Positions 1 to 43,006 of a stretch of DNA of 43,006 nt are shown piece by piece; positions within the stretch are counted from its first letter, which is position 1; each line of letters starts with the position of its first letter. The DNA comes from Ignavibacteriales bacterium (lineage in GTDB: Bacteria > Bacteroidota > Ignavibacteria > Ignavibacteriales > Ignavibacteriaceae), in NCBI GenBank assembly GCA_020061465.1, contig JAGUYG010000043.1, positions 1 to 43,006 of the forward strand, read 5' to 3'. The notes below the pieces were generated by a model, which did not search any database, had not been told where the DNA came from, and worked only from the letters and a program-made list of their open reading frames with translations. A program made the position numbers and the translations under genes.

Positions 1-526
1 ATTTAACATATTTAATGTAAAAGTATATTGATATTAAACTAACGAATTCCATAAATAATTCGCTTAATTCCGGCTAAGATTAAAAAACAAAATTTTTTTT
101 ACTACTTAATTAATAGTGTAAAAATGTGCGTTCTCGGAAAATTTTTTTAAAAAAACTTTATTTTTTTTATGAATGAGTCCGTTCAAATAGGTATGGCATA
201 TAATTTTTCGGCTGCGATTTAGAATTATACTCTTATGATTTGAACGCAAAAATACCTTTTGAGAGTTGCTTCATAAATTTATTACCGTTCATCGCTGAGA
301 TTAAAACCTGTGGTTTGAATTTGGCTAAATGAAGTTTATTTGAAGAAAAATTCGGTTCTTAGGTGAACTAACCTTTATACAAAAAGCTTATTCTTTTAAA
401 TTGACTGAATGAGGTAATCTCACCTCAACCAAAACTATAGGTAATGCAAAAATAATCAAGGGGAGATTTAAGTTTTTTTAATTGCATTAATTTGTAGGTC
501 AACTTGACAAGTTGACCTACAATAAA
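1..526. other. Non-coding AT-rich region at window start
   Basis: No open reading frame with recognisable coding character is seen on either strand. The DNA is very AT-rich with several A and T runs. It contains a 9-bp inverted repeat (CGTTCAAAT at 180-188 and ATTTGAACG at 238-246, about 49 bp apart) and, at its right end, the perfect palindrome listed at 492-522. It lies downstream of the minus-strand gene ending at 527, so most of it is probably 3' spacer. The gene to the left is outside the window. Confidence 0.6.
492..522. repeat. Perfect 15-bp palindrome at the 3' end of the T9SS gene
   Basis: TTGTAGGTCAACTTG is followed by one base and then by its exact reverse complement, ending 4 bp from the stop codon of the minus-strand gene at 527. 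There is no T-run after it on the minus strand, so it is not a classical intrinsic terminator. It resembles a REP-like palindromic repeat, and it may also act as a 3'-end RNA stabiliser. The core GGTCAACTTGA also occurs at the right end of the MITE-like element near 34450-34460. Confidence 0.75.
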
Positions 527-2218
527 TTATTTCATCAATGTCATCTTATTCTTAAATATTTTACTCCCAGCATGAAGAGTATAAATATATACACCGCTTG
601 TCAAAACTGACCCCTTTGGGGAAAGATGCTCTGCATTAAAAACTATACTGTGGTAACCTGAAGATTTAAATTCATTATTTAATAACACGGATACTTCTTC
701 GCCCAATAAATTATAAACTCTTAAGCTTACAGTTGTTGGTTCTGCAAGCTGGAATGAAATGGTGGTAGAAGGATTAAATGGGTTTGGATAGTTTTGATTT
801 AATTTAAACTCAAAAGGTAATCCACTTATCTTTTCATTTGCATCGGTCGCACCGGTTGTTTTGATACTGTCATAACAGATAGTGGTAAAGCTGTTTTTAG
901 AACCTTCGCCTGGAGGTGAAATAAAAAATATATGCTCATTCGCATTTTCAAAAAGAATAAGATTACCTGCCGCATCTAATGCTAACCCCGATCTTGCATT
1001 GATGTTATCATCACCGCCGTATAATTCTATCTCCGTAATTATTTTAACAGGCACAGCGAAGAATGAATTAATATCATCTACTCTCCAAATTCCGTCGTCA
1101 TTATTTCCGGCATCGGCACGTGTAGCGTAATAAAGTATATCGTCGCCATTTGAATTTCTATCCTGACCGTAATCGAATTGTAGATCCGAAATTTTGTGAG
1201 ATGCCGAAGCGTCAATTCCCCACAATCCATTATTCTGGTGTACAGGCAAAGTTCCGCTAAGCGGGAATTTAAATAAACCTGCACCGTCAGCATTTAAGTT
1301 TGCCGCCTCGGTTCGAAAACTCACGTATAAATTTCCTTCATCGTCTAATGCAATACACCTCGGAATCAGTCCTTCAAATACTCCCACTTCTTCCGGGAAA
1401 CCGGCAAAGGTATCATCGTCACCTATCTTAGCTCTTAAAACTTTATTATCGGTGCAATAGTAGATAGTTCTTTCATCACCGGTACCGTCGATAAATAAAC
1501 CTAAAGGATTATTCAATCCACCGATAATCGTAGTTACCGAGTAATCTAAATTCAATCGTCTAATCTCACCTAACTGTACACACGAAACGTAAAATCTTCC
1601 GAGGTCGTCGAATACTCCGCTTACCATTGCATCGGCACTGTTGCCCCATTCGATTGTTCCGCCGGAGGAAACATCTTTAGCAACAAGAAAAGGATCGTAA
1701 GGCGAACCATCGGGATTATGAATAGTAATTCCTTTTCCAAGAGGTCCGCCGTTGTTTGGTGCATACATCAATCCAAATAGCGGACTCGACATATCGGTAA
1801 TAACGTCTAAACCCCTTGAATAAATATCTACTCCGCCCGAATCAAAAAACATAGTCCATTCCGTACTGGAATAATTGGGTTGCGAGGCAGTGACTTCGTA
1901 TATATAAACTTTGCCCGGAGTGGTTCCGCTGCCATCCCACATTATTGCATGAGTACCACGTTCAAGTGCGCCGGCATCTATCTCAGTAATTGTTGAGCCA
2001 TCCGATGCATCTTTAATCCTGATAATTACAGAAGAAGCGTTATCATTTAATATGAATGATAATTGAATGCCTGTTCCGTCTGTAAAGCTGCCGTCGAATG
2101 GAGAGCCATCCGGATTGCTTATCCTCAGTTGTGAGGCATAAACGTTGGCGTAAATATTTTGAGTCATTAACAAAGTAAGAATGACTGCTGCGAAAAAAAG
2201 ATGTATATGTTTGTTCAT
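527..2218 (-). CDS. Secreted T9SS cargo protein with beta-propeller-like repeats
   Basis: This 563-residue protein has an N-terminal signal peptide (residues 1-24, ending near IYA). The C-terminal 90 residues or so are a type IX secretion sorting domain: QNYPNPFNPSTTISFQL, then a VYNLLGEEV strand, then SGVYIYTL and a final KMTLMK. The middle has repeated segments such as GLFIDGTGDERTIYY, CIALDDEGNLYVSF and GLALDAAGNLILF, typical of NHL/SMP-30-like beta-propellers. The N-terminal part has an Ig-like stretch (NPDGSPFDGSF, repeated later as NPDGSPYDPF). The start is supported by AAGGAG a few bases upstream. It is probably exported and anchored or released by T9SS; no enzymatic residues are recognised, so the function is unknown. 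It lies 252 bp downstream of the next T9SS gene, with a terminator between them, so it is probably transcribed separately. Confidence 0.85.
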   Translation of the reverse strand: MNKHIHLFFAAVILTLLMTQNIYANVYASQLRISNPDGSPFDGSFTDGTGIQLSFILNDNASSVIIRIKDASDGSTITEIDAGALERGTHAIMWDGSGTTPGKVYIYEVTASQPNYSSTEWTMFFDSGGVDIYSRGLDVITDMSSPLFGLMYAPNNGGPLGKGITIHNPDGSPYDPFLVAKDVSSGGTIEWGNSADAMVSGVFDDLGRFYVSCVQLGEIRRLNLDYSVTTIIGGLNNPLGLFIDGTGDERTIYYCTDNKVLRAKIGDDDTFAGFPEEVGVFEGLIPRCIALDDEGNLYVSFRTEAANLNADGAGLFKFPLSGTLPVHQNNGLWGIDASASHKISDLQFDYGQDRNSNGDDILYYATRADAGNNDDGIWRVDDINSFFAVPVKIITEIELYGGDDNINARSGLALDAAGNLILFENANEHIFFISPPGEGSKNSFTTICYDSIKTTGATDANEKISGLPFEFKLNQNYPNPFNPSTTISFQLAEPTTVSLRVYNLLGEEVSVLLNNEFKSSGYHSIVFNAEHLSPKGSVLTSGVYIYTLHAGSKIFKNKMTLMK

Positions 2219-2395
2219 TACTGCTCCTTAAGATTAAGTGTATAAATATTCTAATCCCCGGGAAAATAAATTGTAAATGTTAATAGCCTTTATAAGAAGA
2301 GTTAATTCTGAAGTGAAAATTCTTCAGAATTGGGAGAGAAAATTGGCAAAATAATTTAGAATGTCAATAATAGTTGCAATTTTTTTTAATAAAAA

Positions 2396-2420
2396 AGCCG
2401 GATCGTGTGAGGATCCGGCT
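2396..2420 (-). terminator. Intrinsic terminator of the FG-GAP protein operon
   Basis: AGCCGGATC (2396-2404) and GATCCGGCT (2412-2420) form a 9-bp GC-rich stem with a 7-base loop. Read on the minus strand, the stem is followed by TTTTTT. It sits about 50 bp beyond the stop codon of the gene at 2471, which places it as the rho-independent terminator of the three-gene minus-strand cluster. Confidence 0.8.
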
Positions 2421-2430
2421 GCTTAGTTTT

Positions 2431-2457
2431 GTAGCACAGACTAATAGTCTGTGCTAC
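2431..2457. repeat. Perfect 12-bp palindrome (GTAGCACAGACT family)
   Basis: GTAGCACAGACT is followed by AAT and then by its exact reverse complement. It lies between the stop codon at 2471 and the terminator at 2396-2420. The GCACAGACT core matches, with one change, the palindrome at 34562-34589. The outer GTAG/CTAC ends match the palindrome at 492-522. This suggests a dispersed REP-like repeat family inserted at gene ends. Confidence 0.7.
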
Positions 2458-2470
2458 GGTTTTTTAAATA

Positions 2471-5400
2471 TTACTTAATTAGCAGCATCTTCTTTGAAAC
2501 TACATTTTCTCCGGCTTGCAGTCGGTAAATATAAGTTCCGCTTGCTAAACTGGAAGCATCGAACGGAACGTTATAAGTTCCTGCCGATTTAATTTCATTG
2601 TTGAACAATACAGCTACCTGTTGACCCAATACGTTGAAGATTCGCAAGTCTACGCTCATTTCAGTAGGCAATCCGAATCTAATCGTAGTAGCAGGATTAA
2701 ACGGGTTAGGATAGTTTTGATCAACAAAGAATTCTTTCGGGATGAGCATATCATCAACACTGCTCGGGACAGCCCAAATATAAGTGATGGAAACTGTATC
2801 AACACTCGGAACAATTGGTTCAGTAGTACCAACACTCTTTGTTCTTAATGTGAATTTAACAGTAACGGTATCACTCGCCGTTCCCATAATATTGTTTCGA
2901 AGAACGGTAGAAGTAACTATTGCATCGGTTGCCGCTCCGTTGTTGTTCGATAACTGCTCTCTTTTAACAGTAGTGCCTACGATGGCAACAAGCTGATAAA
3001 TCAGAGGATCATTATTTAAATCGATAGCAGCATGCCAACTAAAGCTATGCGTAGTGGCTGGATCGGTGATAGTTACTTCCGTGCCATCTAATGCATGAGT
3101 TGCATCCGTAAAGAAAAAGAAAGGTGAAGGATTAGCCGCAACATTCTGAGCAATGTCAGCATAATAATTTGGACTTATCTGATAACCATCATTATAGACA
3201 GCAGCGGCGGAAGTATATTGAGTAGCAACGCCTTTAATATTTACCGGATATGTTGGCTCGGTATTGTTATCCAAGTCAGTATCCTGGTCAACTCTCAAGA
3301 TTAATTCGTAATAGCCATCCCAAATCATCATGTTGGCATCAGAACCGGCAACGGGCCAGGCAGGTGAAGTTGCAGTTTTGGCAACTCCATTAATTTGGAT
3401 AAATCGGCTCTCATATCTTTCGGGGTCGGCTAAATATTGAGGGATTGTAAGAACTATAGGGTTAACTGCATTACCTTTATCCAATAAAATTACATCTGTA
3501 TCGAGGTCTGCAATTTCTAATTGCGGGGTACCTCTGAAATGACCGAGTACACCTGTAACCATTAATCTGTTGCCAACAGCATAAACGGGACCTCCACCGG
3601 TAACACTGCCTTTTGTGATATTGATACCTGCATTTTCATCCTGGATATAGTAACTGAATCTGTTTGCACTTGCCGTGAAGTTAACAGAATTAACTATACC
3701 AATAACTGTGAATGTTTGTCCAATGTTATCGGGAATAAAATCACCATCAGCATCGAGTCTTACTGTAGAAATTGGAGTTGAAGCAACTTTCTGCAGGTCA
3801 AGAATTACTATAGGCACTACAGTTCCTCCGCGCGGGATCCCACTGTAAAGAACTTCTAAGTCGGGATCATCATCAATATTAGCAAGTTTAACAGCATCCA
3901 ATTGAGTAGCTGCCGGAAAAATTTCTTGGTCAATTATTTCGGATGTATAACTTGTTGGATCGTGAATGTCTCCGCCAATGTATTTAATTCGATAAATTGA
4001 GTTTGCAGGATTAGAATCGCGTGAACCCAAAATGATGTCTATTTTACCATCGCCATCAATATCTCCGCTCGCTGCACCGTTAAATCTGGCTGCACCGAGC
4101 GATGCAAGATCAGCTATAACGCTCGCTTTCAAGCCGCCATTTACTAATTGCAGCACTCTGACTTTTGTTCCGTTCCATTCACCTACGATAATTTCATCAA
4201 CACCATCGCCGTCTATATCTGAAGTAGTTGACCCTAACCAAACGCCGGTTGGTGTAATACCGTTTAACCTTGGCAGAACTTGCCATCTTTCATTTTCATA
4301 TTTGATAGGATATGCATTACCCGAACCATCGAAAAGGAAAACATAATTATCGACTATGGCAATGTCTTGTTTACTGCCTCCTACTATTACTCCATCGCCA
4401 TATTTAAGAACACCGATTGGAATCGGTACACTGCTTCTTGGTATTCCGGAATAAAAGACTTCAGATTTACCATCCCCATCCATATCTCCAACGCGAACAA
4501 TATCATATTGTCCACCGGCGTTTAGAATTCCATGGTCGATAATAGATTCTTCATAGCTGTCAGGATTAGTTATATCTCCGCCTAAATATTTCAACCTGTA
4601 AACAGACCCAAGAGGGTTGGAAACGCCTGTTCGTGAGCCGAAGATGAAATCTAATTTACCGTCTCCGTCTATATCTCCTGAACTTCCTCCGTTAACGTAA
4701 GTTGCGCCCAAAGCAGCAAAACTGCCTATCACAGTAACGGTTAGGTCATCACCGGTTGGTTGAGCCAGGTAAACATTACCGGTACCGCCGCTCCAACCGC
4801 CAATAACGAATTCTTTTGTACCGTCAGCATCAATATCAACTACAGAAGCAGTTTTCCATGAGCCTCCTGGAAATTTACCGGAAAGAACAGGTTTTGAAAC
4901 AAAAGCGCCGCCTTCATATTTAATAGGTGTAACATTTCCGTTGCTGTGTATCAGATAAATGTATGGATCTATAATCGCGAGGTCATAAATGGTTCCGGCA
5001 TCAATGGTCATACCGGCATCTCTGCCTGATGCTTTCAGTGTCCACGTTTCTGAACCATCTCCATTATCTGGAATATTACTAACAGAAATTACTCCAAATC
5101 TTAATGTACCCGCGCGAGCACCAAAAATGATTTCGTCATTTCCATCGCCATCTATATCATGAATCAACCACTTGAACGGACGTTCGTTAGCATTATCTTC
5201 AGGAACGATTGTCCATTCTGCATTTGGTTTATAGTTGCCTGTTCCATCAGGTACTCCCAATACATCGCTTCCATCTCCGGCAACTTCAAATACAACAATA
5301 CGCGGAACATTGGCTGGTGTGGTCGCATCGATAAAGTTAACGGGACCCCACACTATTTCTTTTTTGCCGTCTTTATCTAGATCAGCTACCGCTAGTGCGG

Positions 5401-6346
5401 GCCAGGTATTTTGTTTCGGAATATCAAGAATAGCACTCCAAACCATTTTCCAATATGTTCCTGTGTATTCATACTTATAAATTCTCGGGATTAATTCATC
5501 CGGTGCATCATTCCAGTTGTCATTAACGGCGTAAATTTCGGGAAGACCGTCGCCGTCTAAATCAACGCCTGCAATAATATTACCAAAGCCGCCTATTTCA
5601 ATCGGAGGGACATCAATTTTTGCAGTGCGAACAACCCCCGGAACAGGAACTTTTCCACCGAACTTGAGCGTCCAGGTTTCGGAGCCGTCCCCATTATCGG
5701 GAATATTATCGACAGAAATAACGCCCATGTGCATTCCATACCCGCTAACTTGACGATCGGCAAATACTATTTCATCTTTTCCATCGCCGTCAATATCGAG
5801 TACTTCCCACTTTATCGGACGCATGTTTTGATTGTCTCCTTCAACAATAGTCCACTGTGCGTTAGGTTTGTAATTACCGGTACCATCCGGTACGCCTAAT
5901 ACATCGCTTCCATCACCGGCAGCTTCAAAAACTACAACTCGTGCCGGTGCAGGATTTTCTGCACTCGTAAAATTGACCGGTCCCCATATAATTTCCTGCT
6001 TACCGTCGTTATCCAAATCACCAACGGCTAAAGCGGGCCAGGTGTTTTGCAGCGGTATATCGAGAGTTGCACTCCAAACTTCTACCCAATCTGTTCCGTC
6101 GAATTCATATTTATAAATTCTTGGAATCAGCTCGTTGCCTGCATCTGTCCAGTTATTATTAACGGCATAAATTTCAGGTTTGCCGTCGCCGTCCAAATCA
6201 ACACCCGCAACAAAATTTCCGAATCCGCCGTTTTCGATAGCGGGAACAGGAATTACCGATTTACGCACAAATAGATCTTGCGCTAAAAGCAGAGGGGTTA
6301 GAATAAGAAGCGTTAAAATTAAAAATGTAATTCGGGTTGGTTTCAT
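2471..6346 (-). CDS. Large secreted FG-GAP/VCBS-repeat T9SS cargo protein
   Basis: 1291 residues from the preferred start at 6346, which has a strong GGAGG site 5 bases upstream; an upstream in-frame ATG at 6376 adds ten residues before the signal peptide and is less likely. The signal peptide ends near residue 22 (LLLAQ). The body carries many calcium-binding-type motifs (DLDGDG, DIDGDG, DLDNDG) of FG-GAP/VCBS propeller blades. They are arranged as two tandem copies of a unit of about 213 residues (DNA about 6265-5630 and 5630-4990), then two copies of a different unit of about 200 residues (about 4995-4390 and 4370-3780). An OB-fold-like region follows (FTVIGIVNSVNF, YYIQDENAGINI), then an Ig-like segment. 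The T9SS sorting domain closes the protein (QNYPNPFNPATTIRFGL ... KKMLLIK). The substrate is unknown; adhesion or polymer binding is plausible. It is the last gene of a minus-strand run from 9389. Confidence 0.85.
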   Translation of the reverse strand: MKPTRITFLILTLLILTPLLLAQDLFVRKSVIPVPAIENGGFGNFVAGVDLDGDGKPEIYAVNNNWTDAGNELIPRIYKYEFDGTDWVEVWSATLDIPLQNTWPALAVGDLDNDGKQEIIWGPVNFTSAENPAPARVVVFEAAGDGSDVLGVPDGTGNYKPNAQWTIVEGDNQNMRPIKWEVLDIDGDGKDEIVFADRQVSGYGMHMGVISVDNIPDNGDGSETWTLKFGGKVPVPGVVRTAKIDVPPIEIGGFGNIIAGVDLDGDGLPEIYAVNDNWNDAPDELIPRIYKYEYTGTYWKMVWSAILDIPKQNTWPALAVADLDKDGKKEIVWGPVNFIDATTPANVPRIVVFEVAGDGSDVLGVPDGTGNYKPNAEWTIVPEDNANERPFKWLIHDIDGDGNDEIIFGARAGTLRFGVISVSNIPDNGDGSETWTLKASGRDAGMTIDAGTIYDLAIIDPYIYLIHSNGNVTPIKYEGGAFVSKPVLSGKFPGGSWKTASVVDIDADGTKEFVIGGWSGGTGNVYLAQPTGDDLTVTVIGSFAALGATYVNGGSSGDIDGDGKLDFIFGSRTGVSNPLGSVYRLKYLGGDITNPDSYEESIIDHGILNAGGQYDIVRVGDMDGDGKSEVFYSGIPRSSVPIPIGVLKYGDGVIVGGSKQDIAIVDNYVFLFDGSGNAYPIKYENERWQVLPRLNGITPTGVWLGSTTSDIDGDGVDEIIVGEWNGTKVRVLQLVNGGLKASVIADLASLGAARFNGAASGDIDGDGKIDIILGSRDSNPANSIYRIKYIGGDIHDPTSYTSEIIDQEIFPAATQLDAVKLANIDDDPDLEVLYSGIPRGGTVVPIVILDLQKVASTPISTVRLDADGDFIPDNIGQTFTVIGIVNSVNFTASANRFSYYIQDENAGINITKGSVTGGGPVYAVGNRLMVTGVLGHFRGTPQLEIADLDTDVILLDKGNAVNPIVLTIPQYLADPERYESRFIQINGVAKTATSPAWPVAGSDANMMIWDGYYELILRVDQDTDLDNNTEPTYPVNIKGVATQYTSAAAVYNDGYQISPNYYADIAQNVAANPSPFFFFTDATHALDGTEVTITDPATTHSFSWHAAIDLNNDPLIYQLVAIVGTTVKREQLSNNNGAATDAIVTSTVLRNNIMGTASDTVTVKFTLRTKSVGTTEPIVPSVDTVSITYIWAVPSSVDDMLIPKEFFVDQNYPNPFNPATTIRFGLPTEMSVDLRIFNVLGQQVAVLFNNEIKSAGTYNVPFDASSLASGTYIYRLQAGENVVSKKMLLIK

Positions 6347-6381
6347 TTTACCTCCAATTATGTTTATGATTGACATTAAGT

Positions 6382-7839
6382 TTATTTCAGCAAGCTCATT
6401 TTTCGAACTAACTGACGACCGTTGCTTTTTAGTTTATAAATATAATTACCCGATGCAAGTTTCGATGCATCAAACGTAACCTTGTAATTACCTTTTGAAA
6501 ATTGCGATGATTTAATCAATGTTGTAATTAGTTGACCTGTCATACTGTAAACTGATAAATCTATTTCCGAGTCTTCATCAAGAGAAAATTCTATTATTGT
6601 AACCGGGTTAAACGGATTCGGATAATTTTGAGAGAGTGTAAAAGAAAATGGTTCAATTATCTCATCTCTTTCAAGACCAACAATTGTTAAAGGTATTGTG
6701 GGAAGGGTGCCCGTATAAACCCATTTATCGATGGTCCACCCGTAATATGAATTAACATATACGTTGAAGTTTTCATCGAAATCTGCATTATAGGTTGAAC
6801 CATAACCGGACACATTACCGGGTGCATTATTGTTGTAAACACCGGTTTGTGCTCGATTCCATTCAGCCACATCGATGGTATCGAGCTTTTCGCCGGTATT
6901 GGGATTAACAAGATAAACTCTGCTGAAAGAATAACCTAACAAAGTATTTGTGAAATTAGTTGAATGTGCAACAAAGAGGATGTTCTTTTCCGGCATTAGC
7001 TGGAGCCCGAATGGTCCTGGATAGAGAGTGTCAGTTCCATCAGTAACGATATCATCAACGGAAAAATTAAAGCCGGTATAAAGAGTATAACCTGATGACG
7101 GATCACCCAAATAGCAATAAACTTTTCTTGTGTGAACATTTGATACATAAATAACTGTTCCATCATCATTAACTGTAATGCCGCGGGCTTCACCTGGTTC
7201 CGGGAGGGTAATTTCGTGCTTTGGAGTGGTTTGGTAAACTGTACTCCAGGCAGGGTCATCTGCCGGACCATCGTAAATTACGATAGTTCCCGGGGTAGTT
7301 TCAGTTCCCGGTCTTGTTAAATATACTCTTCCTTGTTTGTCTATATCGATTGCCCAGATATACTCTGTACCTGTCGATAACCGCATCGGATAGGATTCTA
7401 TTGAGTCACCTGTAGCTTCAAAGACGAGTATATTTCTTGCCTCATCGTTATTGGCAACAAAAACCAAATGCTTCCCATCCATATTGTAATATGCCATATC
7501 GTTCGGGTCATTTAGTGGAACCTGATCGAAAAAATACAACCAGTTCATTATATTATTTGATCCGGCATAAGGATAATATCCCAATCTTCCATTTACTGAA
7601 TCGGCATCTTTATACGCGACTAAATAGAAGTTAAAAGTTGGTGGACGATTAACTAATGCAACGAAATCATTTTCGCCATATACGGCAACCGAAATTGTTC
7701 TGTTACCGGTTGCATTTGGTTGGTCGTCTATTGTAGCGTAAGCACAATACCACTCGCCGTCAATAGTTTGAGGAAAGAATTCGGCGGAGAAAAAGAATAC
7801 CATCACTGTTAGAATATTCACTCCAAATATTTTTTTCAT
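6382..7839 (-). CDS. Secreted T9SS cargo protein, propeller-like (paralogue A)
   Basis: 485 residues with a signal peptide ending near FFPQ (about residue 24) and a T9SS sorting domain at the end (QNYPNPFNPVTIIEFSL ... SGNYIYKL ... RKMSLLK). The middle contains blade-like segments (FVANNDEARNILVFEATGDS, AIDIDKQGRVYLT, GITVNDDGTVIYVSN, MPEKNILFVAHS), suggesting a seven-bladed or similar beta-propeller. It is clearly paralogous over its full length to the upstream gene at 7899-9389; both begin TIDGEWYCAYAT/TFDGEWKCDYAT and share LDTIDVA and YYGWT motifs. GGGAG precedes the start. Gaps of 59 bp upstream and 35 bp downstream suggest one operon. The specific function is not recognised. Confidence 0.83.
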   Translation of the reverse strand: MKKIFGVNILTVMVFFFSAEFFPQTIDGEWYCAYATIDDQPNATGNRTISVAVYGENDFVALVNRPPTFNFYLVAYKDADSVNGRLGYYPYAGSNNIMNWLYFFDQVPLNDPNDMAYYNMDGKHLVFVANNDEARNILVFEATGDSIESYPMRLSTGTEYIWAIDIDKQGRVYLTRPGTETTPGTIVIYDGPADDPAWSTVYQTTPKHEITLPEPGEARGITVNDDGTVIYVSNVHTRKVYCYLGDPSSGYTLYTGFNFSVDDIVTDGTDTLYPGPFGLQLMPEKNILFVAHSTNFTNTLLGYSFSRVYLVNPNTGEKLDTIDVAEWNRAQTGVYNNNAPGNVSGYGSTYNADFDENFNVYVNSYYGWTIDKWVYTGTLPTIPLTIVGLERDEIIEPFSFTLSQNYPNPFNPVTIIEFSLDEDSEIDLSVYSMTGQLITTLIKSSQFSKGNYKVTFDASKLASGNYIYKLKSNGRQLVRKMSLLK

Positions 7840-7898
7840 ATTTGAACTCCCTTTTTATTTTCCTCTTTAATTTAATTTTCTGTCTTATGAACAGATTG

Positions 7899-9389
7899 TT
7901 ATTTCATTAATGTCATTTTGTTTGACAATACTTTACTACCGCTTTTCAGAGTATAAATATAAGTTCCGGATGCAAGCTTCAACGCATCAAAAGCTAATTT
8001 ATAGTTTCCTTTTGTGAAGTGCGAAGAATTAATTAGGTCTGTAACTAACTCACCTGTGATTGTGTAAACCGATAAGCTGATTTCGCTATCTTCACTCAAC
8101 GAGAACTCGATGGTGGTTATTGGGTTAAATGGATTCGGATAATTTTGAGATAAAATAAATTCATTCGGAACCGGCGAATCTTCCCTTCTAACACTAACAA
8201 TTGTTAATGGAATTGTAGGAAGGGTTCCTGTGTAAGACCATTTTTCAACGGTCCATCCGTAATATGATTGTGAGTAAAGATTGAAATTCTCGTCAAAAGA
8301 AACGTTGTATGTAGAAGTATAACCGGAAGCATTACCCGGAGAGTTTCCACTTAGTCTTGTATTATATGCACCTGTCATTATAAAATTCCAATCAGCAACA
8401 TCTATGGTATCCAACATTTCCCCGGTATTTGGATTCAAGAGATAAATTCTCCCGTATTCATAACCGACTCCTAATCTAAAACTTACATCGCAGGCAACAA
8501 ATAGGATGTTCTTTTCGGGCATTAAACCCAATCCCCATGGACCGGGAATTAGGGTATCAATCTGGCTTGATGCGATTAATGTATCGGTTAACGTAAAATT
8601 AAAACCACTGTTTAACTGATAATTATTTTCATTTGGATTACCTGTGAAAGCATAAATTTTACGATTGTCGAAATTGGATACATAAACCACAGAACCGTCG
8701 GTACTGGGTCCAATACCCCGGACCAAACCGGTATCGCCTGTTTTTTCAAGAATATCAATCACGCTTATTGGTTCGGCTAAATGAGTTCCACCCCACTCAG
8801 GTTCGTTTGCAACCGATTCATAAATGAGAATTTTGGATGAAGAAGTTGCCGGATAATAGGCACTGATATAAACTCTGCCCGCAGCATCGGTTGAAATAGC
8901 CCATATGGAATCGGACTCTGTAGCTAATCTGTAATCAGAAGATTCCACAGAGTCTGCACCTAGCTTAAATACTAAGATATTCCTTGAGGGATCATTATTA
9001 GCAACAAATATCAAATCTTCATGAACGGCAACATCAAAAGCTTGATACATTTCAACTGCATCAAAACCACTAGACCATAGCTGACGATCACCGCGTCCGC
9101 CATAGTGTGTTCCCATTCTTCCTTTTGCAGAATCGGCATCTTTATACCCCACTAAAAAATTAGTAATACCAATAGTTGCAGAAGGGACCCGGTGAGATAA
9201 GGCAACAAAAGTATTTTCGCTAAATGCGGCAATCGAGATGCAACTTTGAGCGATAGCATTATCATTAACATCAGTATCGTATGTTGCATAATCGCATTTC
9301 CATTCGCCGTCAAATGTTTGAGAAAGCGAAGTAGTTGATAATGTTAAGATTATAGAAATGAAGGAAAAAATAGTAAGCCCACGGATCAT
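7899..9389 (-). CDS. Secreted T9SS cargo protein, propeller-like (paralogue B)
   Basis: 496 residues with a signal peptide ending near SLSQ (about residue 24) and a C-terminal T9SS sorting domain (QNYPNPFNPITTIEFSL ... SGTYIYTL ... NKMTLMK). It is the first gene of the minus-strand T9SS cluster, with AGGAGG just before its ATG. It shares the full-length architecture of the neighbour at 6382-7839, including MPEKNILFVAC, GYEYGRIYLLNPNTGE and YYGWTVEKW, so the pair arose by tandem duplication. It is probably a cell-surface or released propeller protein; no catalytic signature is seen. Confidence 0.83.
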   Translation of the reverse strand: MIRGLTIFSFISIILTLSTTSLSQTFDGEWKCDYATYDTDVNDNAIAQSCISIAAFSENTFVALSHRVPSATIGITNFLVGYKDADSAKGRMGTHYGGRGDRQLWSSGFDAVEMYQAFDVAVHEDLIFVANNDPSRNILVFKLGADSVESSDYRLATESDSIWAISTDAAGRVYISAYYPATSSSKILIYESVANEPEWGGTHLAEPISVIDILEKTGDTGLVRGIGPSTDGSVVYVSNFDNRKIYAFTGNPNENNYQLNSGFNFTLTDTLIASSQIDTLIPGPWGLGLMPEKNILFVACDVSFRLGVGYEYGRIYLLNPNTGEMLDTIDVADWNFIMTGAYNTRLSGNSPGNASGYTSTYNVSFDENFNLYSQSYYGWTVEKWSYTGTLPTIPLTIVSVRREDSPVPNEFILSQNYPNPFNPITTIEFSLSEDSEISLSVYTITGELVTDLINSSHFTKGNYKLAFDALKLASGTYIYTLKSGSKVLSNKMTLMK

Positions 9390-9596
9390 AACTGCCTCCT
9401 AGATTTATGTTTCAGAAAAAGGTATATAACCTTAGAAAAATTTGGTTAAAATGTCAAGAATATTAGTAAGCCAAATGCTCTATTTCTAATAATAATACGC
9501 AAATAGCAAAATTATATACATTTAAATCTTAACTGTTTTATTGATATTTAGGTAAATTATTTTAATCGAAATAATCTTTTCATATTTTAGCAGCCA

Positions 9597-10940
9597 ATGA
9601 ATTTTTTACCGCACAGATCTTACTATAAAAAAATACTCCGTATAGCATTACCGGCTATTGCAGGTTTATCAACGCAAATGGTTGTCTCCCTTGTAGACGC
9701 TGCAATGGTAGGAAGATTGGAAGAGGCACAGTATGCACTTGCCGCAATGGGCTTGGGAGTATTGGCTACGTGGGCATTAATCAGTTTCTTTTCCAGCTTA
9801 GCCACAGGTACACATGTAATTGTAGCAAGAAAATTCGGAGAGGAAAATTATATAGAGTGCGGAGTAACACTTAATAATTCTTTAATAGCCGGTTTTACGA
9901 TAGGAATTATAGTTGCCGCTATCGGGACTTTTTTTGCATTTAACATATCACATTTTTTTGCTGCTGATCCGGTGGTAGGGCAATATGCCGGTGAATATAT
10001 CTTCTATCGATTCCTCGGTATCCCGTTTTTTCTTATTTCAGTTTCATTCAGAGGCTTCTTTTTCGGCATTAGCAAAACAAAAATTTTCATGTTTTCCGGC
10101 TTGTTGACCAATTTATTGAATGTCATTTTTAATTATATCTTGATTTACGGCAGCTTTGGTGCACCAAGAATGGGATTAGCCGGTGCCGGTTTGGGTTCAA
10201 CATTAGCTACATTTTTCGATGTAATATTTTACTTGTTTGTAATACTTCTGCCTTATAACAGAAAGCGATTTTCAAATTTTAAACACTTCAGAATTGACTA
10301 CGCCATCCTAAGAAATTTATATAAACTATCCCTACCCGTTTCCTTTCAAAATATTTTTATTTTAATTGGCTTTTTAATATTCGTTGCGATTATAGGAATC
10401 ATTGGCACTGTAGAGCAAGCGGCAACTCAAGCAGTTATAAGCGTGTTATTTATGTCCTTTCTTCCATGTTTCGGATTTGGGATAGCAGTTCAAACTTTAG
10501 TAGGGAATAATCTAGGCTCACACAAATTTGAACTTGCAAAAATTTACGGATTCGAAACAGCAAAAGTAGCTTCATACTACACTTTACTGCTTGGTATCAT
10601 ATTTATTTCGATTCCAAAGATTGTACTTCTTCTAATCACTAATGATCAAATAATAATTGAGACTGCTGCACCTGCCCTGCGCATTGCAGGGTTTGCTCAA
10701 ATATTTTATGCAGTGGGTATAGTTCTCGCAAACGGATTGCAGGCTGCAGGAAAAACGCTGTTTGTTATGACGGCAGAAGTTATTACAAATCTATTAGTCT
10801 TCGTTCCTTTAGCTTATTTTTTTGGAGTGTATTTGGAGCTGGGATTAGCATGGGCATGGCTGGCATTGCCTGTTTATATTATTCTATACTCATTGATAAT
10901 TTATTTAAAATTTCTTTTCGGAAACTGGTATCCGGATTAA
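9597..10940 (+). CDS. MATE family multidrug/Na+-type efflux transporter
   Basis: 447 residues of strongly hydrophobic sequence with about 12 predicted membrane helices in two similar halves, the layout of MATE exporters. The N-terminal segment (ALPAIAGLSTQMVVSLVDAAMVGRL) matches the typical MatE first helix, and LGSTLATFFDVIFY and GNNLGSHKFELAK are further family-like stretches. These proteins export cationic drugs or metabolites using a sodium or proton gradient; the substrate here cannot be told. It is divergent from the T9SS cluster across a 207-bp gap and convergent with the MFS gene, with only 1 bp between stop codons. Confidence 0.9.
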   Translation: MNFLPHRSYYKKILRIALPAIAGLSTQMVVSLVDAAMVGRLEEAQYALAAMGLGVLATWALISFFSSLATGTHVIVARKFGEENYIECGVTLNNSLIAGFTIGIIVAAIGTFFAFNISHFFAADPVVGQYAGEYIFYRFLGIPFFLISVSFRGFFFGISKTKIFMFSGLLTNLLNVIFNYILIYGSFGAPRMGLAGAGLGSTLATFFDVIFYLFVILLPYNRKRFSNFKHFRIDYAILRNLYKLSLPVSFQNIFILIGFLIFVAIIGIIGTVEQAATQAVISVLFMSFLPCFGFGIAVQTLVGNNLGSHKFELAKIYGFETAKVASYYTLLLGIIFISIPKIVLLLITNDQIIIETAAPALRIAGFAQIFYAVGIVLANGLQAAGKTLFVMTAEVITNLLVFVPLAYFFGVYLELGLAWAWLALPVYIILYSLIIYLKFLFGNWYPD

Positions 10941-10941
10941 T

Positions 10942-12117
10942 TTAATCTTTCAGCGTCAGATAAGAAATAAATATCATTACAAAGAATACCAGCCCCGTTA
11001 ATAAAAATGAAAATTTTAATCCGATTATACCTACCGAGAAACCGCCGGCTATTGGTCCAATAATATTACCCAAAATTTGAAAGCTTGATGCAACTCCTAA
11101 AACGCCGCCTCTTCGTTCTAATGAAATATTTTTACTGATTGATGTAAATAGAAGCGGAAGAAGCGCTCCGAATCCAAATCCGAGAAGCATTCGTACAGGT
11201 ATGAGAGAGTAGGGATCGTTAATAAAAGTATGAATACAATACATCAAACCTGTAATCAAAGATGCTATGACGAGATTCTTTTTTATTCCGTGTTTTTCTA
11301 TCCGCTTTCCCCACCAGACAGATGAAATAGTTGAGAATATTCCTACTATGCTGTATAAAGCTCCGGTAATTGTTGGTAAAAATTTTGTGCTAATATTCAA
11401 AGTCTCAACGTAAAGAACGAAGATTGGTCTCACGAAGGAAAAACCGACTGAAGTAAGAGCAATCATTGCTGCAGAGTATCTCAATATTTTATTGCTGAGC
11501 AGGAATTTCCAATTCTGTACGAATGAATATTTCTCATTATTATTAACTTTCATTTCTTCTTTAACAAAAAACAAAACCAGAAATCCGGTAAGGAATAGGA
11601 GTGCCGATACCACAAAAAAAACATTTCTAAAACCAATTAAATCGGAAATTACACCTCCAATTAAAGGACCTAATACCATTCCTGCCGAAGTTGACGATTG
11701 AAGGAGTCCCAATGCATAACCTGTTTTTTCTTCGGGAGTATTTGAGGCAACTAGAGCCATTGCAGCAGGTAAGAATCCGCTTAATGCACCTTGAAGCAAT
11801 CTGCCCACGAATAAATGAGTAACATCCTGCGAAAATCCTATTATTAGTTGTGAAAGAGCCAAACCGAAAACGGCACGGAGTGTCATTATTTTTCGACCGT
11901 ACTTATCCCCCAAACTGCCCCAAATGGGGGTAAGGAAGAATGAAATAAAAAATGGACCTGCGAAGACTAATCCGCTCCAACCGGCAGTTTCTTCAAGATT
12001 AGTTACCCCTAATTCGCGGACAAACAGCGGAAGAAATGGCACAATTGCGCTCATTCCGACCATCGCTAAAAATTGGCAGATCCATACTATCAATAAATTC
12101 TTTTTCCAGAAGGTCAT
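10942..12117 (-). CDS. MFS transporter, DHA1-type drug efflux
   Basis: 391 residues with about 12 membrane helices. The loop between helices 2 and 3 has the MFS motif A (GSLGDKYGRK), and helix 5 carries the antiporter motif C (GMVLGPLIGG), both typical of 12-helix proton-driven drug exporters such as MdtG/TetA-like proteins. The substrate is not predictable. The ATG at 12117 has no obvious strong Shine-Dalgarno sequence. It is transcribed towards the MATE gene and is divergent from the small secreted protein at 12265. Confidence 0.88.
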   Translation of the reverse strand: MTFWKKNLLIVWICQFLAMVGMSAIVPFLPLFVRELGVTNLEETAGWSGLVFAGPFFISFFLTPIWGSLGDKYGRKIMTLRAVFGLALSQLIIGFSQDVTHLFVGRLLQGALSGFLPAAMALVASNTPEEKTGYALGLLQSSTSAGMVLGPLIGGVISDLIGFRNVFFVVSALLFLTGFLVLFFVKEEMKVNNNEKYSFVQNWKFLLSNKILRYSAAMIALTSVGFSFVRPIFVLYVETLNISTKFLPTITGALYSIVGIFSTISSVWWGKRIEKHGIKKNLVIASLITGLMYCIHTFINDPYSLIPVRMLLGFGFGALLPLLFTSISKNISLERRGGVLGVASSFQILGNIIGPIAGGFSVGIIGLKFSFLLTGLVFFVMIFISYLTLKD

Positions 12118-12264
12118 TTAGAGCGCTTTTCCCCTTTTTTACACCTTATTCTTTTAGATAATTTTACTTTAGTACAACTATCGAACATTACAAAGCCAAA
12201 ATTGCAAAAAAGAAGTTTGAATAAAAAACTTGACATTCACCTAAAGGCAAAATATATTTTGACC

Positions 12265-12663
12265 ATGAAAAACAGCCTTTTAAAAATATTCTTAGTTTTT
12301 TTCATCAACAGCCTTGCTTTGGGCGGTGCATTTATGGAATATTTTCACGGCTGGACTGAATCCGAAAATGTTCGGCTTGAATGGAAAACTTCAGAAGAAA
12401 ATAATCTAAGGCATTTCATAATAGAAAGAAAAACCCCGCAAACTTCTTACATTGAAATTGCTACAATTAAACCCAAAGGAAGTAATTCAATATATACTTA
12501 TATCGATGAGACGGCTTACAAAACAACTGACTTAATTTTTGTTTACCGTATCAAAATCGTTGATAACAGCGATGTAGTTTCTTATTCTATGGAATTATCA
12601 GTAACTCCCAGTATATCAGGCGTAAAGAGAACTTGGGGCAGTATAAAAGCAATGTTCCGTTAA
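12265..12663 (+). CDS. Small secreted protein with fibronectin-III-like domain, function unknown
   Basis: 132 residues from the ATG at 12265. The reading frame extends upstream to 12202, but that extension is lysine-rich and places the signal peptide internally, so the later start is preferred. Residues 1-22 are a hydrophobic signal (LLKIFLVFFINSLALGG). The rest contains strands like those in Fn3-type modules of surface proteins (NVRLEWKTSEENNLRHFIIERK, cut here to its key parts VRLEWKT and FIIERK; later YRIKIVDNSDVVSYS). The C-terminus TWGSIKAMFR is basic and looks like a conserved ending rather than a T9SS sorting domain. It stands alone between the MFS and SpoIID genes. No function is known to me. 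Confidence 0.7.
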   Translation: MKNSLLKIFLVFFINSLALGGAFMEYFHGWTESENVRLEWKTSEENNLRHFIIERKTPQTSYIEIATIKPKGSNSIYTYIDETAYKTTDLIFVYRIKIVDNSDVVSYSMELSVTPSISGVKRTWGSIKAMFR

Positions 12664-12768
12664 AAAGTTCTTCAAGGACCTTTTCAATCGATTCCTTAAA
12701 AAATCCATCCTCAAAAATCTCTTTCTATATTAGTTCTTATCTTGCATTAAATTTTCTTCGGTGTTCAA

Positions 12769-14007
12769 ATGGCGGTTAGAATATTTTTGATAATTCAACT
12801 TATAGCTCTTTTAATTCTTTATTTCGGCTGCTCGTCGAGTAGAAAATTTACGGTAAACGAAGATGATACATCAAAGGGAATTATCATAAGAGTGCTAATC
12901 GAAGAAAAAATAAATCAGACGGCATTCGACATTAATAATTCACTTTATTTAAGAAACGATCAAAAAACAATTGCAATTATTTATGCAGGCAGCCGGGTTA
13001 AAATTACTCTAAAGAACAACTTACTAAAATTTCAAATAGACGATAGAGATTTTAGCTCACCCAATTTTGAAATGCAGCCTGTTGATAGAAATGAAATAAT
13101 TCAAATTAATAATAAGCGTTTTAGAGGATCGTTAAAGATCGTTAAGCAAGGAGATGCGATATTTATCATAAACTATCTTCCTTTAGAAGAATATTTAAAA
13201 GGTGTAATACCGGCTGAGATGCCACTCGGCAGAGACAATGAATATTATGAAGCTCTAAAAGCATTCACCATTTGCGCTAGAACTTATGCATTAATAAAGC
13301 TAAAAGAACAAAAAGAATTTTTTGATGTTTACTCTGACACTCGTGACCAGGTTTACGGCGGGGCAGCTATTGAGGCTTCAATTTCAAACCGTGCAGCAAT
13401 TGAAACCAAAGATATCATACTGATGTTCGGAGATAAACCGGCTATAACATTTTACCATTCAACCTGCGGCGGTACAACTGAAGATGTTAAGAACGTCTTC
13501 TCTGATGAAGGACTTCCTTATTTAATGAGCCATGACGATGGTGATGAACCTTATTGTAGTATCTCTCCGAATTTTTATTGGGAAGAAAATTATAAATTAC
13601 AAGAGTTTACCAACAGACTTTTTACAGCCGGATTGATTGACGATAACAATGTAACAATTCATAGTCTCCAAGTTATGAGTCGATTTCCATCAGGCAGAAT
13701 AAATGAATTAAGAATAATTTTTCAGCGGCAATCGGGATTGGATTCGCTGAGCATTTTCGGCAATAACATAAGATTCGTTATAAGAAATACAAGCAATACA
13801 GGCATACTAAAAAGCAATAACTTCGAAATTAAATTTGTGTCAGACGATAAAATTACTCTATCGGGTAAAGGATACGGACACGGCGTTGGCATGTGTCAGT
13901 GGGGGGCATTGGCTTTATCAATCCGGGGGATTAAATATCAAGAAATATTAAATCACTACTATCCGGGTACACATTTAAGAAGGATAACGCACCATGGTCC
14001 AATTTGA
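12769..14007 (+). CDS. SpoIID/LytB-domain lipoprotein (probable lytic transglycosylase-like)
   Basis: 412 residues. Residues 1-21 form a lipoprotein signal with lipobox LYFGC, so it is probably anchored in a membrane facing the periplasm. From about residue 140 it has the SpoIID/LytB domain: LPLEEYLKGVIPAEMP, ALKAFTICARTYAL, a middle STCGGTTEDV segment and the C-terminal GKGYGHGVGMCQWGALALS motif. In the SpoIID family the glutamate in VIPAEM acts in cleavage of denuded peptidoglycan glycans. No sporulation genes are seen here, so a role in wall remodelling or division is more likely. The maf gene overlaps its 3' end by 14 bp, so the two are translationally linked. Confidence 0.88.
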   Translation: MAVRIFLIIQLIALLILYFGCSSSRKFTVNEDDTSKGIIIRVLIEEKINQTAFDINNSLYLRNDQKTIAIIYAGSRVKITLKNNLLKFQIDDRDFSSPNFEMQPVDRNEIIQINNKRFRGSLKIVKQGDAIFIINYLPLEEYLKGVIPAEMPLGRDNEYYEALKAFTICARTYALIKLKEQKEFFDVYSDTRDQVYGGAAIEASISNRAAIETKDIILMFGDKPAITFYHSTCGGTTEDVKNVFSDEGLPYLMSHDDGDEPYCSISPNFYWEENYKLQEFTNRLFTAGLIDDNNVTIHSLQVMSRFPSGRINELRIIFQRQSGLDSLSIFGNNIRFVIRNTSNTGILKSNNFEIKFVSDDKITLSGKGYGHGVGMCQWGALALSIRGIKYQEILNHYYPGTHLRRITHHGPI

Positions 14008-14575
14008 TTTGCCGGTTTATTTGGCATCAAAGTCGCCCAGACGGAAAAAGTTTTTATCACAGCTTAATTTTCCCTTTAAAACAATTGAAATTCATGTTGA
14101 CGAAAAAATTAATAACGGAGAAAAACCTATAAAAGCCGTAAAACGTTTAGCGGTAGAAAAATTGGAAGTTGCCAAACAACGGGTTCGGAGGGGGATAATA
14201 ATAACAGCAGATACAATCGTAGTGCTGAACAAAGAAATTATCGGGAAACCTCGCGATGAAAAAGATGCAAAAAATATTCTTAAGAAATTAAGTGGTAATA
14301 CACATGCAGTTTATACAGGCTTTGCGGTTCATAGTACAAAAAAAGATTTAACTATTGTCGATTATCAAAAAACTTTAGTAACATTTAAAAAATTAAATAA
14401 TGAAGAAATTGACGACTATATAAAATCCGGCAGTCCGATGGACAAAGCCGGTGCATACGGCATTCAGGACGATTTTGGCGCAGTGTTCGTGAAGAAAATT
14501 AATGGCTGTTATTACAACGTGGTCGGGCTGCCTCTTCCAAAATTATACTTAGCATTGTTGAGGCTTGCCGATTGA
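13994..14575 (+). CDS. maf: Maf-family nucleoside triphosphate pyrophosphatase
   Basis: 193 residues, the usual Maf length. The N-terminal SKSPRRKKFL motif and the ITADTIVVL motif contain the phosphate- and metal-binding residues of this family; KLSGNTHAVYTGFAV and SGSPMDKAGAYGIQDDFGA are the other conserved blocks. Maf proteins hydrolyse non-canonical or normal dNTP/NTP (dTTP, UTP or modified forms) to the monophosphate and are linked to septum control and nucleotide pool cleaning. It overlaps the SpoIID gene by 14 bp and the following membrane-protein gene by 4 bp, so the three genes form one operon. Confidence 0.93.
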   Translation: MVQFDLPVYLASKSPRRKKFLSQLNFPFKTIEIHVDEKINNGEKPIKAVKRLAVEKLEVAKQRVRRGIIITADTIVVLNKEIIGKPRDEKDAKNILKKLSGNTHAVYTGFAVHSTKKDLTIVDYQKTLVTFKKLNNEEIDDYIKSGSPMDKAGAYGIQDDFGAVFVKKINGCYYNVVGLPLPKLYLALLRLAD

Positions 14576-15534
14576 TAGAAAAGATAAAAAATAGACTTAT
14601 CGTAATCACAATAATTGCCGGTATTTTATATTTAATTTTAACCATCTACGGTGATATTGAACAAGTTTTAATTGCATTCCGAAGTTTTAATTGGCTCTTA
14701 CTCCCCTTGCTCTTACTTCTCTCGCTCATGAATTATTTAACTCGGTTTTACAAATGGGATTATTATTTATCAGTGCTTAACATCGAAATAAAAAAAATTG
14801 ATTCATTATCAATCTTTGCTGCGGGATTGGTTATGAGTATTACACCGGGCAAAATGGGGGAGTTGTTAAAATCGTTTCTTGTTAAGCAAATCAATGGCAC
14901 CCCGGTTAGTAAAACCGCACCGATTATTTTCGTTGAAAGGATAACTGATTTTGTTTCCTTGATAATTATTGCCTTACTAGGTGCATTCATTTATGATTAT
15001 GGAAGAACCATAGTTCTGATTGTAGCGGCATTTTTCGTTGTTCTTTTAATTATCATTGGAATCAGACAAATAGCTCTGTCCATAATTAAATTTTTTGAAA
15101 AAGTACGGTTCTTCAAAAAACATTTGGAAAAAATTCATAATGCTTATGAAAGTTCATACCTTCTGCTGCGTCCTTTGCCGCTGTTTTATATGACACTTAT
15201 TAGTCTGCTCTCCTGGTCATTCGAATGTTTGGGATATCACATTATTCTGCTTAATTTTGGAATAGACCTCGGAATTTTTTGGGGAGCTTTCAGCTATGCC
15301 TTCGCCACTATTGTAGGGGCAATTACAATGCTGCCTGCAGGATTGGGAGTAACAGAAGGTTCGTTAACGTTTCTAATAATCAATGAAGGTTTCTCAAAAG
15401 ATATCGCTGTGGCATCAACTTTTATAGTAAGAGTTGTAACCCTTTGGTTTGCAGTCTTAGTTGGTGTTTTCGCAGTTGCACTTTATCAAAATAGATACGG
15501 AAAAATTACAATCGATTCCGTTTCCAACAAGTAA
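14572..15534 (+). CDS. Flippase-like/LPG-synthase TM family membrane protein (UPF0104)
   Basis: 320 residues with seven or eight membrane helices. It matches the lysylphosphatidylglycerol synthase transmembrane/flippase-like family (YbhN, AglD type): the [16 protein letters not shown] block near residue 90 and [16 protein letters not shown] near residue 260 are diagnostic. It lacks the cytoplasmic aminoacyl-transferase domain of MprF, so lipid or lipid-linked substrate flipping is more likely than synthesis. The start is a TTG overlapping the maf stop codon by 4 bp, which supports translational coupling. The exact substrate is unknown. Confidence 0.85.
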
Positions 15535-15548
15535 CAAGGAGTAAAAAA

Positions 15549-16805
15549 ATGGCAAAATTTAATAAAATTTCAATTCCTTCCGATGGAGAAAAAATCAAGT
15601 TTGAAGAAGGGAAATTAATTATTCCTGATAATCCTATAATCGCTTTTATTGAAGGCGATGGAACAGGACCCGATATCTGGCATGCAGCTAAAATGGTTTT
15701 CGATGAGGTAGTTGAACATGCTTATAAAGGCAGAAAGAAAATTGCCTGGATGGAAATTTTTGCAGGAGAAAAAGCCCTAAAGGTTTACGGTAAAAATAAG
15801 TGGCTGCCTGAGGAAACCGTTGAAGCTATCAAAGAATTCACTGTTGCGATTAAAGGACCTCTAACAACCCCGGTTGGCGGTGGAATAAGAAGCTTGAACG
15901 TTGCATTAAGACAAATTCTGGATTTATTTGCCTGTGTTCGTCCGGTTAAATACTATTCCGGTGTTCCAAGTCCGATGAAGAGACCTCAAGATTTAAACAT
16001 CATACTCTTCCGGGAAAATACTGAAGACGTCTATTCAGGTATTGAGTTTAAATCCGGTACAAAAGATTCGGAAGACCTAATCAAGTACATCAACAAAAAA
16101 TTCCAAAAGAAAATTAGAATACCATCGGGCGTAGGCATTAAGCCGATAAGCCAATTCGGAACATCGCGTTTAGTAAAGAAAGCTATCGAGTATGCGAGAG
16201 ATAATAAAAGAAAAAGTGTGACTCTAGTACACAAGGGAAACATAATGAAGTTTACCGAAGGCGCCTTCAAGGAATGGGGATATGAAGTAGCAAAAACTGA
16301 ATTTAGAGATTTAATCGTTACTGAAGATGAACTTTGGTCTCAGTACGGCGGTAAACTTCCGGATGGAAAAATTTTGATTAAAGACCGTATTGCCGATAGT
16401 ATGTTTCAGCAGCTATTACTTAGACCTTCAGAATATGAAGTGGTTGCAACTCCTAATTTGAACGGTGATTATCTTTCGGATGCCGCTGCAGCTCAAGTGG
16501 GAGGTTTAGGTATTGCTCCCGGTGGTAATATGAGTTATTCAACCGCAATTTTCGAAGCTACTCACGGCACCGCACCTAAATATGCCGGACTTGATAAAGT
16601 GAATCCGGGTTCCCTTATACTTTCAGGGGCGATGATGTTAGAGTATATTGGCTTGGGTAAAGCTGCCAAACTAATAGAAAATGCACTCAAGAAAACTATA
16701 AAATCTAAAATTGTAACTTATGATTTTGCAAGGTTGATGAAAGGCGCAACTGAAGTTAAAACATCGGAATTCGGTAAAGCCATTATTCAAAACATGAGTA
16801 AATAA
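15549..16805 (+). CDS. icd: Isocitrate dehydrogenase, NADP-dependent
   Basis: 418 residues, the length of the homodimeric E. coli-type enzyme of the TCA cycle, which oxidises isocitrate to 2-oxoglutarate and CO2. The substrate-binding serine loop is present ([13 protein letters not shown]), as are the metal-binding block [15 protein letters not shown] and the cofactor block [17 protein letters not shown]. The Lys-Tyr pair after ATHGTAP and the Tyr and Arg of VTYDFARLM are the NADP-specificity residues of the E. coli enzyme, so NADP use is expected. AAGGAG precedes the ATG. It follows the flippase-like gene by 14 bp and may be co-transcribed with it. Confidence 0.95.
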
Positions 16806-16840
16806 ATCGCTCATATTTTAGGTAAAAATACGTCATTTTC

Positions 16841-16869
16841 TTGATTTTCAGATGGTCGCTTCTTATATT
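16841..16869 (+). promoter_or_regulatory. Candidate sigma70-type promoter for the YtxH gene
   Basis: TTGATT (16841-16846) and TATATT (16864-16869) are separated by 17 bp, a good match to housekeeping promoter spacing, about 35 bp before the ATG at 16905, which has AAAGGAG in front of it. The call rests on sequence match alone; AT-rich DNA gives frequent chance matches, and Bacteroidota-group sigma factors can use other motifs. Confidence 0.35.
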
Positions 16870-16904
16870 CAAAGCGCGTAATTATACTAAAAAAGGAGTT
16901 CGAT

Positions 16905-17321
16905 ATGTCAAAAGAAAATGGAATAGGAAAAGGTTTAATCATCGGCTTTTTTGCCGGCGGCGTAGTAGGCGCAGTATTGGCTCTTCTTTATGCTCCGAAA
17001 TCCGGAAAGGAATTACGGGGTGATATAAAAGCAAAATCGGAAGAATATTTCGAAGAAGGTGAAAAATATATTTCCGAGGCAAGAGATAAAGCCAAAGAGC
17101 TGATAAATGAGGGGAAAAAACGTTCTGAAAAACTGATTCAGGATGCTAAAACAAAATCTGACGAACTGTTAAAAGATGCCGAGAAAATTTTTCAAGACGC
17201 TAAGAGTAAGGCTGATGACCTTTATGCAACCGGTAAGGATAAAGTAGAGAGCGAAAGCACAAAGCTGAAGAGTGCAGTAAAAGCCGGCGTTGATGCTTAT
17301 AAAGAAAGTAAGAGTTCGTAG
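16905..17321 (+). CDS. YtxH domain-containing protein
   Basis: 138 residues. The N-terminus has a glycine-rich membrane segment (GLIIGFFAGGVVGAVLALLYAP) followed by the KSGKELR motif typical of YtxH-domain (gas vesicle GvpP-like or general stress) proteins; the key part is GAVLALLYAPKSGKELR. Residues 45-135 are a long charged amphipathic helix of 11-residue-type repeats (KAKELINEGKKRSEKL, KTKSDELLKDAEK, KSKADDLYATGKDK), similar to LEA/apolipoprotein-like helices. It is probably membrane-associated with a stress or envelope role; the exact function is unknown. It is followed after 2 bp by another membrane-anchored coiled-coil gene, a common pairing for YtxH and DUF948-type proteins. Confidence 0.85.
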   Translation: MSKENGIGKGLIIGFFAGGVVGAVLALLYAPKSGKELRGDIKAKSEEYFEEGEKYISEARDKAKELINEGKKRSEKLIQDAKTKSDELLKDAEKIFQDAKSKADDLYATGKDKVESESTKLKSAVKAGVDAYKESKSS

Positions 17322-17323
17322 TA

Positions 17324-17710
17324 ATGGATATTCTTACAATCTTTTACATCATTCTGTTACTCTCTGCATCAGCTTTGTGTATTGCGCTTATCATTTATGT
17401 AAAAAGGATCACTGCGTCCATTGTGGAGATTGAGAATGACATCAAGGAAATGTCTTCTCAATTAAAACCTTTATTAATCTCCAGCACAAACCTCAGTGAT
17501 AAATTAATCTTTCTTTCCGAGCAGGCAAAAGAGCAAATCCATGTAGCAAAGAGTATTGTAACCGATGTAAGAGACCGCGTAGACAAAATACTTTTACTGG
17601 AAGAAAAACTACGGAGAGGTGTTGAGGAACCCGTAACGGGTTTGATCAAAAACCTCTCCGCAATATTTAACGGGGTTAACTCCTTTTGGAAGACCTACAA
17701 GAAACATTGA
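17324..17710 (+). CDS. Membrane-anchored coiled-coil protein (DUF948-like)
   Basis: 128 residues. Residues 1-28 are one membrane helix (IFYIILLLSASALCIALIIYV), cut to its core LLLSASALCIALII. Residues 30-115 are predicted helical coiled coil (EIENDIKEMSSQLKPLL, ISSTNLSDKLIFLSEQAKEQ), as in DUF948 proteins that often sit next to YtxH genes. It starts 2 bp after the YtxH stop codon with no clear Shine-Dalgarno of its own, so it probably depends on translation of the upstream gene. The function is unknown. Confidence 0.75.
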   Translation: MDILTIFYIILLLSASALCIALIIYVKRITASIVEIENDIKEMSSQLKPLLISSTNLSDKLIFLSEQAKEQIHVAKSIVTDVRDRVDKILLLEEKLRRGVEEPVTGLIKNLSAIFNGVNSFWKTYKKH

Positions 17711-17762
17711 CAAAATAATATCAAAAAATAAAATCTCACCTTGAATTTAAGGAGGAAAACTT

Positions 17763-19856
17763 TTGAAAGAATATGGAGCTGAAGCAATAAAAAATATTGC
17801 GTTTGTCGGTCATGGAGGAAGCGGAAAAACTTCGTTATCTGAAATATTACTTTACACTGCCGGTGAGATAAACCGCATCGGTACGATATCCGAAGGAAAT
17901 ACTGTGTCCGATTATTTAGAAAATGAAATCGATAAACAAATTTCCATACAAACGTCATTGATGCATATAGAATGGAACAACTTTAAGCTGAATTTCCTGG
18001 ATACGCCCGGTTATACCGATTTTATCGGAGAGGTTAAAGCTTCAATGCGAGTATGCGATACAGTTGTAATGCTGCTCAAATCTGCCGAAGGAGTTGAAGT
18101 AGGTTCAGAGATAACGGGAAGATATGTGAACGAATATGGCTTACCTTCAGCACTAATTATTAATAAAATAGATAACGAACATTCCAACTACTTTGGAACT
18201 TTTGAACAAGCTAAAGAGAGATTAACATCGGGGGCGGTAATCGTAACCTTTCCTGCTAATGAAGGAGTAAATGCCCAAACAGTTATCGATGTACTAAAAA
18301 TGAAAGCTTATACTTATGGAGATGCAGGCAGCAGAAAAGTTACCGAATCAGACATACCATCCGAATTTTTACCTGATGCAGAAAAGTATCATACGGAACT
18401 AATCGAAAAGGTTGCTGAAACTACAGAAGAATTGATGAATAAGTATTTTGACGAGGGCACATTATCTGCCGACGATCTAGAATCTGGAATTAAGCTTGCG
18501 TTGCAAAAAAGAAATTTCACACCGGTATTTGCTGTCTCTGCAACTAAAGCAATCGGTATAAATAATTTTCTTGATTTTGCCGCTAAGTATTTTCCATCGC
18601 CGTGGGATCGGGGTGGTGAAGAAGCCATTTTAGCCGGTACCAATAACAAGATAAAAGTTGTACCCGATGTTAACGGGGAACCAGTTCTGTTTGTATTCAA
18701 AACCATTTCCGAACAACATGTCGGTGAACTTTCGCTGTTCAAGGTATTCTCGGGTAAAGTTAACGCCGGACTTGATCTTGTTAACCTCAGCAACAGCAAG
18801 ACTGAAAGATTAAGCCAGCTTTCTATACTGAACGGACATAAAAGAAAAGAAGTAAATTTTCTGTCTGCAGGTGATTTGGGTGCAGTTGTAAAATTAAAGG
18901 ATACTCACACTAACGACACCTTAGCTTCCAAAAATTTCAGCGCAGTCATTTCTCCTATAGAATTTCCCAAACCCATTATCAGAGGTGCAATCGTTCCTAA
19001 AGCAAAAGGAGACGAAGACAAAATTGCTTCAGGCTTACATACGCTGCATGAAGAAGATCCCTCTTTCAAAGTTAAATTTGATCCTGAAGTATCGCAAACT
19101 ATAATCTCGGGGCAGGGAGAACTTCAACTAGCGTTGGCTGTGAAAAGATTGAAAGAGCGTTATGGTGTTGATGTTGACCTTGTTGAGCCAAGAATACCAT
19201 ACAGAGAAGCGATTAAAGGAAAAGTTGATGATGTTGAACATAAGCACAAAAAACAATCCGGTGGAAGGGGGCAGTACGGTCACGTTCACTTCAAAATGGA
19301 ACCCCTGCCAAGAGGCTCGGGTTTTGAATTCGTTGATGCTGTTGTTGGCGGTGTAGTACCTGGCAGATTCATCCCTGCTGTTGAAAAGGGTATTATAGAT
19401 ACAATGCAAAAAGGCGTTCTTGCCGGCTGTAAAGTTGTGGATGTGAAAGTAACTTTATTCGATGGAACTTACCACACTGTTGATTCGGATGAAATGTCTT
19501 TCAAGCTTGCCGCTGCACAATGTTTTAAGAAAGGTTTTTTGCAGGCTAATCCCTGTTTGCTAGAACCGATATATAACGTTACCGTTACCGTTCCCGAAGA
19601 ATATATGGGTGATGTTATGGGTGATATTTCGAGCAGGCGAGGTAAGATTTTAGGAATGGACTCTGACGGACGTTTCCAGGTGATTAAAGCTTTAGTGCCT
19701 CTTGCCGAATTGTATAAATATTCTTCGCATTTAAGAAGCTTAACTTCAGGACGAGGGGCATATAAACGCGAGTTCTCTCATTACGAAGAAGTGCCAAAAG
19801 AAGTTGAACAGAAAATAATTGAGGATTACAAAAAGTCTAGAGAAGAAAATAACTGA
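17763..19856 (+). CDS. Elongation factor G-like GTPase (EF-G2 type)
   Basis: 697 residues with the five-domain order of EF-G. The G1 loop is GHGGSGKT (residues 16-23) in place of the AHIDAGKTT of canonical EF-G; G3 is DTPGYTDF and G4 is NKID. The C-terminal domains are complete, with GGRGQYGHVHFKMEP in domain IV and GDVMGDISSRRGKILGM in domain V. This G1 type marks the EF-G-like group found beside a normal EF-G in many bacteria (for example Thermus EF-G-2). Such proteins bind GTP and ribosomes, but their cellular role is unsettled. The start is a TTG with AAGGAGG upstream. A strong hairpin follows at 19872-19905. The canonical fusA is not in this window. Confidence 0.88.
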   Translation: MKEYGAEAIKNIAFVGHGGSGKTSLSEILLYTAGEINRIGTISEGNTVSDYLENEIDKQISIQTSLMHIEWNNFKLNFLDTPGYTDFIGEVKASMRVCDTVVMLLKSAEGVEVGSEITGRYVNEYGLPSALIINKIDNEHSNYFGTFEQAKERLTSGAVIVTFPANEGVNAQTVIDVLKMKAYTYGDAGSRKVTESDIPSEFLPDAEKYHTELIEKVAETTEELMNKYFDEGTLSADDLESGIKLALQKRNFTPVFAVSATKAIGINNFLDFAAKYFPSPWDRGGEEAILAGTNNKIKVVPDVNGEPVLFVFKTISEQHVGELSLFKVFSGKVNAGLDLVNLSNSKTERLSQLSILNGHKRKEVNFLSAGDLGAVVKLKDTHTNDTLASKNFSAVISPIEFPKPIIRGAIVPKAKGDEDKIASGLHTLHEEDPSFKVKFDPEVSQTIISGQGELQLALAVKRLKERYGVDVDLVEPRIPYREAIKGKVDDVEHKHKKQSGGRGQYGHVHFKMEPLPRGSGFEFVDAVVGGVVPGRFIPAVEKGIIDTMQKGVLAGCKVVDVKVTLFDGTYHTVDSDEMSFKLAAAQCFKKGFLQANPCLLEPIYNVTVTVPEEYMGDVMGDISSRRGKILGMDSDGRFQVIKALVPLAELYKYSSHLRSLTSGRGAYKREFSHYEEVPKEVEQKIIEDYKKSREENN

Positions 19857-19871
19857 TCGTGAGAAATAGAG

Positions 19872-19905
19872 GCTGATCGGTATATTCGATTTCATATCGA
19901 TCAGC
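19872..19905 (+). terminator. Hairpin after the EF-G-like gene
   Basis: GCTGATCGGTAT (19872-19883) pairs over 12 bp (one G-U) with ATATCGATCAGC (19894-19905), with a 10-base loop, starting 15 bp after the stop codon. Only a short T stretch (TTTATC) follows, so it may be a weak or factor-assisted terminator, or a 3'-end stabiliser. Confidence 0.5.
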
Positions 19906-19927
19906 TTTATCATCTTGCCTGAAATTT

Positions 19928-20428
19928 ATGGAAAAACTTTGGTCTCCCTGGCGAACTCAATACATCGAATCCTTTCAGGATAAAAAGGAAAACAGCGGCT
20001 GTATCTTTTGTGAAATGGCTAAGCTGGAAGTAACAGACCACAAAAATCTTCTTATAAAAAAGAGTACTTATACCTTTACACTTTTAAATCTATATCCGTA
20101 TAATAACGGTCATTTAATGATTGTCCCTTACAGACACATAGGTGAATGCGAGCAGCTTACCGATGAAGAAAATCTTGAGATAATGCAAATGATTCAGTTA
20201 GCTTCCAAAGCCTTAAAAGTTGTTTTCAAGCCTGAAGGATTTAATATAGGTGCTAACGTAGGTAAGGTTAGCGGTGCAGGGATTGATGAACATATACACA
20301 TGCATATCGTTCCGAGGTGGAGCGGCGACACGAACTTTATGCCTGTGTTAGGCGAGGTAAAAGTAATCTCTCAAGATTTGTTGAGCACTAAAGAAAAATT
20401 ACTGGATGCATATTCTCAATTAAAGTAA
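19928..20428 (+). CDS. HIT-family nucleotide hydrolase/transferase
   Basis: 166 residues. The histidine triad HIHMHIVPRW (about residues 119-128) is intact. The N-terminal LWSPWRTQYI and CIFCEMA blocks with two cysteines, plus NNGHLMIVPYRH, match the AP4A phosphorylase/hydrolase-like branch of the HIT family, such as Rv2613c. These enzymes split dinucleoside polyphosphates or nucleotide conjugates. It is followed 12 bp later by a DUF72 gene, probably in the same transcript. Confidence 0.88.
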   Translation: MEKLWSPWRTQYIESFQDKKENSGCIFCEMAKLEVTDHKNLLIKKSTYTFTLLNLYPYNNGHLMIVPYRHIGECEQLTDEENLEIMQMIQLASKALKVVFKPEGFNIGANVGKVSGAGIDEHIHMHIVPRWSGDTNFMPVLGEVKVISQDLLSTKEKLLDAYSQLK

Positions 20429-20440
20429 AGTCATTCGATT

Positions 20441-21304
20441 ATGTCGAAACTTTATATAGGTACTTGCAGTTGGAAATATGATTCATGGCGAAACATCGTT
20501 TATTCGGATAAAGAAGAAATTAACTATCTGAATGAATACTCGAAGCATTTTAACACAGTTGAAATCGATCAGTGGTTTTGGTCATTGTTTCCGTGGAAAA
20601 AACCTGTGCTTCCCAATCCCAAAATCGTTTCAGAATATATTCGCTCGGTACCGAAAGATTTTACCTTCACGATAAAAGTTCCAAATTCGCTAACTCTAAC
20701 ACACTATTATTCAAAAGACGATTCTTATGGTTTAGTAAAAAATCCATACTTTTTATCCATAGAATTATTCGAACAATTTATACAATCCATTTCGGAAATG
20801 ATTGATAAGACGGCGTGTTTGATGTTTCAGTTCGAATATCTCAACAAATCAAAAATGTCATCTCTCTCGGAGTTTCAAACCAGATTTAGAGAATTTATTG
20901 AAACGGCAAATTTCAAAGTACCAAAAATCGGAATTGAGTTACGTAATTCGAACTATTTAACTGAATCCTATTTTAAATTCTTAAACTCCCTCGATTTAGC
21001 GCATATATTTTTGGAAGGTTATTATATGCCCTCAGTTGTTACTTTATATCAAAAATTTAAAAATTTCATAAAGAGCTTTACAGTGATTAGACTTCATGGT
21101 ATCGATCGCGGAGGAATTGAAAAACTTAGCGGAGGTAATTGGAATAAAATATATGTAAATAAAGATTTAGATTTGAAACCTATAGCGGATATGATAACCG
21201 AATTGCAATCAAAGAATGTTGATTTATATCTGAATGTAAACAACCACTATGAGGGAAGTGCACCCTTAACTATTCGAAAAATAGAATCATTGCTACAAAC
21301 ATGA
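20441..21304 (+). CDS. DUF72 (YecE-like) TIM-barrel protein
   Basis: 287 residues. The start YIGTCSWKYDSWRNIVY and the following FNTVEIDQWFW are the N-terminal signature of DUF72/YecE. FTFTIKVPNSLT and GIELRNSNY are later family-like blocks, and the C-terminus has LYLNVNNHYEGSAPLTI. DUF72 proteins fold as TIM barrels related to xylose isomerase-like enzymes, but no activity has been firmly established to my knowledge. It sits 12 bp after the HIT gene. Confidence 0.88.
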   Translation: MSKLYIGTCSWKYDSWRNIVYSDKEEINYLNEYSKHFNTVEIDQWFWSLFPWKKPVLPNPKIVSEYIRSVPKDFTFTIKVPNSLTLTHYYSKDDSYGLVKNPYFLSIELFEQFIQSISEMIDKTACLMFQFEYLNKSKMSSLSEFQTRFREFIETANFKVPKIGIELRNSNYLTESYFKFLNSLDLAHIFLEGYYMPSVVTLYQKFKNFIKSFTVIRLHGIDRGGIEKLSGGNWNKIYVNKDLDLKPIADMITELQSKNVDLYLNVNNHYEGSAPLTIRKIESLLQT

Positions 21305-21475
21305 TTGCGGCACAGTGCTGTTTGCCCGCAGTTAAACCAACTTTGTCAGAAACGCAAACCCATTAATTGGCTAAAGCAAATGATATAGGCTTAATCCCCT
21401 AATGAGATTCTTTAGATTTCTTGCAAAAATATAATCAATACTCTATATTTACACGCTCAAAATGAAAAGAATTTT

Positions 21476-21561
21476 GCCGGGGTGGCGGAATTGGTAGACG
21501 CACAGGACTTAAAATCCTGTGGGTGTTTACACCCGTGCCGGTTCGAGTCCGGCCCTCGGTA
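21476..21561 (+). tRNA. tRNA-Leu, anticodon UAA
   Basis: 86 nt class II tRNA. The acceptor GCCGGGG pairs with CCTCGGT (two G-U pairs), discriminator A at 21561. The anticodon stem CAGGA/TCCTG encloses loop CTTAAAA, giving anticodon TAA. The long variable arm GGGTG-TTTA-CACCC and the T arm GCCGG-TTCGAGT-CCGGC are complete. No CCA is encoded, so it must be added after transcription. It is 75 bp before tRNA-Val, probably in one transcript. Confidence 0.97.
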
Positions 21562-21635
21562 CAAACATTATAGGATTTAAGAACCATTAAACTTTTGACC
21601 ATTTTTAACATAAAATTAAATTTTTACGTTGGTTC

Positions 21636-21709
21636 GGGTTCTTAGCTCAGTTGGTTAGAGCGTCTGCTTGACGTGCAGAAGGTCATAGGTTCGAATCCTA
21701 TAGAACCCA
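21636..21709 (+). tRNA. tRNA-Val, anticodon GAC
   Basis: 74 nt. The acceptor GGGTTCT pairs with AGAACCC, discriminator A at 21709. The D-arm region is TAGCTCAGTTGGTTAGAGC. The anticodon stem TCTGC/GCAGA encloses loop TTGACGT, giving anticodon GAC for valine. The T arm is ATAGG-TTCGAAT-CCTAT. CCA is not encoded. A terminator follows directly at 21716. Confidence 0.96.
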
Positions 21710-21715
21710 CTTAGC

Positions 21716-21739
21716 TCGGAGATTACTCCGATTTTTTTT
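21716..21739 (+). terminator. Intrinsic terminator after the tRNA pair
   Basis: TCGGAG (21716-21721) and CTCCGA (21726-21731) form a 6-bp stem with an ATTA loop, followed by eight T residues. It ends the tRNA transcript, but it also lies only 12 bp upstream of the thrS start codon. Read-through from the tRNA promoter into thrS would have to pass it, so a thrS promoter inside this stretch or attenuation is implied. Confidence 0.75.
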
Positions 21740-21751
21740 GTTATAAGGAAT

Positions 21752-23686
21752 ATGGAAAAAATTAAAATTACTTTTCCTGACGGAAATTTTAAAGAATACG
21801 ATAGCGGTATTTCCGGTTATCAAATAGCCGATTCGATTTCACCGCGATTAGCTCAAAATGCATTGGCTATGGAAGTGAATGGTATTGTTAAGGATTTGAA
21901 TGCACAGATAAATTCTAATGCAGTAATCAAGTTTTTAACCTTTGACGATCCAAAAGGACGTGAAGTGTACTGGCATTCAACTTCTCATTTGATGGCTCAC
22001 GCTATACAGGAAATTTATCCTGAAGCCAAGTTTGGTGTTGGACCGGCTATCGAATCCGGATTTTATTATGACATCGACATAAATTCTCATCTTACCGAAG
22101 AAGATTTAGTCAAAATAGAAAAGAAAATGATCGAGTTGTCCGAACAAAATAGTTCGTTCATAAGAGAAGAATTATCAAAAATAGAAGCAATTGAATTCTT
22201 CAAAAAGAAAGGTGATAATTATAAACTTGAAATTCTATCGGGGATAGATGAGAATTCCGAAACCATTAGTATTTATAAAGAAGGCTCTTTTACAGATTTG
22301 TGCACCGGTCCGCATCTTCCTTCAGCAGGAAAGATTAAGTACGTAAAACTGTTAAATATATCCGGCTCTTACTGGCGCGGTGATGAAAAACGAAAACAAC
22401 TTCAGAGAATTTACGGTATTTCGTTTCCCAAAAAACAAATGTTGGAGGATTATCTCCGCTTTCTTGAAGAAGCTAAAAAACGCGATCACCGAAAACTTGG
22501 TAAGCAGCTCGATTTATTCAGTCTCCATGAAGAAGCCGGCGCCGGTTTAGTGTACTGGCACCCAAAAGGCGCAAGGATTAGAATTGAAATCGAAAACTTT
22601 TGGCGAGAAACTCACTTAGCAAACGGTTATGAACTTTTATTCTCGCCGCACATGGGAAAAAGCTGGTTGTGGGAAACTAGCGGTCATTTAGATTTTTATC
22701 ACGAAAGTATGTACTCCGAAATGAAAGTAGATGAACAGGACTATTACATTAAGCCGATGAACTGTCCCTTTCATATTATGATCTATAAAACTCATTTAAG
22801 ATCGTACCGCGATTTACCACTGCGGTGGGCTGAGCTTGGCACTGTTTACCGTTATGAAAAAAGCGGAGTGCTGCATGGTTTACTTAGGGTAAGAGGATTC
22901 ACCCAAGATGATGCACACATATTTTGTACTCACGAACAAATAGAAGCTGAAATCATCGAAGTTATTCGCTTCGCCAAGATGATGTGGCATGCATTCGGTT
23001 TCGATCAATTGAAATTTTATTTGTCCACAAAACCTGAAAAAGCAGTGGGAGAGGATGCTTTATGGGAAAAAGCAATTCATTCGCTTCGCACAGCACTTGA
23101 AAAAGAAAATTTACAATTTGAATTAGACGAAGGAGGCGGTGCATTTTACGGACCGAAGATTGATATTAAAGTCAAAGATGCTTTAGGCAGAGAATGGCAA
23201 ATGAGTACCATTCAATTCGATTTCAATCTTCCCGAAAGATTTGACATGAAATACATCGGTGAAGACGGAAAGGAACATCGTCCGTTCATGGTTCACAGAG
23301 CTTTGTTAGGTTCGCTCGAACGTTTCTTTGGAGTCCTTATTGAACATTACGGCGGTGATTTTCCGCTTTGGCTTTCGCCTGTTCAAACGGCAGTAATTCC
23401 GATATCTCAAAACTTTATTGAGTATTCAAAAACGATAGATGAAAAGCTTCGCACGCACGGGATTCGTTCGGAACTGGACAACAGGAACGAAAAGATTGGT
23501 TACAAAATTCGTGATTGGGAAATGAAAAAAGTTCCTTACATGGTCATTATCGGTGAAAAAGAATTAAAAAACGGAAGTATTTCCCTTCGGCAGCATAAAA
23601 AGGGTGACATTGGTTCACTCCCGCTTTCGGAATTCTTATCTAAATTAGAAGAAGAAATAAAAAACAAATATTACACAACAAATTAG
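21752..23686 (+). CDS. thrS: Threonyl-tRNA synthetase
   Basis: 644 residues, the normal bacterial length. Domains in order are TGS (residues 1-62), the second editing domain with HSTSHLMAHA (the HxxxH zinc-type motif near residue 75) and CTGPHLPS, the class II catalytic core with motif 2 FRYE-like TVYRYEKSGVLHGLLRVRGFTQDDAH, the zinc-binding cysteine in MNCPFH, and the motif 3 region MVHRALLGSLERFFG. The C-terminal anticodon-binding domain follows. It charges tRNA-Thr. AAGGAA precedes the ATG. It is the first gene of a translation block and is followed 10 bp later by infC at its proposed AUC start. Confidence 0.97.
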   Translation: MEKIKITFPDGNFKEYDSGISGYQIADSISPRLAQNALAMEVNGIVKDLNAQINSNAVIKFLTFDDPKGREVYWHSTSHLMAHAIQEIYPEAKFGVGPAIESGFYYDIDINSHLTEEDLVKIEKKMIELSEQNSSFIREELSKIEAIEFFKKKGDNYKLEILSGIDENSETISIYKEGSFTDLCTGPHLPSAGKIKYVKLLNISGSYWRGDEKRKQLQRIYGISFPKKQMLEDYLRFLEEAKKRDHRKLGKQLDLFSLHEEAGAGLVYWHPKGARIRIEIENFWRETHLANGYELLFSPHMGKSWLWETSGHLDFYHESMYSEMKVDEQDYYIKPMNCPFHIMIYKTHLRSYRDLPLRWAELGTVYRYEKSGVLHGLLRVRGFTQDDAHIFCTHEQIEAEIIEVIRFAKMMWHAFGFDQLKFYLSTKPEKAVGEDALWEKAIHSLRTALEKENLQFELDEGGGAFYGPKIDIKVKDALGREWQMSTIQFDFNLPERFDMKYIGEDGKEHRPFMVHRALLGSLERFFGVLIEHYGGDFPLWLSPVQTAVIPISQNFIEYSKTIDEKLRTHGIRSELDNRNEKIGYKIRDWEMKKVPYMVIIGEKELKNGSISLRQHKKGDIGSLPLSEFLSKLEEEIKNKYYTTN

Positions 23687-23699
23687 AGAGGTTCTCATC
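23685..23699 (+). promoter_or_regulatory. infC: infC ribosome binding site and AUC start codon
   Basis: AGAGAGG (23685-23691) lies 5 bases before ATC (23697-23699). In this frame there is no ATG, GTG or TTG between the stop at 23658 and the GTG at 23748, and that GTG is already inside the conserved IF-3 N-domain. The true start must therefore be a non-canonical codon, with ATC best placed. Confidence 0.7.
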
Positions 23700-24233
23700 G
23701 CTCAAAAAGATAACGTTAGAGTTAATGAAGATATAAAAGCTTCAAGAGTGCGTGTTATTGACTTCGACGGAAAACAATTAGGAATATTTCGTGTAGATGA
23801 TGCAATCAAACTCTCGGTTGAACGAGGATTAGACCTTGTGGAGATTGCACCTCAAGCCGATCCTCCTGTTTGTAAAATTATTGACTTTGGTAAATTCAAA
23901 TACGAACAGCAAAAAAGGGAAAAGTTTCAAAGAAAAAATCAACAGGTTTCGGTACTTAAAGAAATTAGACTGCATCCCAATACAGATGTTCATGATTTTG
24001 AATTTAAGACAAAACATGCAATAAATTTTTTAGAAGAAGGAAATAAAGTTAAAGCCGTTGTGTTTTTTAAAGGAAGAGAGATGGCTTATACCGAGCAAGG
24101 TGAAGAGTTGCTTAAAAAGTTTATTGAGCGAACTGAAAATTGTTCTAAGGTGGAAACGCCTATTAAAATGGAAGGCAGAAACATGAACGTTATTCTTGTG
24201 CCTGACAAAACGAAGATAAAAAAAAGTAAATAA
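23697..24233 (+). CDS. infC: Translation initiation factor IF-3 with AUC start
   Basis: 178 residues when started at ATC 23697, matching the usual length of about 180. The N-terminal domain contains [41 protein letters not shown], split here as [17 protein letters not shown] and DFGKFKYE; the C-terminal domain has [18 protein letters not shown] and [14 protein letters not shown]-3 binds the 30S subunit, prevents early 50S joining and rejects poor start codons. A non-canonical start on infC allows the factor to limit its own synthesis, as shown for the AUU start in E. coli. A start at GTG 23748 would remove 17 conserved residues. rpmI follows after 17 bp. Confidence 0.9.
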
Positions 24234-24250
24234 AAATAATAGGATTAAAA

Positions 24251-24442
24251 ATGCCAAAGATGAAAAGTAACAGAGGAGCCGGTAAAACTTTTAAGAAGAC
24301 CGCTTCGGGAAGGTTTAAAAGAAAAAAAGCTTACAAAAGCCATATTCTCACTTCCAAATCCACAAAGAGAAAAAGAAAATTAAGACAGGCAACCTTAGTT
24401 GCTAAGTCCGAAGAAAAACGTGTTAAAATAATGCTTCAATAA
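24251..24442 (+). CDS. rpmI: 50S ribosomal protein L35
   Basis: 63 residues, highly basic, with the L35 signature [19 protein letters not shown] at the N-terminus and [14 protein letters not shown] further on. It is a structural protein of the large subunit. It lies in the standard infC-rpmI-rplT order, 17 bp after infC and 18 bp before rplT, and in such operons it is usually co-regulated by L20. Confidence 0.97.
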
Positions 24443-24460
24443 TGAAAGAGGATACCTAAA

Positions 24461-24808
24461 ATGCCACGTGCAAAAAATAATGTAGCGTCACGCCGAAGAA
24501 GAAAAAAAATACTCAAGCTTGCAAAAGGCTATTGGGGAGCGCGAAGTAATGTATATACCATTGCAAAGAACCATGTAGAAAAAGGATTGGTGCATGCTTA
24601 CCGTGACCGTAAACTGAAAAAAAGAACTTTCAGGCAATTGTGGATTGTTAGAATTAATGCAGCGGCGAGACAAAACGGTACAACATATTCTAGATTAGTT
24701 CATTCGCTTAATGAAAAAGGAATTGCGATTAACCGTAAAGTTTTAGCAAGCTTAGCAGTCGACAATCCTTCGGCATTTACTGAGTTAGTAAACTATTCAG
24801 CTAATTAA
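24461..24808 (+). CDS. rplT: 50S ribosomal protein L20
   Basis: 115 residues, the normal length. Conserved blocks are [50 protein letters not shown] and [17 protein letters not shown]. It binds 23S rRNA early in 50S assembly and in several bacteria represses its own operon. An inverted repeat follows at 24814-24844, before pheS. Confidence 0.97.
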
Positions 24809-24813
24809 TTTTT

Positions 24814-24844
24814 ACCCTCTTCAAAATTATTTTTTGAAGAGGGT
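24814..24844 (+). terminator. 13-bp hairpin between rplT and pheS
   Basis: ACCCTCTTCAAAA (24814-24826) and its exact complement (24832-24844) enclose a 5-base loop, starting 5 bp after the rplT stop. No T-run follows (TATCTATTACGG), so it is not a standard terminator. It may be an attenuator, an RNA-processing site or a 3'-end stabiliser separating ribosomal protein expression from pheST. Confidence 0.55.
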
Positions 24845-24867
24845 TATCTATTACGGTCAAATCTCAA

Positions 24868-25881
24868 ATGCTTGAAGACAAAATTAACCGGATTTATTCT
24901 GAATTCGAAAAAGACATTGATGGAGTAAACGACCTTAAAAAGCTTGAAGAAATCAGAATAAAATATCTCAGCAGGAGCGGACTTGTAAATGGTCTATTCT
25001 CAGAGCTTAAATCTGTCCCAAAAGAAAATATCCCTTTCGTAGGTAAACAGCTCAATTCATTAAGACAGAATGTTACCGATCGTTTTAATTCAATTAAGAG
25101 TGAAATTGAATCCCAAAAAACTTCCACAGATAAAGATTTTGATTTAACGCTTCCGGGTAGCGAAATCCGGTTAGGCAGCAAACATGTTCTGACCCAAACG
25201 CTCGATCAAATTAAATCTATCTTTAAAGGGCTTGGTTTTTCGGTTTTCGAAGGACCAGAATTAGAATCAGACTATAACAACTTTGAAGCACTTAATTTTC
25301 CCGCTGATCATCCTGCAAGAGATATGCAGGATACTTTCTTCATCAACCCAAAATTTTTGCTGCGTACGCATACATCACCGGTTCAAATTAGAGTGATGCA
25401 GGCTTACCAACCGCCCGTAAGAGCAATTATGCCAGGCAGAGTCTATAGAAATGAAGCAGTTAGTTCCAGAAGTTATTGCATGTTTCATCAAGTTGAAGGA
25501 TTGTTTGTGGATACCGATGTGACCTTCGCCGAACTAAAAGGAACTCTTGTTGCTTTCGCTCATCAATTTTATGGAGAAGAGCTAAAGTACCGATTCAGAC
25601 CAAGTTTTTTCCCGTTTACAGAACCCAGCGCTGAAATGGATATAACATGCTTTCTCTGCAAGGGGAAAGGATGTAAATTGTGCAAACAATCCGGCTGGCT
25701 CGAAATTTTAGGCTGTGGTATGGTTGATCCAAATGTCTTTCAGCATGTAGGATACGATTCCGAAAAATATACCGGTTACGCTTTTGGAATGGGAATAGAA
25801 AGAATAGGTCTGCTCAAATACGGAATTGACGACATCAGAATTTATTTTGAAAATGATCTTAGATTCTTAAAACAATTTTAA
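24868..25881 (+). CDS. pheS: Phenylalanyl-tRNA synthetase alpha subunit
   Basis: 337 residues, normal length. The N-terminal coiled coil (about residues 1-90) contacts tRNA. The class II core has HPARDMQDTFF, LLRTHTSPVQIRVMQ, RVYRNEAVSSRSYCMFHQVEG (motif 2 region, key part GRVYRNEAVSSRS) and the motif 3 AFGMGIERIGLLKYGIDDIR. It carries a CFLCKGKGCKLCKQSGW cysteine cluster, as in Bacteroidota-type PheS, probably a zinc site. It forms a heterotetramer with PheT, whose gene begins 15 bp downstream. Confidence 0.97.
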   Translation: MLEDKINRIYSEFEKDIDGVNDLKKLEEIRIKYLSRSGLVNGLFSELKSVPKENIPFVGKQLNSLRQNVTDRFNSIKSEIESQKTSTDKDFDLTLPGSEIRLGSKHVLTQTLDQIKSIFKGLGFSVFEGPELESDYNNFEALNFPADHPARDMQDTFFINPKFLLRTHTSPVQIRVMQAYQPPVRAIMPGRVYRNEAVSSRSYCMFHQVEGLFVDTDVTFAELKGTLVAFAHQFYGEELKYRFRPSFFPFTEPSAEMDITCFLCKGKGCKLCKQSGWLEILGCGMVDPNVFQHVGYDSEKYTGYAFGMGIERIGLLKYGIDDIRIYFENDLRFLKQF

Positions 25882-25896
25882 GCCGGAGTACATGAA

Positions 25897-28299
25897 TTGA
25901 AAATCTCATTAAACTGGATAAACGATTTCATTGATCTTTCGGGGATTCCTGTAGATGAAATAGTACACAAGCTTACAATGTCCGGTCTTGAGGTTGAAGA
26001 TGTTATTGACGAACGAAAAATTTATAAAGATTTTGTTGTGGGTTTCGTTAAAGAAAAAAAGAAACATCCTAATGCCGATAAACTTTCAGTATGCACAGTT
26101 TGGGACGGCAAACACGAGCTTCAAGTAATTTGCGGCGCACCCAATGTTGAAGTAAATCAGAAAATCGTTTTTGCTTCGATCGGTACAATTATTGCGCAAG
26201 GTCAATTTAAATTATCTAAAGCAAAAATTAGAGGTGTTGAATCCTTCGGTATGATTTGTTCAGAAGCGGAACTTGAGTTAAGCGATAATCATGAAGGTAT
26301 AATGGTACTGAATGATGAGCTTAAACCGGGTGAAAAAATTACTTCTGCACTCGGGCTTAATGACGTTATTCTTGAAGTAGCAATTACACCTAATCGTCCC
26401 GATGCCTTATCACACATTGGAGTTGCAAGGGATTTAGCAGCAATTTTCAACATACCGTTAACTGTTCCGGCAATTAAGATAGAAGAGACCGCCGGAAAAA
26501 TTTCAGACATCGCTTCCGTTGAAATAATTGATGTGGAAAATTGCCCGCGTTATTCGGCAATGGTGGTTCAAGAAGTTGAAATTAAAGATTCACCGGAATG
26601 GCTGAGCAGCCGGTTAAAAAAAATAGGATTAAGACCAATTAACAATGTAGTTGATGTTACCAATTACATAATGTATGAAACAGGGCAGCCGCTTCATGCT
26701 TTCGATTTGGTAAACCTTGAAGGAAATAAGATAATTGTAAGAAGCACAGATGAAGAATCGAAGTTTGTAACGCTCGATTCAAAGGAAAGAGTGCTTCCTA
26801 AAAATTCATTGTTGATTTGCGATGCAGTAAGACCCGTAGCAATTGCCGGAATCATGGGCGGCGAAAATTCAGAAGTAACCTCTACTACTAAAGATATTCT
26901 TATCGAAAGCGCTTATTTCTATCATTCCAGTATCAGAAGAACATCAAAATCATTAGGGCTAACTACAGAATCTTCTTACAGATTTGAGCGTGGTACCGAT
27001 CCATCAAACACGCTATATGCCGCACAGAAAGCAGCTCAATTAATTGCTGAACTAAGCAGCGGAAAGATCGCCGAAGGTTTTATAGATGTATATCCTAATC
27101 CCATAAAACAAAATGAAATTAAGCTGCGTTACTCGAGGATTACAAAATTGTTAGGTTATGAAATTCCGCAGGAAAAAATCTCCGAGATTTTATTTAGTTT
27201 GGGATGCGAAATTAAACACTCCGGTCAAAATGAGGTATTACTTTTGATACCGACGTTCAGACCTGACATCGAGCGTGAGGTAGATTTGATTGAAGAGATA
27301 GCAAGAATTTATGGTTATGATAGTATCCCAACAATCGAAACCATATCTGTTCCTTTAGATATAAAGCATGATGAATCATACTTTGTTGATAATATAAAAA
27401 ATATTGCTTCGGGATTAGGATTTTATGAGATGATAAATAATCCTCTTCAAAGCGAAAGTGTTGCATCAATTACGGGTAACAAAATAAAAATACTTAATCC
27501 ACAAAGTCAGGATATGGCTTACCTCAGAACCTCGTTGATACCGGGTGCTTTACAAACAATTGCGCGAAACATAAGCGTAGGTGAAAAAGATTTATATCTA
27601 TTTGAAGTAGGAAATGTCTTCAATAAACATGTAACCGATGAAATTGAAAGCTTTGATGATTTTAGTGAAAACCAAAATTTATTATTTATAATAACCGGTA
27701 GAGCAGCAAAAAAAAGTTGGTTAACGGAAGAAACTCAAAGCGATTTTTATATTCTTAAAGGTATAATACATAGTTTTCTTATAAAAATTTCGCTTGACAA
27801 TGTTTTAATAGATTCATATTATAATGACGGAAAAAGTTTGTTCGATTATTATTTCGTTAAATCGTATAATAAAAGAGTTGTCGGCACAGGCGGAAAGGTT
27901 AATAAAAACGTTCTTAAATTTTTTGACATTAACCAAGACGTATTTTGTTTTGAATTCAACCTTGATGAATTAAAACAAATCCCTATTGACGAAAAGCGGT
28001 ATAAAGAGTTATTAAAATATCCAAAAGTATTTAGGGATTTTGCCTTCATTTTCGACAGAGAAGCTAAGCACAACGAAGTGATAGAATTTATTAAACGTGA
28101 AGGCTCAAAGTTACTGAAGTCAGTCAGGTTGTTTGATCTTTTTGAGAGTGAAACTATAGGTACCAATAAGAAAAGCATGGCATTTGCACTTGAATATTAT
28201 GATGTGAATAGAACATTAACTGAAGAGGAAGTTGATAAAGAATTTACTAAATTAATAACGGCAGTTACAAAAAGTTTTAATGCAAAATTAAGAGGCTGA
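25897..28299 (+). CDS. pheT: Phenylalanyl-tRNA synthetase beta subunit
   Basis: 800 residues, the full bacterial length. Domains in order are B1 (KISLNWINDFIDLSG), the tRNA-binding EMAP-like domain (HPNADKLSVCTVWDG), B3/B4 editing (EVAITPNRPDALSHIGVARDLAA, key part ITPNRPDALSHIG), B5 with GLRPINNVVDVTNYIM and LHAFDL, the core-like region, and the C-terminal anticodon-binding B8 domain (YPKVFRDFAFIF). It starts at a TTG preceded by GGAG at 8 bp. pheT is followed after only 3 bp by a ZapB-like gene, so translation-linked expression of the division genes is likely. Confidence 0.97.
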   Translation: MKISLNWINDFIDLSGIPVDEIVHKLTMSGLEVEDVIDERKIYKDFVVGFVKEKKKHPNADKLSVCTVWDGKHELQVICGAPNVEVNQKIVFASIGTIIAQGQFKLSKAKIRGVESFGMICSEAELELSDNHEGIMVLNDELKPGEKITSALGLNDVILEVAITPNRPDALSHIGVARDLAAIFNIPLTVPAIKIEETAGKISDIASVEIIDVENCPRYSAMVVQEVEIKDSPEWLSSRLKKIGLRPINNVVDVTNYIMYETGQPLHAFDLVNLEGNKIIVRSTDEESKFVTLDSKERVLPKNSLLICDAVRPVAIAGIMGGENSEVTSTTKDILIESAYFYHSSIRRTSKSLGLTTESSYRFERGTDPSNTLYAAQKAAQLIAELSSGKIAEGFIDVYPNPIKQNEIKLRYSRITKLLGYEIPQEKISEILFSLGCEIKHSGQNEVLLLIPTFRPDIEREVDLIEEIARIYGYDSIPTIETISVPLDIKHDESYFVDNIKNIASGLGFYEMINNPLQSESVASITGNKIKILNPQSQDMAYLRTSLIPGALQTIARNISVGEKDLYLFEVGNVFNKHVTDEIESFDDFSENQNLLFIITGRAAKKSWLTEETQSDFYILKGIIHSFLIKISLDNVLIDSYYNDGKSLFDYYFVKSYNKRVVGTGGKVNKNVLKFFDINQDVFCFEFNLDELKQIPIDEKRYKELLKYPKVFRDFAFIFDREAKHNEVIEFIKREGSKLLKSVRLFDLFESETIGTNKKSMAFALEYYDVNRTLTEEEVDKEFTKLITAVTKSFNAKLRG

Positions 28300-28302
28300 T
28301 AA

Positions 28303-28614
28303 ATGCCCGAATTAACTAAATACGATTTGCTGATTAACGATTTAAGCGCACTCGAGACACAAATCTCGATAATGAAAAGCAAATGCAAGGATACATTAGA
28401 ACGAAATGCCGATTTACAGCATCAGTTAGATGAAATAAGAAAAGAAAATAACGTACTGGTTCAAAGAATACAACAGTTGGAAGAAGAAAATGAGGGGCTG
28501 AGAACAGAAACCGAACAGGCTTTATTTAATACATTAAATCTAAAGGAGAGAGAAAACCTAAAACTCAAACTACAAAATTTAATTTCAAGGATAGATAATC
28601 AATTAAGTTCTTAA
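28303..28614 (+). CDS. ZapB-like coiled-coil protein
   Basis: 103 residues, predicted to be almost wholly coiled coil with heptad spacing (QISIMKSKCKDTLERNADL, QLDEIRKENNVLVQRIQQ, LEEENEGLRTETEQ). No membrane segment or enzyme motif is seen. Its place directly before zapA and its length suggest a ZapB-like partner that bundles or positions the FtsZ ring, but coiled coils diverge quickly and homology to E. coli ZapB is not proven. The start is 3 bp after the pheT stop codon. Confidence 0.65.
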   Translation: MPELTKYDLLINDLSALETQISIMKSKCKDTLERNADLQHQLDEIRKENNVLVQRIQQLEEENEGLRTETEQALFNTLNLKERENLKLKLQNLISRIDNQLSS

Positions 28615-28645
28615 TTTTATTGAATGTTTGATGGAATAGACATAA

Positions 28646-28942
28646 ATGACCGATAAAAAGAAGCTTAAACTAAAAATATTTGACAAAGAATATTCACTGC
28701 TTGTCGAAAATGAAGAAATAGCTAAAGAGTTAGCCATTTACGTTAACAAGGTTATGGAAGAAACAAAAGATGAACTTCCCGACCAACCTGCGCAAACAAT
28801 AGCTATTATTGCTTGTTTGAATATTGCATACGATTTGTTTCTCGAGAAAAATAAAAATCGAGAATTTTTAATCCAGGCTACCGACAAGGTGAAAAAATTA
28901 AAGCTTCTTGTAAATGATCCGACTATGCCTAACCCATCATAA
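28646..28942 (+). CDS. zapA: Cell division protein ZapA
   Basis: 98 residues. The N-terminal LKLKIFDKEYSLLVENEE and the following helix AKELAIYVNKVMEET fit the ZapA globular head (beta strands then helix), and the middle AIIACLNIAYDLFLEKNK starts the dimerising coiled coil. ZapA binds and cross-links FtsZ protofilaments at the division site. It follows the ZapB-like gene by 31 bp. A structured, probably 6S, RNA follows, echoing the zapA-ssrS order of gammaproteobacteria. Confidence 0.85.
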   Translation: MTDKKKLKLKIFDKEYSLLVENEEIAKELAIYVNKVMEETKDELPDQPAQTIAIIACLNIAYDLFLEKNKNREFLIQATDKVKKLKLLVNDPTMPNPS

Positions 28943-29012
28943 AATTAATTACCGCTCTGTCAGCCCAATAAATAAGAAAAACTAACATTAAAAAATAGGG
29001 AGTTTGACTTAA

Positions 29013-29146
29013 CGCGTCTATTGCAGGCCTCAATCCGTTTTTGCGGATTCCTGTTTTTTCGGGACGGTGGAAGCAAAAAACGCATTAGCGGATTCCCACA
29101 CTGTCTACATAGGGTTTTTCCTATATAGCCAGAGCTGACAGATGCG
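29013..29146 (+). ncRNA. ssrS: Probable 6S RNA (RNA polymerase-binding regulator)
   Basis: The 236-bp gap between zapA and rny has no ORF but folds by eye like 6S RNA. The closing stem pairs 29013-29019 (CGCGTCT) with 29140-29146 (AGATGCG), and 29024-29031 with 29132-29137 (a two-base bulge). The terminal stem pairs 29063-29069 (GACGGTG) with 29099-29105 (CACTGTC). A large open central region lies between, with a small hairpin on its 3' side (29109-29113 with 29120-29124), as in known 6S RNAs. Another hairpin, AATCCG/CGGATT (29032-29049), lies on the 5' side. 6S RNA mimics an open promoter and sequesters housekeeping holoenzyme in stationary phase. The zapA neighbour supports the call. The ends are approximate. 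Confidence 0.55.
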
Positions 29147-29178
29147 GTATAATATTTTAACCCTGCGTTGGAGGAAAA

Positions 29179-30741
29179 ATGGACCCTATATTGCTAATAC
29201 CTATGGTTATAATAATAGTTGCATTATTTTTTTATTTGGGGTGGATGTTTAATTCCAAACTCGGTAAGAAAAGTTTAGTAGCATCCGAAGAAAAAGCTAA
29301 ACAATTAATTACCGATGCTCAAAAAGAAGCAAACAATATTAAGAGGGAGAAATTATTAGAAGTAAAAGATGAATGGTACAAAAAGAAATTAGAGTTCGAC
29401 CATGAAGTAAATCAAAAAAGGATAAAACTTGCGAATCTTGAAAAACAACTAACTATTCGTGAAGAAAATATCGAAAAGAAATTCGATATTGTTATAAAAA
29501 AGGAAAAAGAAAATCGTCAGTTCGAACGTGAACTAAACGAGATTAAAAGAAGCATCGACAGTAAGCTGTTAGATGTTCAAAAGTTGGAATCCGAACAAAA
29601 TATCCGTCTCGAAAAAATTTCAGGATTAACCTCTGAAGAAGCTAAAAAAATGCTGATGGAAAATATGGTTAATCAGGCAAGAATTGACAGCTCCCACCTA
29701 ATTAAAGAAATCTACGATCAGGCCAAAAGCGAATCAAAGAAAGAAGCCCAGAAAGTTATAGTTCAGGCTATACAAAGAACTGCCGCCGATCACTCTATCG
29801 AAACAACTGTTTCGGTAGTTCAAATTCAAAATGACGAAATGAAAGGCAGAATTATTGGAAAGGAAGGACGGAATATCAGGGCATTCGAAGCTGCTACCGG
29901 TGTTGATGTGATTGTAGACGACACTCCCGAAGCTGTAATCCTTTCTTCTTTCGATCAGTTTCGCCGTGAAGTTGCAAGAGTATCATTAGAAAGATTAATT
30001 GCCGACGGGAGAATTCATCCGGCACGAATTGAAGAGGTTGTTGAAAAAGTTCGGCACGAATTGGAAGAAGAAATGGTTAAGGAGGGCGAGAATACCATCC
30101 TTCAGTTAGGCTTACACAACATGCACAGCGAATTGATTAAGCATATCGGAAAGATGAAATATCGCTCAAGCTATGGGCAAAACTTGCTTCAGCACAGTAT
30201 TGAAGTTGCATATTTAACAGGAATAATGGCTTCGGAATTGGGTCTCGATGTTATCCTTGCTAAGCGTTCCGGCTTGCTTCACGATATCGGAAAAACGGTG
30301 GACAAAAATGTTGAAGGTCCTCATGCACTCATAGGATACGAATTAACAAAAAAATATAAAGAACATCCGATTGTGATAAATGCTGTTGGTTCGCATCATG
30401 AAGATATTGAAATGGAGCATCCTATCGCTCCGCTCGTGCAGGCAGCCGATGCGATAAGCGGTTCAAGACCAGGTGCTCGAAGAGAACCGCTTGAAGGTTA
30501 CGTAAAACGCTTGGAGACCCTTGAAGCTTTAGCTAAATCTTTTGAGGGTGTTGCCAAGACCTACGCAATTCAAGCCGGCAGAGAAATAAGAGTAGTAGTT
30601 GAACAGGAAAAAATTGACGATGTTTATGCCGACAAGCTTTCGCACGATATAGCATCAAAAATTGAAAGCGAGATGGAATATCCAGGACAAATAAAAGTTA
30701 CTGTTATTAGGGAAGTCCGGAAAATCAGTTACGCGCGCTAA
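29179..30741 (+). CDS. rny: Ribonuclease Y
   Basis: 520 residues, normal length. Residues 1-25 form a membrane anchor (PMVIIIVALFFYLGWMF), then a long charged coiled coil to about residue 205, a KH RNA-binding domain (GRIIGKEGRNIRAFEAATG) and an HD domain with SGLLHDIGK as the metal-binding motif plus GSHHED. It is an endonuclease that starts mRNA decay at the membrane. GGAGG precedes the ATG. TATAAT at 29148-29153 could be a -10 element, but no matching -35 is seen at the usual distance. Co-transcription through the 6S-like RNA from zapA is also possible. Confidence 0.96.
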   Translation: MDPILLIPMVIIIVALFFYLGWMFNSKLGKKSLVASEEKAKQLITDAQKEANNIKREKLLEVKDEWYKKKLEFDHEVNQKRIKLANLEKQLTIREENIEKKFDIVIKKEKENRQFERELNEIKRSIDSKLLDVQKLESEQNIRLEKISGLTSEEAKKMLMENMVNQARIDSSHLIKEIYDQAKSESKKEAQKVIVQAIQRTAADHSIETTVSVVQIQNDEMKGRIIGKEGRNIRAFEAATGVDVIVDDTPEAVILSSFDQFRREVARVSLERLIADGRIHPARIEEVVEKVRHELEEEMVKEGENTILQLGLHNMHSELIKHIGKMKYRSSYGQNLLQHSIEVAYLTGIMASELGLDVILAKRSGLLHDIGKTVDKNVEGPHALIGYELTKKYKEHPIVINAVGSHHEDIEMEHPIAPLVQAADAISGSRPGARREPLEGYVKRLETLEALAKSFEGVAKTYAIQAGREIRVVVEQEKIDDVYADKLSHDIASKIESEMEYPGQIKVTVIREVRKISYAR

Positions 30742-30814
30742 TTATCTTTTTGTACAATAAAAATGCTTATGGATAATGCCTTACTGTTGAAAGAAAGCTT
30801 ATGGGACGCAGCGT

Positions 30815-31426
30815 ATGCCTTCTAAAAAAATTAAGGTTGCCGTTACGGGCAGCATAGGTTCCGGTAAATCCGCTTTCTGTTCATACTTACGAGAACAGAA
30901 TTTTCGTGTGATTGAAGCCGATGAAGTTTCAAAAGATATATTAAGTTCCGATAGATCTGTACATGATAAAATCCGTAAGGCATTTGGGAATGAATCATTT
31001 GTGAATGGAAAGCCAAACAAAAAGTATTTGGCTAAGAAAGTTTTTTCAAATTCTCAGAACGTTATAATTATCAACTCAATTCTCCATCCTAAAGTAATTC
31101 GCAACATCGAACAAATAATTAAACAAGAATTTATCAAGCGTAATTTGGTTTTTGTTGAAGCTGCATTAATTTATGAAGCCGAGATGGATAGGATGTTTGA
31201 TTTTGTTGTGTTAATTACCGCGGATAAGCAAATACGTTTCGAAAGGAAAAAGAAAACCGATAATTACTCACTCGACGAATTTGAGAGAAGGGACAATAAT
31301 CAGGTTCCGGATGAAGAAAAGAAAAAGAGTGCGGATTTTATTTTCGAAAATAATTCAGGGCTTGAAGAATTATATTCTAAAGCAGATTTACTAATAAAAA
31401 TATTAAACGGAATGTTGTTGAAATGA
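30815..31426 (+). CDS. coaE: Dephospho-CoA kinase
   Basis: 203 residues. The P-loop GSIGSGKS (about residues 11-18) is intact, followed by VIEADEVSKDIL, where the aspartate contacts substrate, and HPKVIRNIEQ. It phosphorylates dephospho-CoA in the last step of CoA synthesis. The following pheA start overlaps its stop by 4 bp (ATGA), so the two are translationally coupled. Confidence 0.93.
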   Translation: MPSKKIKVAVTGSIGSGKSAFCSYLREQNFRVIEADEVSKDILSSDRSVHDKIRKAFGNESFVNGKPNKKYLAKKVFSNSQNVIIINSILHPKVIRNIEQIIKQEFIKRNLVFVEAALIYEAEMDRMFDFVVLITADKQIRFERKKKTDNYSLDEFERRDNNQVPDEEKKKSADFIFENNSGLEELYSKADLLIKILNGMLLK

Positions 31427-32256
31427 TAAAAGTAGCTTTCCAGGGTGAAAGAGGTGCGTTCAGTGAAATTGCTGCCAAAAAATATTTTAACAAGGCTATA
31501 GAAGTCTTGCCTTCATATTCCTTCTTAGAAGTATTCACAAAAGTGAAAAGAGGAACCGCTGATTTTGGAATTATCCCAATCGAAAATACGCTTTACGGAA
31601 GCGTGTTCGAAACGTATGATCTTTTGCTAAAATACTCTTTAAGCATAACCGGTGAGCTTAATCTTCAAATAAACCATCATCTGATGGCAATAAAAAAATA
31701 CAGCTTAAACGAAATCAAAAAAGTATACTCGCATCCGCAGGCTTTAGGACAGTGTTCGAATTTTTTAAGAGAATTAAAAAATGCCAATATTTTTCCTGCT
31801 TATGATACTGCAGGTTCGGCTATAATTTCCCGTGAAGAAAAATTAGAACCAACTGCGGCAATTGCGAGCGCCGAAGCTGCAAAAGTTTATAACTTAAAAA
31901 TTATTAGAAGGAATATTCAGAACAATAGACAGAATTATACTCGTTTCCTGATAATTAGTAAGGGGAAATCCATCCGAAAAACTAACAATCCGAAGTCATC
32001 AATTTGCTTTGAATTAAAAAGTATTCCCGGCGCTCTGTTCAAGGCATTAAGCGTATTTGCGTTGCGTGAAATAGACTTAGTAAAGATTGAATCGCGCCCG
32101 ATTCCCCAAAAACCGTTTCAGTATGTTTTCTATGCGGATCTTGTCGGCAGCTTGGAAAACGCAAAAATAAATCTGGCTTTAAAAAACCTTGGCGAAATTG
32201 CAATTAACATCAAGAAATTTGGTACTTACGAATCAGGCAAAACCTTTATTAGCTGA
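31423..32256 (+). CDS. pheA: Prephenate dehydratase (no chorismate mutase domain)
   Basis: 277 residues: a prephenate dehydratase domain (residues 1-180) with FQGERGAFSE, IPIENTLYGSV and the catalytic threonine in NYTRFLII, then an ACT regulatory domain (residues 195-275) with SIPGALFKALSVFA and the ESRP phenylalanine-binding motif. It converts prephenate to phenylpyruvate for phenylalanine synthesis and is probably inhibited by phenylalanine. It lacks the AroQ domain that is fused to PheA in enterobacteria. A chorismate mutase domain occurs instead on the MltG-type protein at 34658. It overlaps coaE by 4 bp. Confidence 0.95.
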   Translation: MIKVAFQGERGAFSEIAAKKYFNKAIEVLPSYSFLEVFTKVKRGTADFGIIPIENTLYGSVFETYDLLLKYSLSITGELNLQINHHLMAIKKYSLNEIKKVYSHPQALGQCSNFLRELKNANIFPAYDTAGSAIISREEKLEPTAAIASAEAAKVYNLKIIRRNIQNNRQNYTRFLIISKGKSIRKTNNPKSSICFELKSIPGALFKALSVFALREIDLVKIESRPIPQKPFQYVFYADLVGSLENAKINLALKNLGEIAINIKKFGTYESGKTFIS

Positions 32257-32319
32257 CAAATAATTTTTGTTATGATAAAATCAACTATCAATCTTGAAAA
32301 ATAATCCGGGGAGATTAAA

Positions 32320-33222
32320 TTGTCCTTTTTTAATAATGTAATTGTTGTGGCGGCTCAACTTCTGCCTAAAAAAGTGATTAAATTTTTTTCAATGAAGTAT
32401 ATTGCCGGTACAACTCTGGAAGCTGCCGTAGATACAGTACGCAACCTTAACGATAGAGGCATATATGCTACGGTGGATGTACTGGGTGAATCCATAAAAA
32501 ATAAAGCCGAAGCCATTACAGCTAAAAATAAAGCCGCTGAGGTACTTGATGCAATTTCTTTGCATAACTTGATGTCTAATCTATCAATCAAACCTACGCA
32601 AATGGGATTAAGCATCGATGAAAATTTTGCCTATGAACAAATTAAAGAATTAGTACAGAAAGCAAAGGAATTAAATAATTTTATTCGCATCGATATGGAA
32701 GATTCGCCTTACACCGATGCAACATTCAGAATATTCAAAAAGCTGAAAGAGGACTATGACAATGTAGGAGTTGCTGTTCAAGCATATCTGAAAAGAACTT
32801 ATAACGATACGGTGATTTTAAATAAGCTCGGTACAAATTACAGGCTTTGCAAAGGAATTTATATTGAACCGGCAAGTATTGCATATCAGGATAAGCAGGT
32901 TATCAGAGAGAGTTTTCTTAAAGTGCTCGAAACAATCTTTAAAGCAGGAAACTATGCAGGTATCGCAACTCATGATGAATACTTAATAACAGAATCATAT
33001 AAGATGATTGAACGAATGGAAATTACCAAGGATAAATATGAATTTCAGATGCTGCTTGGAGTGAAGGAAAAACTCCGCGATAAAATAAATGCCAACGGAG
33101 ATAAAATAAGAATCTACGTTCCTTTTGGTGAAGATTGGTATCCGTATTCAATTAGAAGACTAAAAGAAAACCCTAATATTGCCGGATATATTTTTAAAAA
33201 TATTTTTTCGCTTAAGAGATGA
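32320..33222 (+). CDS. Proline dehydrogenase (monofunctional)
   Basis: 300 residues forming a FAD-dependent TIM barrel. Motifs are RIDMEDSPYTDAT, VGVAVQAYLKRT, YRLCKGIYIEP, IATHDEYLI, EFQMLLG and the C-terminal YSIRRLKENP helix typical of PRODH. It oxidises proline to pyrroline-5-carboxylate and passes electrons to the quinone pool. The P5C dehydrogenase half of PutA is absent and not in the window, so this is the monofunctional form. It starts at a TTG with CCGGGGAG upstream. tsaD overlaps its end by 4 bp. Confidence 0.92.
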   Translation: MSFFNNVIVVAAQLLPKKVIKFFSMKYIAGTTLEAAVDTVRNLNDRGIYATVDVLGESIKNKAEAITAKNKAAEVLDAISLHNLMSNLSIKPTQMGLSIDENFAYEQIKELVQKAKELNNFIRIDMEDSPYTDATFRIFKKLKEDYDNVGVAVQAYLKRTYNDTVILNKLGTNYRLCKGIYIEPASIAYQDKQVIRESFLKVLETIFKAGNYAGIATHDEYLITESYKMIERMEITKDKYEFQMLLGVKEKLRDKINANGDKIRIYVPFGEDWYPYSIRRLKENPNIAGYIFKNIFSLKR

Positions 33223-34235
33223 ATGTACTAGGTATAGAAACTTCATGCGATGAAACTTCGGTTGCTGTAATATGCAATGAAAAGCTTACCGCAAATCTTA
33301 TCTCTTCTCAAAATTTTCATTCCAATTACGGCGGTGTTGTGCCGGAGCTTTCCAGCCGCGCACATATTCAAATTATAACTCCTTTGGTTAAAGAAGCATT
33401 AAGCAAATCAAATTTGAAGCTGGAAGAATTAGACCTTATTTGTGCTACTGCAGGACCAGGTTTGATCGGTGCACTGTTAGTCGGGTTAACATTTGCAAAA
33501 GGTTTAGCATTTACACTTAAAAAACCGTTCGTAGGAGTAAACCATATTGAAGGTCATATTTACTCCGGATTTTTAATGAAGGAGAAACCTGAGTTTCCGA
33601 TTCTTGTTTTAGTAGTTTCCGGAGGGCATACTCTTTTACTGCGTGTAAATAGTTTTACCGCTATAAAAAAGATTGGCTCAACCGTTGATGATGCCGCAGG
33701 TGAGGCATTTGATAAAGTTGCTAAAATGCTTGGTTTAGGTTACCCGGGAGGTCCCAAAATTCAGCAGGCAGCTTCAATGGGGAATCCCGATAAAATTAAA
33801 TTTCCCGTAGCCGAACTGAAGGAAAAATATAATTTTTCATTCAGCGGACTTAAAACTGCAGTGCTTAGATATATCCAAAAAAATTATGCCGATGCTGTTG
33901 AAATTTCCCTGAGCGATAAGAATGATATTGCTGCTTCATTTCAGAAAGCTGTAATATCGGCACTCGTGAGAAACACAAAAAAAGCTTTGGAAGAATTTGA
34001 GGTGAATTCATTGTCATTAGTTGGTGGTGTAGCAGCTAATGAATCGTTACGTACCTCATTCATAAACTTAGGCGAGAGATATAACAAGAAAGTTAGCATC
34101 CCACGAATGGAATTTTGTGGAGATAATGCAGCAATGATAGCTTTTCGAGGAGAGAAGCTTTTTGAAGCGGGTATAACGTCTCCTTTAAGTCTTAGCCCTT
34201 ACCCGGGTTTATCTGTGGCGGATTTTTCTGGATGA
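33219..34235 (+). CDS. tsaD: tRNA threonylcarbamoyladenosine transferase TsaD
   Basis: 338 residues, normal length. The N-terminal IETSCDETSVAV phosphate motif, NHIEGHIY (metal-binding histidines), SGGHTLLL and GGVAANESLR near the C-terminus are all present. With TsaB and TsaE it forms t6A at position 37 of ANN-decoding tRNAs. It overlaps the proline dehydrogenase stop by 4 bp, ending a tight coaE-pheA ... tsaD run, and is followed 16 bp later by the MITE-like element. Confidence 0.96.
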   Translation: MNVLGIETSCDETSVAVICNEKLTANLISSQNFHSNYGGVVPELSSRAHIQIITPLVKEALSKSNLKLEELDLICATAGPGLIGALLVGLTFAKGLAFTLKKPFVGVNHIEGHIYSGFLMKEKPEFPILVLVVSGGHTLLLRVNSFTAIKKIGSTVDDAAGEAFDKVAKMLGLGYPGGPKIQQAASMGNPDKIKFPVAELKEKYNFSFSGLKTAVLRYIQKNYADAVEISLSDKNDIAASFQKAVISALVRNTKKALEEFEVNSLSLVGGVAANESLRTSFINLGERYNKKVSIPRMEFCGDNAAMIAFRGEKLFEAGITSPLSLSPYPGLSVADFSG

Positions 34236-34283
34236 ACAATTCTAGTCTATATAAGGTTACTCAAGTTGAACGTTTATAATAGG

Positions 34284-34301
34284 AAACCGTTAAAACGGTT
34301 T
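34284..34301. repeat. Palindrome AAACCGTT/AACGGTTT inside the MITE-like element
   Basis: AAACCGTT and AACGGTTT are separated by two bases, a perfect 8-bp stem. It could fold as a small hairpin in RNA or single-stranded DNA. Confidence 0.7.
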
Positions 34302-34322
34302 AATTCCCAGGATTTGGCTTTC

Positions 34323-34352
34323 AGCAGCCCACGACTTAAGTCGTGGGTTGCT
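34323..34352. repeat. Palindrome centred on CCCACGACTTAAGTCGTGGG
   Basis: A perfect 20-bp palindrome at 34328-34347 extends to 15 bp per arm (AGCAG... with ...TTGCT, one G-U) at 34323-34352. Palindromes of this kind are typical of dispersed REP-like repeats in bacterial genomes. It is the strongest secondary structure in the element. Confidence 0.75.
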
Positions 34353-34364
34353 TAACAAAACATA

Positions 34365-34412
34365 TTATCCGAAGGATCGTTCCGATTTACTAACCATTTT
34401 ATCCGAAGGATC
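34365..34412. repeat. Direct repeat TTATCCGAAGGATC, two copies
   Basis: The 14-bp sequence occurs at 34365-34378 and 34399-34412; each copy contains the short palindrome ATCC-GAA-GGAT. The second copy is enclosed by AACCATT (34392-34398) and AATGGTT (34419-34425), forming a longer hairpin. Confidence 0.7.
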
Positions 34413-34469
34413 CTATGGAATGGTTTTCAATGTAATATTAAACCAGAGCGGTCAACTTGAGTAAGGTTA

Positions 34470-34657
34470 ATTACTAAAAACCATCTTTTCCAATTCTAAA
34501 TGGTAAAAAAATAAAGTGTTAGTGTTGAATTAAACAAAAACTTTTAAGGCATATATTACTCGTACAGATTGGCATCCGGCAATCTGTGCATGACAAACTA
34601 TTATTTTTAATTCTGTATACCTTGAAGTGAAACTGTTCATTTGTTTATCTTTAATCA
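34470..34657. other. Non-coding leader before the chorismate mutase-MltG gene
   Basis: No ORF is seen. It contains a 10-bp hairpin at 34562-34589 (GTACAGATTG and CAATCTGTGC with loop GCATCCGG, one G-U) that resembles the palindrome at 2431-2457. The rest is AT-rich; no clear promoter or strong ribosome binding site is visible before the ATG at 34658. Confidence 0.6.
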
Positions 34658-36052
34658 ATGGAAAACATCTATAAAAAAATAGAAACGGAGCTAAATACTT
34701 TAAGTTTTCAAGAGCGTGAAGAAATCTTAACAAAGCTGCGTACAGAAGTAGATTTAATAGATAAAGAAATAGTTAAACTATTAAGCAGCAGAACTCTACA
34801 TTCTGTATTGATAGGTCGGGTTAAGCGTTCGATGGGGCTGCCAACGTACTCACCGAAAAGAGAAAAAGAAATAGCTGAAAAAATTTCCAACTATTTTAAA
34901 GAGCCGTTAAGTCGCGAAGCATTGCTTAGAATCTATGAAAGAATAATTGACGAATCACGAGCGATTCAAAGAGAAGAAGCAAACCGCGGGAACATTTTCA
35001 ATATATCGAGTGCATTCGTGAAAAAAGGTTTCGGCAAGCTGTTCAATAAAAAAGAATTGCTCCTGGTGATTTTTTTCTTCATAATAATTCTTACGCTGCT
35101 TTATTATACCTTTTTTACATCAAACTATTACAGCGGTAATTCTCCGGTAAGATTTGAAATAAAAAGAGGTGAAACATTTAACTCCGTCGTTGAAAAACTT
35201 TATAATGAAGGAATAATTCCAAGCAAATTCAACATGAAAACAGCCGCTTTCATATACAGTGCAGAGAAGCGTATACGAGCTGCAAGATACGATATTCCTA
35301 ACGGCTTGAGTTATCTCGAACTAATAGATTTATTTGTGAAAGGCGATGCTGATTTTCTGGTACAGGTGAATGTATACAACGGATCCACTTTACCCTGGCT
35401 TGCATCAAGACTGCGCCGGGAAGCAAGAATTGATTCGGTTTCATTCATACAAAAAGCAATCGATAAAAACTTTGTTCAATCGCTTGGACTAAATGCCAAT
35501 ACCGTGGAGGGGTATCTTTTCCCTCGTGATTATTTTTTGTATGAACGCTCGAATCCCAAAGAAGTAATTGAATTATTTGTAAACGGTTTTCGTAATTTCA
35601 TGACAGACAGCCTGATTAAAAGATCGGAATCATTGGGCTTCTCAATTCACAAAATAATTACTCTTGCTTCAATAATTGAAGGCGAAACAAATAAAGTTGA
35701 GGAGATGCCGGTTATTTCAGGAGTTTATCATAACAGATTAAAAGCCGGCATGAAGCTTCAAGCAGACCCGACCGTTCAGTATTTACAGATGAATGGTTGG
35801 AAAAGACTTTTATACAACGACTTGCAAATTGATTCACCTTATAACACATATAGATATCATGGATTACCTCCCGGACCAATTAATAATCCGGGAAAAGCGG
35901 CAATCCTTGCCTCGCTATATCCGCAAAAGCACAATTACTTTTTTTTCGTGGCAGACAGCAAGGGAGGACATAAGTTTGCAGAAAATTATGCGCAGCATTT
36001 GCGCTATGTAAGAGAGTACAGAGAATGGTTAAGAAATCAAAAGAACAACTAA
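34658..36052 (+). CDS. mltG: Chorismate mutase (AroQ)-MltG endolytic transglycosylase fusion
   Basis: 464 residues. Residues about 25-107 form an AroQ-class chorismate mutase domain. By alignment with the E. coli mutase, the active-site residues are present as Arg28, Arg45, Lys56, Arg68, Glu69, Ser100 and Gln104; only the position of Asp48 is changed (Ser65). A single membrane helix follows (about 134-153), then a full YceG/MltG domain with FEIKRGETFNSVVEKL, VEGYLFPRDYFL, the catalytic Glu341 in LASIIEGETN, and VYHNRLKAGMKLQADPTVQY. The topology is sensible: mutase in the cytoplasm, glycan-cutting domain in the periplasm. MltG cuts nascent glycan strands and sets their length. An in-frame stop (34652-34654) just before the ATG fixes the start. 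The next gene overlaps by 28 bp. Confidence 0.88.
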   Translation: MENIYKKIETELNTLSFQEREEILTKLRTEVDLIDKEIVKLLSSRTLHSVLIGRVKRSMGLPTYSPKREKEIAEKISNYFKEPLSREALLRIYERIIDESRAIQREEANRGNIFNISSAFVKKGFGKLFNKKELLLVIFFFIIILTLLYYTFFTSNYYSGNSPVRFEIKRGETFNSVVEKLYNEGIIPSKFNMKTAAFIYSAEKRIRAARYDIPNGLSYLELIDLFVKGDADFLVQVNVYNGSTLPWLASRLRREARIDSVSFIQKAIDKNFVQSLGLNANTVEGYLFPRDYFLYERSNPKEVIELFVNGFRNFMTDSLIKRSESLGFSIHKIITLASIIEGETNKVEEMPVISGVYHNRLKAGMKLQADPTVQYLQMNGWKRLLYNDLQIDSPYNTYRYHGLPPGPINNPGKAAILASLYPQKHNYFFFVADSKGGHKFAENYAQHLRYVREYREWLRNQKNN

Positions 36053-37713
36053 CTAATACAGCGCTGATTTGCTTCGGATTATTTTTATCCGGCTGTGCTA
36101 ATCAATTACCGCCGGGAGGAGGTGACATTGATCGTATACCGCCGGAGATAGCGGAAGTTTATCCGCCTGATGAAACTATTAACTTCAATGACAAATATTT
36201 TGAACTTGGATTTTCGGAGTTTGTCGATAAAAGATCTGTAAAAGATGCAATCTTCATCTCTCCGGCATTCGACGGAGAACCTGAATTGGATTGGAGCGGA
36301 AGGTATGTAAGAATTTATTTCCCCTCGAAACTACGCGACAGCACTACTTACATAGTAACAATCGGCACTGACGTTGTCGATCATAACAATAAAAATCGAA
36401 TGGCTGAATCATTCACATTTGCCTTTTCAACCGGCGATAAAATTGACCGCAAAATGATCACAGGAAGAGTATACGATGAAAAACCCGAAGGTGTTATGCT
36501 GTTCGCATATAAAGTAACGGGTAATGAAATAAATCCCTCCGATACAAAACCGGATTACATTTCACAAACCGGTTTAAACGGACAATATCGTCTTGCCGGT
36601 TTAGCTGCCGGCTCTTATAGAGTTTTTGCAATTCAGGATGAGTTTCGCGATTTGCTTTATCAATTAGAGCAGGATAAATATGGCGCACCATACAAAGATG
36701 TATATTTAAGCGAAGAAGATACTCTTTTTGCTGAGCTCAATTTCTTTTTAACACCGGGAGATACTTCGGCTCCGGTACTGCAAAGTGCAGTAATGACGGA
36801 TCAAAATCATATTTTGCTGAACTTTAGTGAACCGATTGATTCCACCATAATAAGATCAAATAATTTTTGGATAATGGATTCAACATCAAATCAAAAATTT
36901 AATCCGCTCTACGCTTATAAGGGAAATACTAAACCGCATGAGCTAGTTTTAAGCACTAACCGTGAAATCAAAGCAGAAAACAAAATGTATGTTTTTGTGG
37001 ATTCGTTAAAAGACAAGAGAGGCAATTTGAATAAAAATAATTTTGCAGCACTTACAGTTTCCGATTTACCCGATACAATTAAACTCGATATTAGCAAAAC
37101 AATTCCTGTTAATAATAGCGACCGGGTAGATTTTCTTAATCCTAAAATATTTTTCCAATTTAACGATGGAATCGATTCGCTTGAGTTGAAAAAGAATATT
37201 TCTTTCAGCGATACCGGTGGAACAAACATATCATATCACGTTAATTTTTTAGATGATGCTTCCTTCATCATTGAGCCTGCTGCGCGTCTTTATCCCTTGA
37301 ATCATTATGTAATTCAGATAAATCTCTCAAATCTTCAGGATGCTGCGGGAAACAAAATAGATTCGGTTTATAAATTTAAGTTTAAGACTATTTCAGGGCT
37401 TGATTTTACCGGCGTCTCGGGAACGCTGCTGGATTTTGATGAGGAGAAAAATCCTTTAATAGTGTTAGAATCGATTGCAGAAAAAAGGCAGTTCAAACAA
37501 AAAATAAGCAGCAAAGGTAAATTCAATTTTGAACGTATGGATGCCGGAAAATATTTATTGTGGACTTTCTACGATAAGGACAGTTCAGGAGTATTTGACT
37601 ATGGCTGGGTAAATCCTTACAAGCCCTCTTCACAGTTTTCTGTTTACCCCGATACGCTTGATTTAAGACCGCGATGGTCGGTAACGGATTTGAAATTCAG
37701 ATTCGACAGGTAA
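36025..37713 (+). CDS. Lipoprotein with SbsA/Big_5-type Ig-like domains
   Basis: 562 residues. The N-terminus is a lipoprotein signal with lipobox LFLSGC (cysteine about residue 24), followed by NQLPPGGGDIDRIPPEI, a start typical of Bacteroidota Ig-like lipoproteins. Residues about 40-140 form an SbsA-like Ig domain (GFSEFVDKRSVKDAIFISP ... YIVTIGTDVVDHNNK), then a carboxypeptidase-regulatory-like segment (LNGQYRLAGLAAGSYRVFA), then further Ig-like regions and a second regulatory-like end (GKFNFERMDAGKYLLW). It is probably anchored in the outer membrane; the role is unknown. The start codon lies 28 bp inside mltG, which suggests coupled expression and an envelope role. Confidence 0.85.
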   Translation: MVKKSKEQLTNTALICFGLFLSGCANQLPPGGGDIDRIPPEIAEVYPPDETINFNDKYFELGFSEFVDKRSVKDAIFISPAFDGEPELDWSGRYVRIYFPSKLRDSTTYIVTIGTDVVDHNNKNRMAESFTFAFSTGDKIDRKMITGRVYDEKPEGVMLFAYKVTGNEINPSDTKPDYISQTGLNGQYRLAGLAAGSYRVFAIQDEFRDLLYQLEQDKYGAPYKDVYLSEEDTLFAELNFFLTPGDTSAPVLQSAVMTDQNHILLNFSEPIDSTIIRSNNFWIMDSTSNQKFNPLYAYKGNTKPHELVLSTNREIKAENKMYVFVDSLKDKRGNLNKNNFAALTVSDLPDTIKLDISKTIPVNNSDRVDFLNPKIFFQFNDGIDSLELKKNISFSDTGGTNISYHVNFLDDASFIIEPAARLYPLNHYVIQINLSNLQDAAGNKIDSVYKFKFKTISGLDFTGVSGTLLDFDEEKNPLIVLESIAEKRQFKQKISSKGKFNFERMDAGKYLLWTFYDKDSSGVFDYGWVNPYKPSSQFSVYPDTLDLRPRWSVTDLKFRFDR

Positions 37714-37723
37714 TAAATTTTTC

Positions 37724-38743
37724 TCAGTTTTGTTTTTTCAGAACAATTTTTCTTATCTCCATACCTATTGTAACAAGCTGACGGTTTTCAGTAACTACAC
37801 CGAGAGATAATTTTCCTCCCCTTACTTCAATAATTTCGATTGTTGAAATTCTCTTTTCGCTTATTCCTAAAAATCGGTTTGAAACAGGATCAAACAGTGA
37901 ATCGCTTTTAGCGTAAATAAATAATTCTTCGCCCTGCTTAAGAGCATCTTCATCTCCTAAATTTATAAACGCCTCACCGGTAGAATTATCATACGTAAGT
38001 ATTTTACCTTTAAGCACTTCTGATTTAATTGCGATCGAATCTAGCTTATGATCGGTAATTTTCTGCTTCAGAGATTTGTGGGTATCTTTCTTCAAAATTT
38101 CTTTCGAATTGCTTTTTATATCCGCAGAAAGATTCTCGCAAAATTGAAACATTGTTTCTCCCACAATCGTTTTGCTGAATTCCTCTCCGCCAAACCTAAT
38201 AGTATTCAAGGAATAAAATTGAATCTTCTCTTCAGTTGGTTTACCGAATAAAGTAAGCCCTAATCCTCGGTTTGCAATCTTGGAATTAATATCGTTAAAA
38301 TATTCCATTGAATTTGAAACGAGATTATAAATTTTAATTTGGCAATCAATTTCACAACTGAAGGATTCGTAGCCTGCAAGAATGGGTTCACCTGCAGTAA
38401 AGCGGATTATGTCGAATGTTTTTATACTTCCCATTACCACAAATTTAATTCCGTATTTCTCTGCAATGTTTGAAATAAATTCAAGGTCGTCGTAGTCCGA
38501 TTCATTCTCGGAAATTTCAGCAGCTAAGGAATTAAATACAGTCGAAGAAAGTACATCGATGGAATGAAATTCTCTAAAGTAGGCTGCAATATAATCGGGT
38601 ATCTCGGTAGATAGATTCCAGGCACCTGAATAAGAGGACTCATTCTCAAAAGGAACGAATAACATCTGTGCGGATGCAGTTGCAACAGAGATGTTACTTA
38701 TACAAATAATATTTAGCAGAAAGTTTTTTAAATTCTTCGGCAT
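37724..38743 (-). CDS. Secreted FlgT/TolB-N-like protein, function unknown
   Basis: 339 residues with a signal peptide ending near ATASA (about residue 25). The first half has MLFVPFENESSYSGAWNLS and IAEKYGIKFVVMGSIK, resembling the FlgT-middle/CsgG/TolB-N fold of periplasmic assembly proteins. The end (GKILTYDNSTGEAFINLGDED and KRISTIEIIEVRGG, first cut to ILTYDNSTGEAFINLG) resembles the FlgT C-terminal domain. No flagellar genes are nearby, so a generic envelope role is more likely. It overlaps the upstream namZ-like gene by 50 bp and faces the Ig-like lipoprotein gene with a 10-bp gap. Confidence 0.7.
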   Translation of the reverse strand: MPKNLKNFLLNIICISNISVATASAQMLFVPFENESSYSGAWNLSTEIPDYIAAYFREFHSIDVLSSTVFNSLAAEISENESDYDDLEFISNIAEKYGIKFVVMGSIKTFDIIRFTAGEPILAGYESFSCEIDCQIKIYNLVSNSMEYFNDINSKIANRGLGLTLFGKPTEEKIQFYSLNTIRFGGEEFSKTIVGETMFQFCENLSADIKSNSKEILKKDTHKSLKQKITDHKLDSIAIKSEVLKGKILTYDNSTGEAFINLGDEDALKQGEELFIYAKSDSLFDPVSNRFLGISEKRISTIEIIEVRGGKLSLGVVTENRQLVTIGMEIRKIVLKKQN

Positions 38744-39932
38744 CTTTATTAAGGAAATTATTTACGTCTTCAAACTTCATGTTTTTGCTGAACATTTCTC
38801 TTACCTTTGAGGTACCGGCAACTTTATCAAACATTGCCAGGCGGGCTTCGGCTGCAAGTTTAAATGGATTTTTCTCCGGGTATAATTCGGCTAAAACTTG
38901 CATAAACAAGAATTGAATGCTCATCAAATTAATTTTTTGATAATCTGTTATATGAATCTGAACACCGTGCATTTCTTTCTTTGCATCTCTCCCATAGAAG
39001 GGACGATATGTAATCGGTCTAAAGATTATTCCGTTCAAACCAAGTTCATTCATCTTTCCGCTCAGAAGATCGGAATCAACGTCCTCCATTCCTAGAATTT
39101 GAAAGGGGATAGTATATCCAACCCCTTCGGATGCCACGCCTAATTCACCGAGTACGCCTGAGGCAACGTAATATTTTGGCGAATCTTTGTGAGGAATGTG
39201 CGGGGAGGTCGGAACCCATTGTAAACCGGTTTCTTCAAATGACATCTCACGTTTCCAATTTTTCATGCTGATAACTGTCAGTCTGCATTTCAAACCGCCT
39301 GCTAACATACTTTCATTATTCAGCATTAAAGCCAGCTCGCCGCAAGTTAATCCATATACGTAAGGAATTTTAAACTGCGAAACGAATGATATAAATCCGT
39401 CTTCAACAACATTGCCTTCTACTTTAATTCCGCCTAATGGATTGGGTCGATCGAGCACAACAAATTCAATATTATTTTCTGCGGCGGCTTCCATTGCAAC
39501 ACCCATCGTGCTGATATAAGTGTAAGAGCGGCATCCGATATCTTGAATATCATAAACTAAAACGTCGATATCCTTAAGCATTTCGGTAGTTGGTTTTCTT
39601 GTTTTTCCATAGAGGGAAAAGACACGTAAATTTGTTTTAGAATCGATATAAGATTCGATATAGTCACCTGCAGCGTAATCGCCCCTAACTCCGTGTTCGG
39701 GACCAAATAGAGCAACCAGGTTTACCACGGGCGATTCAAACAAAATATCTATTGTAGATTTTAATTTTGAATCAACACCGGTTGGATTAGTAATCAATCC
39801 CACGCGTTTTCCTTTTAGAATACTGAAATCGTCCTCTCGTAAAACTTCAATACCCGTTTTAATAACCGGAACTTGAGCTTCAAGTGATGAAAAAATCAAA
39901 AGAGAAACGACTGCTATCATCATTGATTTCAT
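38694..39932 (-). CDS. DUF1343/NamZ-family exo-beta-N-acetylmuramidase (GH171)
   Basis: 412 residues with a signal peptide ending near SLEAQ (residue 19). Family blocks are GKRVGLITNPTGVD, LFGPEHGVRGDYAAGD, VYDIQDIGCRSYTYI, VLDRPNPLGG and LTCGELALMLN. The NamZ family removes N-acetylmuramic acid from the non-reducing end of peptidoglycan fragments and is common in Bacteroidota for wall recycling or muropeptide use. TGGGGCA-type ribosome binding sequence precedes the ATG. It lies between hutI and the FlgT-like gene on the minus strand. Confidence 0.88.
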   Translation of the reverse strand: MKSMMIAVVSLLIFSSLEAQVPVIKTGIEVLREDDFSILKGKRVGLITNPTGVDSKLKSTIDILFESPVVNLVALFGPEHGVRGDYAAGDYIESYIDSKTNLRVFSLYGKTRKPTTEMLKDIDVLVYDIQDIGCRSYTYISTMGVAMEAAAENNIEFVVLDRPNPLGGIKVEGNVVEDGFISFVSQFKIPYVYGLTCGELALMLNNESMLAGGLKCRLTVISMKNWKREMSFEETGLQWVPTSPHIPHKDSPKYYVASGVLGELGVASEGVGYTIPFQILGMEDVDSDLLSGKMNELGLNGIIFRPITYRPFYGRDAKKEMHGVQIHITDYQKINLMSIQFLFMQVLAELYPEKNPFKLAAEARLAMFDKVAGTSKVREMFSKNMKFEDVNNFLNKDAEEFKKLSAKYYLYK

Positions 39933-39987
39933 AATTATTGCCCCATTAGAATTTTTAAAATTTAATCTGGAATAGATTGAAATAAAA

Positions 39988-41235
39988 CTACGTACTTGAA
40001 TCGTAAATTATTTCACCATTCTTGATTGTCATACAATTTAAATTTTTTCCGACGTTGTAAATTATTTCTGAATAATCTTCTGAATCGAATATGGAAAAGT
40101 CAGCTTTTTTTCCCACTTCAATGCTGCCTCTATCTGAAGATAAGTTAAGAGCTTTTGCAGAGTTAATGGTAACCGCCGAAATAATTTCTTCAAATGTCAT
40201 TTTCATTTTTATTGCTGCAATGCTCATAATTAAATTTAGATTAGCAATTTGAGATGAACCCGGATTATAATCGGTGGCAAGAGCAACGATTGCATCATTG
40301 TCAATTAGTTTTCGGGCAGGGGCATAAGTATAATCTAAGAAGAATGATACTCCTGGAAGTAGAACTGCTACCGTTTCAATGCCGGAAAATTTAGTAACAT
40401 CGCTATTGAAAATAACTTCGAGATGATCCACACTTGCTGCATGATGCTTTAATGCTATATCCAATCCTCCAATATTATTGAATTGTTCGGTATGAAGTTT
40501 TGGAATCAATCCTAATGCTTTAGATTTATCAAATATCAAATCAACTTCAACTGCGGTAAATGCGGTCGATTCACAAAAAGCATCGCAAAAGACCGCAAGT
40601 TTATTTGCTGAAATGTACGGAAGTAATTCATCCGTTATGAGTTTTAAATAACCTTCACGGTTCTGCTTAAATTCCGGAGGAATTGTGTGTGCTCCTAAGA
40701 ATGTAGGAATAATATCGATAGGGAAAAAACCATTTAATTTTTTTATTATCGAGAGTATCTTTATCTCATTTTCAAAGTCTAATCCGTATCCGCTTTTGAT
40801 TTCCAGCGTGGTAATTCCTTGCGAAATATAATATTTAATTCGCGGTTTGATTAGCTCGAACAGCTCATCTTCGGAAGTATTTCGTACAGCATTTACGGTA
40901 GAGATTATTCCGCCGCCTGAATTGGCAATCTCTTCATAACTTTTACCTGTTAATTTCTGTTTAAATTCGTTGGCTCTTGAACCTGCAAATACTGTGTGCG
41001 TGTGGCATTCGATCAATCCCGGTAAAATTATTTTCCCGCTTAAATCAATTTGTGAGTCAAATAAAATTTTATCGGCGTGGCTGTTGGTAACGATATCTTT
41101 AATTCTTCCGTCTTCGGTAATAATTGAATGGTCGGTTAAAACATCAATCTGACTATGTTCTTTGCCGCGCTTATAATTTTTACCGTTTGTATTTACAGTA
41201 ATAATTTGAACGGGATTTTTAAATAAACGAATCAT
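39988..41235 (-). CDS. hutI: Imidazolonepropionase
   Basis: 415 residues, normal length, of the amidohydrolase superfamily. The metal-binding ECHTHTVFAGSR motif, IPKLHTEQFNNIGG, ALKHHAASVDHLE and the metal aspartate in VALATDYNPGS are present. It hydrolyses imidazolone propionate to formiminoglutamate in histidine degradation. No hutH, hutU or hutG gene is in the window. It follows the SPOR lipoprotein gene by 9 bp and precedes the NamZ gene by 55 bp, an unexpected setting between envelope genes. Confidence 0.95.
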   Translation of the reverse strand: MIRLFKNPVQIITVNTNGKNYKRGKEHSQIDVLTDHSIITEDGRIKDIVTNSHADKILFDSQIDLSGKIILPGLIECHTHTVFAGSRANEFKQKLTGKSYEEIANSGGGIISTVNAVRNTSEDELFELIKPRIKYYISQGITTLEIKSGYGLDFENEIKILSIIKKLNGFFPIDIIPTFLGAHTIPPEFKQNREGYLKLITDELLPYISANKLAVFCDAFCESTAFTAVEVDLIFDKSKALGLIPKLHTEQFNNIGGLDIALKHHAASVDHLEVIFNSDVTKFSGIETVAVLLPGVSFFLDYTYAPARKLIDNDAIVALATDYNPGSSQIANLNLIMSIAAIKMKMTFEEIISAVTINSAKALNLSSDRGSIEVGKKADFSIFDSEDYSEIIYNVGKNLNCMTIKNGEIIYDSST

Positions 41236-41244
41236 TAGCAGAAA

Positions 41245-41799
41245 TTAGCGTTTTAAGTTCACTAATTCACTCACTACTCTGGCTTCCGAATAACCCATTT
41301 GATTTAGCTTGAATACCAGGGAGTTAGCGTCTGAGATATTCGTGAAGTCTCCCACTTTAACCTTGTAAAACGGTGGATCAAAAATTATATAAATGTTTTT
41401 GTGATTAGTCTTAAAATAAATTTCTGCCCTGATTTCATTAGCTTCGTCTAAATCGTCTGTTGTTATTACCTGCACCCGATATCCTTCAACTTGAGAAATA
41501 TCCTGTGTTGATGAGTCTTCGGATGGAGTGCTCTCTGCCGGATAATCATACCAAACATCATTGGAGACTACGGGGCTTTGATTGGCGGGTTCATTTTCAT
41601 CGATTGAAATCTTAGTCTTATAGGGTGTTATGTCAAAGTCTTCGATAAGTTCTCTTTTATCTCTTTCTGCTTTTTTATCGGCATCACTTGTTTTTGGAGT
41701 AGTTTCTTTTTTTTCATATCTGCTTCCGGTTGAGGTGCCGCATGAAGCAATTGCTGCTAAAAGAATTAAAGTTGTTATTGCGGATGCTATTCTTTTCAT
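41245..41799 (-). CDS. SPOR-domain lipoprotein
   Basis: 184 residues from the ATG at 41799; a TTG at 41835 in frame would add 12 residues but would bury the signal peptide. Residues 1-20 form a lipoprotein signal with lipobox AIASC (cysteine 20). A charged linker follows (KKETTPKTSDADKKAERDKR). Residues about 105-180 are a SPOR domain (GYRVQVITTDDLDEANEIR, YIIFDPPFYKVKVGDF, LNQMGYSEARVV), which binds denuded septal glycan. It therefore probably localises to the division site. It is the first gene of a minus-strand run with hutI. Confidence 0.85.
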   Translation of the reverse strand: MKRIASAITTLILLAAIASCGTSTGSRYEKKETTPKTSDADKKAERDKRELIEDFDITPYKTKISIDENEPANQSPVVSNDVWYDYPAESTPSEDSSTQDISQVEGYRVQVITTDDLDEANEIRAEIYFKTNHKNIYIIFDPPFYKVKVGDFTNISDANSLVFKLNQMGYSEARVVSELVNLKR

Positions 41800-42114
41800 T
41801 CTTAAACCTAATAAATCTAAAAACTTACTCTTCAATATAACGTTTAATGAGCTTGTTAAAAAGTGAAAAGAAGCGATAACATAGCGATATCAATCAAACA
41901 AGAGTTTCACATTATCTGTAAAAGAATGTTCAGCTTAAATGTTGTAAGTTCAATTTGAAAGAATTGGGGAGATAGATAACCTCTTCTCAGATCAGCATTC
42001 GTTCTTACATTAGGTTAATAGTGGATTTACACTTAAAATTCAACAATATGATTTCTTTGAGATGCTCAATTATTTGATTAAATTTGAGCACATAATAAAA
42101 AAATACTTACAAAA
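41800..42114. other. Divergent intergenic region before glgA
   Basis: No gene is seen in these 315 bp between the divergent SPOR-lipoprotein and glgA genes, so both promoters probably lie here. A 7-bp hairpin (TGCTCAA at 42063-42069 with TTGAGCA at 42084-42090, 14-base loop) sits 24 bp before the glgA ATG, within its presumed leader. No consensus promoter stands out by eye. Confidence 0.55.
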
Positions 42115-43006
42115 ATGCCTTCAAAAAAATTTAAGATCCTTTTCGTATCCTCTGAAGTAGTTCCTTTCGTAAAAACCGGTGGATTGGCAGACGTTTCGGC
42201 GGCTCTGCCTCAAATGTTGGCAGAAATGGGGCACGAAGTTCGGATTGTTGTACCAAAATATGGCGCAGTCGACAGCCGAAAGTTCAAAATTCATGAAGTC
42301 GTTAGGCTGAAAGACCTGCAGATAAATATAGCAGGCAAAGAGGTTATCTTCTCCCTTAAATCGTGCTTCTTACCTGGGCAGAAAGTTCGGGTTCAAATAT
42401 ATTTTTTAGATAACCAGGAGTATTTTGGCAGCCGAACTAGTTTGTATGTTGATCCTATGACAGGCGAGGAATATCCGGATAACGACGAGAGGTTCGTCCT
42501 TTTATCTAAATCGGTTTTCGAACTGATTTCAAAATTAGGCTGGATACCGGATATCATTCATTGTAATGATTGGCAATGCGGATTAATCCCGGCATATCTT
42601 AAAACAATTTATAAAGATGAACCGAATTTTTCTTCATTCAAGACCCTTTTCACAATTCACAACTTTGCATATCAGGGTGAATTTCCGAAATCGACTTTTG
42701 AAAAGACAGGTCTGCCGAAAGAGCTGAATTCGGAAAAAGGAATAGAACACAAAGGTAAAATTAATTTTTTGAAAGGCGGATTGTTGTTTGCAGATGCCAT
42801 TAACACAGTAAGTGAAACCTATGCAAACGAAATTAGAACCGATGACGAAATCAGTGGTGGTTTAAAACCGCTGCTCATTAAACGAAAAAACGACCTTTAC
42901 GGTATCATTAATGGAATTGATACGCGTGTTTGGAATCCTGAAAAAGATAAGCTGCTTCCGAAGAAGTTCTCTGTAAAGAGTTTAGAACTTAAACAAGCAA
43001 ATAAAA
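42115..43006 (+). CDS. glgA: Glycogen synthase (ADP-glucose type), 3' end outside window
   Basis: The first 297 codons are present; the gene runs off the window end. The N-terminus has FVSSEVVPFVKTGGLADVSA, whose KTGGLADV motif binds ADP-glucose, then HEVRIVVPKYG, DIIHCNDWQCGLIPAYL and TLFTIHNFAYQG with the conserved histidine, and NTVSETYANEI and GIINGIDTRVWNP. These are the blocks of GT5 glycogen synthases, which add glucose from ADP-glucose to glycogen. No strong Shine-Dalgarno is visible before the ATG, and other glg genes would be to the right. Confidence 0.95.
   Translation, partial: MPSKKFKILFVSSEVVPFVKTGGLADVSAALPQMLAEMGHEVRIVVPKYGAVDSRKFKIHEVVRLKDLQINIAGKEVIFSLKSCFLPGQKVRVQIYFLDNQEYFGSRTSLYVDPMTGEEYPDNDERFVLLSKSVFELISKLGWIPDIIHCNDWQCGLIPAYLKTIYKDEPNFSSFKTLFTIHNFAYQGEFPKSTFEKTGLPKELNSEKGIEHKGKINFLKGGLLFADAINTVSETYANEIRTDDEISGGLKPLLIKRKNDLYGIINGIDTRVWNPEKDKLLPKKFSVKSLELKQANK

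Follow-up and report, generated by a model that had tools for sequence, protein, structure and literature searches.

Within the window (the whole 43,006-nucleotide stretch of DNA that was analysed), one forward-strand gene at 34658..36052 encodes a 464-amino-acid protein in which an AroQ-type chorismate mutase, a single membrane helix and an MltG domain are read continuously, without an internal stop. Chorismate mutase opens the route to phenylalanine and tyrosine, and MltG (YceG), an endolytic transglycosylase, trims new cell wall. The gene has Pfam matches for both enzymes and fused counterparts in 20 other genomes of its family. We judge it probable that the product is an inner-membrane protein with two working enzymes, whose AroQ half is the cell's ordinary and only mutase, joined to MltG after the loss of a stop codon. 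Cytoplasmic AroQ would supply prephenate to the PheA whose gene lies 2.4 kb upstream, and also to TyrA, encoded elsewhere; the outer part would be an ordinary MltG transglycosylase; and the fusion would have arisen when the stop codon between neighbouring, often overlapping aroQ and mltG genes was lost. The observations that carry this reading are the protein's architecture, its intact motifs, its standing as the only CM_2 match, gene order, changes between fused and split states, and a constraint on the mutase linked to need.

Architecture of the fused protein

The Pfam profile CM_2 matched residues 27-105 (34736..34972) over its full length (profile 1-80 of 80) at 65.8 bits (E 4.2e-18; curated cut-off, 27 bits), and YceG matched residues 166-452 (35153..36013) at 264.5 bits (E 1.5e-78), above its cut-off. 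These strong matches bear out the earlier note, which had described AroQ, a membrane helix and a full MltG in one frame and had proposed both profiles as a check. The note had also listed seven matches to catalytic residues and one difference, Asp48 to Ser65. Alignment to E. coli PheA upheld this list: R28, R45, K56 and R68 correspond to R11, R28, K39 and R51; E69, S100 and Q104 to E52, S84 and Q88; and S65 occupies the position of D48. Across 40 fused rows, representing 32 distinct genomes, R11, R28, K39, R51, E52 and S84 were identical throughout (40 of 40). The D48 position holds Ser in 18 rows and Asn in 22, and the Q88 position Gln in 26 and Glu in 14, the Glu rows belonging to families f10 and f18. 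Because the D48 position is also variable in unfused and otherwise fused mutases, its change alone is no argument for inactivity.

An AlphaFold2 model of the fused protein, built with 30 fused sequences as input, had a mean pLDDT of 86.5 and placed helices at residues 17-59, 66-77 and 86-110, then at 131-153, followed by MltG. Using Foldseek, its AroQ part matched 2d8d_A (target TM 0.92, 0.9 Å over 77 columns) and the solved mutase 1ecm_A (0.85), and the model was also paired with MltG structures. The structure prediction suggested earlier thus yielded the three-helix AroQ fold, as seen in the match to 2d8d. By sequence, residues 17-111 found the AroQ mutases 2d8d (E 4.4e-10) and 1ecm (E 0.0025) in the PDB, and the whole protein ranked MltG proteins first (8yq7, E 3.4e-37). 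Structures of PchB, the AroQ-type isochorismate-pyruvate lyase that would be expected in a siderophore or salicylate gene context, ranked below mutases in Foldseek, although both folds are alike; the four upstream neighbours scanned were CoaE, PDT, Pro_dh and TsaD. A helical extension N-terminal of AroQ (residues 1-23, 34658-34726) occurs in the family's fused and split proteins; in f10 and f18 it is shortened or takes another form.

The mutase is followed by a basic linker (residues 106-130, 34973..35047), part of it modelled at low confidence (pLDDT <50 at residues 119-126); from one fused group to another it varies in both length and sequence. Within it lies an in-frame GTG (Val121, 35018..35020), at the site of the presumed mltG start in several unfused relatives. 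Model and hydropathy predict a transmembrane helix at residues 131-153 (35048..35116), the one hydrophobic segment in the protein (peak window 134-152); the 30 residues before it hold 7 Lys/Arg and 3 Asp/Glu, and the 15 after it hold 1 Lys/Arg. By the positive-inside rule, one helix with a basic N-terminal side should place the mutase in the cytoplasm, the site of chorismate, and MltG outside. In the YceG/MltG domain, matched by both profile and structure, the putative catalytic residue is Glu343 (codon 35684..35686), which is invariant in 30 fused proteins and aligned to the catalytic Glu of E. coli MltG, E218. Profile match, catalytic Glu and a single N-terminal anchor ahead of YceG are all present, and in anchor, YceG domain and conserved Glu the protein resembles the MltG proteins of E. 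coli (2r1f), Listeria (4iiw) and Acinetobacter (8yq7).

A sole mutase and its prephenate users

The fused domain is the single CM_2 match in the window's genome (4.2 Mb, estimated 100% complete), where AroH (CM_1) gave 0 matches at E <= 0.001; a second mutase, which the earlier note had held up as part of a possible refutation, was found in this genome in neither form. Exactly one CM_2 match was found in 21 of 21 fused genomes of the window's family and, among the matches listed, in 14 of 15 fused f10/f18 genomes, G099 having two. Taking all 36 fused genomes together, 35 have no CM_2 besides the fused domain, among the matches listed. AroH was also missing from all 33 other fused genomes searched (G306 and G310 lie outside that search), and we reject a second mutase of AroH type. 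For the window we likewise reject an inactive relic: the motif is intact, the genome has no other CM_2 match, and there is strong constraint on related fused domains.

Upstream on the same strand as the fusion lies pheA (31423..32256, forward; PDT and a weak ACT match), encoding prephenate dehydratase, the enzyme that consumes the mutase's product. Between pheA and tsaD stands a proline dehydrogenase-like gene (32320..33222, forward), and tsaD (33219..34235, forward) is the immediate upstream neighbour, both identified by profile match. Downstream, a forward gene of 562 amino acids (36025..37713), with a lipoprotein-like N terminus by eye, overlaps the fusion gene by 28 nt. Neither Rfam at gathering scores nor ARAGORN gave a match in the 422 bp that precede the fusion gene, and an RNA element or tRNA at this site was rejected.

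This gene order recurs. In the family, 27 genomes combine a PDT match with an MltG-linked mutase that is their single CM_2 match; in 25 of these PDT lies upstream on the same strand, 2314-2768 bp separating the two domains, and in the remaining 2 it is on another contig. Where the genome has a second mutase, the dehydratase is part of a long CM-PDT fusion or lies on another contig. PDT was present in all 19 f10/f18 genomes (15 fused, 4 split) and in 17 of 21 fused family genomes, those lacking a match being G157 and the less complete G306, G310 and G311. PDH was found in the window's genome; of 15 other family genomes searched that are fused and PDT-positive, 14 had a match above the cut-off, and the best match in the fused genome G251 fell under it. 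AroC was found in 35 of 36 genomes searched.

Gene content points the same way. Among 49 good family genomes, 40 have both CM and PDT, 4 have CM only, none has PDT only and 5 have neither (Fisher p 6.6e-5, not corrected for relatedness). Genus g11 shows none of the set, with CM, PDT and PDH matches in 0 of 6 genomes (three of the six <85% complete), and its members are predicted Phe/Tyr auxotrophs on this gene content. In four g11 genomes (L086, L087, L091 and L101), a tsaD-like frame, assigned by eye, runs directly into an unfused mltG; MltG there is therefore without a mutase.

Distribution of fused and split forms

Among 80 genomes of the window's family, a hand count gives 21 with the fusion. 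Fifteen more sampled genomes from two other families of the class (f10, 8; f18, 7) bring the total to 36 genomes in three families, including G183, a single contig of 4.2 Mb. G308 was counted as fused, since its flagged stop lies at the C-terminal end and both domains share one frame. A scan of named genomes, in which 80 of 109 loci were kept, added fused records of Candidatus Kryptonium thompsonii (L165), Chrysopegis kryptomonas (L158) and a Thermokryptus (L152). The survey of relatives that had been proposed thus found the fusion in many separate assemblies; most of the genomes are metagenome assemblies.

The same two genes also occur unfused, in the same order and on the same strand, in 32 of 63 CM rows among the matches listed (f5, 18; f19, 10; f10, 4). 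The rest comprise 14 fused rows, 5 with MltG elsewhere (three f24, one f19, one f6) and 12 whose MltG row is outside the matches listed. This count excludes the window's family, frames of other-fusion length and the short-frame rows G073, G173, G248, G240 and G282; G073 has MltG on another contig. Adjacent unfused pairs were found, too, in six f7 genomes and, by hand count, in 24 of the 80 from the window's family. Split pairs in Calditrichota (L138, L139, L148, L168, L170, L173 and L174) extend the adjacency of aroQ and mltG across two phyla. Acidobacteriota mutases kept from the genome scan had no MltG match within the fetched flanks. L164, on a contig titled Caldisericaceae, has an MltG that clusters with Calditrichota in the tree and is possibly mislabelled or misbinned.

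Repeated changes between fused and split states

Some split pairs of aroQ and mltG overlap, the shortest overlaps being a few bases; others abut, or share a reading frame interrupted by a single stop. In genus g15, 10 of 12 fusions carry an in-frame ATG at the place of the presumed mltG start, which is where relatives G341, G125, G319 and G296 have theirs, and the window's fusion has its GTG there. The printed fused genes of other family genera have no start codon at that place. The in-frame ATG or GTG is most simply read as a likely remnant of the old mltG start, the trace of a lost stop codon.

We placed 99 rows in a tree of the MltG domain (37 fused, 50 split and 12 without aroQ), made by a quick method. 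The fused label requires 11 changes on this tree, at least 6 of them forced by well-supported branches, and such counts carry no direction. A single clade of all fused rows was rejected (p 2.5e-5), as was a single clade of the family's 21 fused rows (p 0.0037), and genus g46 alone contains both forms. Fused and split states have thus changed repeatedly, several splits from fewer fusions being possible. We infer the direction of each change, except where a remnant start codon may hint at it.

Constraint on the mutase domain

The divergence of the mutase relative to that of MltG differed with genomic context. The mean CM/MltG ratio was 0.66 where the mutase is sole and PDT is present (n=25), 1.26 where a second mutase exists (n=8) and 1.73 in genomes with neither a PDT nor a PDH match (n=4); by genus means, 6 versus 11, p was 0.0015. 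The reference group comprises 25 of the 27 sole-mutase, PDT-positive genomes (G313 is absent and G342, with a cut MltG, was dropped); the comparisons are made among its own members, 9 of which belong to genus g15. The second-mutase group excludes G298, a remnant, and G328, a fragment. Among the eight redundant copies, Ser84 is lost in two (Phe in G295, Met in G299), and G335, at 0.71, lies within the reference range. In G298, only a 55-residue aroQ remnant precedes mltG, and the genome has two other CM_2 domains. With ratios lower for a sole mutase and higher for a redundant one, constraint tends to follow the need for prephenate.

Within fused genes, dS of the mutase domain was computable for 11 of 29 pairs, and in these its dN/dS was 0.016-0.084; the window's gene is too distant from other fused genes to enter this comparison. 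Six incomplete or contaminated genomes (G339, G347, G340, G311, G310 and G306), each with an MltG-linked mutase and no PDT match, stand outside the test groups; three have high and three low CM/MltG ratios.

Four genomes keep a mutase with no PDT or PDH match and with AroC present: G157, in which it is fused (L083), and G329, G330 and G332, in which aroQ is adjacent (L088-L090). The active site is in place in all four, G157 having Thr for Ser84, and G157 and G329 are each 99% complete. For the G330/G332 pair, dN/dS was still 0.113 for the mutase, against 0.062 for MltG, and the domain may therefore be of some use even where known prephenate use has ended. Cases like G157 reflect either another use of prephenate, missed genes, another task of the domain or decay under way.

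Discussion

Several observations count against an ordinary mutase joined to MltG by loss of a stop codon: the retention in G157, G329, G330 and G332, the ratio of G335, an adjacency across two phyla that exceeds what chance neighbours would lead one to expect, the four fused family genomes without PDT, the sub-threshold PDH match of G251 and the change of Q88 to Glu in f10 and f18. Among the other explanations, a sequencing or assembly error that joined two genes is hardly credible. A small change could make the difference between fused and split, since unfused neighbours exist in frame with one stop between them (TAG in G125, TAA in G339), but the same fusion stands in 36 genomes of three families and in the named Kryptonia records, and its recurrence in independently assembled genomes leads us to reject an artefact for the group. 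We also think it very unlikely that AroQ serves mainly as a dimerizer, an obligate dimer that pairs MltG molecules with catalysis secondary or gone. AroQ does fold as a dimer, as in E. coli chorismate mutase, and in G157 the fused domain persists although neither PDT nor PDH was matched. However, the six catalytic positions are identical in every fused row compared (G157, with its Thr, lies outside that set), and the greater average divergence alongside a second mutase or without known prephenate use runs opposite to the expectation for a structural role, so that the comparison of CM and MltG rates disfavours a purely structural role. Moreover, in an even draw of 294 genomes of the class, MltG was present in 286 and a CM_2 match absent from 133, both figures among the matches listed.

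It is somewhat less improbable, yet still unlikely in our estimate, that AroQ is a sensor or regulator of MltG besides making prephenate. Chorismate, prephenate or an aromatic amino acid, bound at the cytoplasmic dimer, would then alter MltG activity or partners, and wall growth would be tied to aromatic supply, the other possibility raised in the earlier note. Such a bifunctional enzyme-sensor, which we regard as doubtful in this fuller form as well, would let a ligand-dependent AroQ dimer set the activity or placement of MltG, and glycan trimming would follow aromatic supply; G157, which gave no match for a known user of prephenate, would then retain the second job only. MltG of E. faecalis is influenced through its cytoplasmic part, where the kinase IreK phosphorylates T20, and T20 changes alter ceftriaxone resistance (PMC12369325). 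Interdomain crosstalk is reported for a DAHP synthase-AroQ fusion (PMC12202928), and by analogy the two make a control link thinkable. The wide adjacency of aroQ and mltG and the recurrence of the fused state on the tree would also fit it. Against it, linkers differ in length and sequence among fused groups, with residues 119-126 of the window's protein modelled at pLDDT <50, and fused and split forms occur within the one genus g46. The mutase is missing beside mltG in g11 and tends to drift when redundant; MltG is therefore not generally dependent on it.

We accordingly favour the ordinary sole mutase on a membrane protein. Of the two suggestions in the earlier note, the content and order of genes and the divergence rates support the plainer one, in which the cell's mutase simply sits on a membrane protein. 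On this account, both halves would be catalytically active; the protein presumably dimerizes through its AroQ fold, and the joining presumably has little or no regulatory meaning.

Fused mutases are familiar from PheA (CM-PDT), TyrA (CM-PDH) and DAHP synthase-CM, and the window's protein resembles them in joining AroQ, with the same fold and active site, in frame to another enzyme and in that the fused AroQ appears to be the cell's own mutase. In those proteins the partner is soluble and acts in the mutase's pathway, and to our knowledge the known AroQ fusions pair the mutase with enzymes of its own pathway, whereas the partner here is a membrane-bound wall enzyme with no known pathway link. 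AroQ-gamma, too, has its AroQ domain within a protein that enters the membrane system; it carries a signal peptide and is exported to the periplasm, unlike the AroQ described here, which precedes the anchor and is predicted to be cytoplasmic. The cytoplasmic part of E. coli MltG amounts to a few residues. A few MltG proteins, that of E. faecalis for example, have an extended cytoplasmic segment, predicted there to be disordered (PMC12369325). In contrast to both, the cytoplasmic part here is a folded enzyme domain. Our literature search, outside which most subscription papers and preprints fell, found no description of an AroQ-MltG fusion; in the one searched paper that mentions both chorismate mutase and MltG, the mutase was listed in a table as a part of TyrA.

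Other AroQ frames were seen in the class. Frames of ~453 amino acids (L047:882-2246, L048, L049, L050 and L051), from four other families (f13, f14, f20 and f31), combine AroC, by eye, with a C-terminal AroQ, by HMM match, placing consecutive pathway steps in one protein. Frames of ~675 amino acids (L032, L033 and L036) unite three enzymes, with AroQ at the N terminus, a PDT match in the same frame and, read by eye, a DAHP synthase along with ACT. In several genomes with this frame, the aroQ beside mltG is missing or changes faster. The PDB title of 2r1f, the E. coli MltG structure, is predicted aminodeoxychorismate lyase. In E. coli, mltG adjoins pabC, so a chorismate-branch gene may neighbour mltG in two distant groups.

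The hosts are little-known environmental bacteria, and many relatives share the fusion. Fused, split, mutase-lost and mutase-redundant variants coexist in one family, so whether the join is informative or neutral is directly testable. In these cells, a central metabolic enzyme, the sole one of its kind found, is carried on a wall enzyme of the inner membrane.
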